A program made the translations under genes and the position numbers. A stretch of DNA of 64,000 bases from Flavobacterium ammonificans (GTDB taxonomy: Bacteria > Bacteroidota > Bacteroidia > Flavobacteriales > Flavobacteriaceae): NCBI RefSeq assembly GCF_020885975.1, contig NZ_AP025183.1, forward strand, positions 1 to 64,000. Reading direction: 5' to 3'. Below are positions 1 to 64,000 of the stretch, piece after piece; position 1 is the first letter of the stretch, and the number at the start of each line of letters is the position of its first letter. The notes beneath the pieces are model-generated. The model made no database searches. It saw only the letters and a program-made list of their open reading frames with translations, and was not told the DNA's origin.

Positions 1-100
1 AAATTTGTTCACATATTTGTTGTCCCAGAAAAATACAAGAATAGCCCCACCTTTTTTTGTAATAAAATAGTAACCAAACTTAAATAATTTAACCGAATAT
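1..100. other. Leader of dnaA, left edge of window
   Basis: AT-rich stretch before dnaA. It holds no gene. One sequence, TTGTTCACA at 5-13, differs by one base from the DnaA-box form TTATNCACA. A single degenerate box does not define an origin, and any oriC would lie mostly to the left of the window. TAGCCCC at 46-52 resembles the opening of the structured elements described below, but the rest of that element is absent. Confidence 0.4.
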
Positions 101-1528
101 ATGAACAAAACTGCTCAATCAGTATGGGAAAACTGTTTATCTTTTATCAAAGATAATATTCAAGACCAAGCCTACAAAACTTGGTTTGAACCAATCAAGT
201 CAGTTGAGCTTACCGATAACGCATTATATATTCAAGTACCAAGTAAATTTTTCTACGAATGGCTAGAGGAACATTACGTTAAATTATTAAAAGTTGCACT
301 TACCAAAGAACTCGGAAAAAACGCAAAGTTACTCTATAAAATTAAAATGGAGAACACTTATGGTAATAAACAGCCGTATACGGAACAATTACCAAGTGCT
401 AACAGAGCGCAAATGAAACCGCAAGATGTTGATGCTCCATTAAAAAATTTAAACCCTGAACTTAAAAATCCGTTTGTAATTCCAGGTATTCGTAATTTAA
501 AAATCGAATCTCAATTGAATGCCAACTATAGTTTTGACAATTTCTTAGAAGGAGATTCAAACCGATTGGCACGTTCTGCTGGTATGGCTGTAGCCAACAA
601 ACCAGGAGGGACATCTTTCAATCCGTTATTGATTTTTGGAGGAGTTGGTTTAGGAAAAACACACTTAGCCCATGCTATTGGTGTAGAAATTAAAGACAAA
701 TACCCTGAAAAAACAGTTTTGTATATTTCTGCTGAAATTTTCACGCAACAATATATTGACTCTGTTAAGAAAAATACTAGAAATGATTTTATTCATTTCT
801 ACCAATTGATTGATGTTTTAATCATTGATGATGTTCAATTCCTTTCTGGAAAATCAGGAACTCAAGATGTATTCTTCCATATTTTCAATTACTTACACCA
901 AAACGGAAAACAAGTTATCTTGACTTCTGACAAGGCTCCTGTTGACATGCAAGACATTGAACAACGTTTATTGTCTCGTTTCAAATGGGGATTGTCTGCT
1001 GAATTGCACCAACCTGATTACGAAACTAGAGTTTCTATCTTAAAGAATATTCTGTATCGTGATGGTGTTGAAATGCCAGAAGAAATAATTGAATATGTTG
1101 CTCGTAATATCAAAACGAATGTTAGAGAATTAGAAGGTGCAATCATCTCTCTAATCGCTCAATCTTCTTTCAACAAAAAAGAAGTGACAATTGAATTAGC
1201 GAAAAGCATCGTAGAGAAATTCGTAAAGAATGTCAAACGCGAAATTTCTATCGATTATATTCAAAAAATTGTTTCCGACTATTTCCAATTGGACTTAGAA
1301 ACACTACAATCAAAAACTAGAAAAAGACACGTTGTTCAAGCTAGACAATTAGCGATGTTTTTTGCTAAGAAATTTACCAAAGCTTCTTTAGCAAACATTG
1401 GTTCTCAAATTGGAGATCGCGACCACGCTACTGTATTACACGCTTGCAAAACTGTTGATAATCTAGTATCTACTGACAAACAATTCAAAAAGTTTGTTGA
1501 AGATATCCACAAAAAATTAACCTTATAG
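101..1528 (+). CDS. dnaA: Chromosomal replication initiator protein DnaA
   Basis: Binds DnaA boxes at oriC, melts the origin and recruits the replicative helicase. At 475 aa it has the usual length. Domain I (about 1-85) is followed by a variable linker. The AAA+ core has Walker A GGVGLGKTH at 180-188 and Walker B LIIDDVQFL at 240-248. The C-terminal DNA-binding domain carries the DnaA signature DRDHATVLHAC at about 439-449. It is the first gene of the window and is followed 7 bases later by the phosphatase gene, so the two are probably cotranscribed. The leader has no clear Shine-Dalgarno sequence, as expected for this phylum. Confidence 0.98.
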   Translation: MNKTAQSVWENCLSFIKDNIQDQAYKTWFEPIKSVELTDNALYIQVPSKFFYEWLEEHYVKLLKVALTKELGKNAKLLYKIKMENTYGNKQPYTEQLPSANRAQMKPQDVDAPLKNLNPELKNPFVIPGIRNLKIESQLNANYSFDNFLEGDSNRLARSAGMAVANKPGGTSFNPLLIFGGVGLGKTHLAHAIGVEIKDKYPEKTVLYISAEIFTQQYIDSVKKNTRNDFIHFYQLIDVLIIDDVQFLSGKSGTQDVFFHIFNYLHQNGKQVILTSDKAPVDMQDIEQRLLSRFKWGLSAELHQPDYETRVSILKNILYRDGVEMPEEIIEYVARNIKTNVRELEGAIISLIAQSSFNKKEVTIELAKSIVEKFVKNVKREISIDYIQKIVSDYFQLDLETLQSKTRKRHVVQARQLAMFFAKKFTKASLANIGSQIGDRDHATVLHACKTVDNLVSTDKQFKKFVEDIHKKLTL

Positions 1529-1535
1529 GCAGCAA

Positions 1536-2003
1536 ATGTCCGTAAAAATCGTAATGGTTTGTTTGGGAAATATTTGTCGGTCGCCTTTGGCCGAAGGAAT
1601 ATTAGCTTCTAAATTACCTAAAGACAAATTTACTGTTGATTCTGCAGGTACTGGTTCTTGGCACATTGGCCAATCCCCTGACGAACGTTCCGTGGCCGTT
1701 GCCAAAAAAAACGGACTAGACATTTCCAACCAAAAAGGAAGACAATTCAGCAGTGCCGACTTTGATACTTTTGACTACATCTTTGTAATGGATAATTCCA
1801 ATTATGACAATGTTATCGCTTTGGCGGAGACCAAAGAACAAAAAGAAAAGGTAACACTTATCATGAATGAATTACATCCGACACAAAACAAGGAAGTCCC
1901 TGATCCCTATTTTGGAATGCACAACGGATTTGACATTGTGTATGCTATGCTAGATGAAGTTTGTGAGGTTATTGCTCATAAATTGATTATTAAACATCAA
2001 TAA
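1536..2003 (+). CDS. Low-molecular-weight protein-tyrosine phosphatase
   Basis: Cytoplasmic phosphatase of the LMW-PTP family. The P-loop CLGNICRSP at residues 9-17 supplies the catalytic Cys9 and Arg15, and VPDPYFG supplies the general acid Asp123. At 155 aa it is a standard single-domain enzyme. It starts 7 bases after the dnaA stop. No tyrosine kinase or capsule gene is adjacent, so the substrate cannot be inferred from context. The family is certain; the physiological role is not. Confidence 0.93.
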   Translation: MSVKIVMVCLGNICRSPLAEGILASKLPKDKFTVDSAGTGSWHIGQSPDERSVAVAKKNGLDISNQKGRQFSSADFDTFDYIFVMDNSNYDNVIALAETKEQKEKVTLIMNELHPTQNKEVPDPYFGMHNGFDIVYAMLDEVCEVIAHKLIIKHQ

Positions 2004-2035
2004 ACTCTATTTTTCCAAATCTAAAAATCACTGTT

Positions 2036-2758
2036 ATGAATACAAAGACATCTTTAGGAAAACTGTATTTAATTCCGGTTACTATGGGAGAAAGCGATCC
2101 TATGGATGTATTACCTCAAACAGTAAAAAGAGCCATAAAGTTAATCGACTGTTATATAGTAGAAAATGAAAAAACAGCTCGTAAGTCTATCAAAGCAGTA
2201 CTTCCCGAAAAAAAGCAGTCTGAACTTGTACTTTTCGCATTGAATAAACATACCGATGCGAAAGAACACCTTAGTTTTATCCAACCTTTGTTAGAAGGCA
2301 AAAACTTAGGATTAATGAGTGAAGCAGGTTGTCCTGGTGTAGCTGATCCTGGCGCAGTCATTGTAAAATTGGCTCACGAAAAAGGAATTCAAGTCATTCC
2401 ACTTGTTGGACCTTCCTCTATTCTATTAGCTATGATGGCTTCAGGAATGAATGGACAGAGTTTTACTTTTAATGGGTATTTACCCATTGACAAAAGTGAT
2501 AAAAAAACAGCACTGAAAAATTTAGAGAAATTGTCTTTTGACAAAAATCAATCGCAAATTTTTATTGAAACACCCTACCGCAACAATAAATTATTAGAAG
2601 ATATTCTACAAGCCTTACAACCTTCGACACACCTCTGTATCGCAACTGATATTACCCTACCAACTGAATACATCAAAACTTTACGCGCTTCCGATTGGAA
2701 AAAGACAAAAGTAGATTTGCACAACCGACCTACAATTTTTATTATCCATAAATTTTAA
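2036..2758 (+). CDS. SAM-dependent methyltransferase, tetrapyrrole methylase fold (RsmI-like)
   Basis: A 240-aa protein of the tetrapyrrole (corrin/porphyrin) methylase superfamily. EAGCPGVADPGA and the following VIPLVGPSSILLAMMASG match the cofactor-binding pattern of RsmI, the 16S rRNA C1402 2'-O-methyltransferase. The N-terminus (GKLYLIPVTMGE) departs from classical RsmI. Flavobacteria usually carry a separate canonical rsmI, so this is likely a paralogue with an unproven target. It follows the phosphatase gene by 32 bases and may share its transcript. Confidence 0.82.
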   Translation: MNTKTSLGKLYLIPVTMGESDPMDVLPQTVKRAIKLIDCYIVENEKTARKSIKAVLPEKKQSELVLFALNKHTDAKEHLSFIQPLLEGKNLGLMSEAGCPGVADPGAVIVKLAHEKGIQVIPLVGPSSILLAMMASGMNGQSFTFNGYLPIDKSDKKTALKNLEKLSFDKNQSQIFIETPYRNNKLLEDILQALQPSTHLCIATDITLPTEYIKTLRASDWKKTKVDLHNRPTIFIIHKF

Positions 2759-2759
2759 T

Positions 2760-2786
2760 TTGTCATAAAAATTTTAAGTATATTTC
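2760..2786 (+). promoter_or_regulatory. Candidate promoter of the SDR gene
   Basis: TTG at 2760-2762 and TATATTTC at 2779-2786 (consensus TANNTTTG, last base differs) are 16 bases apart, one short of the usual 17-23. This would give a leader of roughly 55 bases. Confidence 0.35.
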
Positions 2787-2848
2787 TTAAAATATTATGC
2801 GCGCATACTATTTATTGCTTATATTTACTTCATTAAACAAATGAAACT

Positions 2849-3730
2849 ATGAGTTATACAGATAAAATGCTGCGCGATGACGCATTAAAAGGAAAAGTAA
2901 TTGTGGTTACAGGTGGCGGAAGCGGTTTAGGTAAAGCTATGACTAAATATTTTTTGGAATTAGGAGCTAAAGTAGCCATTACTTCTCGTGATTTAGACAA
3001 ACTAAAAAACACTGCTGCCGAATTAGAAACACAAACTGGCGGAACTTGTTTACCTATTCAATGTGACGTTCGTCATTATGAAGAAGTAGAAAACATGCTT
3101 CAAGAAACTTTGAAAGCTTTTGGCAAAGTCGACATTCTTTTGAATAATGCAGCAGGTAATTTCATTTCGCCTACAGAGCGTTTATCATCAAATGCATTTG
3201 ACACCGTCATTGATATTGTTCTAAAGGGAACCAAAAACTGTACGCTCGCTTTTGGAAAGCATTGGATTGATACCAAACAAACTTCATCAACTGTACTTAA
3301 CATTGTTACTACCTATGCTTGGACAGGTTCAGCTTATGTTGTACCAAGCGCCACTGCAAAAGCAGGAGTATTGGCTATGACAAAAAGTTTAGCCGTAGAA
3401 TGGGCAAAATACGGGATTCGTACCAATGCCATTGCGCCAGGGCCATTTCCAACCAAAGGAGCTTGGGATCGATTATTACCAGGTGATTTAGCTGAAAAAT
3501 TTGATATGGCTAAAAAAGTGCCACTAAAACGTGTGGGAGATCATCAAGAATTAGCCAATTTAGCTGCCTATTTAGTCTCTGACTTTTCTGCCTATATTAA
3601 TGGAGAAGTAGTAGTCATAGACGGAGGTGAATGGCTGAAAGGCGCCGGACAATTTAATCTTTTAGAAGATATTCCTGCTGAAATGTGGGATATGCTTGAA
3701 ATGATGATTAAAGCAAAGAAAAACAAATAA
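2849..3730 (+). CDS. SDR-family oxidoreductase, 2,4-dienoyl-CoA reductase-like
   Basis: A 293-aa NAD(P)-dependent short-chain dehydrogenase. The Rossmann glycine motif TGGGSGLGKA is at 21-30 and the NNAAG motif at 99-103. In the active-site segment VPSATAKAG the lysine is Lys171, and Ser167 occupies the position of the usual catalytic Tyr (YxxxK). Loss of that Tyr with a following AKAGVLAMTKSLAVEW is typical of the 2,4-dienoyl-CoA reductase (DECR) branch, which acts in oxidation of unsaturated fatty acids. The gene stands alone between a promoter-like element and a terminator. The substrate is inferred from the family only. Confidence 0.85.
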   Translation: MSYTDKMLRDDALKGKVIVVTGGGSGLGKAMTKYFLELGAKVAITSRDLDKLKNTAAELETQTGGTCLPIQCDVRHYEEVENMLQETLKAFGKVDILLNNAAGNFISPTERLSSNAFDTVIDIVLKGTKNCTLAFGKHWIDTKQTSSTVLNIVTTYAWTGSAYVVPSATAKAGVLAMTKSLAVEWAKYGIRTNAIAPGPFPTKGAWDRLLPGDLAEKFDMAKKVPLKRVGDHQELANLAAYLVSDFSAYINGEVVVIDGGEWLKGAGQFNLLEDIPAEMWDMLEMMIKAKKNK

Positions 3731-3744
3731 ATCAAAACATTAAA

Positions 3745-3777
3745 AGAGCACTATTTTTAGTTGCTCTTTTTTTTATT
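3745..3777 (+). terminator. Terminator after the SDR gene
   Basis: AGAGCA and TGCTCT arms around an AT-rich loop, followed by a run of T. It lies just after the SDR stop. Confidence 0.75.
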
Positions 3778-3848
3778 CTGTAAAAAAATTAAATATATCA
3801 ATTTAGCAAACATTTAGTAAAAAAGGAAATCACTCAGAATAAAATTCC

Positions 3849-3856
3849 TATTTTTG
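3849..3856 (+). promoter_or_regulatory. Candidate -7 element of udk
   Basis: TATTTTTG, a perfect TANNTTTG match 26 bases before the udk start. No TTG is seen at the right upstream distance. Confidence 0.4.
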
Positions 3857-3882
3857 TTAGGTAAACATTATAATCACAATTT

Positions 3883-4494
3883 ATGCTCATTATAGGAATT
3901 GCAGGAGGAACAGGAAGTGGAAAAACAACTGTAGTCAATCAAATCGTAAATGAATTACCAGAAACTGAAGTAGGAATTATTTCACAAGATTCTTATTATA
4001 AAGAGAATGTTGGAATGACTTATGAAGAAAGAGCTGCAATTAATTTTGATCATCCTAGATCAATAGATTTTGAGTTATTGGTAGAGCATCTTAAAGAATT
4101 AAAAGCAGGTAATAACATCAATCAACCCGTTTATTCTTTTGTTTCTCACAATAGAACAAGCGACACTGTTTTTACTCACCCCAGAAAAGTAATGGTTGTT
4201 GAAGGAATTTTAATTTTAACCAATCCCGAATTGAGAGACCTTTTTGATGTAAAAATTTATGTTCAAGCTGATCCAGATGAGCGTCTAATTCGTAGATTAA
4301 AAAGAGATATCGCAGATCGTGGTAGAGATATGAATGAAGTACTCAACAGATACCAAACTACTTTAAAACCAATGCACCAGCAATTTATTGAACCTACAAA
4401 AGCATTTGCCGATATTATCATCCCTAACGACAAATACAACACCGTAGCGATAGATGTAGTTCGTGCCGTAATTAATCAAAAATTAAACGTTTAA
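3883..4494 (+). CDS. udk: Uridine kinase
   Basis: Phosphorylates uridine and cytidine to UMP and CMP in pyrimidine salvage. At 203 aa it has the normal length of bacterial Udk. The P-loop GGTGSGKTT is at 8-16, followed by SQDSYYK and the nucleoside-binding INFDHP motif. VVEGILIL and RLKRDIADRGRD cover the lid and Walker B area. The gene has its own -7-like element and is followed by a 128-base gap holding a structured element on the other strand. Confidence 0.95.
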   Translation: MLIIGIAGGTGSGKTTVVNQIVNELPETEVGIISQDSYYKENVGMTYEERAAINFDHPRSIDFELLVEHLKELKAGNNINQPVYSFVSHNRTSDTVFTHPRKVMVVEGILILTNPELRDLFDVKIYVQADPDERLIRRLKRDIADRGRDMNEVLNRYQTTLKPMHQQFIEPTKAFADIIIPNDKYNTVAIDVVRAVINQKLNV

Positions 4495-4518
4495 TAAAAT
4501 AATATTTATCTAAAATCC

Positions 4519-4540
4519 AATTGTAACACAATTTTATTTT
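4519..4540 (+). terminator. Weak terminator-like hairpin after udk
   Basis: AATTGT-AAC-ACAATT followed by TTATTTT. The stem is short and AT-only, so this is a tentative call. Confidence 0.3.
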
Positions 4541-4610
4541 GGAGCTTTTTCCCGCTTTACGTTACAATCCATTCTAAAAAGAATGGGATTTTCACTGCAA
4601 TCGGGGCTAA
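4541..4610 (-). ncRNA. Structured RNA-like element, copy B (possibly Flavo-1 class)
   Basis: On the minus strand this reads TTAGCCCCGA at the 5' end. Then come AATCC, a hairpin with CATTC/GAATG arms around TTTTTA, then GATT, and the block CGTAAAGCGGGA (4550-4561). It ends AAAAGCTCC. The blocks TAGCCC, ATCC-[hairpin]-GAT and CGTAnAGCnGGA recur in the same order at 57.9-58.0 kb on the plus strand. From memory this layout resembles the Flavo-1 RNA motif of Flavobacteria; that name is unverified. The element lies in the udk-divIC gap and points away from divIC. Confidence 0.6.
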
Positions 4611-4622
4611 AATATAGGAACA

Positions 4623-4949
4623 ATGACAAATCCGCTTAAAAACAAATCTTGGTTTAAACTATTGAGCAACAAATACATTTTAGTATTAGTGTTTTTTACG
4701 GGCTGGATGCTTTTTTTAGACAACTATTCGTATTTCGATCATCGCTTCTTAGACAATCAAATCGACGAATTAGAAGACAATAAATCGTACTATCAAGAAG
4801 AAATCAAGAAAGACAAAAGGCATATAAAAGAACTCAAGAATATTGAATATGTTGAGAAATATGCACGTGAAAAATATTATATGAAGAAAGATAGTGAAGA
4901 CATTTATATCATAGAGTTTGAAGGTGACAGCGCCATCAAAACAAAATAA
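4623..4949 (+). CDS. Septum formation initiator family protein (DivIC/FtsB-like)
   Basis: Small bitopic membrane protein of 108 aa. A short cytoplasmic N-terminus is followed by one membrane segment (about residues 15-33, YILVLVFFTGWMLFL) and a periplasmic coiled coil (about 40-75) rich in Asp, Glu and Lys. The family bridges FtsL and FtsQ in the divisome. EYVEKYAREKYYMKK matches the conserved end of the DivIC domain. It lies 38 bases before mutA and may be cotranscribed with it. Confidence 0.88.
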   Translation: MTNPLKNKSWFKLLSNKYILVLVFFTGWMLFLDNYSYFDHRFLDNQIDELEDNKSYYQEEIKKDKRHIKELKNIEYVEKYAREKYYMKKDSEDIYIIEFEGDSAIKTK

Positions 4950-4987
4950 ATTATCTCTTCTATTTTTAATTCGAAACAACAACGCTA

Positions 4988-6352
4988 ATGAAACCTCTTT
5001 TTACAAATTTCGCACCTGTTTCTGCCAAAGAATGGAAACAAAAAATTCAGTTTGAACTAAAAGGCGCTGATTACAATGAAATACTTATTTGGAATTCACC
5101 AGACGATATCAAGGTAAAACCATTTTACGATAAAGAAGATATAAAAGAAGTAATCTCAGTAACTACAAAAGCTTCTGAATTTAAAATTTGTCAAAATATT
5201 TTTGTCCACGACATCAATAAATCAATAGAACGTGCTTTAGATAGTTTGGCAAGAGGTGCTGAAAGTATTCGTTTCTCAATTGAAGACGAAACTATAGCTA
5301 TTGAAAAATTACTAGAAAAATTACCTTTAGAAAGCACACCTATATTCTTTCATTTGAATTTTATTTCAATCGATTTCGTTCAAAAGATCGAATCAATTGC
5401 AACAAAAAGAAAAGCGGCTATCTATTGTAATATAGATCCGATTGGGCATTTAGCAAAAGAGGGGAATTGGTTCATTACCTCAGAAAAAAATAATTTTGAA
5501 ACCCTAAATAATCTTGTCAAAAGAGGCAACTATCTTTCCCTGATTAGTGTAAATGGTGCTTTATATCAGAATTCTGGGGCTACTATTGTACAGCAAATTG
5601 CGTATACTTTAGCTCACACTAATGAGTATTTCAATCACATCGAACTTTCTAAGCCCCAAACTATGGTTTTAGAAATTGCCGTTGGAACCAATTACTTTTT
5701 TGAAATCGCTAAACTAAGAGCTATCCGATTACTTTTCAATTTGATTGCTAAGGAGTACAATCAAAATTGGAATTGTCATTTAGTCGTTACGCCTACCAGA
5801 AGAAATAAAACATTGTATGATTACAATGTGAATATGCTTCGTACAACTACTGAATGTATGAGCGCAATTCTTGGAGGTGCGGATACTATTGCGAATCTAC
5901 CTTACGATGCTTTATATCACAAAGACAATGAATTTGGAGATCGAATAGCTCGAAACCAATTACTGATTCTAAAAAATGAAAGTTATTTTGATAAAGTAAA
6001 CAATCCATCTGATGGAAGTTATTACATAGAAAGTTTGACACAGCAATTAGCTGATAAAGCTTTAGTATTATTTAAAGATATTGAAGCTAATGGAGGGTTT
6101 TTAAAGCAACTGAATGAAGGAATTATCAAAAGAAAAATTCAAGAAAGCGCCGATAAAGAACAAGATTTGTTTGATTCTGGAAAAGAAATTTTATTGGGAA
6201 CCAATAAACACGCTAACAAAGATGATCGTATGAAACACGATTTGGAACTTTTCCCTTTTGTCAAAATTAAACCTAGGAAAACACTCATCACTCCTATTAT
6301 TGAAAAGCGTCTCGCCGAGAAAATCGAACAAGAACGATTGGAAAAAGAGTAA
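4988..6352 (+). CDS. mutA: Methylmalonyl-CoA mutase, small (beta) subunit
   Basis: Non-catalytic partner of the B12-dependent mutase that interconverts succinyl-CoA and methylmalonyl-CoA. The sequence follows the TIM-barrel domain of the family (WNCHLVVTPTRRNKTLYDYNVNMLRTTTE, then NPSDGSYYIESLTQQLADKA). It is only 454 aa. Small subunits of many other bacteria exceed 600 aa because they keep a degenerate cobalamin-binding domain. Here the protein stops after the barrel and a charged tail. mutB starts 21 bases after the stop, so the two form an operon and probably a heterodimer. Confidence 0.93.
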   Translation: MKPLFTNFAPVSAKEWKQKIQFELKGADYNEILIWNSPDDIKVKPFYDKEDIKEVISVTTKASEFKICQNIFVHDINKSIERALDSLARGAESIRFSIEDETIAIEKLLEKLPLESTPIFFHLNFISIDFVQKIESIATKRKAAIYCNIDPIGHLAKEGNWFITSEKNNFETLNNLVKRGNYLSLISVNGALYQNSGATIVQQIAYTLAHTNEYFNHIELSKPQTMVLEIAVGTNYFFEIAKLRAIRLLFNLIAKEYNQNWNCHLVVTPTRRNKTLYDYNVNMLRTTTECMSAILGGADTIANLPYDALYHKDNEFGDRIARNQLLILKNESYFDKVNNPSDGSYYIESLTQQLADKALVLFKDIEANGGFLKQLNEGIIKRKIQESADKEQDLFDSGKEILLGTNKHANKDDRMKHDLELFPFVKIKPRKTLITPIIEKRLAEKIEQERLEKE

Positions 6353-6372
6353 TTGTTTAGTATCCAAATACA

Positions 6373-8526
6373 ATGTCAAATAGAAATTTGTCACCAAAAA
6401 TGAAAAGAAAAGACCTGCAACATATTCAAATCAAATCTGTAGAAAAGCTAGAAAATGAAATCAAAGCAAAGGCTGAATTTCAAACTGCTGAAGGAATCGC
6501 TTTGAAGCAAACTTACACTGAACAAGATATTCAACAATTAGAGCATTTGGATTTTGGTGCTGGATTTGCGCCTAATTTACGTGGTCCTTATGCCACAATG
6601 TATGTTCGCCGCCCATGGACTGTTCGCCAATATGCAGGATTTTCTACAGCAGAAGAAAGTAATGCTTTTTACAGAAGAAATTTAGCTGCAGGCCAAAAAG
6701 GGCTTTCTATTGCTTTTGATTTACCCACACACCGTGGCTACGATTCAGATCACGAACGTGTTGTGGGCGATGTTGGAAAAGCCGGTGTAGCGATTGATTC
6801 TGTTGAAGACATGAAAGTCTTATTCAACCAAATTCCACTGGATGAAATGTCAGTTTCCATGACGATGAATGGTGCTGTGTTACCGATTATGGCTTTTTAT
6901 ATAGTAGCAGCCGAAGAACAAGGCGTATCTCCAGACAAACTTTCAGGTACAATTCAAAACGACATTTTGAAAGAGTTTATGGTTCGAAACACCTATATCT
7001 ACCCTCCTACTCCTTCGATGAAAATCATCGCTGATATTTTTGAGTTTACGAGCAAAAATATGCCTAAATTTAACTCCATATCCATTTCGGGTTATCATAT
7101 GCAAGAAGCCGGAGCTACTGCTGATATTGAGTTAGCATACACTTTAGCAGATGGTTTAGAATACATCCGAACTGGTTTAGCTGCAGGAATGAAGATAGAT
7201 GAATTTGCACCGAGACTTTCTTTCTTTTGGGCAATTGGTATGAATCATTTTATGGAAATTGCAAAAATGCGAGCCGGACGAATGATTTGGGCTAAATTAG
7301 TACAACAATTCGAACCTAAAGACGACAAATCGCTAGCATTACGAACCCATTGTCAAACATCGGGTTGGAGTTTAACAGAGCAAGATCCATTCAATAACGT
7401 AGCTCGAACTTGTATTGAAGCAGCGGCGGCAGCTTTTGGCGGAACACAATCATTGCATACTAATGCGTTAGACGAAGCTATTGCTTTGCCTACTGATTTT
7501 TCTGCTAGAATTGCTCGAAACACACAGTTATATTTACAAGATGAAACTAAAATCACCAAAACTGTTGATCCTTGGGCTGGAAGTTATTATGTTGAAAATT
7601 TAACTAATGAAATTGCTCAGAGTGCCTGGAAATTAATTGAAGAGGTTGAAGAATTAGGCGGTATGACTAAAGCGATTGAGTCTGGAATCCCTAAACTTCG
7701 AATTGAAGAAGCTGCTGCTAGAAAGCAAGCTCGAATTGATAGCGGACAAGATATCATTGTAGGCGTAAACCAATACCGTTTAGAGAAAGAAGATCCGCTT
7801 CAAATTTTGGACGTAGATAATCAAATGGTGCGCAGACAACAATTGGAACAATTGGATCGTATTAAATCGACTCGAAATAATGAAAATGTTACAAAAAGTC
7901 TAGAAAAATTAATCCATTGTGCTAAATCAGGAGAAGGTAATTTATTAGAAATTGCTGTTGAAGCAGCCAGAAATAGAGCTACTTTGGGGGAAATTAGTGA
8001 TGCTCTAGAAACTGTTTTTGGAAGATATAAAGCACAAATTAAATCGTTTAGCGGTGTGTATAGTAAAGAAATAAAAAACGACGAAAGTTTTGAAAAAGCA
8101 AAACAGTTAGCCAATGTTTTTGCCGAAAAAGAAGGTAGAAGACCTCGAATTATGATTGCTAAAATGGGACAAGACGGACATGATCGTGGCGCCAAAGTAG
8201 TAGCAACAGGTTATGCCGATGTAGGTTTTGATGTGGACATTGGTCCTTTATTTCAAACTCCTGCAGAAGCAGCAAAACAAGCCGTGGAAAATGATGTTCA
8301 TATCCTAGGTGTATCATCTTTGGCTGCGGGTCACAAAACCTTAGTACCACAAGTGATTGAAGAACTTAAAAAATACGGCCGAGAAGATATTATGGTTGTG
8401 GTAGGAGGTGTTATTCCTGCACAAGATTACCAGTTCTTATTTGATGCTGGCGCAGTTGCAGTTTTTGGTCCTGGAACTAAAATTAGTGAAGCCGCTATTA
8501 AAATATTAGAAATTTTAATTGATTAA
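6373..8526 (+). CDS. mutB: Methylmalonyl-CoA mutase, large (alpha) subunit
   Basis: Catalytic, adenosylcobalamin-dependent subunit of 717 aa. The N-terminal barrel contains [20 protein letters not shown] and the substrate-binding region. The C-terminal domain has the B12-binding DxHxxG motif (Asp601, His603, Gly606 in [10 protein letters not shown]), where His603 ligates cobalt. The start used here gives MSNRNLSPK; an internal ATG at 6400 (MKRKDLQHI) is an equally plausible start because homologues often begin near MxRKDLQ. It likely serves propionate and branched-chain amino acid catabolism. A strong hairpin follows. Confidence 0.97.
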
Positions 8527-8536
8527 TTTATACTAT

Positions 8537-8570
8537 AAATGGCGGTCAAAATTGACCGCCATTTTATTTA
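8537..8570. terminator. Bidirectional terminator after mutB
   Basis: Perfect stem AATGGCGGTCAA / TTGACCGCCATT with a two-base loop and T/A flanks. It lies between two convergent genes. Confidence 0.85.
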
Positions 8571-8585
8571 TAATTTAAATAATTA

Positions 8586-9218
8586 CTAGATTGAAGCGTG
8601 TTTATCTGCTTCTATAAATGAAGTGTCATATCCACCAAATGCTTTCATATAACTAACAATTGAAGTTCCGTAAGCATCTCTGAAATAACGCTTTCCATTT
8701 GATCTAAAAAATCGTTTAACTGTTCTTACTCCTCCTAAATGTGCTGCAGCTAAAATCCCAGATTCTGTAATATGGATTCCATTAATAACAGTTCCGTCGT
8801 ATTTTTCAATCTCTTTTCGGAGTAACCATTTGTTTTTAGCTAATAAGATTACAAAAGCTTTCTCTTGTAATTCTGGATTATTTAAAAAAGCTCTCGTATT
8901 GTAAATCCCAATGGTTCTTAAAGTACTTGAACCGAATTGATATTTTCCTAAATATCCTAAAGAATTGGTTCTTCTGTACTTTCCTTGCGACTCTTTAAAA
9001 GCAATAGCTTCTTTATAGCCTATGAAAAAATTTCCAGTGTAAGGAATATTTAGTTTTGCGTAATCTTCCTGGCGTTGTGAAGGGAAAAGATAGTAGGATT
9101 CATTTGATCCATCTGTTAGAAACCAGGGATTGGAATCTAAATTAAAAGGTTTAAAACCTAGGCTTAAAAAAGCAATAATCAGTAGTAAAGTGGAATAAAA
9201 ATGCCATTTCTTTATCAT
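8586..9218 (-). CDS. Secreted lysozyme/transglycosylase-like protein
   Basis: About 210 aa with a hydrophobic N-terminal segment (WHFYSTLLLIIAFLSLGF) that serves as signal peptide or anchor. The mature part contains AIAFKESQGKYRRTNSLGYLGKYQFG, a pattern seen in lysozyme-like and transglycosylase-like folds, where the Glu of KESQG is the candidate catalytic acid. A later block reads SGILAAAHLGGV. ATG at 9218 was chosen because it places the signal sequence at the N-terminus; the upstream GTG at 9245 would add nine residues. Peptidoglycan cleavage is an inference from these motifs. Confidence 0.65.
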   Translation of the reverse strand: MIKKWHFYSTLLLIIAFLSLGFKPFNLDSNPWFLTDGSNESYYLFPSQRQEDYAKLNIPYTGNFFIGYKEAIAFKESQGKYRRTNSLGYLGKYQFGSSTLRTIGIYNTRAFLNNPELQEKAFVILLAKNKWLLRKEIEKYDGTVINGIHITESGILAAAHLGGVRTVKRFFRSNGKRYFRDAYGTSIVSYMKAFGGYDTSFIEADKHASI

Positions 9219-9265
9219 AAATTGTTTTTCTTCTAAAGCTGTCACCCTCAGAAATTTCTACGGTA

Positions 9266-9273
9266 CAAATATA
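9266..9273 (-). promoter_or_regulatory. Candidate -7 element of the lysozyme-like gene
   Basis: On the minus strand TATATTTG, a perfect TANNTTTG match about 48 bases before the ATG at 9218. Confidence 0.4.
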
Positions 9274-9417
9274 CAACAAAAAATACGGTGCTTAAAATCA
9301 GTGTATTAAAGTTTTGTTAAACGATTTATTAACAATTTAGAAACATACAAAACACCTAAGATTCAACAGAAGTAAAGGGTTTTAAAAAGAAAAAGAGAAT
9401 TAAAACTTTAAACTCAA

Positions 9418-9449
9418 TAAAAAAAGCGAAAATTATTTTCGCTTTTTTT
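9418..9449 (-). terminator. Terminator of the dapF-GNAT-mltG unit
   Basis: AGCGAAAAT-T-ATTTTCGCT with A and T runs on both sides, directly downstream of the mltG stop. Confidence 0.8.
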
Positions 9450-9452
9450 ATT

Positions 9453-10493
9453 TTATCTTTTCACACCCTGACTATTAATCCAATTGTAATATTTTTTGGC
9501 ATTTTGTTCGTGTTCAGCTTGGGTTACGGCAAAATCATGATACCCAAAACGAGTTACGCTCGCGCAAAAATAAATGAAGTTGTGTTTTTCTGGATTCAAA
9601 ACTGCCTCTATTGCAGAAATATCTGGCATTGCAATTGGACCTGGTGGTAAGCCAGCACTATAATAAGTGTTGTAAGGCGAAGCAACTTGTAAATCTTTAT
9701 TCAAAACTCTTTTAATTACCTGCTTAAAGTCATTGGATTTCTTTTTAACTGCAAAAATTACGGTCGGGTCTGCTTGTAATAAAATACCTCTATGTAAACG
9801 ATTCAAGTATACCCCTGCAATTCTAGGTCTTTCATCCTTTTTGACCGATTCTTTATGAACAATAGAAGCCAAAATAGTGGCCTCAATAGGAGTCAATCCT
9901 TGCGCTTTAGCTTTGGCTATTCGTTCATCACTCCAAAAATTACGGTATTCCTTAATCATTTTATCTCGGAATTTTACCGCTGTAGTATTCCAATACAATT
10001 CATAGGTATTCGGAATAAACATTGTTAAAACATTATCTTCATTAAATCCATTTTCTGCCAAAAAAGTTGCATCCTTAAAAACCGTCAATAATGAAAGACT
10101 ATCTGCTTCTATTTCAGAGCCTATTCTTCCAGCAAAATCTTCCAAACGCTCTTGATTATTGAACGAGAGTTTTACTTCAGTATTGATTCGTAAAGCATTA
10201 ATTAATTCGTTGCTATTCATTCCTTTCTTGAATAGGAACTTACCTGGCTTTACATTATTCGGATATTTCTTTTTATACGCAACAGCATCAAATCTTTCAA
10301 TGTCATCTACATAAGGCGCAACAATTTTTTTAACTGATTCGTAATCCGAATCCGTTGGAATATAAACATACATTTCAGCTTCTTCAAATTTAGTATTTGA
10401 AGAGAAAATTTGGTTTACTAAAATTAAACCATAAATAATTAGACCTGAAATGAGAACAATAGTAACTGTAGTTATAGCTTTTTTAAAATTCAA
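9453..10493 (-). CDS. mltG: Endolytic murein transglycosylase MltG
   Basis: Inner-membrane YceG/MltG family enzyme that cleaves nascent glycan strands and limits their length. It has 346 aa with a membrane segment at about 8-30 (TTVTIVLISGLIIYGLILV). The conserved domain contains ATILASIVHKES with the catalytic Glu, then RPRIAGVYLNRL, LQADPTVIF and SPYNTYYSAGLPPGPI. It is the last gene of a minus-strand set: it starts 18 bases after the GNAT gene stops, and dapF lies upstream. Grouping with dapF links peptidoglycan precursor synthesis and processing. Confidence 0.95.
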   Translation of the reverse strand: MNFKKAITTVTIVLISGLIIYGLILVNQIFSSNTKFEEAEMYVYIPTDSDYESVKKIVAPYVDDIERFDAVAYKKKYPNNVKPGKFLFKKGMNSNELINALRINTEVKLSFNNQERLEDFAGRIGSEIEADSLSLLTVFKDATFLAENGFNEDNVLTMFIPNTYELYWNTTAVKFRDKMIKEYRNFWSDERIAKAKAQGLTPIEATILASIVHKESVKKDERPRIAGVYLNRLHRGILLQADPTVIFAVKKKSNDFKQVIKRVLNKDLQVASPYNTYYSAGLPPGPIAMPDISAIEAVLNPEKHNFIYFCASVTRFGYHDFAVTQAEHEQNAKKYYNWINSQGVKR

Positions 10494-10511
10494 AATAATA
10501 CTTAATTTAAA

Positions 10512-11039
10512 TTATTGATTTAGTAATTGAAATAGTGCTTCATCTTTAAACGTTCCATTTACTAGCGTCCAATCTTTTTTTACTCCTATTTCCTGGAAGC
10601 CAAATTTAGTAAAAAGTGCCAAACTAGCTAAATTATCTGTTGCAATATTTGCATACAATTGATGTAAATTCAAATTATGAAATGCATATTGAATCATCAA
10701 ATGTAATGCTTCAGAACCAATATTTTTATTTCTATCATTTATAGACTGAATTACAATACCAATTCCAGCTCGTCTATTCTGAGGATCAAAGTCAAACAAA
10801 TCGATTAGACCCAAAGCAGGAAAATCTTCGTCTTGGCATATAGCCAATCGCAATTGTTTAGCCTCATAAATATCTTGATGGGCATTCTCTAAATATTGTT
10901 TCACTAAAAACCTACTGTATGGCGTTTGAGTATTACTGACTTCCCAAATACTTTGGTCGTTCTCCATAGTATAAACAAACTCCAAATCATTAGGTTCTAA
11001 TGCACGTAAATAGATATTTTTGCCTTTTAAGGTAATCAT
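10512..11039 (-). CDS. GNAT-family N-acetyltransferase
   Basis: A 175-aa single-domain acetyltransferase of the RimJ/RimL-like type (ITLKGKNIYLRALEPNDLEFVYTMEND at the start). The acetyl-CoA-binding region is RRAGIGIVIQSINDRNKNIGSEALHLMIQYAF. NLASLALFTKFGFQEIGVKKDW is the usual C-terminal strand-helix. It lies 9 bases after dapF and 18 before mltG, so all three are probably one transcript. The acceptor substrate is unknown; antibiotic or protein N-terminal targets cannot be distinguished. Confidence 0.85.
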   Translation of the reverse strand: MITLKGKNIYLRALEPNDLEFVYTMENDQSIWEVSNTQTPYSRFLVKQYLENAHQDIYEAKQLRLAICQDEDFPALGLIDLFDFDPQNRRAGIGIVIQSINDRNKNIGSEALHLMIQYAFHNLNLHQLYANIATDNLASLALFTKFGFQEIGVKKDWTLVNGTFKDEALFQLLNQ

Positions 11040-11048
11040 GTCTTGAAT

Positions 11049-11831
11049 TTAAATTTCAATCGTTCCTTTATAAACAAACTCTGCAGGCCCTTTCAAAAAT
11101 ACGTTAGTATATTTTCCATTTTCAATATCAAATGAAACTGCTAATTTGCCACCTTCAACATTCAAATTAATAGCGTTTAAATTTGTTTGTCCAGTTGCAT
11201 TCATAGCAATTGCAACTGCAGTTGCTCCTGTACCACAAGCTAAGGTTTCTCCCTCTACTCCTCTTTCATAGGTTCGCAAAGAAAAAGTGTTCTCGTTAAT
11301 TTTTTTTACAAAATTGACATTACTACCTTCTTTACCATACAAGTCTCCATATCGAATGGTAGCACCATTTTCCTTGACATTGTAATTTTCTAGATCTGCT
11401 ACCAATTGAACATGATGAGGAGAACCTGTATTCAAAAAAGAATATTCGGATGTATTTTTAATCTCAGTCACATCAATCATTTGTAATGATACAATATTCT
11501 CTTCAGAAACTGTCGCATAATGCAAACCATCCGAAGCAATAAATGTAGTCTCGTTTTGAATTATATTCAGTTTTTTTGCAAAAGCGACTAAACAGCGTCC
11601 ACCATTACCACACATAGAACTCAAATTACCATCTGAATTGTAATACACCATTCTGAAATCGGTTTCGGAATCAGTATCCAACAAAATCAATCCATCGGCA
11701 CCAATTCCAAAACGTCTGTCACACAAATGCGCAACTAATTCTGTGTTTTCTTTTGGGAAAATAGCAGTCCGATTGTCAATCATAACAAAATCGTTTCCCG
11801 TTCCTTGGTATTTATAAAATTCTAATTGCAT
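11049..11831 (-). CDS. dapF: Diaminopimelate epimerase
   Basis: Converts LL- to meso-diaminopimelate for lysine and peptidoglycan synthesis. It has 260 aa. The two catalytic cysteines are Cys74 in SMCGNGGR and Cys199 in LACGTGA. N-terminal YQGTGNDFVMIDN is the family hallmark. It is the first gene of the dapF-GNAT-mltG unit and is transcribed divergently from the htrA-like gene. A TACTTTTG element lies 18 bases before the ATG, implying a very short leader. Confidence 0.97.
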   Translation of the reverse strand: MQLEFYKYQGTGNDFVMIDNRTAIFPKENTELVAHLCDRRFGIGADGLILLDTDSETDFRMVYYNSDGNLSSMCGNGGRCLVAFAKKLNIIQNETTFIASDGLHYATVSEENIVSLQMIDVTEIKNTSEYSFLNTGSPHHVQLVADLENYNVKENGATIRYGDLYGKEGSNVNFVKKINENTFSLRTYERGVEGETLACGTGATAVAIAMNATGQTNLNAINLNVEGGKLAVSFDIENGKYTNVFLKGPAEFVYKGTIEI

Positions 11832-11848
11832 AAATATAAATTATGAAA

Positions 11849-11856
11849 CAAAAGTA
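11849..11856 (-). promoter_or_regulatory. Candidate -7 element of dapF
   Basis: On the minus strand TACTTTTG, a perfect TANNTTTG match. Transcription would start only about a dozen bases before the dapF ATG. Confidence 0.45.
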
Positions 11857-11927
11857 CGAACTATTAATGAAATGTTAATCACTGTTAAAGTGCGTTAAAC
11901 TGTTTTTTACAAAAGAATTTCTATTAT

Positions 11928-11945
11928 AAATTTACACGTAAATTT
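11928..11945. promoter_or_regulatory. Palindrome before the htrA-like gene, possible operator
   Basis: AAATTTAC-AC-GTAAATTT: perfect 8-bp arms with a two-base centre, 15 bases before the ATG. It overlaps TAAATTTA (11927-11934), a near match to the -7 element. A bound protein would block or position polymerase. The regulator is unknown. Confidence 0.4.
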
Positions 11946-11960
11946 TAAACCAAAATCATT

Positions 11961-13361
11961 ATGAATCGCTTTTCAAGTCTATTTTTAGTATCGCTTTTAA
12001 GTGGCGCTGTGACACTAAGTGCATACAAATTATTATTTGAACCTAATGGTTATTTTTCTAAAAACACCAACGGCCTGGTAACTGAAGCCTCAGATTTTTA
12101 TGGAAAAAGGGTTGGGTATTCACCAGAGAATGTTGATTTTACCACCTCTGCTGAAAAAACTATTCATACAGTAGTTCACGTTAAAAATGTTTCAAGAAGA
12201 ACCATTACCAATCCAATTATGGAATTCTTTTATGGGTATGGCGGTAGCCAACAACAAGAGCAAATTGGCACTGGATCAGGCGTAATTATCTCAGAGGATG
12301 GTTATATAGTAACTAATAACCACGTAGTAAAAGATGCTAACGAAATTGAAATTACTTTAAATAATAAAAAATCCTATAAAGCAAAACTTATTGGTACCGA
12401 TTCTAAAATGGATATTGCTTTGCTTAAAATCAATGCCGATGAAAAATTACCATACACCGCTTTCGCCAATTCTGATTCAGTTAAAATTGGAGAATGGGTA
12501 TTAGCTGTTGGAAATCCGTATAACTTAACTTCTACAGTTACTGCTGGAATTGTATCTGCGAAGGCACGAAATTTAGACACAAGCGGAATACAATCTTTTA
12601 TTCAAACCGATGCGGCGGTGAACCCTGGAAATAGTGGTGGTGCATTAGTAAACACTCGTGGTGAATTAATTGGGATTAACACTATGATCAGTTCCCCAAC
12701 TGGAAGTTACACCGGCTATTCATTTGCTGTTCCATCCAACATTGCACGAAAAATAATAGAAGATATTATGGAGTATGGCAATGTACAGCGAGGAATACTA
12801 GGAGTTGAAGGTGGCGAATTAAATTCAAAGTCGTCAAAAGAATTAGGTATATCTCAAACAGAAGGATTCTATGTAAATAAAGTAACCAAAAGATCTGGAG
12901 CAGAAAAAGCTGGACTTCAAAAAGGTGACGTTATTATAAAACTAGACAATCAATCGGTGGCAACTTTTGCAGATTTATCCGGTTATATCAATACCAAAAG
13001 ACCTAATGACAAAGTAGCTGTTACAATAATTAGAGAAGGTAAAAATAAAGTAATACCTGTAATTCTAAGTAAGAACGATAATTTCAACACCGAGTTTAAA
13101 GGCCTCGAATTAGAAAATATTGATTCAAATGACAAAAAAAGATTCCGTTTGAATTATGGTGTGAAAATTAAAGCTATAACAAATGAGAATTTAAAAGCCT
13201 ATGAAAGAGAACTTTTAGGCAATATTATTTTAAGTATTGATAATTTAAAGGCAACCGATATTGAAACTGTTTCTAAATTATTAAATAACAAAGAAGAAGG
13301 TCAAAGTATCCGCATCGAAATGATCAACCAGAACGGAGAAATTTTCAGAATTATTATTTAG
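11961..13361 (+). CDS. HtrA/DegP-family periplasmic serine protease
   Basis: A 466-aa envelope quality-control protease. The N-terminus has a hydrophobic segment (FSSLFLVSLLSGAVTLSAY) acting as signal or anchor. The trypsin-like domain has the triad His121 (TNNHVV), Asp151 (DIALLK) and Ser225 (NPGNSGGA). The first PDZ domain spans about 277-370 (GAEKAGLQKGDVIIKLDN), and a second, weaker PDZ-like part fills the C-terminus. It degrades or refolds misfolded periplasmic proteins. It is monocistronic, with a palindrome over its promoter and a strong terminator. Confidence 0.94.
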   Translation: MNRFSSLFLVSLLSGAVTLSAYKLLFEPNGYFSKNTNGLVTEASDFYGKRVGYSPENVDFTTSAEKTIHTVVHVKNVSRRTITNPIMEFFYGYGGSQQQEQIGTGSGVIISEDGYIVTNNHVVKDANEIEITLNNKKSYKAKLIGTDSKMDIALLKINADEKLPYTAFANSDSVKIGEWVLAVGNPYNLTSTVTAGIVSAKARNLDTSGIQSFIQTDAAVNPGNSGGALVNTRGELIGINTMISSPTGSYTGYSFAVPSNIARKIIEDIMEYGNVQRGILGVEGGELNSKSSKELGISQTEGFYVNKVTKRSGAEKAGLQKGDVIIKLDNQSVATFADLSGYINTKRPNDKVAVTIIREGKNKVIPVILSKNDNFNTEFKGLELENIDSNDKKRFRLNYGVKIKAITNENLKAYERELLGNIILSIDNLKATDIETVSKLLNNKEEGQSIRIEMINQNGEIFRIII

Positions 13362-13380
13362 TTTTACTTGTAGTTTTTTG

Positions 13381-13415
13381 AAAAAGCCATCTTGAAAATT
13401 CAAGATGGCTTTTTT
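13381..13415 (+). terminator. Terminator after the htrA-like gene
   Basis: GCCATCTTGAA-AA-TTCAAGATGGC followed by TTTTTT. A classical intrinsic terminator. Confidence 0.93.
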
Positions 13416-13460
13416 ATTAATTTTTCAATAAATAAATTTACGAAATCGATTGAAATTTTA

Positions 13461-13468
13461 TATTTTTG
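13461..13468 (+). promoter_or_regulatory. Candidate -7 element of gap
   Basis: TATTTTTG, a perfect TANNTTTG match 49 bases before the gap ATG. The upstream TTG is only 8 bases away, so the -33 part is unclear. Confidence 0.45.
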
Positions 13469-13517
13469 CAAAATAAATAATTTTTAATCAGTAAAAAGGC
13501 ATAATCAATACATTTTA

Positions 13518-14966
13518 ATGAAAACCACACATTTATATCAAAAAGAAGTTACTCTACAAGCAGATAGAAGGCAAATAAGTGCCGAATTAATCAAAATAAT
13601 TAGTGACTTATGGTACGAAAAATCAATAGAGATTGTTTTATTCAGAAACCAATTAATTGATAAGAATGTAAGTGAAATATTAAATCTACACGAATATGCT
13701 GGAGCTTTTGTTGGAAAACCAATATCCATTTTTCATTCTATTGATATTGCCCGTGCTTTATCAGAAATTCAATTACCACCATCCAAATTGGATCTTGGAA
13801 AACTAACCTACGAGTTTAGTTTAGAAGAAGATAAATACCCAAATGCAAGGTATTTTGTAATGGAGAAGTTAAAAAAAGCTAAATCATCTAAAGAAATAAA
13901 ACCAAAAGATGTAGTTCTCTATGGTTTTGGAAGAATTGGAAGGCTTTTAGCACGTGAGTTGGTTTCGAAAACAGGAAAAGGCGATCAACTTCGATTAAGA
14001 GCCATTGTGGTTCGTGAAAAAAATGACGCAATTACACTAGAAAAAAGGGCTTCTCTATTACGATATGATTCTATACATGGAGATTTTATGGGTTCTGTAG
14101 TTGCAGATACTGAAAATAATGCTCTAATTATCAATGGTACAACTGTACATGTTATATCTGCTAGTAGTCCTGAAGAAATAGATTACACAAAATGGAATAT
14201 AAAAAATGCTTTAGTAATAGATAATACTGGCGCATTTACAACGCAAGAAGCGTTAAGTCGTCACTTAAAATCTAAAGGAGCGCATAAAGTATTGCTAACA
14301 GCTCCAGGAAAAGGAGTTCCTAATATTGTTCATGGAGTAAATCAAAACGAATACAATCCTGACGAGATTGATATTTTTTCAGGTGCTTCTTGCACCACCA
14401 ATGCAATAACGCCTATTTTAAAAGTAATAGAAGATTCTTTAGGCATTGTAAAAGGTCATTTAGAAACGATTCATGCCTATACCAATGATCAAAATTTAGT
14501 TGACAATATGCACAAAAAATACCGCCGTGGTCGTGCAGCTGCATTAAATATGGTGATTACAGAAACGGGAGCTGGAACAGCGGTAGCTAAGGCTATCCCT
14601 TCTTTGGATGGAAAATTAACTTCAAATGCCATACGAGTTCCAGTACCCAACGGTTCTTTGGTAGTATTAAATTTAGAGGTTAATCAAACTACCACTATAG
14701 AAACTGTTAATGCAATTATTAAGAAATCTGCTTTAGAAGGTGAATTAGTTGAACAGATAAAATATTCGTTAAATAATGAATTAGTTTCAACTGATATTGT
14801 TGGAACCTCTGCACCATCGATTTATGATAGTAACGCAACAATTGTTTCTAAAGATGGTAAAAATATTGTGTTATACATTTGGTATGACAATGAATATGGT
14901 TACAGTCATCAAGTAATTCGTTTAGCTAAATACATTGCTAAAGTAAGACGATTTACTTATTATTAA
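13518..14966 (+). CDS. gap: Glyceraldehyde-3-phosphate dehydrogenase, long form
   Basis: Oxidises glyceraldehyde-3-phosphate to 1,3-bisphosphoglycerate in glycolysis, or runs the reverse reaction in gluconeogenesis. It has 482 aa against about 335 for common GAPDH. The first 130 residues form an extension before the NAD-binding motif GFGRIGR at 136-142. The active-site cysteine is Cys292 in SGASCTTNAITP and the partner is His319 in HAYTNDQN. The extension has no recognised domain. Flavobacteria commonly carry this long form plus a shorter one. It is flanked by terminators and is monocistronic. Confidence 0.95.
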   Translation: MKTTHLYQKEVTLQADRRQISAELIKIISDLWYEKSIEIVLFRNQLIDKNVSEILNLHEYAGAFVGKPISIFHSIDIARALSEIQLPPSKLDLGKLTYEFSLEEDKYPNARYFVMEKLKKAKSSKEIKPKDVVLYGFGRIGRLLARELVSKTGKGDQLRLRAIVVREKNDAITLEKRASLLRYDSIHGDFMGSVVADTENNALIINGTTVHVISASSPEEIDYTKWNIKNALVIDNTGAFTTQEALSRHLKSKGAHKVLLTAPGKGVPNIVHGVNQNEYNPDEIDIFSGASCTTNAITPILKVIEDSLGIVKGHLETIHAYTNDQNLVDNMHKKYRRGRAAALNMVITETGAGTAVAKAIPSLDGKLTSNAIRVPVPNGSLVVLNLEVNQTTTIETVNAIIKKSALEGELVEQIKYSLNNELVSTDIVGTSAPSIYDSNATIVSKDGKNIVLYIWYDNEYGYSHQVIRLAKYIAKVRRFTYY

Positions 14967-14967
14967 T

Positions 14968-15022
14968 ACTCAGCTTTTTGTTATAGTTTTTAGTTTTTTA
15001 GTTTGTTTTCTTTAAGCTGAGT
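14968..15022 (+). other. Long-loop inverted repeat after gap
   Basis: ACTCAGCTT (14968-14976) and AAGCTGAGT (15014-15022) enclose a T-rich 37-base loop. It precedes the compact terminator and may form a first 3'-end structure on the gap mRNA. Confidence 0.4.
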
Positions 15023-15028
15023 TATTTT

Positions 15029-15058
15029 AAAATCCGTTTCGAATTTGAAACGGATTTT
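15029..15058. terminator. Bidirectional terminator between gap and the Lrp-like gene
   Basis: Perfect 12-bp stem AAAATCCGTTTC / GAAACGGATTTT with loop GAATTT. It serves convergent genes. Confidence 0.85.
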
Positions 15059-15062
15059 ATAT

Positions 15063-15524
15063 TTAAGAAATTGGCATAACTGTAGTCGACTTTACTTCCG
15101 AGATAATAAAGAAACTGTTAATCAAAGACACTTCAGGTAAAACAGATAATTTTTGTTGGTGAAAATAATGATAACTATCCATGTCAGCCAAAACCACTTT
15201 GAGTAAGTAGTCAAAATTACCCGAAACAAAATTACATTCCACTACTTCAGGCATATTTAGAATAGACTTGTTAAACTCTTCAGAAACATCGTGAGTTTGT
15301 TTCACCAAGGTAACTTGACAATAAACCGTTAAATGAATCCCTAGTTTCTTTTTGTTTACGATGGATACATATTTTTCAATAACCCCTTCCTTTTCTAAAC
15401 GTTTGACTCGATCATGAACAGGAGTTAAGGACAAATTGATTTTATTTGAAATATCTTTTAAAGTCAAATGTGCATCTTCTTGTAATAACCTAAGTATTTT
15501 TTTATCAATGGTGTCGATAGTCAT
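15063..15524 (-). CDS. Lrp/AsnC-family transcriptional regulator
   Basis: A 153-aa feast/famine regulator. The N-terminal winged helix-turn-helix (ILRLLQEDAHLTLKDISNKINLSLTPVHDRVKRLEKEGVIEKY, about 9-51) is followed by the RAM ligand-binding domain (VVECNFVSGNFDYLLKVVLADMDSYHYF). It is transcribed divergently from alanine dehydrogenase across a 209-base gap with an 8-bp inverted repeat. By analogy with divergent Lrp-ald pairs in other bacteria it likely senses an amino acid, possibly alanine, and controls ald. That role is inferred from position. Confidence 0.92.
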   Translation of the reverse strand: MTIDTIDKKILRLLQEDAHLTLKDISNKINLSLTPVHDRVKRLEKEGVIEKYVSIVNKKKLGIHLTVYCQVTLVKQTHDVSEEFNKSILNMPEVVECNFVSGNFDYLLKVVLADMDSYHYFHQQKLSVLPEVSLINSFFIISEVKSTTVMPIS

Positions 15525-15557
15525 AATAATTATGTAATAAAATTAAACTTGATTCAG

Positions 15558-15590
15558 TAAGTAGTTATTTTTTCTTTTTACTACTACTTA
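15558..15590. promoter_or_regulatory. Inverted repeat in the lrp-ald gap, candidate operator
   Basis: TAAGTAGT (15558-15565) and ACTACTTA (15583-15590) are perfect 8-bp arms 17 bases apart, so their centres lie 25 bases apart. They sit close to the regulator's start, which suggests autoregulation as well as ald control. Confidence 0.4.
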
Positions 15591-15686
15591 ATAGAATATA
15601 TAAAGAAAAATAAATAATTAATTTATAATATAAAAGAAAAAAATACTAAATTATATCCAATATTACAATAATTTTTTCTTAATCAA

Positions 15687-15694
15687 TACATTTG
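15687..15694 (+). promoter_or_regulatory. Candidate -7 element of ald
   Basis: TACATTTG, a perfect TANNTTTG match 39 bases before the ald ATG. TTA instead of TTG lies 21 bases upstream. Confidence 0.45.
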
Positions 15695-15733
15695 TTAATC
15701 AATTTTAGAACTAACTTTTAAAAACTACAATTT

Positions 15734-16846
15734 ATGATAATAGGTGTTCCAAAAGAAATCAAAAACAATGAAAATCGTGTTGCACTTACTCCTGCTGGAG
15801 TAGCTGAATTTAAAAAGCACGGTCACCAAATTTATATTCAATCAACCGCTGGAGAAAATAGTGGTTTTAATGATGTTGCTTATGTAAATGCTGGAGCGCA
15901 AATTTTGCCAACTATTGAAGCTGTTTACGAAATTGCCGAAATGATTATCAAGGTAAAAGAACCAATAGCTTCTGAATATCCTTTGATTAAAAAAGACCAA
16001 TTGGTGTTTACCTATTTTCACTTTGCTTCCTCTGAACCATTAACTAAAGCAATGATTGAACGCGATGCAATTTGTTTGGCTTACGAAACCGTAGAAAAAA
16101 CAGACCGCAGTTTGCCTTTATTAGTGCCAATGTCTGAAGTTGCCGGAAGAATGTCTATTCAAGAAGGTGCCAAATATTTAGAGAAACCTATGCAAGGAAA
16201 AGGAATTCTTTTAGGAGGAGTTCCAGGTGTAAACCCTGCAAAAGTAGTTGTCTTAGGAGGTGGTATCGTAGGAACTCAAGCAGCTAAAATGGCGGCTGGT
16301 TTTGGTGCCAATGTTACAATTATGGATGTAAGCTTAGCGCGTTTGCGTTATTTATCGGATATAATGCCACCTAATGTAACCACATTAATGTCTAACCATT
16401 ATAATATTTGTGATGCGATTGCAAATGCTGATTTAGTAATCGGAGCCGTGTTAATTCCTGGAGCAAAAGCACCTCATTTGATCACAAAAGACATGTTAAA
16501 ATTAATGAGTCCAGGCACTGTTGTAGTGGATGTTGCTGTGGATCAAGGAGGTTGTATTGAAACTTGTACACCAACAACTCATGAAAATCCGACTTTTATT
16601 ATTGATGGAATAGTTCACTATTGTGTAGCTAATATGCCAGGAGCAGTACCTTACACATCTACCTTAGCTTTGACTAATGCTACCTTGCCATACGCAATTC
16701 AATTGGCAAACAAAGGATGGAAAAAAGCGTGTTCTGAAAATGAAGAATTGAAAAAAGGATTAAATATCGCCAATGGTAAAATTGTTTACCAAGGAGTTGC
16801 TGAAGCATGGGGATTGCCTTATGAAGAAGTAAGTAGTATTTTATAA
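15734..16846 (+). CDS. ald: Alanine dehydrogenase
   Basis: Catalyses reversible NAD-dependent oxidative deamination of L-alanine to pyruvate and ammonium. It has 370 aa, the family norm. The substrate-binding residues Lys75 (KVKEP) and His96 (YFHFA) are present, with the Rossmann motif GGGIVGTQAA near 172. A gene for an Lrp-type regulator lies divergently upstream. An amino-acid permease lies convergently downstream and could feed the same catabolic route. Confidence 0.96.
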   Translation: MIIGVPKEIKNNENRVALTPAGVAEFKKHGHQIYIQSTAGENSGFNDVAYVNAGAQILPTIEAVYEIAEMIIKVKEPIASEYPLIKKDQLVFTYFHFASSEPLTKAMIERDAICLAYETVEKTDRSLPLLVPMSEVAGRMSIQEGAKYLEKPMQGKGILLGGVPGVNPAKVVVLGGGIVGTQAAKMAAGFGANVTIMDVSLARLRYLSDIMPPNVTTLMSNHYNICDAIANADLVIGAVLIPGAKAPHLITKDMLKLMSPGTVVVDVAVDQGGCIETCTPTTHENPTFIIDGIVHYCVANMPGAVPYTSTLALTNATLPYAIQLANKGWKKACSENEELKKGLNIANGKIVYQGVAEAWGLPYEEVSSIL

Positions 16847-16870
16847 AATATTAAGTTCCCCACATAATCC

Positions 16871-16903
16871 AAAAAGCCGGCTTGAATCTACAAGCCGGCT
16901 TTT
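16871..16903. terminator. Bidirectional terminator after ald
   Basis: AAAGCCGGCTTG / CAAGCCGGCTTT with a 6-base loop, between convergent ald and permease genes. Confidence 0.88.
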
Positions 16904-16923
16904 CTATTTATTTTAAACACAAT

Positions 16924-18333
16924 TTATTCCTTAGGTTTTGTAAAATAGTAAATCGGTATTCCAGTCAACATAATTAATACACCCCAACCACAAGTTGAAA
17001 ATTTAGTGAACAATAATGAAACACAAACTGCCGAAGCAATCAAAATATAGAGCATTGGTAAGAATGGATAACCAAAAGCTTTATAAGGCCTCTCAACATC
17101 TGGCATTTTCTTACGAAGTATAAAAATTCCATAAATAGTAAGAATATAGAATATTAAAACTATTATAATTACAAAGTCTAATAAATCTCCATACTTCCCC
17201 GTTAAACATAAAAGCGAAGCCCAAACGCATTGTACCCAAAGCGCCCATTCTGGAACACTAGCCGAATTTAAATTGGCTGCCTTTTTCAAAAAAAGACCAT
17301 CTTTAGCCATCGTGTAATAAACTCTAGCACCTGCCATAATCAAACCATTATTACAAGCAAATGTGGAAATCATAATCATTACAGCAATAATAATTGTTCC
17401 CATATCCCCAAAAGTATATTGCGAGGATACTACTGCTACTCGATCGGATTTAGCAGTTGCAATTTCTTCAAGAGGAATTACTGCTAAATACATTAAATTA
17501 GTTAATACATAAATAATAGTAACTATAAAAGTTCCAAGAAACAAACTCAAACCTACATTGCGTTTTGGATTTTTAATTTCTCCAGCAATAAAAGTTACTC
17601 CATTCCAGGCATCACTCGAAAACAAAGACCCAACCATAGCTGCAGAAATACCAGTTAACAAAGCAGTTCCACCTATTGGCAACCACGAACCAGTATCGGA
17701 ATTAAATGAACGTGTATTCCAGGCGTCAGACCAATTCGCATTCCAAACTTCTGCTTTTGCAGCTAACAACAATCCGAAAATTATCAAACCAAATAAAGAC
17801 AGAATTTTAATAACAGTCAAAATTGTTTGTAATGTTTTACTATTCTTAACGCCTCTGCTATTAACATAAGTAAGCAAAACAATTGTGATTATTGATACAA
17901 TTTGAGCTGCATTTAATTGAAACGAACTAAATTCAAATAGTATATTTTCATCACTAAGCGAAGGAATTAAATACGCTGCAAATTTGGAAAAACCAACACC
18001 AACAGCCGCAATGGTTCCTGTTTGAATAACTGCGAAGAAACTCCAACCGTATAAAAAAGCAATTAATTTATTATAAGCCTCTTTTAAATATACATATTGC
18101 CCACCCGCCTTTGGAAACATCGCACTCAACTCTCCATAACTTACCGCAGCAATCATTGTTATAATTCCAGAAATCAACCAAATTAAAGTTAGCCAACCTG
18201 CCGATCCAACCTGTCTTGCAATGTCAGCACTCACAATAAAAATCCCAGATCCTATCATTGAACCTACGACTAACATTGTTCCGTCTAATAATCCTAATTC
18301 GCGCTTAAAATCTTCAGGTTGATTTTCTTTCAT
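16924..18333 (-). CDS. APC-superfamily amino acid permease (LAT-like)
   Basis: A 469-aa polytopic inner-membrane transporter with about 12 hydrophobic segments. The first, GTMLVVGSMIGSGIFIVSADIA, carries the GSGIF unwound-helix motif that binds the amino-acid backbone in APC transporters. PEWALWVQCVWASLL and PFLPMLYILIASAVCVSLLF are later segments. It is convergent with ald. The substrate cannot be read from sequence. Its own terminator-like sequence is shared with ald at the 3' side. Confidence 0.9.
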   Translation of the reverse strand: MKENQPEDFKRELGLLDGTMLVVGSMIGSGIFIVSADIARQVGSAGWLTLIWLISGIITMIAAVSYGELSAMFPKAGGQYVYLKEAYNKLIAFLYGWSFFAVIQTGTIAAVGVGFSKFAAYLIPSLSDENILFEFSSFQLNAAQIVSIITIVLLTYVNSRGVKNSKTLQTILTVIKILSLFGLIIFGLLLAAKAEVWNANWSDAWNTRSFNSDTGSWLPIGGTALLTGISAAMVGSLFSSDAWNGVTFIAGEIKNPKRNVGLSLFLGTFIVTIIYVLTNLMYLAVIPLEEIATAKSDRVAVVSSQYTFGDMGTIIIAVMIMISTFACNNGLIMAGARVYYTMAKDGLFLKKAANLNSASVPEWALWVQCVWASLLCLTGKYGDLLDFVIIIVLIFYILTIYGIFILRKKMPDVERPYKAFGYPFLPMLYILIASAVCVSLLFTKFSTCGWGVLIMLTGIPIYYFTKPKE

Positions 18334-18426
18334 ATTTATATTTATAGGTTTTGGTTAAATTTTGGTTGGTTAAAGATATACATTTTTTCAAAAAAATATT
18401 TCTAACAAATTAAACTAAGTATTATG

Positions 18427-18464
18427 CCATAAAAAAACTCCTCAAATGAGGAGTTTTTTTATGG
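18427..18464 (-). terminator. Terminator of the LysM/NlpC gene
   Basis: A long palindrome with CTCCTC / GAGGAG at its core, loop AAAT, and A/T runs plus CCAT/ATGG at the ends. It lies just after the stop of the minus-strand gene. Confidence 0.85.
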
Positions 18465-18467
18465 TAT

Positions 18468-19955
18468 TTACTGCTGAAGCACCCTATTTATTTGAGTAAA
18501 ATTCTTCTCATAATACTTTTCTTTTGTAGATGATATTATTACACCGCCATGAGTAGCAGAGTGAATGAATTTTATTTCGCCATCATTTACCTCAACTATC
18601 ATCCCAACATGGTTAATTTGATTAGCTCCTCTAGTCTTGAAGAATATCAAGTCACCTTTTTGAGCTTGATTAGGATCGACTACAGTACCAATGGTAGCCA
18701 TCTGATGTGAGGATCTAGGTAATTTAATATCCAGAGAACTAAAAGTAGCATACATTAAACCGGAGCAGTCAAAACCATTTTTTGAAGTTCCTCCTGAACG
18801 GTATCTTGATCCTAAATTATCTGATGCCATTCGAATTAATTCATCAGCAAGTTCCTCGCTTGTATTCCACTTAGCTAAACTACTCGCAATGGTTATATTC
18901 TCATGATTTGCATCTGTTTGATTCGTCGTTTCAGCAATTAATTTAGTATCATCTGAAACTTCTTCTTGAATCGCTTTTGAACCAACAATTTTCAATTTAG
19001 CGCCAACATATAAATTTTTAGCAATAGAAGGATTCTGTATTTCTAATTCCGAAACCGAAATTCCATACTTTTTAGCAATTCCATATTTAGTTTCTTTTGG
19101 AAGCACTTCATGCGAAATAGTCGCTACATTTTCTTCAATTGCTTCCTTTTTAACTGTTACAACTTCCTCTTTGACTTTGGAATTTTCTTGAACTCCAATT
19201 GATTTTCCTGGCACAGTCTCAATTGGCTTTACAACTGAAGTAACTGCTGCAACACCTTCTTTTATGGGAATCACGATTTTCTGTCCCACCTTTAGGGCTT
19301 CCTTTTCTAATATCGGATTAGCTTTATCCAGATCAGTTACTGAAATTCCATATTGTTTTGCTATTCCGAATTTTGTTTCAGATGCTAGAACTTGATGGAT
19401 TGTTATTTCTGATTGTTTAGTTTGAGGTAAAGAAACACTCTTTTCTTTTTTTTCTTTTAGAACTACTTCTTTTATGGGTTCTAATTTTGATGTTTCTTTC
19501 GTATTCTCTTTAACAATCTTCGAAATTACTTTAGAAGGTATTTTTATTTTTTGTCCTGCCTTTAAACCCGTTTCTACTAATTCTGGATTGGCAGTATTTA
19601 GATCTTCTAAAGAAACCTCATATTGTTTTGCAATACCAAATAAAGTCTCTTTAGGCTGAACTTCGTGTGTGTTTTCAACAATTACAGTTTTTGATTCTGT
19701 TTTTGATTTAATACCCTTAGATGTCGTACGTGGTATTAAAATAATGGATTCTATTTTTAATGTTCGACTGCAATCCGGGTTAAGTTCATAAATAGCACTA
19801 GGTTCTATTTTATATTTCTGAGCAATGGCAGTGATTGTTTCTCCTTTTTTTACAGTATGTTTTATCAACTTCTCTTGAGAAAAAACCAACGAAGAATTAA
19901 CAAGTGTAAAAATAAATAATAATAGGTAGTATTTCATTTGTTCATTAATTTTCAT
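18468..19955 (-). CDS. LysM-repeat NlpC/P60 peptidoglycan hydrolase
   Basis: A 495-aa secreted wall enzyme. A signal peptide (YYLLLFIFTLVNSSLVFSQ) is followed by four LysM modules (about 30-75, 95-140, 187-230 and 285-330), three of them sharing the phrase 'KYGI or QYGI/EVS'. The C-terminal NlpC/P60 domain has the catalytic Cys397 in NGFDCSGLMY and a His in INHVGMIVE. The enzyme should cut stem peptides (D-Glu-DAP). A second in-frame ATG at 19937 is a possible start and would place the signal peptide closer to the N-terminus. It is monocistronic. Confidence 0.92.
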   Translation of the reverse strand: MKINEQMKYYLLLFIFTLVNSSLVFSQEKLIKHTVKKGETITAIAQKYKIEPSAIYELNPDCSRTLKIESIILIPRTTSKGIKSKTESKTVIVENTHEVQPKETLFGIAKQYEVSLEDLNTANPELVETGLKAGQKIKIPSKVISKIVKENTKETSKLEPIKEVVLKEKKEKSVSLPQTKQSEITIHQVLASETKFGIAKQYGISVTDLDKANPILEKEALKVGQKIVIPIKEGVAAVTSVVKPIETVPGKSIGVQENSKVKEEVVTVKKEAIEENVATISHEVLPKETKYGIAKKYGISVSELEIQNPSIAKNLYVGAKLKIVGSKAIQEEVSDDTKLIAETTNQTDANHENITIASSLAKWNTSEELADELIRMASDNLGSRYRSGGTSKNGFDCSGLMYATFSSLDIKLPRSSHQMATIGTVVDPNQAQKGDLIFFKTRGANQINHVGMIVEVNDGEIKFIHSATHGGVIISSTKEKYYEKNFTQINRVLQQ

Positions 19956-20026
19956 CTCAATTCAAATTCTAAAATTTAAATAGCTACGCATTGAAAAAAA
20001 CGTTAATGAGATTATTTTAAGGACTA

Positions 20027-20034
20027 CAAAGGTA
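20027..20034 (-). promoter_or_regulatory. Candidate -7 element of the LysM/NlpC gene
   Basis: On the minus strand TACCTTTG, a perfect TANNTTTG match about 70 bases before the start. No matching TTG upstream. Confidence 0.4.
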
Positions 20035-20143
20035 GGCCTTTTTACTAACTTAATAAGTTAATGCAATTATAAAATTGTTTAACACTAAATACAAAAGCCA
20101 TTTCAAATTAATCAGTTCTCAATTGAAAAGTAGGTTGCTTACA

Positions 20144-20174
20144 AAAAAAGCCTAAGATAAACTTAGGCTTTTTA
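20144..20174 (-). terminator. Terminator of acnB
   Basis: AAAAGCCTAAG / CTTAGGCTTTT around ATAAA, directly after the acnB stop on the minus strand. Confidence 0.87.
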
Positions 20175-20196
20175 TTAGTTATAACATCATTAAATG

Positions 20197-22986
20197 TTAT
20201 CCAACAAGTAATTTATGAGAAGGTGCAAACTTAGTTAAGTTAATTCCTTCCACTGCTTTTTTGTACTCTTCTATAGAAGGCGTTCTTCCTAAAACTGTTG
20301 ACAAAACTACAACTGGAGTAGAAGACAACAATGACTCTCCTTTTTTCTCAGCAGAATCTTCTACTACTCTTCCTTGGAACAAACGAGTAGAAGTTGCCAT
20401 AACGGTATCTCCTTTAGAAGCTTTCTCTTGGTTACCCATACAAAGGTTACAACCCGGACGCTCTAAATACAACATATTTTCATACTCTGTACGTGCAGCT
20501 CCTTTAGGGGCATTATCATCAAATTCAAATCCTGAATATTTTTGCAATACTTCCCAATCGCCTTCCGCTTTTAATTCGTCAACAATATTGTACGTTGGTG
20601 GCGCAACTACTAAAGGTGCTTTAAATTCCACTTTACCTTCTTGTTTTTCAATATTTTTAAGCATTTGAGCTAATATTTTCATATCGCCTTTGTGCACCAT
20701 ACAAGATCCGATAAATCCTAAATCTACTTTTTTAGTTCCTCCATAAAAAGAAAGAGGTCTAATGGTATCGTGCGTATATCGTTTAGAAACATCTTTATTA
20801 TTTACATCTGGATCAGCAATCATAGGCTCATTGATAATATCTAAGTCTATTTCTACCTCAGCATAATATTTTGCATTAGCATCAGGACGTAAAGCAGGTT
20901 TATCCCCTGTTTTAATCTCTTCAATTCGCTTATTAGCTTTATTGATAAGACCTTGAAGCACTTTAGTAGCATTATCCATTCCCTTATCAATCATGATTTG
21001 GATTCTACCTTTGGCAATTTCCAATGATTCAATCAAGGTATCATCTTCTGAAATACAGATAGACGCTTTTGCTTTCATTTCGGCAGACCAATCCGTAAAT
21101 GTAAAGGCTTGATCAGCTGTTAAGGTTCCAATATGTACTTCGATAATTCTGCCTTGGAACACGTTTTCGCCTCCAAATTTATGTAGCATTTGCGCCTGAG
21201 TAGCATGAACCACATCACGGAAATCCATATACGATTTCATAGTTCCTTTGAAGGTAACCTTTACCGATTCTGGAATTGGCATTGATGCCTCACCTGTAGC
21301 TAAAGCCAATGCTACAGTCCCTGAGTCAGCTCCAAAAGCTACCCCTTTTGACATTCTTGTATGCGAGTCACCACCAATGATGATAGCCCAGTCATCAACA
21401 GTAATATCGTTCAGTACTTTATGAATAACGTCTGTCATTGCGTGGTAAACACCTTTCGGGTCACGAGCGGTAATCAATCCGAAATCATTCATGAATTGCA
21501 TTAATTTTGGAATATTAGCTTGTGCTTTTTTATCCCAAACTGAAGCAGTATGACATCCTGATTGGTAGGCTCCGTCAACAATTGGCGAAATCACTTTGGC
21601 TGCCATAGATTCTAATTCTTGAGCAGTCATTAATCCTGTTGTATCTTGCGAACCAACAATATTTACTTCTACACGAACATCTGAACCAGCATGTAATACT
21701 TTGCCTGGAGTATTTCCAACTGCATTTTTATTGAATATTTTTTCAACAGCCGTAAGTCCTTGTCCTGGATTTGAAACCTCTTTTGAAGGCGCAAAAACAG
21801 TAGGAATATCAATTCCTAAAACTTTACAAGCAAATGTTTGAATTTTTTTACCAAAAACAATAGCATAAGATCCACCCGCTTTGATAAACTCTATTTTTTG
21901 TGGCGTAAATGATCTTGAAATGTCAATCAATTCTTGATCGCCATTGTATAATTTTTTAGTTTTTGTATTAATCGTTAAAACAGTACCTGTAGCAACAGAG
22001 TATACTTGCTCTAATACGGTTTCTCCATTTTCATCGCGAACTAATTCACCATTGGCATCCGTTTTCTTAACCCAGTTTTTTAGATCAATTCCAATACCTC
22101 CTGTTACATCAACAGTAGTTAAGAAAATTGGAGAAATACCATTAGTCCCCCCAACAATTGGTGCAATATTTACAAATGGAATATACGGACTAGCTTGCTT
22201 TCCTGTCCAAAGTGCCACGTTGTTCACTCCAGACATTCTAGAAGATCCAACACCCATTGTTCCTTTTTCAGCGATTAACATCACACTTTTATCTGGATGT
22301 TGCGCTTGAAGGGCTTGAATCTCTTGTTGTGCTTGAGGCGTAATCATACATTTACCATGCAATTCTCGATCTGAACGCGAGTGCGCTTGATTACCGGGTG
22401 ATAATAAATCCGTTGAAATATCTCCTTCTCCAGCAATAAAAGTAACTACTTTGATTTCTTCTGCAATTTCAGGCAATTTTGTAAAAAACTCCGCTTTTGC
22501 ATAGCTTTCTAAAATAGCTGCAGCTGTAGCATTCCCATTTGTGTATGCTTCTTTCAATCGAGCCGTGTCAGCATCATAAAGATACACTTGTGTTTTAAGC
22601 ACATCTGCTGCTTGTTTTGCAATAGCGACATCATTACCTAAAGCCAAATCAAGTAAAACTTCAATAGAAGTTCCACCTTTCATATGAGACAATAATTCAA
22701 ATGCAAAATCAGGAGTAATTTCATTAACTATTTCTTTTCCAAGAATAATATCTTTTAAGAAATAGGCTTTTTTACCAGCAGCACTTGTGGTTCCTGGTAA
22801 TGTATTGTATATGAAAAAGTTGAGACAATCTTTTCTGTTCGGCGAATTTACATCTTTAATCTGTAAGATAATTTCACTTAGTAGATCTGCACTATCAATT
22901 GGTTTTGGGTGTAATCCTTGACCTTTACGTTCTTCAATTTCTTTGATGTAGTCATTGTAAAGATGCATTGTATTATCTAAACTCAT
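20197..22986 (-). CDS. acnB: Bifunctional aconitate hydratase 2 (AcnB)
   Basis: TCA-cycle enzyme that isomerises citrate to isocitrate through a [4Fe-4S] cluster; the AcnB type also acts on 2-methylcitrate. At 929 aa it has the AcnB layout: HEAT-like N-terminal domain first, then the swivel and catalytic domains. Cluster ligands are the Cys of GFIGSCMVHKGD and the two Cys of ERPGCNLCMGNQEKASKG. The start MSLDNTMHLYNDYIKEIEERKGQGLHP is typical. The leader contains a 15-base palindrome next to a TANNTTTG element, so a dedicated regulator is possible. Confidence 0.96.
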   Translation of the reverse strand: MSLDNTMHLYNDYIKEIEERKGQGLHPKPIDSADLLSEIILQIKDVNSPNRKDCLNFFIYNTLPGTTSAAGKKAYFLKDIILGKEIVNEITPDFAFELLSHMKGGTSIEVLLDLALGNDVAIAKQAADVLKTQVYLYDADTARLKEAYTNGNATAAAILESYAKAEFFTKLPEIAEEIKVVTFIAGEGDISTDLLSPGNQAHSRSDRELHGKCMITPQAQQEIQALQAQHPDKSVMLIAEKGTMGVGSSRMSGVNNVALWTGKQASPYIPFVNIAPIVGGTNGISPIFLTTVDVTGGIGIDLKNWVKKTDANGELVRDENGETVLEQVYSVATGTVLTINTKTKKLYNGDQELIDISRSFTPQKIEFIKAGGSYAIVFGKKIQTFACKVLGIDIPTVFAPSKEVSNPGQGLTAVEKIFNKNAVGNTPGKVLHAGSDVRVEVNIVGSQDTTGLMTAQELESMAAKVISPIVDGAYQSGCHTASVWDKKAQANIPKLMQFMNDFGLITARDPKGVYHAMTDVIHKVLNDITVDDWAIIIGGDSHTRMSKGVAFGADSGTVALALATGEASMPIPESVKVTFKGTMKSYMDFRDVVHATQAQMLHKFGGENVFQGRIIEVHIGTLTADQAFTFTDWSAEMKAKASICISEDDTLIESLEIAKGRIQIMIDKGMDNATKVLQGLINKANKRIEEIKTGDKPALRPDANAKYYAEVEIDLDIINEPMIADPDVNNKDVSKRYTHDTIRPLSFYGGTKKVDLGFIGSCMVHKGDMKILAQMLKNIEKQEGKVEFKAPLVVAPPTYNIVDELKAEGDWEVLQKYSGFEFDDNAPKGAARTEYENMLYLERPGCNLCMGNQEKASKGDTVMATSTRLFQGRVVEDSAEKKGESLLSSTPVVVLSTVLGRTPSIEEYKKAVEGINLTKFAPSHKLLVG

Positions 22987-23016
22987 AATATATTTGTTAT
23001 AATTATTTTTCTATCA

Positions 23017-23042
23017 CAAATTTAAGTATTCTCGACGAGAAT
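23017..23042 (-). promoter_or_regulatory. acnB promoter element with adjoining palindrome
   Basis: On the minus strand TAAATTTG (23017-23024) matches TANNTTTG. Just upstream, in the spacer, is ATTCTCG-A-CGAGAAT (23028-23042), a perfect palindrome around one base. It is GC-richer than its surroundings. Confidence 0.45.
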
Positions 23043-23232
23043 TAAAAATAATTTAACAAAAGTCGGGATACTAACAATTATTATTATAAAAAAACGAGTT
23101 AAGATAGATTAAATTATTAAAACAATAATTTAATTGAATAGTTGCTAGATAATTATCAAAAAACAATTAGTAAAATAAGAATAATTCTAATGGATAGAAT
23201 ATTAATAAAAATCAGTATACAACTAGGGTTAA

Positions 23233-24186
23233 TTACAGAATTTGACTTATAATTTCTTCTTCTGTAATCCCTTCAGTATCTGCTTTATAGTTTTTTATAA
23301 TTCGATGACGAAGAATACCAACTGCAACCGCTTTTACATCTTCAATGTCAGGAGAATATTTCCCATTAAAAGCTGCATGTGTTTTAGCTGCTAAAACTAA
23401 ATTTTGCGAAGCTCTTGGACCAGCTCCCCAATCTAAATAATTTTTCACATAGTCATTTGACAACAAACTGTCTGGGCGTGTTTTACCAACCAAACCTACG
23501 GCATATTCAATTACATTATCTGCAACAGGAATTCGACGAATCAATTGTTGAAAATCAATAATTTCTTGAGCCGAAAATAAGGATTGAACTTCCCATTTCT
23601 TGTCTGATGTCGTTTGTTTTACAACTAGTACTTCTTCTTCAAAAGTGGGATATTCTAATTTGATAGCAAACATAAATCGGTCCAATTGGGCCTCTGGCAA
23701 AGGATAAGTTCCTTCCTGCTCAATTGGGTTTTGAGTAGCTAAAACAAAATAAGGTAAATTTAATTGGTGTTGATAGCCCGCTACAGTAACCGAACGTTCT
23801 TGCATCGCTTCTAACAAAGCTGCTTGAGTTTTTGGAGGAGTCCTGTTAATTTCATCCGCTAAAACAATATTGGTAAAAACAGGTCCCTTAATGAATTTGA
23901 ATTGCCTATTCTCGTCCAAAATTTCACTTCCTAAAATATCTGAAGGCATCAAATCTGGTGTAAATTGAATGCGCTTGAAATCCAAACCTAAGGCTTGCGC
24001 CAAAGTATTCACCATTAATGTTTTTGCAAGACCTGGCACGCCTACTAATAAAGCATGACCTCCAGAAAAAACAGCCAGTAAAATTTGATCTATAACCGCA
24101 TCCTGCCCAACAATAATTTTGGCAATTTCATTTTTAAGAGCAGTTCTTTTTTGAACTAAGTTATGAATAGCGGCTACATCAGACAT
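23233..24186 (-). CDS. MoxR-family AAA+ ATPase
   Basis: A 317-aa ATPase of the MoxR/RavA clade, thought to act as a chaperone in assembling protein complexes. Walker A GVPGLAKT is at 49-56, Walker B IVLADEIN at about 107-114, and sensor 1 FVLATQNP follows. The lid domain ends with the typical GPRASQNLVLAAKTHA stretch. The usual partners (a DUF58 protein and von Willebrand A proteins) are not adjacent: a SurA-like gene lies upstream and acnB 246 bases downstream. Function is therefore open. Confidence 0.9.
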   Translation of the reverse strand: MSDVAAIHNLVQKRTALKNEIAKIIVGQDAVIDQILLAVFSGGHALLVGVPGLAKTLMVNTLAQALGLDFKRIQFTPDLMPSDILGSEILDENRQFKFIKGPVFTNIVLADEINRTPPKTQAALLEAMQERSVTVAGYQHQLNLPYFVLATQNPIEQEGTYPLPEAQLDRFMFAIKLEYPTFEEEVLVVKQTTSDKKWEVQSLFSAQEIIDFQQLIRRIPVADNVIEYAVGLVGKTRPDSLLSNDYVKNYLDWGAGPRASQNLVLAAKTHAAFNGKYSPDIEDVKAVAVGILRHRIIKNYKADTEGITEEEIISQIL

Positions 24187-24206
24187 AGTATAGGACGATT
24201 TAAATT

Positions 24207-24254
24207 AAAAAGAGTTAGCAACATGATTTGAATTCATAAAGCTAACTCTTTTTT
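24207..24254 (-). terminator. Terminator of the SurA-like gene
   Basis: AAAAGAGTTAGC / GCTAACTCTTTT around a 21-base loop, between the SurA-like gene and moxR on the minus strand. Confidence 0.8.
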
Positions 24255-24270
24255 GATTTATTTTAAAAAA

Positions 24271-25704
24271 TTATTTTTTCAACCAATTGTTTGTAAATGA
24301 ACAATCTTTATATTCTCCAATTATTTTTATATAGGTGTCTTTAATTTTATCATCAAACCATTTTCCGATAGCTTTGATTTGCTTCTCCTTTAAAGCTAAT
24401 TCTTTTATTTTAGTATAATCTTTGGCATAATCAGCGGTATGCTCATTAATTCTATTAGTTACGGTAACCAATTTAAATTGTTTTTTCCCTTCTTGCGGCT
24501 CCTCAACAAATGGACTTGACAATTCATTTTCTTTTAAATTAGAAACTTGAGCATACAAACTCGGATCCATTTTTGTCAATTCAAAACGGGTGTCTTGTGT
24601 TTTTGGATTAATTAAAACTCCACCATTAGTTCTAGTTTCTTTCTCATCAGAAAGGGTTCTGGCTGCTTCCGCAAAAGTAATTTCTTTATCTACAATTCGT
24701 TTACGAATTAAAGTGATTTTCTCTTTAGCCTCAAGTAAGGCTTCCTCTGTAACTTTTGGTGCTAATAAAATGTGACGCAATTCAACTTCTTGCCCTTTAA
24801 CTTTCTCAACAAAAATAATATGATACCCATATTCTGTCTCAAAAGGCTCTGATATTTCTCCTTCATCAAGACTAAATGCAACATCTTTGAATTCTTTTAC
24901 AAATGGAGTTTTTCGGTTCATTTTGTAATAACCACCACTGGATCTTGATCCTGGATCTTGAGAATAAAGTACCGCTTTGGTTGCAAAACTTGACCCTTCT
25001 TGAATCTCTTTTTTGAACCCATTCAATCGATCTATAACTTTCTGTTTATCAGCATCCGAAATTTTAGGTTTAACCACAATTTGGGCAACCTCCATTTCAG
25101 CACTAAAAACAGGTAATTCATCTTTTGGTATTTTTTTGAAAAAATTTCGAACTTCTTCTGGAGTAATTTCAACATCATCTACAATTTTCTTTTGCATTTC
25201 TGTCGTTAACTTGTTCTCTTTTAAAATATCAAAAAAATATGTTCTAAAGTCTTCTTCATTATCTTTCTTGTAGTATTCTACAATTTTATCCATAGAACCT
25301 AACTGCTCTGTCATATAATTCAAACGTTCATCCATCATAGTTTTCACCTCTGAATCTGTAACCTTGACACTGTCCTGAACTGCTTGATGCGCATACAGTT
25401 TATCTTCCATTAGCTTACCTAACATCTGACATCTTGTTATATCTTTTACAGAACCACCTTGACTAGAAATTTCTAAATAAGCTTTGTCAATATCTGAATC
25501 TAGGATGATATATTCCCCCACTGTAGCAATAATTCCATCAATTTTCATTTTTTTAGAAGAATCTACTTTTGGAGTTTCTTTTACGGGATTGTCTTTGATA
25601 ATTTCTTGAGCAGAAACCAAGGCAACTGAAAAAATAAGTAGTAAAGTTAAAATGTGTTTTTTATTGTTTAAAAAACTTGAGATAAACGGAAATTGAAAAA
25701 TCAT
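24271..25704 (-). CDS. SurA-like periplasmic peptidyl-prolyl isomerase
   Basis: About 477 aa with a signal peptide (HILTLLLIFSVALVSAQE). A SurA N-terminal chaperone region (DGIIATVGEYIILDSDIDKAYLE) is followed by two parvulin domains: the first around DPGSRSSGGYYKMNRKTPFVKEF with YGYHIIFVEKVKG, the second around ELRHILLAP and EKETRTNGG. The family escorts outer-membrane proteins through the periplasm. ATG at 25704 is preferred; the reading frame continues upstream to a TTG at 25740, but that would put a charged stretch before the signal peptide. No Shine-Dalgarno sequence is visible. Confidence 0.92.
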   Translation of the reverse strand: MIFQFPFISSFLNNKKHILTLLLIFSVALVSAQEIIKDNPVKETPKVDSSKKMKIDGIIATVGEYIILDSDIDKAYLEISSQGGSVKDITRCQMLGKLMEDKLYAHQAVQDSVKVTDSEVKTMMDERLNYMTEQLGSMDKIVEYYKKDNEEDFRTYFFDILKENKLTTEMQKKIVDDVEITPEEVRNFFKKIPKDELPVFSAEMEVAQIVVKPKISDADKQKVIDRLNGFKKEIQEGSSFATKAVLYSQDPGSRSSGGYYKMNRKTPFVKEFKDVAFSLDEGEISEPFETEYGYHIIFVEKVKGQEVELRHILLAPKVTEEALLEAKEKITLIRKRIVDKEITFAEAARTLSDEKETRTNGGVLINPKTQDTRFELTKMDPSLYAQVSNLKENELSSPFVEEPQEGKKQFKLVTVTNRINEHTADYAKDYTKIKELALKEKQIKAIGKWFDDKIKDTYIKIIGEYKDCSFTNNWLKK

Positions 25705-25740
25705 TTTTATTGGTTTATTTAATGAACAAATCCAAAGCAA

Positions 25741-26089
25741 TACAAAGACTGACTTAGTTTGTAGACTTAAAATAGTAAAGTCGAAAATTTAGTTTAGAAA
25801 TCAAAATTAACTTAAATTCCATAACTGCCAACAAAAATAACAAATACAATAGAGAATACAAGTGAAGTGAGTACTATTAACAAAAAATTATTAAGATGCT
25901 TGCTAGAATAGCTTTTTCAATTAAAGCGCTATTAATCCTGGTTATCGGAAAACTTCATTCTATTGAAGTTAAGCAGCATTAAAATCATTTAAAGTGTTAC
26001 TATTGAGGCAAACTAAATTGATTTAAATTCAATCCTTGAAATACATCATAGAAATAAAATTGTAATTAGTTATTTAGTGAAGTAAATAG
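25741..26089. other. Divergent intergenic region between the SurA-like gene and prfC
   Basis: About 350 bases of AT-rich DNA. It contains a possible 28-codon reading frame (25896-25982) and, inside it, the inverted repeat AACTTCA-N6-TGAAGTT (25951-25970). No RNA gene or known element is recognised. Confidence 0.5.
25896..25982 (+). CDS. Possible 28-aa hydrophobic small protein
   Basis: An ATG-to-TAA frame encoding MLARIAFSIKALLILVIG followed by a polar tail KLHSIEVKQH. The hydrophobic core ALLILVIG with flanking Arg/Lys resembles a short membrane peptide. There is no Shine-Dalgarno sequence or clear promoter, and a frame of this size can arise by chance. The base composition is slightly less AT-rich than its flanks. 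Confidence 0.2.
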   Translation: MLARIAFSIKALLILVIGKLHSIEVKQH

Positions 26090-26097
26090 TATTTTTG
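26090..26097 (+). promoter_or_regulatory. Candidate -7 element of prfC
   Basis: TATTTTTG, a perfect TANNTTTG match 18 bases before the ATG at 26116. TTA (26066-26068) lies 21 bases upstream in place of TTG. This rules against translation from the TTG at 26095. Confidence 0.45.
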
Positions 26098-26115
26098 CAA
26101 TCCATTATAGCAATT

Positions 26116-27705
26116 ATGAGTTTTTTAGAAGAAATACAACGCAGGAGAACATTTGGAATTATTTCCCATCCCGATGCCGGGAAAACTACGCTAACTGAAA
26201 AATTACTTCTTTTTGGAGGGGCGATTCAGGAAGCGGGTGCTGTGAAAAATAATAAGATCAAGAAAGGTGCAACATCCGATTTTATGGAGATTGAACGCCA
26301 AAGAGGGATTTCGGTTTCGACTTCGGTTTTGGCATTCAATTATAAGGAGAAAAAAATCAACATTCTTGACACACCCGGGCATAAAGATTTTGCTGAAGAT
26401 ACGTTTCGAACGTTAACTGCAGTAGATAGTGTAATTGTTGTGATTGACGTTGCTAAAGGGGTCGAGGAACAAACTGAAAAATTAGTTTCGGTTTGCCGAA
26501 TGAGAAACATCCCAATTATTGTCTTCATCAATAAATTAGACCGTGAAGGAAAAGATGCTTTTGACTTGATGGATGAAGTGGAGCAAAAGTTAGGATTGAC
26601 AGTTACACCTTTGAGTTTCCCAATCGGAATGGGATATGACTTTCAAGGAATTTACAATTTATGGGAGCAAAACATCAACTTGTTTAGTGGCGATAGCCGC
26701 AAGAATATTGAAGAAACAATAGCTTTTTCAGACGTGCAAAGTCCGGATTTAGAAAAAATAATTGGCCAGAAACCCGCTGATAAATTACGTGAAGAACTAG
26801 AATTAATCGACGAGGTTTATCCAAAATTTGACCGTCAGGACTATTTAGACGGAAAATTGCAACCTGTATTTTTTGGTTCAGCTTTGAATAATTTTGGGGT
26901 TAGAGAATTGCTAGATTGCTTTGTAGCCATTGCTCCTTCACCTCGACCTAAAGATTCAGAAACGCGTTTAGTGGATCCAAAAGAAGAAAAAATGTCGGGC
27001 TTTGTATTCAAAATCCACGCGAATATGGATCCAAAACACCGTGACCGTTTAGCATTTATCAAAATTGTTTCGGGAACTTTTGAACGCAACAAACCGTATT
27101 TCCACGTACGACAAAAGAAGAATTTAAAATTTTCAAGTCCCAACGCCTTTTTTGCAGAAAAAAAAGAAATTGTAGATATCTCCTACCCTGGTGATATTGT
27201 GGGATTGCACGATACCGGAAACTTCAAAATTGGTGATACGTTAACCGAAGGAGAAGCAATGAGTTTTAAAGGTATTCCGAGTTTCTCACCAGAACACTTC
27301 CGTTACATTAATAATGCTGACCCATTAAAAGCGAAACAACTAGACAAAGGAGTAGACCAATTAATGGACGAAGGAGTGGCGCAGTTGTTTACACTAGAAA
27401 TGAATAATCGTAAAGTAATTGGAACGGTAGGTGCACTTCAGTACGAAGTTATTCAATACCGTTTAGAACATGAATATGGTGCAAAATGTACCTATGAAAA
27501 CTTTCCCGTTCACAAGGCTTGTTGGGTAAAACCAGATGATGCTAAAAATGAGGAATTCAAAGAATTCAAACGCATCAAACAAAAGTTTTTGGCACACGAT
27601 AAATACGGACAATTAGTTTTTTTAGCTGATTCTGATTTTACAATTCAAATGACGCAAAGTAAATACCCTACCGTAAAATTATTTTTTACTTCAGAATTTG
27701 ATTAG
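26116..27705 (+). CDS. prfC: Peptide chain release factor 3
   Basis: Ribosomal GTPase that recycles RF1 and RF2 after termination. It has 529 aa from MSFLEEIQRRRTFGIISHPDAGKTT. The G domain has the P-loop HPDAGKTT, the switch region QRGISVSTSV, DTPGHKDF and NKLDREGKD. The C-terminus ends in the RF3 domain (QYRLEHEYGAKC). The ATG at 26116 was chosen; the TTG seven codons upstream falls inside the promoter-like TATTTTTG. It is monocistronic, with a strong terminator convergent with the DUF3467 gene. Confidence 0.96.
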   Translation: MSFLEEIQRRRTFGIISHPDAGKTTLTEKLLLFGGAIQEAGAVKNNKIKKGATSDFMEIERQRGISVSTSVLAFNYKEKKINILDTPGHKDFAEDTFRTLTAVDSVIVVIDVAKGVEEQTEKLVSVCRMRNIPIIVFINKLDREGKDAFDLMDEVEQKLGLTVTPLSFPIGMGYDFQGIYNLWEQNINLFSGDSRKNIEETIAFSDVQSPDLEKIIGQKPADKLREELELIDEVYPKFDRQDYLDGKLQPVFFGSALNNFGVRELLDCFVAIAPSPRPKDSETRLVDPKEEKMSGFVFKIHANMDPKHRDRLAFIKIVSGTFERNKPYFHVRQKKNLKFSSPNAFFAEKKEIVDISYPGDIVGLHDTGNFKIGDTLTEGEAMSFKGIPSFSPEHFRYINNADPLKAKQLDKGVDQLMDEGVAQLFTLEMNNRKVIGTVGALQYEVIQYRLEHEYGAKCTYENFPVHKACWVKPDDAKNEEFKEFKRIKQKFLAHDKYGQLVFLADSDFTIQMTQSKYPTVKLFFTSEFD

Positions 27706-27710
27706 ATAGA

Positions 27711-27746
27711 AAAAAAGAGGCTCCAAATATTGGAGCCTCTTTTTTT
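27711..27746. terminator. Bidirectional terminator between prfC and DUF3467
   Basis: GAGGCTCCAA / TTGGAGCCTC with loop ATA, flanked by A and T runs. Confidence 0.93.
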
Positions 27747-28045
27747 TATGCTTGTCCCGCAGGACCAAAATTCAGTGGAATTGGAACTTGCTCTGTATCT
27801 TTAATTTCGCCATGAGCAACTTCAAAACGATGTATATTTTCTCCAATAGCTTTTAATAATCTTTTAGCATGTTGGGGAGTTAAAACAATTCTTGATTTAA
27901 CTTTTGCTTTAGGAATTCCCGGCATAATGCTCACGAAATCTAAAACAAATTCTGAAGAAGAATGATTAATTATAGCCAAATTAGAATAAATCCCTTCAGC
28001 TGTTTGCTCATCTAATTCAATATTGATTTGCTCTTGTTGCTCCAT
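27746..28045 (-). CDS. DUF3467 domain protein
   Basis: Small 99-aa cytoplasmic protein. The domain is recognisable from INIELDEQTAEGIYSNLAIINHSSSEFVLDFVSIMPGIPKAKVKSRIVLTP. Function is unknown; related proteins occur widely in Bacteroidota, often as single genes. It lies just downstream of the rpoC terminator on the same strand, 71 bases after rpoC, and could receive some read-through from the RNA polymerase operon. Confidence 0.85.
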   Translation of the reverse strand: MEQQEQINIELDEQTAEGIYSNLAIINHSSSEFVLDFVSIMPGIPKAKVKSRIVLTPQHAKRLLKAIGENIHRFEVAHGEIKDTEQVPIPLNFGPAGQA

Positions 28046-28063
28046 AATAAAAAGATTAAAAAA

Positions 28064-28100
28064 GTAAAAAAATCAAAGTCTGTATTCCTACAGACTTTGA
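28064..28100 (-). terminator. Terminator of the rpoBC operon
   Basis: TCAAAGTCTGT / ACAGACTTTGA with a 6-base loop, followed on the minus strand by TTTTTTT. It lies 16 bases after the rpoC stop. Confidence 0.92.
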
Positions 28101-28116
28101 AAATTTATGAATTGAA

Positions 28117-31100
28117 TTAATAAATATACTCCTCTTTGTTAGCCATCATTTCATTGTAATCATCTTTAGATCCAACAATAGTATGATCGTATTCTCTCAT
28201 ACCTGTACCTGCTGGAATTCTGTGACCTACAATTACATTTTCTTTCAGACCTTCTAAGTAATCAACTTTACCTGCTACTGCAGCTTCGTTTAATACTTTA
28301 GTAGTTTCTTGGAAAGAAGCTGCTGAAATAAATGATTTCGTTTGTAAAGATGCTCTAGTTATACCTTGAAGTACTGGCGTAGCAGTTGCTGTAATTACAT
28401 CACGTGCTACAACTAGGTTTTTATCTGTACGTTTTAACAATGAGTTTTCATCACGCAACTGACGCGGTGTGATAATTTGTCCTGGTTTCAATGTATCAGA
28501 ATCACCTGCATCTTCTACCACTTTCATTCCGTATAACTTATCGTTTTCTAAGATGAAATCTTTAGTATGGATTAATTGATCTTCTAAGAACAAAGTATCT
28601 CCTGGATCTTGAACACGTACTTTACGCATCATTTGACGAATAACTACTTCAAAGTGTTTGTCGTTAATTTTCACCCCTTGTAAACGGTATACTTCTTGAA
28701 TTTCATTTACCAAGTACTGTTGTACAGCAGCTGGCCCTTGAATTCTCAAAATATCATCAGGAGTAATAGCACCATCAGACAAAGGAACACCTGCTTTTAC
28801 AAAGTCATTTTCTTGAACCAAGATTTGACTAGATAATTTAACTAGGTATTTCTTCACTTCACCAAATTTAGATTCGATGATGATCTCGCGATTACCACGT
28901 TTGATTTTTCCGAAAGATACAACACCGTCAATTTCAGACACTACAGCTGGATTTGATGGATTACGAGCTTCTAACAACTCGGTAATTCTTGGTAAACCTC
29001 CAGTGATATCTCCAGATTTAGAAGAACGACGTGGAATTTTAACTAAAATCTTACCGGCTTTAATTTTCTCGCCATCATCAACCATCAAGTGAGCTCCAAC
29101 AGGTAAGTTGTACGAACGAATCAATTCATTGTCTTTACCATAAACCAATAAAGTTGGAATTAATTTTTTGTTTCTTGACTCAGAAATTACTTTTTCTTGG
29201 AAACCAGTTTGCTCATCAATTTCTACCATGAACGATTGTCCTTGCTCTAAATCTTCATAAGCAATTTTACCAGTAAACTCAGAAATAATAACTCCATTAT
29301 ATGGATCCCATTTACAGATTACTTCTCCTTTTGCAACTGACTGTCCGTCTTTTACAAAAATACTAGAACCGTAAGGTATATTATTTGTACTTAATAAAAT
29401 ACCTGTTTTTTCATCGATTAATTTCAATTCAGTAGAACGAGAAACAACAATATCCACAGCATTTCCTTCGCTATCTTCTCCTTTAACTGTTTTTAAATCT
29501 TCGATTTCAAGTTTACCTGGGAAACGAGCAATAATACTTGATTCCTCTGATATACCTCCCGCAACCCCACCTACGTGGAATGTACGAAGTGTTAATTGTG
29601 TTCCAGGCTCTCCAATAGATTGAGCAGCAATTACACCAACTGCTTCTCCTCTTTGCGTGATTTTACCAGTAGCTAAGTTTCTACCGTAACATTTAGCACA
29701 GATTCCTTTTAAAGCCTCACAAGTTAATGGAGAACGAACTTCAACTTTTTCAATTGGTGAAGCTTCAATTGCTTTAACAATTGCTTCTGTTATTTGTTCT
29801 CCAGATGCAACTAATACTTCGTTATCCAAAGGATTAATAACATCTTGTAATGCAACTCGTCCAAGAATTCTTTCACCTAAAGATTCAACGATTTCTTCGT
29901 TTTTCTTCAAAGCAGAAACTTCAACACCTCTTAAAGTACCACAATCATCAATATTTACAATAACATCTTGAGAAACGTCATGTAATCTTCTTGTTAAGTA
30001 CCCTGCATCCGCAGTTTTAAGAGCGGTATCCGCTAGACCTTTACGAGCACCGTGAGTAGAAATAAAGTACTCAAGGATCGATAGACCTTCCTTAAAGTTA
30101 GATAAAATCGGGTTTTCAATAATTTCACCACCACCAGCAGTTGATTTTTTTGGCTTAGCCATCAAACCACGCATACCAGTCAATTGACGAATTTGTTCTT
30201 TAGATCCCCTTGCTCCAGAATCAAGCATCATATACACAGAGTTGAAACCTTGTTGGTCTTCTCTAATGTTTTTCATTGCTGCCTCTGTCAATTGAGCATT
30301 GGTTGAAGTCCATACATCAATAACTTGGTTATAACGTTCGTTATTGGTGATAAGACCCATGTTATAGTTAGCAGAAATACCTTCAACTTGCGCTCTTGCA
30401 TCTGCAATTAATTGTGGCTTTTGATCTGGAATTCTAATATCTCCTAATGAGAATGACAATCCACCTTTAAAGGCAAATTTGTACCCCATATCTTTCATAT
30501 TATCCAAGAAAGCAGCTGTAGTAGGTACATCAGTTACACTTAAAATGTGACCAATAATATCTCTTAAGTTTTTCTTAGTTAATACATCATTGATGTATCC
30601 AGCAGCTTCAGGAACTACTTCATTAAACAAGACACGACCTGCAGTAGTTTGGATTATTTTGTAAACCAACTCTCCATTTTCGTTAAAATCTTTAGCTCTA
30701 ATTTTTACACGAGCATTCAATTCTAATTGTCCTTCGTTTAATGCGATGTTTACCTCTTCAGCAGAATAGAAAGTCAAATCTTGACCTAAAATTTTATGCT
30801 CAGGAGTTGATAAACGTTCTTTGGTCATATAATATAGACCCAAAACCATGTCTTGAGAAGGTACCGTGATAGGAGCTCCGTTAGCAGGGTTCAAAATATT
30901 GTGAGAAGCCAACATTAATAATTGTGCCTCCAAGATTGCTTCTGGCCCTAATGGCAAGTGAACTGCCATCTGGTCACCATCAAAATCCGCGTTGAATGCC
31001 GTACACACTAAAGGGTGTAATTGGATTGCTTTTCCTTCAATTAATTTTGGCTGGAACGCTTGGATACCTAAACGGTGCAAAGTAGGAGCACGATTCAGTA

Positions 31101-32427
31101 ATACTGGGTGTCCTTTAATTACATTTTCAAGGATGTCCCAAACTACAGGCTCTTTTTTGTCAATTATTTTTTTAGCTGATTTTACCGTTTTAACAATACC
31201 TCTTTCAATCAATTTACGGATTACAAAAGGTTTGTACAATTCAGATGCCATATCTTTTGGGATACCACATTCGAATAATTTCAACTCAGGTCCGACAACA
31301 ATTACCGAACGAGCAGAATAATCCACACGTTTTCCAAGTAAGTTTTGACGGAAACGTCCTTGCTTACCTTTCAATGAATCAGATAATGATTTTAATGGTC
31401 TGTTTGATTCTGTTTTTACTGCAGATGCTTTACGAGTATTATCAAAAAGTGAATCCACAGATTCTTGCAACATACGTTTTTCGTTTCTCAAGATTACTTC
31501 AGGAGCTTTGATCTCCATCAATCTTTTCAAACGGTTGTTACGTATAATTACACGACGGTATAAATCATTCAAATCAGAAGTAGCAAAACGACCTCCATCT
31601 AGTGGCACAAGCGGACGTAATTCTGGTGGAATAACTGGAACTACTTTCATAATCATCCACTCAGGACGGTTCTCACGGTTCAAGTTAGACTCACGGAAAG
31701 ATTCTACAACTTGTAATCTTTTTAATGCTTCTGTTTTACGTTGTTTAGACGTTTCGTTATTAGCGCTATGACGTAAACTGTATGACAACTCGTCTAAGTC
31801 GATACGTGCTAATAAATCCATAATACACTCTGCTCCCATTTTGGCAACAAATTTATTTGGATCAAAATCGTCTAAATATTGATTGTCAGCAGGAAGTGTA
31901 TCTAAAATATTCAAATACTCTTCTTCTGTCAAGAAATCTAATCGTTGTACTGGTTCTCCTTCAGCATTTTGAGCAATACCCGCTTGGATTACTACGTATC
32001 TTTCGTAGTAAATAATCATGTCTAATTTCTTAGACGGTAATCCAAGGATGTATCCAATTTTGTTTGGAAGCGAACGGAAATACCAGATATGAGCAATTGG
32101 CACAACAAGGTTGATGTGTCCTACTCTATCTCTACGTACTTTTTTCTCGGTAACTTCTACACCACAACGGTCACAAATAATTCCTTTGTATCGAATTCTT
32201 TTGTATTTCCCACAAGCACATTCAAAATCCTTAACAGGACCAAAAATTCTTTCGCAGAAAAGTCCGTCACGCTCTGGTTTGTGCGTTCTGTAGTTGATAG
32301 TTTCAGGCTTTAATACTTCACCTCTTGATTCTTTTAAGATAGATTCAGGAGAAGCAAGTCCTATCGAAATTTTATTGAACCTTTTAACTGGGTTCTTATC
32401 CTTATTGTTATTTCTATTATTCATCAT
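28117..32427 (-). CDS. rpoC: RNA polymerase subunit beta'
   Basis: Large catalytic subunit of 1436 aa. The N-terminal zinc ribbon ([10 protein letters not shown] ... CDRCG) starts near residue 70. The absolutely conserved NADFDGD holds the catalytic Mg2+. A second Cys cluster ([14 protein letters not shown]) precedes [19 protein letters not shown], the trigger-loop region. It follows rpoB after a 266-base gap that carries a hairpin, which is longer than the short rpoB-rpoC gap of many bacteria. Confidence 0.99.
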
Positions 32428-32693
32428 AGTTTTTACTATTGATTTAATTGCAATTAAAAAATTGATTTAGATTTATGATATGTTTCAATTTGCGGTTAAA
32501 CTCTTCAAAACAAATCATTCAGCTAATACCTCGAATTACTTCTCTAAACTTCAAACTCTATTTGAAGTGCTAGTTATAAAAACCTAAAGGCTTCAATAAA
32601 AAATCGGAACGGTTTACGGGTATAAATCCTTAAAAACTTATTATAAATAAGTATTCAGTTCCAAAAAATTGGAACTGAATACAGCATTCTGTT
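32428..32693 (-). other. rpoB-rpoC intergenic region with hairpin
   Basis: 266 bases. Directly after rpoB, GTATTCAGTTCC (32651-32662) pairs with GGAACTGAATAC (32671-32682) around an 8-base loop. No T run follows, so it looks like an RNA-processing or mRNA-stability hairpin more than a terminator. The rest is AT-rich with no gene or clear promoter. Confidence 0.6.
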
Positions 32694-35600
32694 TTATTCT
32701 TCTAATCTGATATCTAAACCAAGACCTTTTAATTCATGCATCAATACATTGAATGATTCCGGCAATCCTGGTTCTGGCATTGATTCACCTTTAACGATAG
32801 CTTCGTAAGATTTAGCTCTACCAATTACGTCATCTGATTTTACAGTCAAGATTTCTCTTAATGTACTTGATGCTCCATAAGCTTCAAGAGCCCAAACCTC
32901 CATCTCTCCAAAACGTTGACCTCCAAATTGAGCTTTACCACCCAATGGTTGTTGAGTAATCAACGAGTATGGTCCGATAGAACGTGCGTGCATTTTATCA
33001 TCTACCATGTGTCCTAATTTCAACATATAGATAACACCCACAGTTGCAGCTTGGTGGAAACGTTCTCCAGTTCCTCCATCATAAAGATGTGTATGTCCAA
33101 AACGTGGTACACCTGCTTCATCAGTCAAGGCATTGATTTCGTCTAAAGAAGCACCATCAAAAATTGGAGTAGCAAATTTTCTACCCAAGTTCATTCCAGC
33201 CCATCCTAAAACAGTCTCATAAATCTGACCAATGTTCATACGAGATGGTACCCCAAGTGGATTCAATACGATATCTACTGGTGTTCCGTCTTCCAAGAAA
33301 GGCATATCTTCATGACGAACGATACGAGCAACAATACCTTTGTTACCGTGACGACCCGCCATTTTATCCCCAACTTTCAACTTACGTTTTTTAGCGATAT
33401 ATACTTTCGCTAATTTCAAGATTCCAGCTGGCAATTCATCTCCAACAGTAATCGTGAATTTTTCTCTACGTAAAGCTCCTTGTAAGTCGTTCAATTTAAT
33501 TTTATAGTTATGAATCAAATCATTAACCATTTTATTAGTTGCATCATCAGCAACCCATTGACCTTTACTTAAGTGAGCAAAATCTTCAACAGCATATAAC
33601 ATTTTTTGAGTATATTTTTTACCTTTTGGTAAAACTTCTTCACCCAAATCGTTCATTACACCTTGAGATGTTTTCCCATTTACGATTACGAACAATTTCT
33701 CAACTAATTTGTCTTTTAATTCAACAAATTTGGTTTCGAATTCTGATTCAAGTGCTGTTAAAGCATCTTTATCTTGCGTTCTCTTACGTTTATCTTTTAC
33801 CGCTCTTGCGAATAACTTTTTGTCTAAAACAACACCGTGTAAAGAAGGAGACGCTTTTAATGAAGCATCTTTTACATCACCTGCTTTATCTCCGAAGATG
33901 GCACGAAGCAATTTCTCTTCTGGAGTAGGATCTGATTCTCCTTTTGGCGTAATTTTTCCGATAAGAATATCTCCAGGTTTCACCTCGGCTCCAATTCTGA
34001 TCATACCGTTTTCATCCAAGTCTTTTGTAGCCTCTTCAGAAACGTTAGGAATATCATTCGTTAACTCTTCGTTACCTAATTTAGTATCTCTCACTTCTAA
34101 TGAATAATCATCAACGTGAATAGAGGTAAAGATATCGTCGCGAACTACTTTCTCAGAAATTACAATCGCATCCTCAAAGTTGTACCCTTTCCAAGGCATG
34201 AAGGCTACTTTAAGGTTTCTACCTAAAGCTAACTCTCCATTTTGAGTTGCATATCCTTCAGATAAAACTTGACCCGGAACTACTCTATCCCCTTTTCTTA
34301 CGATAGGTTTCAAGTTAATACTTGTTCCTTGGTTGGTTTTTCTAAACTTAATTAAATTGTATGTTTTCTCATCCGTATCAAAACTTACCATGCGCTCTTC
34401 TTCAGAACGATCGTATTTAATAGTAATGATGTTAGCATCAACGTACTCTACTACACCATGGCCTTCTGCATTTATTAAAACTCTAGAATCAGAAGCCACT
34501 TGACGCTCTAAACCAGTTCCTACAATTGGAGCTTCTGGGCGAATCAATGGTACAGCTTGACGCATCATGTTTGATCCCATCAATGCACGGTTCGCATCAT
34601 CATGTTCCAAGAAAGGAATTAATGAAGCTGAAATCGATGCAATTTGATTAGGAGCAACGTCAGTATAATGAACATTTGATGGTTCAATTACAGGGAAATC
34701 ACCTTCTTGACGTGCAATTACGTTATCAGCAGTAATTTTTCCTGAATTATCCATTTGAATGTTTGCTTGCGCAATCATCATACCTTCTTCTTCTTCTGCG
34801 CTCAAGTAAACCGGAGTAGATTCTAAATCAACTACACCATTAGTTACTTTACGGTAAGGAGTCTCAATGAATCCCATACCATTCACTTTTGCATAAACAC
34901 CTAGAGAGGATATCAAACCAATGTTTGGTCCCTCTGGAGTTTCAATTGGACATAAACGTCCGTAGTGCGTGTAGTGAACGTCACGAACCTCGAAACCAGC
35001 TCTTTCTCTTGAAAGTCCACCTGGTCCAAGTGCAGATAATCTTCTTTTGTGTGTAATCTCAGCTAATGGATTCGTTTGATCCATAAATTGAGACAACTGG
35101 TTAGTTCCAAAGAAAGAGTTGATTACTGATGATAATGTTTTAGCATTAATCAAATCAATAGGTGTAAACACCTCGTTATCTCTAACGTTCATTCGTTCTC
35201 TAATAGTTCTAGCCATACGAGCTAAACCAACACCGAATTGTTGAGACAATTGTTCACCAACTGTTCTTACACGACGGTTTGATAAGTGATCGATATCATC
35301 AATCTCTGCTTTAGAGTTGATTAATTCAATCAAATATTTTACAATAGTAATGATATCTTCTTTGGTAAGCACTTGCTTTTCCATTGGGATATCCAAACCA
35401 AGTTTTTTGTTCATTCTATAACGACCTACTTCACCTAAGTTATAACGCTGGTCAGAGAAGAACAATTTATCGATAATGCCTCGAGCAGTTTCTTCATCAG
35501 GCGGTTCTGCGTTACGCAATTGTCTGTAAATATGCTCAACAGCTTCTTTTTCAGAGTTTGTTGGGTCTTTTTGTAACGTATTATGAATGATAGCATAATC

Positions 35601-36506
35601 ACCTTGATTAGCATCTTCTTTATGTAACAAAATAGATTTAACGTTAGAATCGATGATTTCTTCTACATTATCTTTGTCGATAATCGTATCTCTATCAAGG
35701 ATAATCTCGTTACGTTCGATAGAAACAACTTCGCCAGTATCTTCGTCAACGAAATCTTCGTGCCATGTGTTCAATACACGTGCCGCTAATTTTCTACCAA
35801 TATATTTTTTAAGTCCTGTTTTAGAAACTTTAATTTCTTCAGCAAGGTCAAAAATTTCAAGGATATCTTTATCTCTTTCGAAACCAATAGCTCTAAATAA
35901 AGTAGTTACTGGTAATTTTTTCTTTCTATCGATATAAGCATACATTACGCTATTGATATCAGTAGAAAATTCTATCCAAGAACCTTTAAAAGGAATTACT
36001 CTGGCAGAATATAATTTAGTTCCATTAGCATGGAATGATTGTCCAAAGAAAACACCAGGTGATCTGTGCAATTGTGAAACAACTACACGTTCAGCACCAT
36101 TGATAACAAAAGTACCACTTGGAGTCATGTAAGGAATTGTTCCAAGATATACATCTTGTACAATAGTTTCAAAGTCTTCGTGTTCTGGATCTGTACAGTA
36201 CAGTTTTAAACGCGCTTTTAAAGGCACACTATACGTAAGACCTCTTTCTATACATTCTTGAATTGTATAACGTGGTGGATCTACAAAATAATCGAGAAAT
36301 TCTAATACAAAGTTATTTCTTGTATCTGTGATTGGGAAGTTTTCCATGAAGGTATTATACAACCCTTCGTCGCCTCTTTCGTCAGATTTAGTTTCCAATT
36401 GGAAAAAATCCTTAAACGATTTAACCTGTACATCTAGAAAATCTGGATATGCAGGAATATTTTTAGTAGAGGCAAAATTCAATCTTTCAGTCTGATTCGT
36501 TATCAT
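32694..36506 (-). CDS. rpoB: RNA polymerase subunit beta
   Basis: 1270-aa catalytic subunit. The rifampicin region includes [53 protein letters not shown], with the usual drug-sensitive residues. The C-terminus has [24 protein letters not shown]. It lies downstream of rplL across a 258-base gap with a terminator-like hairpin, so polymerase subunit synthesis may be set by attenuation. Confidence 0.99.
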
Positions 36507-36764
36507 CGATGGACAAAATTTTGATTTAAAAAAAGTAATTTTTTGTGTAAAACACTGTTTAATTTATACTTTCTTTTTTGTAACCAACACATCTTTAAAA
36601 GCAAACTAAAACAGTGCACTCTTTTTCTTCGTATTGATCAAAAACTTTTTCGTATTTTAAACTAATTTATAATAAAATTGGCTATAATTTTATTATACGA
36701 AAAATGGTTTAGGTCATTGAGTTACTACTCAAGACCTAAACCTTGTTCTAAAACTATGTAAAAG
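36507..36764 (-). other. rplL-rpoB intergenic region with attenuator-like hairpin
   Basis: 258 bases. On the minus strand, 22 bases after rplL, GGTTTAGGTC and TTGAG pair with CTCAA and GACCTAAACC (36706-36742). The loop is 6 bases with one bulged base, and ATTTTTCG follows. Next comes a second AT hairpin AATAAAATT-N6-AATTTTATT (36671-36694). The first could stop part of the transcripts before rpoB. Confidence 0.65.
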
Positions 36765-37136
36765 TTATTTTAACTCAACAACAGCTCCAGCTTCTTCTAA
36801 AGATTTTTTAAGCCCTTCAGCTTCTTCTTTAGATACACCTTCTTTAACGTTGCTTGGAGCACCGTCAACTACATCTTTAGCTTCTTTCAAACCTAAACCT
36901 GTAAGTTCTTTTACTAACTTAACAACTGCTAATTTAGAAGCACCTGCATCTTTCAATACTACTGTAAATTCTGATTGCTCAGAAGCTCCACCAGCATCAC
37001 CACCACCAGCAGCAACTACTACAGCTGCAGCAGCAGGCTCGATACCATACTCATCTTTTAATATTGTTGCTAATTCGTTAACTTCTTTTACTGTTAGGTT
37101 AACTAATTGTTCTGCGAATTGTTTCAAATCTGCCAT
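36765..37136 (-). CDS. rplL: Ribosomal protein bL12 (L7/L12)
   Basis: Stalk protein of the 50S subunit that recruits translation GTPases. It has 123 aa: an N-terminal dimerisation domain, an Ala/Gly hinge ([16 protein letters not shown]) and the globular C-terminal domain ([39 protein letters not shown]). It is cotranscribed with rplJ; an attenuator-like hairpin follows it. Confidence 0.98.
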
Positions 37137-37217
37137 TTTTTCTATCGTTTTAAAATGATTTGTAAAATATAATTTATTATTGTGCGCGTTATCTACACTT
37201 AATCAAGCAAAGCTTAA

Positions 37218-37712
37218 TTAAGCAACCTCTTCGTCTTTGAAGTGGTTTTGAAGAGCAGAAATAACTCGTTGTGCTGGTGATTGAAGTAATCCAATAATTT
37301 CGCCAATAAGTTCTTCTTTCGATTTGATAGTTGCCAAAGCATCTAATTGATCGTCTCCAATGTAAATTTCAGAATTAATGAAAGCTCCTTTTAATACAGG
37401 CTTATCTGATTTTTTTCTGAAATCTTTAATGATTTTTCCAGGTGCATTAGCTATATCTGAAATAAAAATAGCGCTGTTTCCAGTTAATACTGAAGGTAAG
37501 TCACCATAATCATTATCAGAAGCTTCCATTGCTTTTGCAAGCAACGTGTTTTTTACAACCTCTAATTTAATACCTGCTTTAAAACAAGCTCTTCTCAAGT
37601 CTGAAGTAGTTTCTGCGTTTAATCCAGAAATATCAGATACATAAATAATATTTGTACCAGCTAACTGTGCAGTTAATTCTTCAATCGCGATTGATTTTTC
37701 TTCTCTAGTCAT
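37218..37712 (-). CDS. rplJ: Ribosomal protein uL10
   Basis: 164-aa base of the ribosomal stalk, which binds 23S rRNA and bL12 dimers. MTREEKSIAIEELTAQLAGTNIIYVSDISGLNAETTSDLRR and VVKNTLLAKAME are typical, with the bL12-binding helix at the C-terminus. It follows rplA by 22 bases, so no room exists for a separate leader as in E. coli. Confidence 0.97.
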   Translation of the reverse strand: MTREEKSIAIEELTAQLAGTNIIYVSDISGLNAETTSDLRRACFKAGIKLEVVKNTLLAKAMEASDNDYGDLPSVLTGNSAIFISDIANAPGKIIKDFRKKSDKPVLKGAFINSEIYIGDDQLDALATIKSKEELIGEIIGLLQSPAQRVISALQNHFKDEEVA

Positions 37713-37734
37713 ACTAAAAATTATTAACTACCAA

Positions 37735-38424
37735 TTATACTGCTTTAGGGTCCAATGCAATAGCAGGACTCATTGTGCTTGTAAGGTGAATACCTTTAAT
37801 GTAGGTACCTTTAGCAGCAGTTGGTTTAAGTTTGATTAATGTTTGAATAATTTCGTGTGCATTGTCATAGATTTTATCAGCATCAAAAGATACTTTACCT
37901 ATTCCTGCATGTACAATACCAGTTTTGTCAACTTTGAAATCGATTTTACCAGCTTTAACTTCTTGAACTGCTTTTGCAACATCCATAGTTACCGTACCTG
38001 TTTTTGGGTTTGGCATTAAACCTCTAGGTCCTAAAACACGACCTAATGGACCTAATTTACCCATAACAGCAGGCATAGTGATGATCACATCAATATCAGT
38101 CCAACCGTCTTTAATTTTTTGAAGGTAATCATCTAAACCAACGTGGTCTGCACCAGCCGCTTTAGCTTCAGCTTCTTTATCTGGAGTTACAAGAGCCAAA
38201 ACTCTTACATCTTTACCAGTTCCATGAGGTAATGTTACCACTCCTCTAACCATTTGATTCGCTTTTCTAGGATCAACTCCTAAACGTACTGCGATATCAA
38301 CAGACTCATCAAATTTTGCAGAAGCAATTGCTTTAATCAATACCGAAGCATCTTTCAATGAATACAATTTGTTCTTTTCAATTTTTGAAGCAGCCTCTTT
38401 TTGCTTTTTTGTCAATTTTGCCAT
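37735..38424 (-). CDS. rplA: Ribosomal protein uL1
   Basis: 229-aa L1-stalk protein that helps release E-site t[27 protein letters not shown] is the family signature. In many bacteria it represses its own operon by binding the rplK leader. It follows rplK by 13 bases. Confidence 0.98.
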
Positions 38425-38437
38425 GTCTTTCTCTTAA

Positions 38438-38875
38438 TTAAAAAGGAGCGTCTCCTGATACAGTTATACCCATAGATCTAGCTGTTCCAGCTACCATACT
38501 CATTGCTTTTTCAATTGTAAAAGCATTTAAGTCAGGCATTTTGTCTTCAGCAATTGCTCTAATTTGTTCCCAAGTAACACTAGCTACTTTTTTACGATTA
38601 GGCTCTCCTGAACCAGATTTTAGCTTTGCAGCTTCCAATAACTGAACTGCTGCTGGAGGAGTCTTAACGACAAAATCGAATGATTTGTCTTTGTACACAG
38701 TGATTTGCACTGGACAAATTTTGCCAGGTTTATCTTGAGTTCTAGCATTAAATTGCTTACAGAACTCCATGATGTTTACCCCAGCAGCTCCTAAAGCAGG
38801 TCCAACCGGTGGCGACGGATTCGCAGCACCTCCCTTAACTTGTAGTTTAACTACCTTACTAATTTCTTTAGCCAT
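38438..38875 (-). CDS. rplK: Ribosomal protein uL11
   Basis: 145-aa protein of the GTPase-associated centre. [32 protein letters not shown] is the canonical N-terminus, and [24 protein letters not shown] the C-terminus. It starts 67 bases after nusG, a gap that could hold the uL1-binding leader. Confidence 0.98.
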
Positions 38876-38942
38876 TTTTTAAAAAATTTAACATTACACT
38901 CAATGGAAGCGAGAATAATGGTTATTATAGATGTAACAAAAA

Positions 38943-39494
38943 TTATACTTTTTCAACTTGCATGAAACTTAATTCTAATGGAGTCTTTCTTCCGAAAATT
39001 TTCACCATTACCTCAAGTTTACGCTTTTCTTCATTTATTTTTTCAACTGTACCGTTGAAACCATTAAAAGGTCCATCAATAACCTTAATAGTCTCTCCTA
39101 TGTTGAAAGGTATAGACTGAGTATCTGTTGTAACAGCTAACTCATCCACTTTACCTAACATTCTATTTACCTCTGCAATACGCAAAGGAACTGGCTCACC
39201 ATTTTTAGTTTCACCTAAAAAACCAATTACACTAGTAATAGACTTAATAATATGCGGAATCTCACCAACTAAGTTAGCTTCAATCATAACATAGCCAGGA
39301 AAATATACTTTATCCTTAGCTATTTTTTTACCGTCTTTAACAGTAACTATTTTTTCTGTCGGTACTAGAACTTGAGAAACATAATCTCCCATCCCTAGAC
39401 GCGTAATTTCAGTCTCGATATAAGCTTTCACTTTATTCTCTTGACCGCTTACTGCACGAACGACATACCACTTCTTGATATTATTATCTGTCAT
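38943..39494 (-). CDS. nusG: Transcription elongation factor NusG
   Basis: 183-aa factor. The NGN domain (KKWYVVRAVSGQENKVKAYIETE) binds polymerase, and the C-terminal KOW domain (GETIKVIDGPFNGFNGTVEKINEEK) binds ribosomal S10 or Rho. VYFPGYVMIEA is conserved. The gene follows secE by 10 bases. Confidence 0.97.
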   Translation of the reverse strand: MTDNNIKKWYVVRAVSGQENKVKAYIETEITRLGMGDYVSQVLVPTEKIVTVKDGKKIAKDKVYFPGYVMIEANLVGEIPHIIKSITSVIGFLGETKNGEPVPLRIAEVNRMLGKVDELAVTTDTQSIPFNIGETIKVIDGPFNGFNGTVEKINEEKRKLEVMVKIFGRKTPLELSFMQVEKV

Positions 39495-39504
39495 TACAAA
39501 AAAA

Positions 39505-39702
39505 TTAAGCTTTTAACCAGTTAAAAAATCCAGCTAATGCTTTTGCAAAAGCCTCATCTACTCCCCAAGTTGCCAAGGCGAATACCACTGAAAAAACAGC
39601 AACAACAATTGTTAGACGTTGTACTTCAGACCAAGCTGGCCAAGTTACATTTGATTTTAACTCTTCAAATGCTTCCGATATGTAATTAACAACTTTTGTC
39701 AT
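39505..39702 (-). CDS. secE: Preprotein translocase subunit SecE
   Basis: 65-aa single-span membrane subunit of SecYEG. The amphipathic helix FEELKSNVTWPAWSEVQRLTIVV leads into the membrane helix. It is the minimal one-helix form found outside Gammaproteobacteria. tRNA-Trp lies 16 bases upstream and nusG 10 bases downstream. Confidence 0.96.
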   Translation of the reverse strand: MTKVVNYISEAFEELKSNVTWPAWSEVQRLTIVVAVFSVVFALATWGVDEAFAKALAGFFNWLKA

Positions 39703-39718
39703 TATGATATATATTTTG

Positions 39719-39789
39719 CACGGGCGGAGGGATTCGAACCCCCATCAACGGTTTTGGAGACCGCTATTCTACCCTTGAACTACGCCCGT
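39719..39789 (-). tRNA. tRNA-Trp(CCA)
   Basis: 71 bases on the minus strand. The acceptor stem ACGGGCG/CGCCCGT, anticodon loop CTCCAAA (anticodon CCA) and T-arm GGTTCGAATC are all present. The 3' CCA is not encoded. It sits between tuf and secE. Confidence 0.97.
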
Positions 39790-39797
39790 TTGTTAAT

Positions 39798-39829
39798 AAA
39801 AGCCAGTAATGTTTCCACTACTGGCTTTT
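39798..39829 (-). terminator. Terminator after tuf
   Basis: AAAAGCCAGTA / TACTGGCTTTT with a 10-base loop, between tuf and tRNA-Trp. No strong promoter is seen between it and the tRNA, so read-through may feed the secE-rpoC operon. Confidence 0.8.
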
Positions 39830-39850
39830 CATTTCTATACTTAAAAAGTA

Positions 39851-41035
39851 CTATAGAATTTCAGTTACCTGACCAGCACCTACAGTTCTACCACCCTCAC
39901 GGATAGCGAAACGTAAACCTACATTCATAGCAATTTCGCTCAATAATTTAACTTCAATAGTTAAGTTATCTCCAGGCATTACCATTTCTACACCAGCAGG
40001 TAAAGTAATTACACCTGTTACGTCTGTTGTACGAACATAGAATTGTGGACGGTAGTTATTGTGGAATGGTGTGTGACGACCACCTTCTTCTTTTTTCAAG
40101 ATATACACCTCAGCTTTGAAGTGAGCGTGTGGTTTTACAGAACCTGGTTTTACAATAACCATACCTCTTTTGATATCTTCTTTAGCAACACCTCTTAACA
40201 AGATACCTGCGTTATCTCCAGCCTCACCTCTATCAAGGATTTGACGGAACATTTCGATACCTGTAATAGTAGATGTCAATTTCTCAGCACCCATACCGAT
40301 GATTTCAACTGGATCTCCAGTGTTACAAACTCCAGTTTCGATACGACCTGTAGCAACAGTTCCACGACCTGTAATTGTAAATACATCTTCGATTGGCATC
40401 AAGAATGGTTTTTCAGTATCACGAACTGGCTCTTCAATCCAAGCATCAACAGCTTCCATCAATTCAATGATTTTAGGAACCCAGTTTGGATCATTGTTCA
40501 ATCCACCTAAAGCAGAACCTTGAACAACAGGACCATTATCTCCATCATACTCGTAGAAAGATAATAAATCTCTGATTTCCATTTCTACTAATTCTAATAA
40601 TTCCGCGTCATCAACCATATCCACTTTGTTCATGAATACAACGATTCTTGGAATACCTACTTGACGTCCTAAAAGGATGTGCTCACGTGTTTGTGGCATT
40701 GGACCATCTGTAGCAGCAACTACTAAGATAGCACCGTCCATTTGAGCAGCACCAGTAACCATGTTCTTAACGTAATCCGCGTGACCTGGACAGTCAACGT
40801 GAGCGTAGTGACGGTTAGCTGTTTCATACTCTACGTGTGAAGTATTAATTGTAATACCTCTTTCTTTTTCTTCTGGAGCATTATCAATTTGATCAAATGA
40901 TTTTGCTTGACAGTAACCAGCATCAGATAATACTTTCGTGATTGCTGCTGTTAAAGTTGTTTTACCGTGATCCACGTGTCCGATCGTACCAATATTTAAG
41001 TGTGGTTTCGAACGGTTAAAGGTTTCTTTTGCCAT
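39851..41035 (-). CDS. tuf: Elongation factor Tu
   Basis: 394-aa GTPase that delivers aminoacyl-tRNA to the ribosome. G motifs are GHVDHGKT (P-loop), DCPGHADY and NKVD. Domains 2 and 3 follow, ending in [20 protein letters not shown]. It is preceded by tRNA genes on the same strand, the same arrangement as the E. coli tufB locus. Codon choice is visibly more restricted than in neighbours, as expected for a highly expressed gene. Confidence 0.99.
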
Positions 41036-41092
41036 TTTACTTAATTTTTAATCTTAGTTTATATTTATTAGTGTTCAAATATTCTTTTTTTG

Positions 41093-41164
41093 AGCCAATG
41101 ACGGGAATTGAACCCGTGACCTCTTCCTTACCAAGGAAGCACTCTACCCCTGAGCTACACCGGC
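41093..41164 (-). tRNA. tRNA-Thr(GGT)
   Basis: 72 bases on the minus strand. The anticodon arm CTTCC-TTGGTAA-GGAAG gives anticodon GGT. Acceptor stem GCCGGTG/CATTGGC pairs with two G-T wobbles. No CCA is encoded. It lies just upstream of tuf. Confidence 0.96.
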
Positions 41165-41343
41165 AAGGATTGTAAAGTTTTCACCGGCGACCTTAAATTT
41201 TGAATCAATTTAGATTTAAAATATAAGACATATTAGGATTACAAGCAAGCTTATGATCCGTAAGGGTGAACCCTTACTAAATTTTCAAATCAAATTTTTT
41301 ATTAAAACAAGTTTTATAAAAAATTTCATTACTGAAAATTTTG
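41165..41343 (-). other. Spacer between tRNA-Tyr and tRNA-Thr(GGT)
   Basis: 179 bases without a tRNA, although the E. coli tufB cluster has tRNA-Gly here. It holds a hairpin GTAAGGG-N4-CCCTTAC (41260-41277). It also holds a second copy of CACCGGC (41182-41188) that duplicates the 5' acceptor of the adjacent tRNA-Thr (41158-41164). Confidence 0.6.
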
Positions 41344-41424
41344 TGGGGAGAGCAGGATTCGAACCTGCGAAGTTCACACAGCAGATTTACAGTCTGCCCT
41401 CGTTGGCCGCTTGAGTATCTCCCC
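41344..41424 (-). tRNA. tRNA-Tyr(GTA)
   Basis: 81 bases on the minus strand with a long variable arm (class II). The anticodon loop CTGTAAA gives GTA. Acceptor stem GGGGAGA/TCTCCCC is fully paired, and the discriminator is A. Confidence 0.96.
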
Positions 41425-41459
41425 TACTTTTTTTATTTATTTAACGTCAACCGACATAG

Positions 41460-41533
41460 AGCCGGCGGAGGGACTCGAACCCACGACCTGCTGATTACAA
41501 ATCAGCTGCTCTAGCCAACTGAGCTACGCTGGC
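41460..41533 (-). tRNA. tRNA-Thr(TGT)
   Basis: 74 bases on the minus strand. GCTGA-TTTGTAA-TCAGC gives anticodon TGT. Acceptor stem GCCAGCG/CGCCGGC contains an A4-C69 mismatch. It is the first gene of the tRNA-tuf transcript. Confidence 0.94.
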
Positions 41534-41541
41534 AAATTCAA

Positions 41542-41571
41542 TAAAAAAAGTCCGCTATTTCTAACGGACTG
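41542..41571 (-). terminator. Terminator of hpf, overlapping the tRNA/tuf promoter
   Basis: On the minus strand AGTCCG-N10-CGGACT followed by TTTTTTT. The 5' arm lies where transcription from the next promoter should begin. Confidence 0.75.
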
Positions 41572-41600
41572 CAAATGTATAGATTTTATCTCTGTTTCAA
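41572..41600 (-). promoter_or_regulatory. Promoter of the tRNA-Thr/Tyr/Thr-tuf operon
   Basis: On the minus strand TTG (41598-41600), 18 bases, then TACATTTG (41572-41579). Both elements match the Bacteroidota consensus exactly, with optimal spacing. Confidence 0.75.
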
Positions 41601-41624
41601 AACATTTTTTTAAAAAAAATTACT

Positions 41625-41927
41625 TTAAACAGTTGATTTCGTTTTTTCTTTCCTTTTTACCAATAATCGCTCCAAAGATTCAGCTATCAAATCGACTGCT
41701 TCTTCAAATGTTCTACATTGTTTTTTTACTATAAAATCATCTCCTGGAACATTGACGATGATTTCAACAAATTTATTTTCTTTATCACTGGTGTTCTCCA
41801 CTTTTAAAAAAACATCCGATGAGACAATCTTATCATAGTACTTCTCCAATTTATCCATTCTTTCCTGAATAAAATCAACTAGCTTTCTGTCAACTGAAAA
41901 GTTAACCGCGTGAACACTTACCTTCAT
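41625..41927 (-). CDS. hpf: Ribosome hibernation promoting factor, short form
   Basis: 100-aa HPF/YfiA-family protein that binds the decoding region of idle ribosomes. MKVSVHAVNFSVDRKLVDFIQERMDKLEKYYDKI begins the single domain; the C-terminal dimerisation domain of long HPF is absent. The ATG at 41927 was chosen because the upstream alternative at 41933 is TTG. It lies 33 bases downstream of the recombinase gene and is probably cotranscribed with it. Confidence 0.93.
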   Translation of the reverse strand: MKVSVHAVNFSVDRKLVDFIQERMDKLEKYYDKIVSSDVFLKVENTSDKENKFVEIIVNVPGDDFIVKKQCRTFEEAVDLIAESLERLLVKRKEKTKSTV

Positions 41928-41959
41928 AATCAAATAAATTAATAATTAAACATTTGAAA

Positions 41960-42856
41960 TTATTTTGAATTTCTTGGATGAGCCTCCTGGTATACTTTTT
42001 TTAGTTCAGACAAACTATTATGTGTATACACCTGAGTTGAAGCCAAACTAGAATGCCCTAATAATTCCTTGACTGAATTTAAATCGGCACCGTTGTTCAG
42101 TAAATGAGTAGCAAACGTATGACGTAATATATGCGGACTCGTTTTTACTTTTTCGGACACAGTACTAAAGTACGAATTTATCAATCGGTACACAAAAGAA
42201 TCATTTAATTTAACTCCTTTTTTAGAAAGAAAAAGACAATCAACATTCATATCGTTTACAATCGCAGCCCTTTCTAGAAGATAACGCTCCAATAGTGAGG
42301 TGATTACGGGTAAAAGAGGCAGTATTCGCTCTTTATTTCGCTTTCCTAAAACTTTGATTGTTTTATTAGCCAAATTAATGTTTGCTATTTTCAAATGCAA
42401 CAACTCCGTTCTTCGCATTCCAGTTGTGTAAAATAAATCGATAATCAACTTATCTCGAATAGCCTCAAACCCAATTGGATTTTGCATTCCATCTAAAACA
42501 GCATTCACTTCTTTTTCAGAAAAAGGAATTTGGATTTTTTTTGGCGTTTTTAATGCCTTGTGTTTGGTAAGCGGACTGACTTCAATTTGTTGGGTTTTTA
42601 AAAGAAATTTATAGAACGCCTTAAGTGACGCAATTTTTCGATTTACCGAAGTAGCAGACACTTCAGCATCTACTAAAGAAACAATCCAGCTCCTAATTTG
42701 ACTGTAATTGGCTTTTTCAATAGTTGATTGGTCGAAATGAACCGAATTGAACAATTCAAAAGAAGAAATATCATTCCAATAGGCAGTAACAGTATGTGGA
42801 GAATATTTTTTCTCCAACTGCAAGTAATCTCGAAATGCTTCTTTATTATTCTTCAT
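41960..42856 (-). CDS. Tyrosine recombinase of the XerC/XerD type
   Basis: About 298 aa. The N-terminal SAM-like core-binding domain (AFRDYLQLEKKYSPHTVTAYWNDISSFELF) precedes the catalytic domain. Catalytic residues are seen in TGMRRTELLHL (Arg), SPHILRHTFATHLLNNG (His and Arg), ELLGHSSLASTQVYTH (His and the nucleophilic Tyr). It likely resolves chromosome dimers at dif. ATG at 42856 is preferred over the TTG at 42892, because the latter lies upstream of a -7-like element. The ATG directly follows the T run of the rpsU terminator. Confidence 0.92.
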   Translation of the reverse strand: MKNNKEAFRDYLQLEKKYSPHTVTAYWNDISSFELFNSVHFDQSTIEKANYSQIRSWIVSLVDAEVSATSVNRKIASLKAFYKFLLKTQQIEVSPLTKHKALKTPKKIQIPFSEKEVNAVLDGMQNPIGFEAIRDKLIIDLFYTTGMRRTELLHLKIANINLANKTIKVLGKRNKERILPLLPVITSLLERYLLERAAIVNDMNVDCLFLSKKGVKLNDSFVYRLINSYFSTVSEKVKTSPHILRHTFATHLLNNGADLNSVKELLGHSSLASTQVYTHNSLSELKKVYQEAHPRNSK

Positions 42857-42861
42857 AAAAA

Positions 42862-42904
42862 AACCGTTAGCATCAAAATTATATAATTTCAATGACTAAC
42901 GGTT
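42862..42904 (-). terminator. Terminator of rpsU, ending at the recombinase ATG
   Basis: On the minus strand AACCGTTAG ... CTAACGGTT (9-bp arms), followed by T's that run straight into the ATG. The 25-base loop contains the palindrome AAATTATATAATTT. It also contains TAATTTTG (42874-42881), a TANNTTTG match that could start the recombinase mRNA. Confidence 0.7.
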
Positions 42905-42926
42905 AGTATTTGATTAAATTTAGATA

Positions 42927-43121
42927 TTAACTCTCTAAATTATCTCTCATGTTTTGGATGTAAGCCGCTTTCTGGAATTTCATTCTATTCGTTACAGATG
43001 GCTTAATGAAAGCTTGACGTGCACGCAACTGACGAACAGTTCCTGTTTTATCAAATTTTCTTTTATAGCGCTTTAATGCTCTATCGATATTTTCTCCGTC
43101 TTTAATTGGTATAATTAACAT
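42927..43121 (-). CDS. rpsU: Ribosomal protein bS21
   Basis: 64-aa small-subunit protein located near the anti-Shine-Dalgarno end of 16S rRNA. MLIIPIKDGENIDRALKRYKRKFDKTGTVRQLRARQAF is typical. The ATG at 43121 is fixed by a strong Shine-Dalgarno sequence 9 bases upstream. In Bacteroidota the anti-SD is sequestered with the help of bS21, and rpsU is known to be a rare SD-bearing gene under autogenous control. The sequence here fits that model. Confidence 0.96.
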   Translation of the reverse strand: MLIIPIKDGENIDRALKRYKRKFDKTGTVRQLRARQAFIKPSVTNRMKFQKAAYIQNMRDNLES

Positions 43122-43130
43122 AATATAGAC

Positions 43131-43137
43131 ACCTCCT
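43131..43137 (-). promoter_or_regulatory. Strong Shine-Dalgarno sequence of rpsU
   Basis: AGGAGGT on the minus strand, extended to GAGGAGGTGT, 9 bases before the ATG. No other start noted in this window has a comparable one. Confidence 0.9.
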
Positions 43138-43150
43138 CTCGTTAAGGTTA

Positions 43151-43158
43151 CAAATGTA
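43151..43158 (-). promoter_or_regulatory. Candidate -7 element of rpsU
   Basis: TACATTTG on the minus strand, a perfect TANNTTTG match. It implies a leader of about 25 bases containing the SD. Confidence 0.5.
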
Positions 43159-43194
43159 TACAAATAATTATGAATTAAAAATTAAAAACTACAA

Positions 43195-44364
43195 TTATTC
43201 TACTGCTGGCTTATAATTTTGTTTGTCCAATATCATTTTAGATAAAATTTCCTTCATAATTTCAGAAGTTCCACCGCCTATTGGCCCTAATCGACTATCT
43301 CTAAACAACCTAGCTAAAGGATATTCTTCCATATAACCATAACCTCCTAACATCTGTAAGCAACTGTAAATTGCGTCATCTGCTACTTTAGTAGATTTTA
43401 ACTTGGCCATGGTAGCTTCTTTAACTACATACTCCCCTTTATCCAAACGGGCAATTGCTGCATAATTAAATATCTTACAATGCTCTACCTCAGTTGCATG
43501 TTCCACTAAGGTATGGCGTAATGCTTGGAATTTATTAATGGTCGTACCAAAAGCTTGGCGTTGTTCCATATATTCAATAGTATAATCAATAGCATATTCA
43601 GCTCTTGCATGTGCGTTAATAGCCATTATCAAACGTTCAAAGGCGAAATGTTGCATAATGTAAGGAAAGCCTTTATTCAACTCTCCCATTAAATTTCCTG
43701 CAGGAATTTCAACATTATCAAATGCTATTTCAGCAGTATCAGAAGCTCTCCAACCTAATTTATCCAATTTGGTTGCTGAAATTCCTGGTGTAGTAGTGTC
43801 TACTAAAAAAATACTTATTCCTTTATTCCCTAGTTCGGGTTGCGTTTTTGCTGCTACTATATAATAGTCTGCGTATACACCATTAGTAATAAAAGTTTTA
43901 GAACCATTAATTATATATGTATCACCTGACTTTACAGCTGTTGTTCGCATGCCAGCAACATCACTCCCTCCAAAAGGCTCCGTAACACATAGGGCTCCTA
44001 TTTTATCACCTGCAATACTTGGAGCTAAATACTCTTGTTTAACACGCTCGTCTCCTTCAGCATTTAAATGCGTCATGGCTAAATAGGCATGTGCCCACAT
44101 TGCCGCAGCAAAACCAGAAGATTTAATTTTTTGTAATTCTTCCAAAAAGATTACGGTGTAAAACAAATCTAAGTTCAGACCCCCATATTGGGTTGGATAA
44201 TTAATTCCGAAGAAGCCCATTTCTCCCATTTTCTTCCATATAAAGCGATCTATGGTTCCGGATTTTTCCCATTGTTCAATGTAAGGAACTACTTCTTTTT
44301 GTAAAAAATCACGGAAGCTTGCTCTAAATAAATGATGCTCTTCTGAAAAATATACTGAATTCAT
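43195..44364 (-). CDS. Acyl-CoA dehydrogenase
   Basis: 389-aa FAD-dependent enzyme of fatty acid or amino acid beta-oxidation. The N-terminal helical domain is followed by ALCVTEPFGGSDVAGMRTTA (FAD and substrate region) and a C-terminal domain. QMLGGYGYMEEYPLARLFRDSRLGPIGGGTSEIM contains the probable catalytic Glu (MEEYP). Length and architecture are normal. It is monocistronic. The chain-length or branched-chain specificity is not evident. Confidence 0.94.
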   Translation of the reverse strand: MNSVYFSEEHHLFRASFRDFLQKEVVPYIEQWEKSGTIDRFIWKKMGEMGFFGINYPTQYGGLNLDLFYTVIFLEELQKIKSSGFAAAMWAHAYLAMTHLNAEGDERVKQEYLAPSIAGDKIGALCVTEPFGGSDVAGMRTTAVKSGDTYIINGSKTFITNGVYADYYIVAAKTQPELGNKGISIFLVDTTTPGISATKLDKLGWRASDTAEIAFDNVEIPAGNLMGELNKGFPYIMQHFAFERLIMAINAHARAEYAIDYTIEYMEQRQAFGTTINKFQALRHTLVEHATEVEHCKIFNYAAIARLDKGEYVVKEATMAKLKSTKVADDAIYSCLQMLGGYGYMEEYPLARLFRDSRLGPIGGGTSEIMKEILSKMILDKQNYKPAVE

Positions 44365-44400
44365 TGGTGAAAATTAAAATTTAAGAATTGATTCTTTTTA

Positions 44401-45288
44401 TTAGAATTCCAAATATAGTGCGATTATTTTTATTTTATCGTTAGGCATTCCCTTAATTTTTGTTAAATCCGCAATTTCTTTAATATCTCCATTCATTGAT
44501 CTGTACTTCACAATTTCTTTTGCTAAACTATAATTGAAATAGGGAAATTGCGATAACTCTTTAACTGACAACTCATTAATTGCAATCTTCTTGAAAGAAG
44601 TTGTTGTGGAAGATTTAATAGTGAATTTTTTCTGCAAGTCTTGAATTGCTTCAGGATTAAGACCCCAAATAAATTGAAACTGTTCCATGCTCAAAAAAAC
44701 CTGAAAGCGTTCTCTTTCTAGCAATAGTCTTGTTGCAAGCTTCTCTCCTATTCCATAGACCGCTATTAAATCTTCTTTAGAAGCAAGATTGATATCTTGT
44801 TGAACAAAAAGATGCTGTTGTTTTGAATAAGCCTGTTTATAGGAGCCTCTAGTTTGAGTAGCTCTTTTTGTCACCCAAGAGGGAAATTTAAAATACGGAG
44901 CTAATTCATTTAAAAGGGAGTCTGAAACCAAAGTTACTTTTTGAAATTCTTCAGCTGAGTTCACATAACTATTTTTTCTCCTAAAAGCATGAAGCCTGTC
45001 AATTTCAGCCACAGACATCCCTAACTTATAGCCTTTATAATCCGAAATAAAGTTGGGGTTAAATGGAAATACTTTCTGTTTCTGGGTATTAAAATTCTTC
45101 TTTTCTACGTCTAATTCCGATTGAATAGCCATCCATTTTTCCTTTTCAGGATCAGATTTTAAGGGCATCCGAAAATCGAAGAAAAAAATAAACAGTTGGA
45201 GGATAATTATAATGCTAAACAAAAGTAGAATGCCCTTTGCTTGAGCTTTGGAGAAAATAAAAAACGATACAAAATTTGAAAATTTCAT
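44401..45288 (-). CDS. ComEA-like helix-hairpin-helix DNA-binding protein
   Basis: 295 aa. A membrane anchor near residues 18-36 (AKGILLLFSIIIILQLFIFFF) is followed by a linker and repeated helix-hairpin-helix units: QQDINLASKEDLIAVYGIGEKLATRLLLERE, FIWGLNPEAIQDLQKKF, and a last unit with INELSVKELSQFPYFNYSLAKEIVKYR. ComEA proteins bind incoming DNA during transformation, but Bacteroidota homologues of this size are uncharacterised. No other competence gene is near. Confidence 0.85.
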   Translation of the reverse strand: MKFSNFVSFFIFSKAQAKGILLLFSIIIILQLFIFFFDFRMPLKSDPEKEKWMAIQSELDVEKKNFNTQKQKVFPFNPNFISDYKGYKLGMSVAEIDRLHAFRRKNSYVNSAEEFQKVTLVSDSLLNELAPYFKFPSWVTKRATQTRGSYKQAYSKQQHLFVQQDINLASKEDLIAVYGIGEKLATRLLLERERFQVFLSMEQFQFIWGLNPEAIQDLQKKFTIKSSTTTSFKKIAINELSVKELSQFPYFNYSLAKEIVKYRSMNGDIKEIADLTKIKGMPNDKIKIIALYLEF

Positions 45289-45421
45289 GATTTGGGGGTT
45301 AGAATTTGGAACTATAAATTTAAATAAATACCTGAATTATGCTTTCAAAAAATAAAAAAAATGCTGTGAAACATGGAATAAAAAAAACATCTTCTATTTT
45401 TTACAACTTTAAAAGCAATTA

Positions 45422-45455
45422 TTGTTTTTATTTTTTATAAAAATCGATACATTTG
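45422..45455 (+). promoter_or_regulatory. Promoter of the second amino acid permease
   Basis: TTG (45422-45424), 23 bases, then TACATTTG (45448-45455), a perfect -7 match. It lies 30 bases before the start. Confidence 0.55.
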
Positions 45456-45484
45456 AAACCTAATAACTAAAACAAAAAATAACC

Positions 45485-47062
45485 ATGTCAATTTGGAGAG
45501 TTAAACCTATTTCGGCTTTTGAGGCTGATATGAAAAAAAGTACTTTAAAAAGAGTTCTAGGAAAATGGAGCTTAACTGCTATTGGAGTTGGAGCGATTAT
45601 TGGAGGAGGGATTTTTGTTCTTACAGGAACAGGAGCTTACTACCATGCTGGTCCAGCTTTAGCTATATCATTTATAATTGCAGGTATCGCCTGTGTCTTT
45701 GCTGCACTTTGTTATTCAGAATTTGCATCGATATTACCTGTTGAAGGCTCAGCTTATGCCTATGCGTATGGAACTATTGGAGAAATTTTCGCCTGGATTA
45801 TTGGTTGGGGACTTATATTAGAGTATGCTATGGGTTCGATGACGGTTGCTGTTTCCTGGTCCGGCTATTTTAACAAGTTGCTTAAAATATTTCATTTAGA
45901 ACTACCTTATTGGATGACAACTGACCCAGGCACAGCTAACAAAGCATTCGGAGAAGCTTCAAGTCAAATTGCAACAGGAACTTTAACAGAGGATAAACTT
46001 ACAAGCTTTCAAGAGATAGTTAATAATTTTAATTCCGCACCAGAGATTTTTAATTTTAAAATATTCATGAATCTCCCAGCCTTTTTGATTGTTTTATTGG
46101 TAATATCTATACTTATTAAAGGTACCCAAAGTGCTGCTAAAGCGAATAACCTAATTGTTCTTTTAAAGGTTTCTGCTGTATTGTTTGTAATTATTGCAGG
46201 TGCTTTTTTTATAGATGTAGACAATTGGTCTCCTTTTATACCAGAAGCTACTCAAATTGTAGAAAAAGATTCTACTCACAATGCTTATGGATTAGCTGGA
46301 ATTGTATCTGGAGCGGCGGCTATTTTCTTCGCTTATGTAGGATTTGATGCAGTTTCTACTCAAGCGGGTGAAGCAATTAATCCTAAAAAAGATGTGCCTT
46401 TTGCTATTATTGCTTCTTTATTAATTTGTACTACTTTGTACATTTTAGTATCGTTAGTATTAACAGGAATGATGAACTACCAAGACTTTAACCCGCTAGG
46501 AAAATATCCTGATGCTATTAAAGCTCCTGTAGCCTATGCTTTTGATATTGCAGGTCAAGGTTGGGCTGGATTAATTATCACAATTGCAGCTACAGTTGGT
46601 TTAGTATCTGTTTTAATGGTAATGATTATGGGACAATCTCGTATATTTTTAGGAATGTCTAAAGACGGATTGATTCCTCAAGTTTTCTCTAGAGTGAATC
46701 CAATTTCTGGAACACCACAAACCAACTTAATGATTTTAGGTGGAATTATAGCAGTAGTAGCTGCTTTTACACCAATTAATGAACTAGCAGACATGACTAG
46801 TTTTGGTACTTTATTTGCCTTTACAATGGTGTGTATCGCTGTTTGGATTTTAAGAGTAAAACAACCTAATTTAGTGAGAACATTTAAAGTCCCTGCATTA
46901 CCAATTATTGCAGTTTTAGGAATTTTAATCAATACTTATTTAATGGTTAATTTAAGCTACAAAGCTCAACTATTCTCTGGAGCATGGCTTCTTATAGGAG
47001 TTTTAGTTTATTTTGGCTACAGTAAAAGTCGTTCTAAATTAAACAATGAAAATCAAGAATAG
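45485..47062 (+). CDS. APC-superfamily amino acid permease (cationic amino acid transporter-like)
   Basis: 525 aa with about 12-14 membrane segments. The first segment contains IGVGAIIGGGIFVLTGTGAYYHAGPALAISFIIAG, where the GGGIF motif marks the substrate site. AYVGFDAVSTQAGEAINPKKDVPFAI is characteristic of the CAT/YfnA-like branch. SLSYKAQLFSGAWLLIGVLVYFGYSKSRS-type C-terminus follows. It has its own promoter and terminator. The transported amino acid is unknown. Confidence 0.92.
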   Translation: MSIWRVKPISAFEADMKKSTLKRVLGKWSLTAIGVGAIIGGGIFVLTGTGAYYHAGPALAISFIIAGIACVFAALCYSEFASILPVEGSAYAYAYGTIGEIFAWIIGWGLILEYAMGSMTVAVSWSGYFNKLLKIFHLELPYWMTTDPGTANKAFGEASSQIATGTLTEDKLTSFQEIVNNFNSAPEIFNFKIFMNLPAFLIVLLVISILIKGTQSAAKANNLIVLLKVSAVLFVIIAGAFFIDVDNWSPFIPEATQIVEKDSTHNAYGLAGIVSGAAAIFFAYVGFDAVSTQAGEAINPKKDVPFAIIASLLICTTLYILVSLVLTGMMNYQDFNPLGKYPDAIKAPVAYAFDIAGQGWAGLIITIAATVGLVSVLMVMIMGQSRIFLGMSKDGLIPQVFSRVNPISGTPQTNLMILGGIIAVVAAFTPINELADMTSFGTLFAFTMVCIAVWILRVKQPNLVRTFKVPALPIIAVLGILINTYLMVNLSYKAQLFSGAWLLIGVLVYFGYSKSRSKLNNENQE

Positions 47063-47078
47063 TCAATACAATTATATA

Positions 47079-47108
47079 AAAAAAAGCTCCTAAACAGGAG
47101 CTTTTTTT
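47079..47108 (+). terminator. Terminator of the second permease gene
   Basis: AAAGCTCCT-AAAC-AGGAGCTTT followed by more T. It could also serve the convergent PspC-side transcript. Confidence 0.9.
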
Positions 47109-47112
47109 ATGA

Positions 47113-47340
47113 TTATAAATCAAAAACTGAAGATCGTTTCGCTCGAATTAAATCCTTCAAACGCATCCAAAAAGCTAAAATCAAATAAACTACAAACCAC
47201 AAACCTACCGTTACACAAGACAAATAGATAAAAAATATTCGTACACTACTGGCACGCATACCTAAAGCATCTGCTAAACGCGATGAAACATGAAATCCAT
47301 GTTTCTCAAAAAAGAATTTTAAATGATTGAAGATTTTCAT
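47113..47340 (-). CDS. PspC-domain membrane protein
   Basis: 75 aa. HGFHVSSRLADALGMRASSVRIFFIYLSCVTVGLWFVVYLILAFWM is a minimal PspC domain with one or two membrane spans. PspC domains act in envelope-stress signalling in Proteobacteria; the role in Bacteroidota is not established. It lies 12 bases downstream of the DUF2851 gene and is probably translated from the same mRNA. Confidence 0.85.
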   Translation of the reverse strand: MKIFNHLKFFFEKHGFHVSSRLADALGMRASSVRIFFIYLSCVTVGLWFVVYLILAFWMRLKDLIRAKRSSVFDL

Positions 47341-47352
47341 AATGCTGCAAAT

Positions 47353-48642
47353 TTACGACAAATTACATTTTGAATTCCCTTTTATTAATTCAATTCCTAT
47401 TTGGCATTCCAAACACCTACTTTTATCACAATACTCTTTCTTCAATTGCAATAATGCTTGGGTCTGAAAGGCATTTTGAGCACTTACGCCAAAAGAATCA
47501 AATCTATCAATTATAGTGTTCTTTTCTGGCGCAATTGATTGTACAATTTGGACTAAAGACTCTGTATCTTCAATACCTAGAGATTGATTGTACGCAAATC
47601 GAATAGGAATAATTGTATTGAGTACAATTAAATCAATAAATGACTTGGAAACTATCTTGGATTTAAAAGGGCTTTGTTTATCCAATACATAATGCGTATT
47701 CCAAAAATTGGAGGGCGAGATTCGAAATACATCATACATTCCTTCCATGGTAGTAAGTTCTACTACCCTAGAAAATAAATTAGCAATTTGATGATATAGC
47801 ATTGCGAATTGCGCCAAGCGAATAGTCGGAAAATTATCAGGACGATGCTTATAAAACTGAAGTGGTCTCATAATCGGTTGTCCCAATTGGTATTTACTAG
47901 TCAAATAGGCATACCTGAGTTTTAAATCTTTTGAATACACCTCTTGATGGTCCAAATCAAGCAAACCTGCCATTCCAAAAAATAATGCCTCTAGATTTTC
48001 AACTTCAAAAGATTCTTTTCTGATTATTGAAAAAGGAATTGATTGTGCCAATTCCAGAAAAGAATCACTATTCGTATTCAAACCGAAATTCTTCGCTAAC
48101 AAACAAAACAAAACAGCTTCCCAATCAGAAGTAGATTGCTGTAGAAATACTGTAACCAAAACAGACTTTCGTTCTAAACGCTCAAAAAACAAACGTTCTA
48201 GCCAATTATTCAATAGAAATTGATCCAAAGACCGTAATTGTTTTTCACAAAAAATCCAAGATTTAGCAGTGCGTAAACTATCGTAATTCTCAATTGTACT
48301 TTCGGCTACAAATTGTTGCAACTCCAATACCGGAATTTCTGAATTATCAGCTCGGTATATTTCCACATCATGTTCCCATACTACATGCAAAATGACATTA
48401 TCGTAAGCTGAATCAATTTCATGATGATGTACATACCAATCAGAGGACTTTAAATGAATTTCTACATTGCCGGCCCATTTTTGATTCCCAATGATCAGTT
48501 GCGCATTGAAAAAATCAGGGCCTGCCTGTTCCAAATACTGTCCGCTTTGTATAATTGTAATGGGTAAACTTGAGGTAGTTGTTAGATTGGAACATTCAAA
48601 GTTTTTGAATTTCCATAAATAATGTAGAAAATCTTCTTTCAT
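47353..48642 (-). CDS. DUF2851 family protein
   Basis: 429 aa, soluble. The family is recognised from LYYLWKFKNF-like start (LHYLWKFKNFECSNLTTTSSLPITIIQSGQYLEQAGPDFFNAQL) and GNVEIHLKSSDWYVHHHEIDSAYDNVILHVVWEHD. A C-terminal CDKSRCLECQIG carries three cysteines that could bind metal. This family is largely confined to Bacteroidota. The function is unknown. It forms a two-gene unit with the PspC gene. Confidence 0.85.
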   Translation of the reverse strand: MKEDFLHYLWKFKNFECSNLTTTSSLPITIIQSGQYLEQAGPDFFNAQLIIGNQKWAGNVEIHLKSSDWYVHHHEIDSAYDNVILHVVWEHDVEIYRADNSEIPVLELQQFVAESTIENYDSLRTAKSWIFCEKQLRSLDQFLLNNWLERLFFERLERKSVLVTVFLQQSTSDWEAVLFCLLAKNFGLNTNSDSFLELAQSIPFSIIRKESFEVENLEALFFGMAGLLDLDHQEVYSKDLKLRYAYLTSKYQLGQPIMRPLQFYKHRPDNFPTIRLAQFAMLYHQIANLFSRVVELTTMEGMYDVFRISPSNFWNTHYVLDKQSPFKSKIVSKSFIDLIVLNTIIPIRFAYNQSLGIEDTESLVQIVQSIAPEKNTIIDRFDSFGVSAQNAFQTQALLQLKKEYCDKSRCLECQIGIELIKGNSKCNLS

Positions 48643-48728
48643 TCAGGGGGCTTTTTAAATGAAAATCTAAGATACAAAAAAACACCATCAATTGCTTAAA
48701 TTAACAAATCACGGTTTTATTGGTTAAT

Positions 48729-50690
48729 TTATTCGAAGAAATTCCAAATCAAACCAAAACGGATTGTTAGATCACGGTAGGGATTATTGGGAGAAGAATA
48801 AAATGAATTGCCTGTAAATGAGGAATTAAAATGTTCTGCTTTAAAATAAATTCTGGTTCTTTGAATTTTAGCATTTACAAAAAAATCTAACAAAGGGAAA
48901 TTACCTATTTTAGTATCTCTTTGAACAAAAAACTCTCCAATGACTGGATTGTATTCATTACCATAAAAGGAAGTAAAATAATTCAACACAAAGCCCGTTT
49001 GTAGAAACAAGGCTTTTTTAAAAAAATGATTGGAAAAAAATATGGAATTTCGCGCCACAATTTCAGGCACATTTAAGACCGATTCGTCCTGTACTACTTT
49101 TTGATACAGAATGGTATTATCCAAACCAAATTTTCCAAATTTAAATTCTCTATTCAATTTAATGGACAGATGATTTATCGTTCCTCCATACTGAAAAGGC
49201 GCAACGATTTGGGTTTGATTTAATTTTTGAGAAGCAGTTGATACTTCTTTAAAAAACAAATAATCATTTAAAACAGTAAATTCAGCTGAAGCAGTAACAA
49301 AAGGAGTAATTGCTGTAGCCGAAAGCCTATTTATTTTCTCATTATTGAAGTTATTAAACCAATTGTATTGCACATAACTACTTTGGTGCAGATTAAAATT
49401 AGCATTCGGTAATTTGTTACTGTTTTGGTATTGAAAAACAAATTGGTTTTGGTCATTTAAATCATAGTTTACAGAAGCTTCTACATCAGATAACCCATCA
49501 TTAGTAATGGAGGTGGTGTACCTGAAATTTCCTCTCCATTTCTTTTTTTGAACAAAATATTGACCACCCACTGTATTGATTTGATGATGTAATAAATTAG
49601 GCACTACACCTCTATCAAAAAATAAAATTTGGTTGTAAAAATAATTAGATCTAAAGTCTTCCATGAAAAAATGAAAGCGACCGAGAGTAGTATTCTCAAA
49701 AGAAACTCCCAATTTATTGTACATTTTATTGAATCGAGTTTTATCATTAATTTCACTAGATCGGAAAGACTCTCCAAAACGAGCCACAGGAGTTCCATTT
49801 GAAGAAGAAAGTACTGTTGCTTGACCGTATTCGAAGAACTTATTCTCGTAATTGAATTGGTGATTCAAATACAAATTAGATGCGCGACTCTTTGGGTTAA
49901 TTCGAAAAGAGTGATCTACAAAAATTCGATTCCCTTTCAATAAAGACTTCGCATCTGTGAGGAAAACTTCTAATCGTTGTCTATTATTAAAATCAATATT
50001 CTCGCTTTCAAAATCATTTAAGTTGGTAATACCGCCATTCTCTTGATTCAATATATCCTGTTGGGTAAAATGAAATTTATTAAAATACCTTACGTTTTTG
50101 GTATTGTAACTCATCGTGAAACGAAAATTACCTGTACTCGCTAATTGATTAATGTACTTCCCTTGGGAACGTAACCCTCTGTAAGCTATCGAAAAATTGA
50201 GATTGGGAGAAGTGTTTAATGTCAAATACGAATCAACGGATTGACCTCTTGACTGTGTGGACTTGAAATACAACTCGGTTACAGGAGTTGCTACAGAAGC
50301 ATAGCGAACCTGGAGTGCTTCAATGAAATTAAAATGTTTGGCTTTGAAACCAAATTCAGGAAACATAGAATTTGTAGCACTAGTATACTGCAATGTATTA
50401 TAAGACTGTCCGTCATTAGTCATGGGTAATAACCCAAAAGTATCACGTCGTAAGTAATTATGACTGTACTCTTTTTGAATGGTTAATGAAGTATCAATAT
50501 AGGTAGTGTCTTGATCTAAAGAAATAAAACGGTACAAATCTATTGTAGCTATTTTTTTTGAAGAAGGATTAGGAGAAAGATTGTCATTTTTAGTAGTATT
50601 AGTACTCAGGTCAAGTACTTTTGGTTTGCGTCCTTGTGCAGTAAGCAGAACGGAAAACAAGCAACAAACAAAAAGGATATAAATTCTCAT
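48729..50690 (-). CDS. Putative outer-membrane porin (Porin_10-like)
   Basis: 653 aa with a signal peptide (IYILFVCCLFSVLLTAQG). The rest is rich in alternating hydrophobic and aromatic residues with many Asn/Tyr/Phe turns, typical of a large beta barrel. It ends in Phe-containing DLTIRFGLIWNFFE, the usual outer-membrane barrel ending. Flavobacteria carry this protein as a single gene; its solute is unknown. The promoter-like TATCTTTG lies about 35 bases upstream. Confidence 0.8.
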   Translation of the reverse strand: MRIYILFVCCLFSVLLTAQGRKPKVLDLSTNTTKNDNLSPNPSSKKIATIDLYRFISLDQDTTYIDTSLTIQKEYSHNYLRRDTFGLLPMTNDGQSYNTLQYTSATNSMFPEFGFKAKHFNFIEALQVRYASVATPVTELYFKSTQSRGQSVDSYLTLNTSPNLNFSIAYRGLRSQGKYINQLASTGNFRFTMSYNTKNVRYFNKFHFTQQDILNQENGGITNLNDFESENIDFNNRQRLEVFLTDAKSLLKGNRIFVDHSFRINPKSRASNLYLNHQFNYENKFFEYGQATVLSSSNGTPVARFGESFRSSEINDKTRFNKMYNKLGVSFENTTLGRFHFFMEDFRSNYFYNQILFFDRGVVPNLLHHQINTVGGQYFVQKKKWRGNFRYTTSITNDGLSDVEASVNYDLNDQNQFVFQYQNSNKLPNANFNLHQSSYVQYNWFNNFNNEKINRLSATAITPFVTASAEFTVLNDYLFFKEVSTASQKLNQTQIVAPFQYGGTINHLSIKLNREFKFGKFGLDNTILYQKVVQDESVLNVPEIVARNSIFFSNHFFKKALFLQTGFVLNYFTSFYGNEYNPVIGEFFVQRDTKIGNFPLLDFFVNAKIQRTRIYFKAEHFNSSFTGNSFYSSPNNPYRDLTIRFGLIWNFFE

Positions 50691-50720
50691 CAGCTAGTAA
50701 ATAGATTGTCTAATAAGGCA

Positions 50721-50728
50721 CAAAGATA
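50721..50728 (-). promoter_or_regulatory. Candidate -7 element of the porin gene
   Basis: TATCTTTG on the minus strand, a perfect TANNTTTG match 30 bases before the start. Confidence 0.45.
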
Positions 50729-50743
50729 ACAGATAGTAGGGTA

Positions 50744-50779
50744 TAAAAAAAACAGCAGTAAACGAATGCTTACTGCTGT
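50744..50779 (-). terminator. Terminator of the susCD-like pair
   Basis: ACAGCAGTAA-N8-TTACTGCTGT followed on the minus strand by TTTTTTTT, just after the SusD-like stop. Confidence 0.92.
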
Positions 50780-50804
50780 AATTTATAAAATAATTTGAAT
50801 TAAA

Positions 50805-52358
50805 TTACCAACCTGGATTTTGTTGTGCCTTCAAAACTGGATTGTTATTTGTCTCAGTTAAAGGTATTGGCCATAAAAATCTTCTGTCAGTTGCAGGAAT
50901 AGCAGCTGATAAGGTTCCTGAAAAAGGAGTTCCTAAAGTATATGATCCAGCTGGAGGGAATCCATTAGCAACTTTTCTTGGTATACCTGTAGTAGGTGCA
51001 ATATCATCATTTAATAATCTATGAATATCACCCCATCTCTTACCTTCACATATAAACTCAATTCTTCTTTCTTTTAAAATTGCTCTAACTAAATCAGCAG
51101 AAGAAGCAAAAGAACTACTTGTATAAGCTTGAGTAGATGGGCTTGCCAAGGCTCTGTTTCTTACGCTATTCAACAAAGTCAATGCAGCAGCATCATTCCC
51201 TAATCTCGCATTAGCCTCAGCTGCAGCAAGAACCATTTCAGCAAATCTGAACAATGGAGACCCATCTGAATAATTAGTTACATCTTTATACTTTCTTGTA
51301 AAAACTGCATTATCAATAACTTCAGTCTCAGCTCGACGTTTATCATCAACTAACCACTCTGCATCTCTCCAGATAATTGGTGAAATTGCAATTAAATTTC
51401 TTCGGTTGTATTGTGAAGCTAAAGCTCCATTTACACCAGGATTAGTATTTGCAGTATTGTACATAGAAAAGATGGACTCATTATTACCATAATTGTTTGT
51501 AAATACACCCATTGGATTAGCTTCCAAAGTATATTGAGAAGTCAATTTTGCATACTCTGTTAAAACGGCACTCCAATTTTTCATGTTTTGATACATGATA
51601 ATTTTAGTAGCAATAGCAGCTCCTTTGGTAACTTTTACAATCTTATCTATTCCAGCACGTTGTGCTTTTGTTGGAGCATTAGTTTCTGCAAAATTAAGAT
51701 CCTCTAAAGCTAATGCGTAGCATTCAGCAACTGTATTTCTTCCTTTAGCTAAATTTACTTCAACATCAACAGGAGTAATTGTAGGTACGGTTCTGTAAGG
51801 AATTCCTAAATGAGATGCATTAGGCGTGTGAGTGTAAGGCATAGCGAAATGCTTCAACAATTCTAAATGTGCTAAGGCTCTTAAATACCTAACTTCAGCT
51901 TTATAATTGTTACCAACAGCAGCAGTAACAGTTCCTTTAGTAATAGCTTCATCTAAACCTTTTAAAACAACATTTGCCTTATTAATTAATTGATAACCAT
52001 CACTCCAATAAAAAACATTATTAGCTGTTGTAGGATCATAATTAGATTCATAAGTCAACTGATAAAAAGCTTGAGTATTAACTACATCCTCTCCTCTACA
52101 ATCATTTTGTTGAAAATAAGCAGCTCCAAAAACGTAACCTCTGGGATTTGGACTTGCTTCAGAACCATTAAAAACTCCCATTTGAGCGGCATTATATACT
52201 CCATTTACAGCTGCAAGAACAAGAGTAGGGCTAGAAAAAGCCGTCTCAGACTTAACTGTACCAAAAGGCTCTAAATCTACTATCTCTTCAGAGCAAGAAT
52301 TCAAGAATAACCCTGAAAAAACTGCAAGAGCTACTAAAAATTTATTTGTATTTTTCAT
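50805..52358 (-). CDS. SusD/RagB-family nutrient-binding lipoprotein
   Basis: 517 aa with a lipobox (FLVALAVFSGLFLNSCSEE; lipidated Cys at about 22). The SusD-like N-terminal region and TPR-rich body follow, ending with RFAEMVLAAAEANARLG and ILKERRIEFICEGKRWGDIHRL, both family hallmarks. It caps the SusC barrel and captures a nutrient, glycan or peptide, at the cell surface. It follows the SusC-like gene by 12 bases. No glycosidase, peptidase or regulator accompanies the pair. Confidence 0.95.
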   Translation of the reverse strand: MKNTNKFLVALAVFSGLFLNSCSEEIVDLEPFGTVKSETAFSSPTLVLAAVNGVYNAAQMGVFNGSEASPNPRGYVFGAAYFQQNDCRGEDVVNTQAFYQLTYESNYDPTTANNVFYWSDGYQLINKANVVLKGLDEAITKGTVTAAVGNNYKAEVRYLRALAHLELLKHFAMPYTHTPNASHLGIPYRTVPTITPVDVEVNLAKGRNTVAECYALALEDLNFAETNAPTKAQRAGIDKIVKVTKGAAIATKIIMYQNMKNWSAVLTEYAKLTSQYTLEANPMGVFTNNYGNNESIFSMYNTANTNPGVNGALASQYNRRNLIAISPIIWRDAEWLVDDKRRAETEVIDNAVFTRKYKDVTNYSDGSPLFRFAEMVLAAAEANARLGNDAAALTLLNSVRNRALASPSTQAYTSSSFASSADLVRAILKERRIEFICEGKRWGDIHRLLNDDIAPTTGIPRKVANGFPPAGSYTLGTPFSGTLSAAIPATDRRFLWPIPLTETNNNPVLKAQQNPGW

Positions 52359-52370
52359 ATTATTTAATTT

Positions 52371-55300
52371 TTAAAGTCCAACATTCAAACCAACAGAAAA
52401 TACTCGAGAACGTGGAACTACATTATAATCTACACCACCAATTTCCATCTCTGGATCTTGACCTGAGTATTTAGTAATAATAATAGCATTTTGTGCTTGA
52501 ATATAAAATCTGAAACTTTTAATATTCAATTTTTCAATAAGATTAGCAGGTAAATTATAACCAATTGTAATATTATCAAACTTTACAAAATCACCGCTTT
52601 CAATAAATCTAGAATTTGCAGTTGTAGGTCCGTTAACAATAGGATCTGCAGCAGACCACAATCTAGGAGTCCATCCATCACCTGGGTTTACAGCACTCTG
52701 CCATCTTCCTAAAATTTCTGTAGAGTTATTGTTGAAATTTTGGCTTAACATTTCTAGTCTAGTAACATTCATGATTTTATTTCCACCACTAAATCTAACT
52801 AAAGTTCCAAAATCAAAATTATGGTATTTCAATTTCAAATCAACTGCACCAAAATAAGTAGGTAAAGTATTTCCTAACTCCATTAAATCAGGAGAAGTGG
52901 CAGCTCTAGAAATATCTGAAGGATTACTCGGATCAAAAACTCTATAATTATTAGTAGCAATATTTCCTTGCACTAAACTACCGTCATTTTTGTAGTATAC
53001 TGGATTACCGTTACTAGCATTAACACCCCAATATTTCACTCCATAAAGTGAGTTCAATGGAAGACCTTCTCTAATTATGTTATAAGTTGATATTTGATCA
53101 ACCCCTTTTGATAATGAAATAACTTCATTCTTGTTAAATGATAAATTAGCATTCACATCAAAACTTAGGTTTTCTTTATTAATTACATTAAAGTCAACAC
53201 CAAATTCCCAACCAGAGTTTCTAATATTACCTACGTTAGCAGTATATTGATTATTTGGAACCCCTAATGACATTGGAGTTTGAAATCTCTCAACTAACTT
53301 ATCAGCATCGTTTTGGTAGTAATCTATAACGAATTTTACTTTATTATTAAGCAATCCAAAATCTACACCAATATTTCTTTTTTCAATTACCTCCCATGTC
53401 AAATTAGTATTTTCCATGTTTGTAAAAGCAATTCCATTGTAATCTCCATATTTTCTTGGTCTGTAAGTTCCTAAGTATGGAAAATCTCCACCAAGTACAT
53501 TAAAGTTACCTGTCTTACCCCATGATGCTCTTACTTTGAAATCATTTACATAAGTATTAATCTTTTCAAAGAATTTTTCATTTGAAGCAGTCCAACCCAT
53601 AGATACACCAGGGAAAACTTCAGAACGTAATTCTGGAGCAAACTTCGACATTAAATCTTGACGCAATGAAGCTTGTATAAAATATCTTTTATCAAAATTA
53701 TAGCTCGCTTTACCTAAGTAAGAAACAATTGCATTATTGGATTTATAACCACTAGAAAATGGTGTTCCGTAAGATCCTGTAATAACATTTTTAGAAAAGA
53801 ATTCATCTGCTAAATCAGTACCACCACCGATATAACCATTTATATCTGTTTTTTGGTATTCATTTACTGCAGAAACAGCTACACTATGCTTATCAAAATC
53901 TTTATTGAATGATAAAACATTTTGCCAGTTGTATGTTTGAGAGATGTCTGTACTATTCTCAACTCTTCCTTTTGTACTTACTCCATCACCATGGAATGGA
54001 TCCCAAAAACGAAGTCCTGATGCATTTGATTGGTCAAAACTTACTTGAGTTCTAAAATTTAACCATGGTTTAATCGCTACCTCTCCAAATGCATTAGCAA
54101 GGAGACGATTAGTTAATGTATTTTGGATATTTTTATCTAATACATAACGGATATTAGGCAAATTGTTAGCAATAAACGCAGCATTTTGTCCTCTACCCAC
54201 AATTGTATTTGCTCCTTGAATAGCTACATTATATCCTTGTGGACCAGCTGGGTCATAAACAGTAGTATTAGGTAATTGTCTAATAACATTAAACATAGCT
54301 CCAGAAAGGGAATTAGTCCCTGTATTCAAACCATTTGTTCCTGTTCTAGAAAGCGTAACACTAGTTCCTACTTTAACATTTTTACCGATTTTTTGATCTA
54401 CATTGAATTTAGCATTGTATCTTTCTAAATCATTAGCTAAAATAATACCCTCTTGTTTAGAATAACCAACAGATGCATAATATGTACCATTACCTAAACC
54501 ACCGGATAAATTAAAATTATGTTCCATCTGTAAAGCATTTCTCAAAACCGCTTTTTGCCAATCTGTATTTACTGTATTTCCAATAGCTAAAGCAGATTGA
54601 GATCTGTTACTTCTCTTCTCATTATTGATGGTAATAAAATCATCAGTACCTAATAAATCTAGGTAATCTGCTACTTGAGCGATACCAGTATAGGTATTGT
54701 AGCTGAAATTTGTTTTACCTTCTTTACCTTTTTTAGTGGTAATTAATATTACACCATTAGAAGCTCTAGATCCATAGATTGCAGAAGCAGCTCCATCTTT
54801 TAAAATTTCAAAAGACTCAATATCGTTTGGATTGATATCCGCCAATGCGTTGTTAGCAGCATACCCTCCAAGATCTCCTGTTTGAACTGGCAAACCATCT
54901 ACAACAATTAAAGGATACGTACTAGAATTAATAGAATTAATACCTCTAATTCTAATTCTAGGAGTAGAACCAATTAAACCTGAATTCTGAGTAATTTGCA
55001 CCCCAGCAGCTCTACCAGCTAATTGCTGATCAAAACTCTGAGTTACTAACCCCTTGATAGATTCTCCTTTAATTTGAGAAATAGAACCTGTGATTTCACG
55101 TTTCTTCTGAGTACCATACCCTACAACTACAACTTCATCTAAAGTATTTCCTCCTTGAAGTTTTACATTAATAGTGTTTGAAGCTCCTACTTTTGCAGTT
55201 GCGTCTTGCATTCCCACGAAAGTGATTACTAATACATCTCCAACCTTTGCTTTAATGGCATACTTACCATCAAAATCAGTTTGAACACCATTTTTTGTTC

Positions 55301-55439
55301 CTTTAACGACAACGTTAGCGCCTGGAATAGGGCCCGAAGCATCAGAAACAACTCCTGAAACTGTTTTCTCTTGAGCAAAAGAAAACTGCATTACCATCGC
55401 TAATAAAAGCGTGTAAATCCATTTGATTTTTAATCTCAT
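52371..55439 (-). CDS. SusC/RagA-family TonB-dependent outer-membrane transporter
   Basis: 1022 aa with a signal peptide (WIYTLLLAMVMQFSFAQE). A carboxypeptidase-regulatory-like domain (about 28-100, VSGVVSDASGPIPGANVVVKGTKNGVQTDFDGKY) is followed by the junction DEVVVVGYGTQKKREITGSISQ, the plug domain with IRIRGINSINSSTYPLIVVDGLP, and the 22-strand barrel. It imports the substrate bound by its SusD partner using TonB energy. The promoter lies in the divergent gap with rnhB. Confidence 0.97.
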   Translation of the reverse strand: MRLKIKWIYTLLLAMVMQFSFAQEKTVSGVVSDASGPIPGANVVVKGTKNGVQTDFDGKYAIKAKVGDVLVITFVGMQDATAKVGASNTINVKLQGGNTLDEVVVVGYGTQKKREITGSISQIKGESIKGLVTQSFDQQLAGRAAGVQITQNSGLIGSTPRIRIRGINSINSSTYPLIVVDGLPVQTGDLGGYAANNALADINPNDIESFEILKDGAASAIYGSRASNGVILITTKKGKEGKTNFSYNTYTGIAQVADYLDLLGTDDFITINNEKRSNRSQSALAIGNTVNTDWQKAVLRNALQMEHNFNLSGGLGNGTYYASVGYSKQEGIILANDLERYNAKFNVDQKIGKNVKVGTSVTLSRTGTNGLNTGTNSLSGAMFNVIRQLPNTTVYDPAGPQGYNVAIQGANTIVGRGQNAAFIANNLPNIRYVLDKNIQNTLTNRLLANAFGEVAIKPWLNFRTQVSFDQSNASGLRFWDPFHGDGVSTKGRVENSTDISQTYNWQNVLSFNKDFDKHSVAVSAVNEYQKTDINGYIGGGTDLADEFFSKNVITGSYGTPFSSGYKSNNAIVSYLGKASYNFDKRYFIQASLRQDLMSKFAPELRSEVFPGVSMGWTASNEKFFEKINTYVNDFKVRASWGKTGNFNVLGGDFPYLGTYRPRKYGDYNGIAFTNMENTNLTWEVIEKRNIGVDFGLLNNKVKFVIDYYQNDADKLVERFQTPMSLGVPNNQYTANVGNIRNSGWEFGVDFNVINKENLSFDVNANLSFNKNEVISLSKGVDQISTYNIIREGLPLNSLYGVKYWGVNASNGNPVYYKNDGSLVQGNIATNNYRVFDPSNPSDISRAATSPDLMELGNTLPTYFGAVDLKLKYHNFDFGTLVRFSGGNKIMNVTRLEMLSQNFNNNSTEILGRWQSAVNPGDGWTPRLWSAADPIVNGPTTANSRFIESGDFVKFDNITIGYNLPANLIEKLNIKSFRFYIQAQNAIIITKYSGQDPEMEIGGVDYNVVPRSRVFSVGLNVGL

Positions 55440-55467
55440 AGTTAAATTAATTTTTAATTAGTTTAGA

Positions 55468-55497
55468 CAAATATCTTAATTAATTCTTAAGAAACAA
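55468..55497 (-). promoter_or_regulatory. Promoter of the susCD-like pair
   Basis: On the minus strand TTG (55495-55497), 19 bases, then GATATTTG (55468-55475), one mismatch from TANNTTTG. It lies 29 bases before the SusC start. Confidence 0.5.
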
Positions 55498-55587
55498 ATA
55501 AATTGATTAAAAAATACATATTTAACAGTTGTTTGTTGTATAAAAAACAAAACATTCAATAATTATTAAGTAAATTTAAATAATTCC

Positions 55588-55595
55588 TATTTTTG
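55588..55595 (+). promoter_or_regulatory. Candidate -7 element of rnhB
   Basis: TATTTTTG, a perfect TANNTTTG match 37 bases before the rnhB start. Confidence 0.4.
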
Positions 55596-55632
55596 TTTTC
55601 CAGTCTTACAACAAATAAATCCTAATACATTT

Positions 55633-56232
55633 ATGCTCTATAATAAGTTCTCCCATTTTTCAATTGAATCCGGCACTGATGAAGCGGGTCGTGGTTGTCT
55701 TGCAGGACCTGTAACCGCTGCTGCCGTTATTTTGCCAGAAAATTTTGAAAATAAAATCCTTAACGATAGTAAACAACTTACTGAAAAAGCTAGAGAACAA
55801 TTACGTCCTTTTATAGAGGAACAAGCCATTTCATTTGCAGTAACTCATTTGGAGCCTCTAGTAATTGACGAAATCAACATTTTAAATGCATCGATTAAAG
55901 CTATGCAAGAAAGCATTTTGAAATTGAATCCAAAACCCGAATACATTATAGTAGATGGGAATCGGTTTAAGCCTGTATTAGACATTCCGCACAGTTGTAT
56001 TGTAAAAGGGGATGCCAAATTTATGAGTATTGCTGCAGCCTCGGTCTTGGCAAAAACCTACCGAGATGAATATATGAATCGAATTCACGAAGAATTTCCT
56101 ATGTATAATTGGAAACAAAATAAAGGCTATCCCACTCAAGAACACAGAGAAGCCATTAGAAAATATGGGATAACCAAATACCACCGTATAAGTTATAGAT
56201 TGTTGCCGGAACAGTTGAAACTGGAAATATAG
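55633..56232 (+). CDS. rnhB: Ribonuclease HII
   Basis: 199-aa enzyme that cuts RNA of RNA-DNA hybrids and misincorporated ribonucleotides. The [21 protein letters not shown] motif supplies the first Asp-Glu pair; later acidic residues lie in IIVDGNRF and the [15 protein letters not shown] segment. Length is normal. It is convergent with lipB, with an inverted repeat between them. Confidence 0.96.
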
Positions 56233-56245
56233 AGTTTTAGACTTC

Positions 56246-56291
56246 TTAGATCTTTAGATTTTAATAGGAATCTTATAATCTAAAAATCTAA
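56246..56291. repeat. Inverted repeat between rnhB and lipB
   Basis: TTAGATCTTTAGATT (56246-56260) and AATCTAAAAATCTAA (56277-56291): 15-bp arms with one mismatch around 16 bases. More ATCTAA-type words follow up to 56325. It may end both convergent transcripts, or be a repeat of a kind common between Flavobacterium genes. Confidence 0.6.
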
Positions 56292-56312
56292 CTTTCTAAT
56301 TATCTATTGATC

Positions 56313-57017
56313 TTATGATCTAATAAGCGAACATTCAAACAATTGAGTAAAATGATTAAGAATTTTAGCTTTCACCTCGTTTTCATCTATTCTTTCCACT
56401 CCTAATTCGACATTCAAGGAAGTTACTGCTTTGCCGCGAATACCACAGGGAATGATATTGTCAAAATAACCTAAATCAACATTAACATTTAAGGCAAAGC
56501 CGTGCATGGTAACCCAACGGGAAGCGCGAACTCCCATGGCGCAAATTTTTCGAGCAAAAGGCGTCCCAACACCCAACCAAACTCCAGTTTCGCCTTCGCT
56601 TCTGGTAGAATTCAAACCGTATTCGGCTAAGGTTAAAATAATGGCTTCTTCTAAAAGACGTAAGTATTTATGAATATCGGTAAAGAAATTTTCCAAATCC
56701 AAGATTGGATAGCCCACTATTTGTCCTGGACCATGATAGGTAATATCTCCTCCCCGATTGATTTTGTAAAAGGTAGCGCCTTTGGCTTCCAATTGTTTTT
56801 CCGAAAGTAATAAATTACTCAAATCGCCACTTTTACCTAAAGTATACACATGCGGATGTTCTACAAAAAGGAAATAATTAGGTGTAGGTAAACTGGTTTC
56901 GTCTTTTCGATTCTGAATTTTAAGATCGACAATACCCTTGAACAATTCCTCTTGGTATTCCCAGCTGGCTTTGTAATCTTTGTTCCCCAGATCTTGTAAT
57001 TGGATTTGTTTATTCAT
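56313..57017 (-). CDS. lipB: Octanoyl-[ACP]:protein N-octanoyltransferase LipB
   Basis: 234-aa enzyme that transfers octanoate from acyl carrier protein to lipoate-dependent proteins. The Cys-Lys dyad is visible: Cys in KICAMGVRASRWVTMHGFALNV and Lys in GIRGKAVTSLNVEL. RGGDITYHGPGQIVGYPI is the substrate-binding hallmark. ATG at 57017 follows a copy of a repeat-like leader. It is a single gene. Confidence 0.95.
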   Translation of the reverse strand: MNKQIQLQDLGNKDYKASWEYQEELFKGIVDLKIQNRKDETSLPTPNYFLFVEHPHVYTLGKSGDLSNLLLSEKQLEAKGATFYKINRGGDITYHGPGQIVGYPILDLENFFTDIHKYLRLLEEAIILTLAEYGLNSTRSEGETGVWLGVGTPFARKICAMGVRASRWVTMHGFALNVNVDLGYFDNIIPCGIRGKAVTSLNVELGVERIDENEVKAKILNHFTQLFECSLIRS

Positions 57018-57055
57018 TTGTCATTGCGAGGAACGAAAACATCTTTAGTCGTTCC
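57018..57055 (-). repeat. Repeat-like hairpin in the lipB leader
   Basis: TTGTCATTGCGAGGAACGA on the plus strand, where GGAACGA (57030-57036) pairs with TCGTTCC (57049-57055). GTCATTGCGAGGAACGAA-type words are widespread dispersed repeats in bacterial genomes, including Flavobacteria. Confidence 0.45.
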
Positions 57056-57072
57056 TTTTATTGTTTGTGTGC

Positions 57073-57080
57073 CAAAGGTA
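57073..57080 (-). promoter_or_regulatory. Candidate -7 element of lipB
   Basis: TACCTTTG on the minus strand, a perfect TANNTTTG match. The transcript would contain the repeat-like hairpin in its leader. Confidence 0.4.
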
Positions 57081-57116
57081 CAAAGTTTTATAGATATACT
57101 TTTCTCAGAAATAAGT

Positions 57117-57842
57117 CTATTGTAAAATGACTTCCAAATTAGTGCTTTCGGGATTAGTTACAACTTCAATAAGAGAAAACGTCACTACTAAAGATTTTTT
57201 GTCAGCACTAATAACAGCTTTGGTATTTGAAACGGATTGAATTGGTTTTGGAAAATAGTATTTCAACTCAAAGCTTTGTTTCAATGGAAATTTAGAAATA
57301 CGCTCCTTAACAGTAGCCAACTCGTCCTGCTTTTTTTTGAGTTCAACAGGATCTGTTATTTTGACGATGCGATGAAATCGGGTTCCATCAAATGAGAATG
57401 CAACTGAATAATAATGTTCTTCGGCACTTAACGCATAATTATTTTGAATATTATCAGCGTAATCTTCTGTTTTATACAAATCGGCGACTTCAGAAATGGT
57501 TTTGAATTGCTGCGAAAGCTGTGTTCGAAACTCTTTTTCGTAGGAACTTTTCTTGATCTTGACCTTAACAGGAAAGTGCTTTTCGTATACCGATTTTTCA
57601 AAAGGCGTTAATTTTGCAAAGGTTTCTCGATATTTCTTGGCATAATCTTGAAATACATAAGTGGTATCTTGATACTCTTCCTCTTTAGAATAATTTTCTC
57701 CTGCTATTAACTGATAACTTTGTTCATCACGCATTTCTTCAACCAAAATACTTCCACTTCCATCAGAATTTAAGTGAATTGTTTCGGTTACTTGACAACT
57801 ATGAAGTGTGATTATAAAAAAAGCACAAAAGATTCTTTTCAT
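57117..57842 (-). CDS. Hypothetical lipoprotein
   Basis: 241 aa. The N-terminus MKRIFCAFFIITLHSCQ has a lipobox (LHSC, Cys16), so the protein is probably lipidated. IHLNSDGSGSILVEEMRDEQ suggests a beta-rich start. The middle is charged and helical (KKKQDELATVKERISKFPLK). No catalytic motif is recognised. It is the only gene between lipB and the 57.9-kb element and is transcribed away from that element. Confidence 0.7.
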   Translation of the reverse strand: MKRIFCAFFIITLHSCQVTETIHLNSDGSGSILVEEMRDEQSYQLIAGENYSKEEEYQDTTYVFQDYAKKYRETFAKLTPFEKSVYEKHFPVKVKIKKSSYEKEFRTQLSQQFKTISEVADLYKTEDYADNIQNNYALSAEEHYYSVAFSFDGTRFHRIVKITDPVELKKKQDELATVKERISKFPLKQSFELKYYFPKPIQSVSNTKAVISADKKSLVVTFSLIEVVTNPESTNLEVILQ

Positions 57843-57911
57843 TTCGATTTGGGTTTTGGGTTAGGATTTCAAATATACAAAAGGTTTTATAGGTTTTGAA
57901 AATAAAAACGT

Positions 57912-58035
57912 CTTTTCTAGCCCTTCCCGAAGCTTCGGGAGAAGCGGCATCCTTTTTTAGGGGACGACGGCTGAGGCTCTCGAAGCCAAAGTAACCTAAA
58001 AAAGATAGAGCGTATAGCAGGACTAAACGGGATAA
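57912..58035 (+). ncRNA. Structured RNA-like element, copy A (possibly Flavo-1 class)
   Basis: Starts with CTAGCCC (57917-57923). A GC-rich palindrome TCCCGAAGCTTCGGGA follows, then GCGGCATCC and a 10-bp stem CTTTTTTAGG (57952-57961)/CCTAAAAAAG (57995-58004), whose inner part has a GGCT/AGCC hairpin. It ends with GAT and the block CGTATAGCAGGA (58011-58022). Copy B at 4.5 kb shares TAGCCC, ATCC-[stem]-GAT and CGTAnAGCnGGA. It lies between a lipoprotein gene and lysS, about 75 bases before the lysS promoter. Confidence 0.65.
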
Positions 58036-58088
58036 AAAACGAAAATTACTGCTCTTAAAAAAACCAAAATCATTTTCAAATATTGAAA

Positions 58089-58118
58089 TTGCCACGTTTT
58101 TAAATTTAACTATCTTTG
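58089..58118 (+). promoter_or_regulatory. Promoter of lysS
   Basis: TTG (58089-58091), 19 bases, then TATCTTTG (58111-58118). Both match the Bacteroidota consensus exactly. The ATG is 21 bases further. Confidence 0.75.
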
Positions 58119-58139
58119 CGCTCTTAAAATCCGAATACA

Positions 58140-59849
58140 ATGGCATTATCCGAACAAGAAATTTTACGTAGAGAAGCACTTACCGAATTACGCAATTTAG
58201 GTATTGAGCCGTATCCAGCAGCCGAGTTTACCACCACCGCTTATTCGAGCGAAATCCTAGCCAACTTTGAGAAGTACGAAGGTAAGGAAGTGGTTTTAGC
58301 GGGACGATTGATGGGGAAACGCATCATGGGAAAGGCATCATTTGCAGAATTGAAAGATGCTGAAGGACGTATTCAAGTCTATGTTTCGAGAGATGACATT
58401 TCGGATGATGAAGAGAAAACGATGTACAATGTGGTTTTCAAAAAACTATTGGACATTGGTGATTTTATTGGGGTTCGTGGAACTGTTTTTAAAACACAAG
58501 TAGGCGAAATCTCCGTTCATGTATATGGATTAACGGTTTTGGCGAAAGCCTTGAAACCGCTTCCTGTAGTAAAAATGGATGCCGATGGAAAAATCCACGA
58601 TGCCTTTGCTGATCCAGAACAAAGATACCGTCGTCGTTACGTAGATTTAACGGTGAACGACCATGTAAAAGATACCTTCATTAAAAGAACCAAATTGTTC
58701 AATGCGATGCGTTCGTTTTTTAATGACAAAGGGTATTTGGAGGTGGAAACACCGGTTTTACAACCGATTCCAGGTGGTGCTGCAGCTAGACCTTTTATCA
58801 CGCACCACAACTCGCTTGACATTCCGCTATACATGCGTATTGCCAATGAGTTGTATTTAAAAAGATTGATTGTGGGTGGATTTGAAGGGGTATATGAGTT
58901 CTCGAAAAACTTCCGTAACGAAGGAATGGACAGAACACACAACCCAGAATTTACCGCTATGGAAATATATGTAGCCTACAAAGACTACAACTGGATGATG
59001 AACTTTACCGAAAACCTGCTAGAGCACTGTGCTATTGGGGTTAACGGAACAAGTGAAGTGACTTTTGGCGAACACAAAATTAATTTCAAAGCGCCATATG
59101 CAAGAGTGACAATGACGGATTCTATCAAACACTTTACTGGTTTTGATATTTCTGGCAAATCAGAAGCGGAATTGTTTGCAGCTGCTAAAGGCATGGGAAT
59201 TGACGTGGACGAAACCATGGGTAAAGGAAAATTGATTGACGAAATTTTTGGCGCTAAATGCGAAGGAAATTACATTCAGCCAACTTTCATCACGGATTAT
59301 CCAAAAGAAATGAGTCCGCTGTGTAAACAACACCGCGACAATCCAGAACTGACTGAACGTTTTGAATTGATGGTATGTGGAAAAGAGGTTGCCAATGCCT
59401 ATTCGGAATTGAACGACCCAATTGACCAAAGAGAACGTTTTGAAGACCAAATGCGTTTGGCTGAAAAAGGTGACGATGAAGCGAATGGTGTTATTGACGA
59501 AGATTTCTTGCGTGCTTTAGAATACGGTATGCCGCCAACTTCTGGATTAGGAATTGGAATGGACCGATTGATGATGTTCTTGACGAACAATTCGTCCATT
59601 CAAGAAGTATTGTTCTTCCCGCAAATGCGACCAGAGAAAAAGCAAGTTCAAATTGAATTAACCGCTGAAGAGAAATTAATTGTTGACATGTTGAAAGCTA
59701 ACAACAACCAAATGGATTTAGGCGAATTGAAAGCCAAATCAGAATTGAGCGGTAAAAAATGGGATGCTGCTACTAAAGGCTTATCACAACACAAATTGAT
59801 CAAAGTGAGTGTTACTGGCGAAAGTAAAATAATGGAATTGATTGGGTAA
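58140..59849 (+). CDS. lysS: Lysyl-tRNA synthetase, class II
   Basis: 569-aa class II aminoacyl-tRNA synthetase. The N-terminal OB-fold (about 50-150, VVLAGRLMGKRIMGKASFAELKDAEGRIQVYV) reads the anticodon. Class II motif 2 is in FRNEGMDRTHNPEFTAMEIYVAY and motif 3 in GLGIGMDRLMMFLTN. A C-terminal tail of about 70 residues follows FFPQMRPE, longer than in E. coli LysS and typical of Bacteroidota. It is followed by a 21-bp perfect palindrome. Confidence 0.97.
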   Translation: MALSEQEILRREALTELRNLGIEPYPAAEFTTTAYSSEILANFEKYEGKEVVLAGRLMGKRIMGKASFAELKDAEGRIQVYVSRDDISDDEEKTMYNVVFKKLLDIGDFIGVRGTVFKTQVGEISVHVYGLTVLAKALKPLPVVKMDADGKIHDAFADPEQRYRRRYVDLTVNDHVKDTFIKRTKLFNAMRSFFNDKGYLEVETPVLQPIPGGAAARPFITHHNSLDIPLYMRIANELYLKRLIVGGFEGVYEFSKNFRNEGMDRTHNPEFTAMEIYVAYKDYNWMMNFTENLLEHCAIGVNGTSEVTFGEHKINFKAPYARVTMTDSIKHFTGFDISGKSEAELFAAAKGMGIDVDETMGKGKLIDEIFGAKCEGNYIQPTFITDYPKEMSPLCKQHRDNPELTERFELMVCGKEVANAYSELNDPIDQRERFEDQMRLAEKGDDEANGVIDEDFLRALEYGMPPTSGLGIGMDRLMMFLTNNSSIQEVLFFPQMRPEKKQVQIELTAEEKLIVDMLKANNNQMDLGELKAKSELSGKKWDAATKGLSQHKLIKVSVTGESKIMELIG

Positions 59850-59867
59850 ATTAATTTCGTAAATAAA

Positions 59868-59913
59868 AAACCGCAGATTCGCAGATTAATGATAATCTGC
59901 GAATCTGCGGTTT
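59868..59913. repeat. 21-bp perfect palindrome between lysS and hemL
   Basis: Arms at 59868-59888 and 59893-59913, loop ATGA. Each arm contains CGCAGATT twice in tandem on one strand. It likely ends both convergent transcripts and has the look of a dispersed repetitive element. Confidence 0.75.
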
Positions 59914-59924
59914 CATTTTTAAAA

Positions 59925-61211
59925 TTAAAAAGTTTTAGACACTGTATTAATGGCTTGAATGGTAACATCTAAATCTTCATAAGTCAACGCATCAGTAATA
60001 AACCAGGTTTCGTATGCCGATGGCGCAATATAAATTCCTTCTTGCAACAAACCGTGGAAGAATTTCTTGAAGGTGTCATTATCTCCTTTGGCAGCCGATT
60101 GAAAATCAACTACGGGATTGGCATCAAAATGAACCGAAATCATAGAACCTACTCTATTAATTGTAAAAACAACATTATTCGCTTTTAAAACACGGTCAAT
60201 TCCTGCCGCTAAATAGGCTGTTTTTTCTTCTAATCGTTGAAAAATTGCAGGGTCGTTATTCAAAGCTTGTAACATCGCTAATCCAGCAGCCATAGCCAAT
60301 GGATTTCCAGACAAAGTTCCCGCTTGATAGACTGGACCTAAAGGTGCCAAATGATTCATAATTTCAGATCGAGCTGCAAATGCTCCCACTGGCAAACCAC
60401 CTCCAATTACTTTTCCGAAACAAACAATATCCGCTTGAATACCATACAATTCTTGCACACCGCCTTTTGCCAAACGGAAACCCGTCATTACTTCGTCAAA
60501 AATCAACTGAATACCATTATCGGTACACAATTGGCGAAGGCCTTCTAAAAATCCTTTTTGTGGCGGAATACAACCCATATTTCCTGCAACAGGCTCCACA
60601 ATAATGGCGGCAATTTCATTTTTATTGGCTTCAATTAAAGTCGCTACATTTTCTAAATCATTGTAACGAGCCAATAAAGTATCTTTAGCTGTACCTTCGG
60701 TTACTCCAGGACTATTAGGCGAACCAAAAGTAATCGCTCCACTTCCTGCCTGAATTAAAAACGAATCCGAATGACCGTGATAACAACCTGCAAACTTGAT
60801 AATTTTATCTCTTTTAGTATAGCCACGCGCTAATCGAATGGCACTCATACACGCCTCCGTTCCTGAATTTACAAAACGGATTTTGTCGATATTGGGCACC
60901 ATTGAAACCGCTAAAGCAGCAATTTGCGTTTCTAATTCGGTAGGCATCCCAAAAGAAGTTCCCAATTTAGCTTTAGCCACAACTGCCTCTACAACAGGTT
61001 CAAAAGCATGGCCCAACACCATTGGCCCCCATGAATTGATATAATCAATTAATCGATTACCGTCTTCGTCATACAAATAGGCCCCTTTAGCACTTTTTAC
61101 AAAAATAGGAGTTCCTCCTACCGCTTTAAACGCTCTAACAGGTGAGTTTACACCTCCTGGAATTACTTTTTCGGCTTCAGCAAACAGCTGACTGCTTCTT
61201 TGGTATATCAT
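59925..61211 (-). CDS. hemL: Glutamate-1-semialdehyde 2,1-aminomutase
   Basis: 428-aa PLP enzyme that makes 5-aminolevulinate in the C5 route to heme. The PLP lysine is Lys267 in [22 protein letters not shown]-terminal [13 protein letters not shown] and [18 protein letters not shown] are family marks. It is the last gene of a set with the deaminase and the glucosaminidase, starting 18 bases after the latter stops; the functional link is unclear. Confidence 0.97.
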
Positions 61212-61229
61212 TGTTATTGTATTTTGTAT

Positions 61230-62033
61230 TTATTTTAATCGAAGTTTTTGCCCCACATAAAGGGAGTTATCGATCATGTTATTTTTTTGTTTTACGGTTT
61301 CTATATCCAAATTAAACCTCTTTGCTATAGAAAATAAAGTATCTCCTTTTTGTACTTCGTATTCGCCTTGGGCTTGACTATCAGCAACGGGTGCCGACTC
61401 CATTTTCTTTTTGTTTAAAGTGAATTTTTTGCCCAAAACCTGACTATCGAATTGGTATAACTCATAACTTTCAATGTAGGATATTAACTTCTGAGGATAG
61501 TTTGGGTCAGTAGCATAGCCTGCTAATCGCAATCCTTTTGCCCAAGCTTCATAATCATCTTTTGGCAATTCAAATAAAGTAGCATAGCGATTTCTTCCTG
61601 TTAAAAATGTGGCGTGATCTTTAAAGGATTCTGCTGGATCATTGTATTTTCTAAAACATTCCTGAGCCGCATCATCATCTTTCAATACACTTTCACCTTT
61701 CCAATCATTATGGCATTTGATCCCAAAATGATTATTAGCTGTTACTGCTAGCGAGCTTTTCCCTGCTCCCGATTCTAAAATTCCTTGGGCTAGAATTATA
61801 CTCGCTGGAATACCATAATTTTTCATATTGCTCATTGCTACATCCTTGTAATTGGCAATATAATCATTGACCGTTCCATTCACCGTAATGGATTTCGTAG
61901 GTTTTGATACGGTAGTTTTTTTGTTTCGATTCGAATTATAACGATCGTCTTTTTGAGTGACTATCACCGATTTCTTAGCATGACAACCTACCAAAAGTAG
62001 TAATACGAAAACAAGAGCTATTTTTTTAATCAT
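61230..62033 (-). CDS. Lipoprotein glucosaminidase (GH73) with C-terminal LysM
   Basis: About 267 aa from ATG at 62033. The lipobox LLLVGC follows a short hydrophobic signal. The GH73 domain contains SIILAQGILESGAGKSSLAVTANNHFGIKC, where the first Glu is the catalytic acid. The LysM module at the C-terminus (YEVQKGDTLFSIAKRFNLDIETVKQKNNM) binds peptidoglycan. It cleaves glycan strands. The ATG overlaps the stop of the upstream deaminase by 8 bases (ATGATTAA), suggesting translational coupling. Confidence 0.93.
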   Translation of the reverse strand: MIKKIALVFVLLLLVGCHAKKSVIVTQKDDRYNSNRNKKTTVSKPTKSITVNGTVNDYIANYKDVAMSNMKNYGIPASIILAQGILESGAGKSSLAVTANNHFGIKCHNDWKGESVLKDDDAAQECFRKYNDPAESFKDHATFLTGRNRYATLFELPKDDYEAWAKGLRLAGYATDPNYPQKLISYIESYELYQFDSQVLGKKFTLNKKKMESAPVADSQAQGEYEVQKGDTLFSIAKRFNLDIETVKQKNNMIDNSLYVGQKLRLK

Positions 62034-62922
62034 GAGTATGTAGTATTGGTACACCTTTATTTTTTAATTTTAAATTCATGCCTTGAATCCCTTGAATCCC
62101 ACCAGTATGAATCAATAGAATTGTAGCATTTTCTGGAAAGTAGTTTTTCTCAATTAAATCCACTATCCCAAAAACCATTTTTCCGGTGTAAACCGGGTCT
62201 AGAGGAATTTTAGTCTTTTCTAAAAATCGATTGATAAAATCAACCAAGTCCGTATTTACTTTTCCATATCCTCCAAAATGATAATCGGTAATTAATTCCC
62301 AATTTTCATTTTGCACAAAATTACGAATTTCATCTTGTAAAAAGTCCCCTTTTAGCGCAGGAAATCCTAAAATTTTTTGATGTGGTAATGCACTATTTAT
62401 AATACCCGAAATTGTCCCGCCAGTTCCAATGGCACAAGCCACATAATCAAAGATACCATCTTCTTGAGTCAATATCTCTTCGCACCCTTTTATAGCAAGT
62501 GCATTTGTACCACCTTCGGGAATAAGATAAAAAGAACCAAATTTGTTTTCCAATTGTGCCAAAAAAGCAGCATCCGTTTTCAAACGATAGTCCTCTCTGG
62601 AAACAAATTCGAATTGCATCCCACATTCTTGAGCAAATTTAAGCGTAGGATTAGACGCTATTTTGTCTGCTAATTCATCCCCACGGATGATTCCTATAGT
62701 TTGAAATCCATTTTCTTTTCCTGCATAGGCTACCGCTGCAATATGATTCGAATAGGCCCCACCAAAAGTTAAAAGTGTGGATTGATTTTCGGTATTTGCT
62801 TGTAGTAAATTGTACTTTAATTTTCTGAATTTATTACCTGAAACAAATGGATGAATCAAATCTTCTCGTTTCATAACAAGGGAAATTCCGTTTGGTAATT
62901 CGATGGCAATAGATTGATTCAA
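62026..62922 (-). CDS. PLP-dependent deaminase (ACC deaminase/D-cysteine desulfhydrase family)
   Basis: 298 aa. MKREDLIHPFVSGNKFRKLKYNLLQA holds the PLP lysine (NKFRK). TFGGAYSNHIAAVAYAGKENGFQTIGIIRGDE and YVACAIGTGGTISGI bind the cofactor phosphate. Family members deaminate 1-aminocyclopropane-1-carboxylate or D-cysteine; the sequence alone does not decide. The start codon is TTG at 62922: the frame is open above it to a stop without an ATG. First gene of the deaminase-glucosaminidase-hemL set. Confidence 0.85.
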   Translation of the reverse strand: MNQSIAIELPNGISLVMKREDLIHPFVSGNKFRKLKYNLLQANTENQSTLLTFGGAYSNHIAAVAYAGKENGFQTIGIIRGDELADKIASNPTLKFAQECGMQFEFVSREDYRLKTDAAFLAQLENKFGSFYLIPEGGTNALAIKGCEEILTQEDGIFDYVACAIGTGGTISGIINSALPHQKILGFPALKGDFLQDEIRNFVQNENWELITDYHFGGYGKVNTDLVDFINRFLEKTKIPLDPVYTGKMVFGIVDLIEKNYFPENATILLIHTGGIQGIQGMNLKLKNKGVPILHTHD

Positions 62923-62984
62923 AAAAATTGAAATATAAAATGTTAATTATTTAGTAAGAATTACAATGACCTCTATTTAATTTA

Positions 62985-62992
62985 TAAATTTG
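62985..62992 (+). promoter_or_regulatory. Candidate -7 element of the DUF5522 gene
   Basis: TAAATTTG, a perfect TANNTTTG match 32 bases before the ATG; TTA lies 21 bases upstream. Confidence 0.4.
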
Positions 62993-63021
62993 TTTACAAA
63001 CTAATTACTGTATACAACTGA

Positions 63022-63204
<183 letters not shown>

Positions 63205-63265
63205 ATTTTAGGCATACTAATTGATTATTACTATTGAAATCAATTTCCAACTCTTAAAAACAATT

Positions 63266-63829
63266 ATGATGAAAACAATTCAATTTTTATTTGTAGGTCT
63301 CCTTTTTACGATAGTATCCTGCGGTCCTATGGTAAGTATTAGTGCAGATTATGATACCAATGTTGACTTTTCAAAATACAAAAGTTACGCTTATTATAAA
63401 CCAGGAATCGATAAAGTAGAAATTTCTGATTTAGACAAACGAAGAATTTTAAGAGCTATTGACGAAAAAATGCTTGAGAAAGGATTTGTAAAAAGCGAAA
63501 CACCTGATCTTTTGATTTCTATATTCACAAAGTCTCGTGAACAGGTAAATGTAAATCAGTTCAATACTGGCTGGGGATGGGGTCTTGGCTGGGGTTGGGG
63601 ATGGGGTTGGGGTTGGAATCCATTCATGATGGGTGGTCAACAAACCGCAGTATCTACTTCTACTGAAGGAACCTTATATATCGATTTTATCGATGCTACT
63701 AAAAAAGAATTGATTTGGCAAGGAGAAGGTTCTGGCGTATTAACAAAGAATAGCCCAAAAAAGGAACAACGAATTAAAGAATTTGTAACTACTATTCTAT
63801 CCCAATACCCGCCAACAATAAGTAAATAA
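63266..63829 (+). CDS. DUF4136 lipoprotein with Gly-Trp repeat
   Basis: About 187 aa. The lipobox IVSC gives a lipid anchor. The start is an ATG at 63266 or 63269 (MMKTIQFLF). The frame is open further upstream, but that would precede the signal peptide. SADYDTNVDFSKYKSYAYYKPG matches the DUF4136 start. The middle is a Gly-Trp tract (codons 63569-63616) with seven Trp. Function unknown; such proteins are outer-envelope lipoproteins. Confidence 0.85.
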   Translation: MMKTIQFLFVGLLFTIVSCGPMVSISADYDTNVDFSKYKSYAYYKPGIDKVEISDLDKRRILRAIDEKMLEKGFVKSETPDLLISIFTKSREQVNVNQFNTGWGWGLGWGWGWGWGWNPFMMGGQQTAVSTSTEGTLYIDFIDATKKELIWQGEGSGVLTKNSPKKEQRIKEFVTTILSQYPPTISK

Positions 63830-63834
63830 ATACC

Positions 63835-63859
63835 AACCTCCTTAATTGGAGGTTTTTTA
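63835..63859 (+). terminator. Terminator of the DUF4136 gene
   Basis: AACCTCC-N6-GGAGGTT followed by TTTT. Confidence 0.85.
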
Positions 63860-63892
63860 TTAAAAATACAATCAAAAGAAAGAAACAAATTG

Positions 63893-63900
63893 TATTTTTG
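63893..63900 (+). promoter_or_regulatory. Candidate -7 element of ilvA
   Basis: TATTTTTG, a perfect TANNTTTG match 18 bases before the ATG. Confidence 0.4.
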
Positions 63901-63918
63901 AATTAAAATTAACAAACA

Positions 63919-64000
63919 ATGAATCTTTTTGACGAAGCCGTAATTGCTCAACAGCAACTTCAAAGTGTAATTTCTCCTACGCCATTACTAGAAAACAGTA
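63919..64000 (+). CDS. ilvA: Threonine ammonia-lyase (IlvA), N-terminal fragment
   Basis: 27 codons, MNLFDEAVIAQQQLQSVISP followed by TPLLENS, then the window ends. Start and spacing fit threonine dehydratase of the isoleucine pathway (the TPL-EN segment precedes the PLP region). Only the N-terminus is visible, so the call is provisional. Confidence 0.65.
   Translation, partial: MNLFDEAVIAQQQLQSVISPTPLLENS

Follow-up and report, generated by a model that had tools for sequence, protein, structure and literature searches.

Flavo-1 elements at the lysS and udk sites of Flavobacterium ammonificans: possibly an intergenic DNA quasi-palindrome rather than a small RNA

Upstream of lysS, Flavobacterium ammonificans carries an intergenic element (copy A) whose 10-bp T/A stem is surrounded by short sequence blocks. 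The initial annotation of the window (the first 64,000 nucleotides of contig NZ_AP025183.1) took this element to be an RNA under structural constraint, and suggested the Flavo-1 motif as its possible identity. Is it a transcribed RNA, or a feature of the DNA itself? The reading that we prefer, and to which we give a probability of roughly one half, is that Flavo-1 is a REP-like intergenic DNA quasi-palindrome rather than a separately transcribed small RNA, and that it may act locally as a hairpin.

Copy A and the lysS and udk sites

The features considered are listed in Table 1. The two sides of the 10-bp stem of copy A pair perfectly and are closed by ATCC (57949-57952) and GAT (58004-58006), and the palindrome and the 3′ block described in the initial annotation lie where it had placed them. 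That annotation had also reported the same blocks, in the same order, on the other strand of a second element (copy B); this holds for TAGCC, AATCC, GGAT and CGTAAAGCGGGA, but not for the palindrome, which is absent from copy B.

Table 1. Coordinates of the elements, their parts and the neighbouring genes in the window
Feature	Position	Strand	Remarks
udk	3883-4494	+	flanks copy B; NCBIfam over cut-off
Copy B, Flavo-1 (RF01705)	4544-4612	-	65 bits, over the cut-off of 42
Unnamed gene	4623-4949	+	other flank of copy B; no NCBIfam match
Divergent gene	57117-57842	-	no NCBIfam match at E <= 1e-5
-7 box of divergent gene, TATATTTG	57870-57877	-
Copy A, full Flavo-1 model match	57915-58028	+	39.5 bits, cut-off 42
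TAGCCC, 5′ end of element	57918-57923	+	short outer stem, 5′ side: AGC (57919-57921)
Inserted hairpin in 5′ arm, TCCCGAAGCTTCGGGA	57925-57940	+	single exact occurrence in the genome
T-rich side of 10-bp apical stem, CTTTTTTAGG	57952-57961	+	partner 57995-58004
Nested tip hairpin, GGCTGAGGCTCTCGAAGCC	57969-57987	+	head CTGAGGNNCTCGAAG (57971-57985) belongs to a separate repeat family
A-rich side of 10-bp apical stem, CCTAAAAAAG	57995-58004	+
3′ arm of basal helix, CGTATAGCAGGA	58011-58022	+
3′ extension past the Rfam model	58023-58056	+	ends CTGCTCTT; by eye
Predicted lysS promoter, TTG-N19-TATCTTTG	58089-58118	+	downstream of copy A
lysS, lysine--tRNA ligase	58140-59849	+	NCBIfam over cut-off

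When the window was searched with the Rfam Flavo-1 model, copy B exceeded the curated search threshold and copy A, aligned with the full model (positions 1-76), fell short of it (E = 4.9e-7, 501 bases searched). The score of copy A is low because two extra hairpins are inserted. Both modules are absent from most Flavo-1 copies; TCCCGAAGCTTCGGGA takes the place of part of the 5′ arm, and modules resembling it were seen by eye in two further copies of this genome (L022 and L023) and in three relatives (L089, L173 and L392). Folded alone, copy A was weakly better than its shuffled versions (z = -1.67; 13 of 200 shuffles at least as good), and support for the structure therefore comes from comparison, not from fold energy. 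A 21-bit match inside the neighbouring coding gene (57693-57774, minus strand) is most likely due to chance.

The suggestion of Flavo-1 proved right. In the same place and orientation as copy A, matches over the cut-off were found in 18 of 20 lysS loci hand-picked for having an element, the exceptions being L089 and L162. The conserved framework of the family, or chassis, consists of short covarying helices with purine-rich internal loops between them, the tip and inner domain being exchangeable. A simple chassis pattern was matched at the lysS site in 36 of 109 loci, always on the lysS strand (36/36), a proportion that is no genus frequency, the loci being the best 80 of 594 and the best-matching 29 besides our own, with duplicate-looking pairs among them (L072/L154, L076/L157, L068/L151 and L071/L153); this count omits degenerate elements such as L089, L091, L100, L161, L162 and L173, and the reverse-strand match L121 looks spurious. 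Three loci of Polaribacter and Tenacibaculum (L124, L128 and L137) have the chassis with another inner part. By eye, a stretch resembling the 3′ extension of copy A trails the element in many relatives at this site. In L083 (1956-2033, minus strand) a second strong Flavo-1 match of 82.1 bits lies about 300 bp from the lysS-site copy, on the opposite strand.

Copy A shares its core sequence, helices and block order with the Flavo-1 motif (RF01705; described in PMC2864571, of which excerpts were available), and copy B and many relatives at the site of copy A exceed the cut-off; unlike them, copy A scores below it and contains the two inserted hairpins. Argued from its position rather than from its own score, copy A can be counted as a member of the family. 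It is a diverged, remodelled Flavo-1 copy at an old Flavo-1 address.

At the udk site, 8 of the 29 loci from the genus, counting copy B itself, matched the chassis pattern; among the others, judged by eye, a few retain remnants, and in several the junction is clean and some 10-20 nt long. The element thus stands in the same place and orientation in many species and is cleanly absent from others.

Structure and covariation

The comparison was based on 127 elements, namely 27 copies of this genome and the best 100 of about 150 places elsewhere (one genus mate supplied 20 of them, others the remaining 80). For the count of core pairs, 112 of the 127 were parsed by pattern, and 15, including copy A, were dropped. 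In these 112 elements, the five core pairs were occupied as follows: (i) CG 71, GC 26, AT 12 and TA 1, (ii) CG 42, TA 33, GC 31 and AT 4, (iii) AT 52, TA 46 and GC 13, (iv) GC 98 and AT 11, and (v) CG 70 and TA 38.

Covarying pairs, for which the initial annotation proposed to test aligned copies, are present. In 32 of the 73 class-1 cores, the structure that we drew pairs 97.1% of cells, and all 500 shuffles scored lower on each of five measures, as did every slid version of the structure; it was drawn from the same sequences, which favours it in the slid control, and copy A, being unparsed, lies outside this covariation set. The short outer stem, taken over 32 relatives, has 85.4% of its cells paired, with little covariation and no double-sided changes.

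Two classes of element were distinguished by their outer parts. Class 1 has the short AGC/GCT outer stem alone. In 34 of the 39 class-2 elements, the 5-mer preceding the core has a complementary sequence no more than 70 nt from the 3′ arm, versus 55 of 868 mismatched pairings; this 5-mer is GCGTT in 25 of the 39 and otherwise a variant such as GCGTG, GCATT, GGCTT or GTGTT. The class-2 outer pairing usually encloses a GACC..GG hairpin, forming a three-way junction. The full element exceeds the 76-position model RF01705, which is without the outer stem and without this third hairpin of class 2. The conserved internal loops are purine-rich on the Rfam strand.

Genomic sites, exchangeable hairpins and mobility

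In this genome (2.27 Mb, one contig), 29 Flavo-1 matches were found at E <= 10, of which 27 had E <= 0.011 and 20 exceeded the cut-off; the last two look like chance. Matches at E <= 10 were also obtained in 10 of 14 control genomes, none of them over the cut-off. At E <= 1e-4, RF01705 was present in 94 of 149 Flavobacteriaceae genomes versus 0 of the 14 controls. Up to 29 candidates per genome were scored, and the per-genome counts are therefore to be read as "at least".

Of the 127 elements, 118 lie between two open reading frames called by a simple script, and 8 overlap one. Clustering of the neighbouring proteins revealed sites shared between genomes: (i) a homogentisate dioxygenase-like gene (12 loci) beside the gene for 4-hydroxyphenylpyruvate dioxygenase (9), (ii) sufD and sufS (10 each), (iii) genes for a metal ABC binding protein and its presumed ATPase (6 each), (iv) phoH and a gene that we take to be purC-like (6 each), and (v) a presumably aroC-like gene (6) beside that of a presumed symporter (4). 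Among the neighbours, lysS, udk, sufS, sufD and the 4-hydroxyphenylpyruvate dioxygenase gene were identified by NCBIfam over cut-off; hmgA, PhoH and the binding protein, with NCBIfam scores below cut-off, are likely identities. Such intercistronic sites are common to several genera, and the family adjoins many unrelated genes.

At the sufD|sufS site, a strict pattern was matched in 12 of 90 genomes, a count in which L349 looks spurious and L330 is degenerate, and from which L281 (found with the Rfam model as L238) is missing. By eye, these ends recur in about 11 further loci, where the inner domain differs. In L279, L282, L292, L297 and L303, all upstream of sufS, the Flavo-1 ends surround a different conserved inner domain, GGCAGTCGCTCT..GAGCTCCAACAAATGCC, and these five gave no Flavo-1 match at E <= 0.01; elements with this domain are possibly an undescribed sister family.

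Several copies of this genome lie near rRNA genes. Three class-2 copies (L015, L016 and L017, at genome positions 1061236, 2148007 and 1952097) share 1.3-1.7 kb of flanking sequence, beyond which a 16S rRNA gene is found in L015, and hairpins CTGAGCTTGTCGA.G stand directly beside all three. L024, L025 and L027 are short variants of 53 nt with the inner part TAGCTAC..GTAGC, and two of them (L025 at 1067775 and L027 at 1945618) are near 5S and 23S rRNA genes.

Counting each shared site once leaves 86 elements: 59 are flanked by co-directional genes, 12 by convergent and 15 by divergent ones. A possible tie between element strand and gene orientation (67 -- versus 23 ++) shrank to 36 versus 23 once shared sites were collapsed, and no conclusion was drawn from it.

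These sites bear on the main rival of a DNA quasi-palindrome, a cis-acting mRNA element: downstream of a stop codon, or between two genes of an operon, its hairpin in the transcript would shield the mRNA preceding it, keep the cistrons apart or slow down ribosomes at the gene end. Gene-pair sites are shared across genera, and the element there often leaves about 11 nt to the stop codon and 8-10 nt to the start of the following gene; a distance of 30 nt or less was found for 35 of 83 facing 3′ gene ends, versus 14 of 89 facing 5′ ends (shared sites collapsed). Such mRNA roles have been reported for REPs of E. coli, and ribosomes stall at REPs that lie within 15 nt of a stop codon (PMC12306157, from the part of the text available). 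However, copy A and the 15 divergent sites do not fit such a role, the orientation to genes remains mixed after collapsing, and nearness to 3′ ends may merely reflect longer 5′ regions. We regard the mRNA element as doubtful, though the long conservation of Flavo-1 between operon genes is suggestive of an mRNA function.

The hairpins within the element are related to repeats found elsewhere. The head CTGAGGNNCTCGAAG of the tip hairpin of copy A has 25 exact copies in this genome, versus 0 for a reversed control pattern, and occurs in 8 of 149 family genomes. Twelve of the 25 heads lie inside Flavo-1 hits, which cover about 0.1% of the genome, and 11 of these are in the same orientation; in one copy (L003) the tip hairpin is inverted. 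Most of the remaining heads form two clusters (L063 8700-13200 and L064 6400-7200, at about 1156700-1161200 and 1676400-1677200 in the genome), where hairpins with this head but differing stems are arranged in arrays and pairs. Away from Flavo-1, these hairpins are a REP-like family. Flavo-1 itself appears to change shape by swapping hairpins.

ERIC-type repeats are long imperfect intergenic palindromes with internal insertions, and Flavo-1 resembles them by this description. It likewise resembles the REP/BIME elements of enterobacteria and pseudomonads (PMC12306157 and PMC3733652, as far as these texts were available), which are imperfect palindromes scattered outside genes, frequently close to gene ends; Flavo-1 too is a repeated imperfect palindrome outside genes. 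It differs from them in being longer, in having fewer copies and in being kept at shared sites across genera. The GTAG tag of REPs is absent from the class-1 alignment, which starts with (T)TTAGCC, and CGTC was not seen there either. No RAYT is associated with it in this genome, whose two Y1 genes are flanked neither by Flavo-1 nor by the CTGAGGNNCTCGAAG tip hairpin. These genes (L030 and L031, at 1476639 and 1681159; one with an internal stop) stand beside other palindromic repeats, e.g. ATCCCTAACGGGAT and AGAGCCGTAGGCTC.

A still-mobile selfish repeat of MITE or REP type, without a cellular role and moved by Y1/RAYT or another transposase, would account for dispersed copies whose similarity stops near the element ends, for the coexistence of occupied and clean sites, and for the greater frequency of Y1_Tnp in genomes with Flavo-1 (46 of 94, versus 13 of 55 without; Fisher p = 0.003). 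Yet the genome's own Y1 genes are unflanked, 9 of the 20 genomes with at least 15 Flavo-1 hits have no Y1 match, and identical sites are kept across genera, which makes this explanation rather unlikely. Y1/RAYT transposases are weakly associated with Flavo-1 and not required. The RAYT/REP origin suggested by the CTGAGGNNCTCGAAG hairpin was rejected on the first two of these grounds, the weak positive association remaining, and no transposase or donor mechanism was found for Flavo-1.

RNA or DNA: strand, promoters and mode of change

Base pairs in RNA columns as variable as these would generally be expected to show more G-U than was found here. Of 560 core cells, 548 were Watson-Crick, 7 G-U, 2 C-A and 3 other; the apical stems gave 1033 Watson-Crick, 16 G-U, 0 C-A and 24 other. 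Most elements had been chosen with an RNA model of the Rfam strand, which bears on G-U being more frequent there than C-A; at the lysS sites, chosen by position, the counts were 5 and 2, with a few rows misparsed. We used these column counts because a symmetric count (21 isolated G-U, 47 C-A) is dominated by one internal-loop column, with C-A in 78 of 112 elements.

The energies of whole elements are equal on the two strands (-23.53 versus -23.51 kcal/mol; the plus strand better in 69 of 127). Class-1 cores without their tips depart from such symmetry: of 73, 59 fold better on the reverse strand and 14 on the plus strand. The purine-rich loops of the Rfam strand argue that a single strand of this sense, whether RNA or DNA, is folded. 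An intrinsic terminator was rejected on inspection, a T run preceding the tip and an A run following it on both strands.

Promoters were sought as TTG-N17-23-TAnnTTTG, a sigma-A-type pattern (the only type covered) in which the TTG box and the spacing are those we presume to apply. The -7 consensus TAnnTTTG is the one stated for F. psychrophilum (PMC9723704, in the part available). The pattern was present in 59 of 108 lysS upstream regions, and the -7 box alone in 106. Before the elements it occurred at about background (1/127 on the plus and 2/127 on the minus strand, versus 19/2540 random windows; 1/127 and 4/127 in 150-nt windows), as did the -7 box alone (8/127 and 10/127, versus 139/2540), and it was found in 0 of 31 lysS-site elements on either strand.

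A small RNA that acts in trans and has a promoter of its own would agree with the typing of RF01705 in Rfam (Gene; sRNA), with the y/n/n given for RNA, cis-regulatory and switch in the Flavo-1 row of the table of Weinberg et al. (PMC2864571), and with the purine-rich loops and the G-U excess of the Rfam strand. In the portion available, one review (PMC9029176) discusses Flavo-1 where it deals with the most abundant families of small RNA, giving no function, and no function is stated in the available portions of PMC9723704 and PMC2864571 either. Against such an RNA are the background level of sigma-A-type promoters and the many dispersed copies per genome. In addition, the F. psychrophilum transcriptome, in the available part of PMC9723704, has Flavo-1 matches indistinctly sense or antisense, many of them outside transcribed regions, although several 5′ regions coincide with matches. 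Judged from these sequence patterns and published transcripts, a separate Flavo-1 small RNA seems unlikely. The arms of the element are kept matched, as the initial annotation's structural constraint would have it, while the RNA nature of the element is not borne out by the promoters, the few G-U pairs and the strand-equal energies. A literature search for the repeat string gave no match within a limited collection.

That copy A is a leader of the lysS mRNA, or acts in it like a riboswitch, is highly improbable: the element is kept upstream of lysS, and on its strand, in many species, but the family adjoins many unrelated genes and the predicted lysS promoter sits between copy A and the gene, so that copy A, lying between two predicted divergent promoters and outside both predicted transcripts, is probably no lysS leader. 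For the divergent gene, the -7 box was found but not the complete pattern of two boxes.

The REP-like intergenic DNA quasi-palindrome is favoured because of the Rfam matches, the shared lysS, udk and intercistronic sites, covariation with few G-U pairs, strand-equal energies and background promoters, together with the CTGAGGNNCTCGAAG heads within Flavo-1, the transcriptome (PMC9723704, in part) and a palindrome in L162. In the lysS upstream region of that locus, a perfect 25-bp palindrome stands where relatives have a looped stem. It is a candidate template-switch event, as switching that homogenises the two arms would leave such a palindrome; both the homogenisation of arms and the inversion of spacers have been described (abstract of PMC8604942). 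What speaks against this reading is that purine-rich loops and more G-U than C-A on the Rfam strand are expected if that strand folds as RNA.

If Flavo-1 is such a quasi-palindrome, template switching in the course of replication may be largely what keeps its arms complementary, for which one clear case and the scarcity of G-U argue. Other palindromes would enter its hairpins, and selection would keep specific mismatched loops. At divergent sites such as lysS, the local hairpin could serve DNA topology or as an insulating spacer, and inside operons Flavo-1 may act as an mRNA hairpin. We put forward only tentatively the more specific proposal of a modular, address-bound palindrome, in which a chassis fixed across genera has its inner domain and tip replaced by palindromes and its arms rewritten by template switching, the covariation stemming largely from a DNA mutation process.

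With no promoter, kept addresses and swapped hairpins, the question of RNA or DNA becomes directly testable for Flavo-1, and the search model would be improved by the fuller structure, with its outer stem and third hairpin. The family also carries a warning, as Watson-Crick covariation with hardly any G-U can come from the rewriting of arms. If the address-bound palindrome is true, other RNA families known from covariation only could be DNA elements too.
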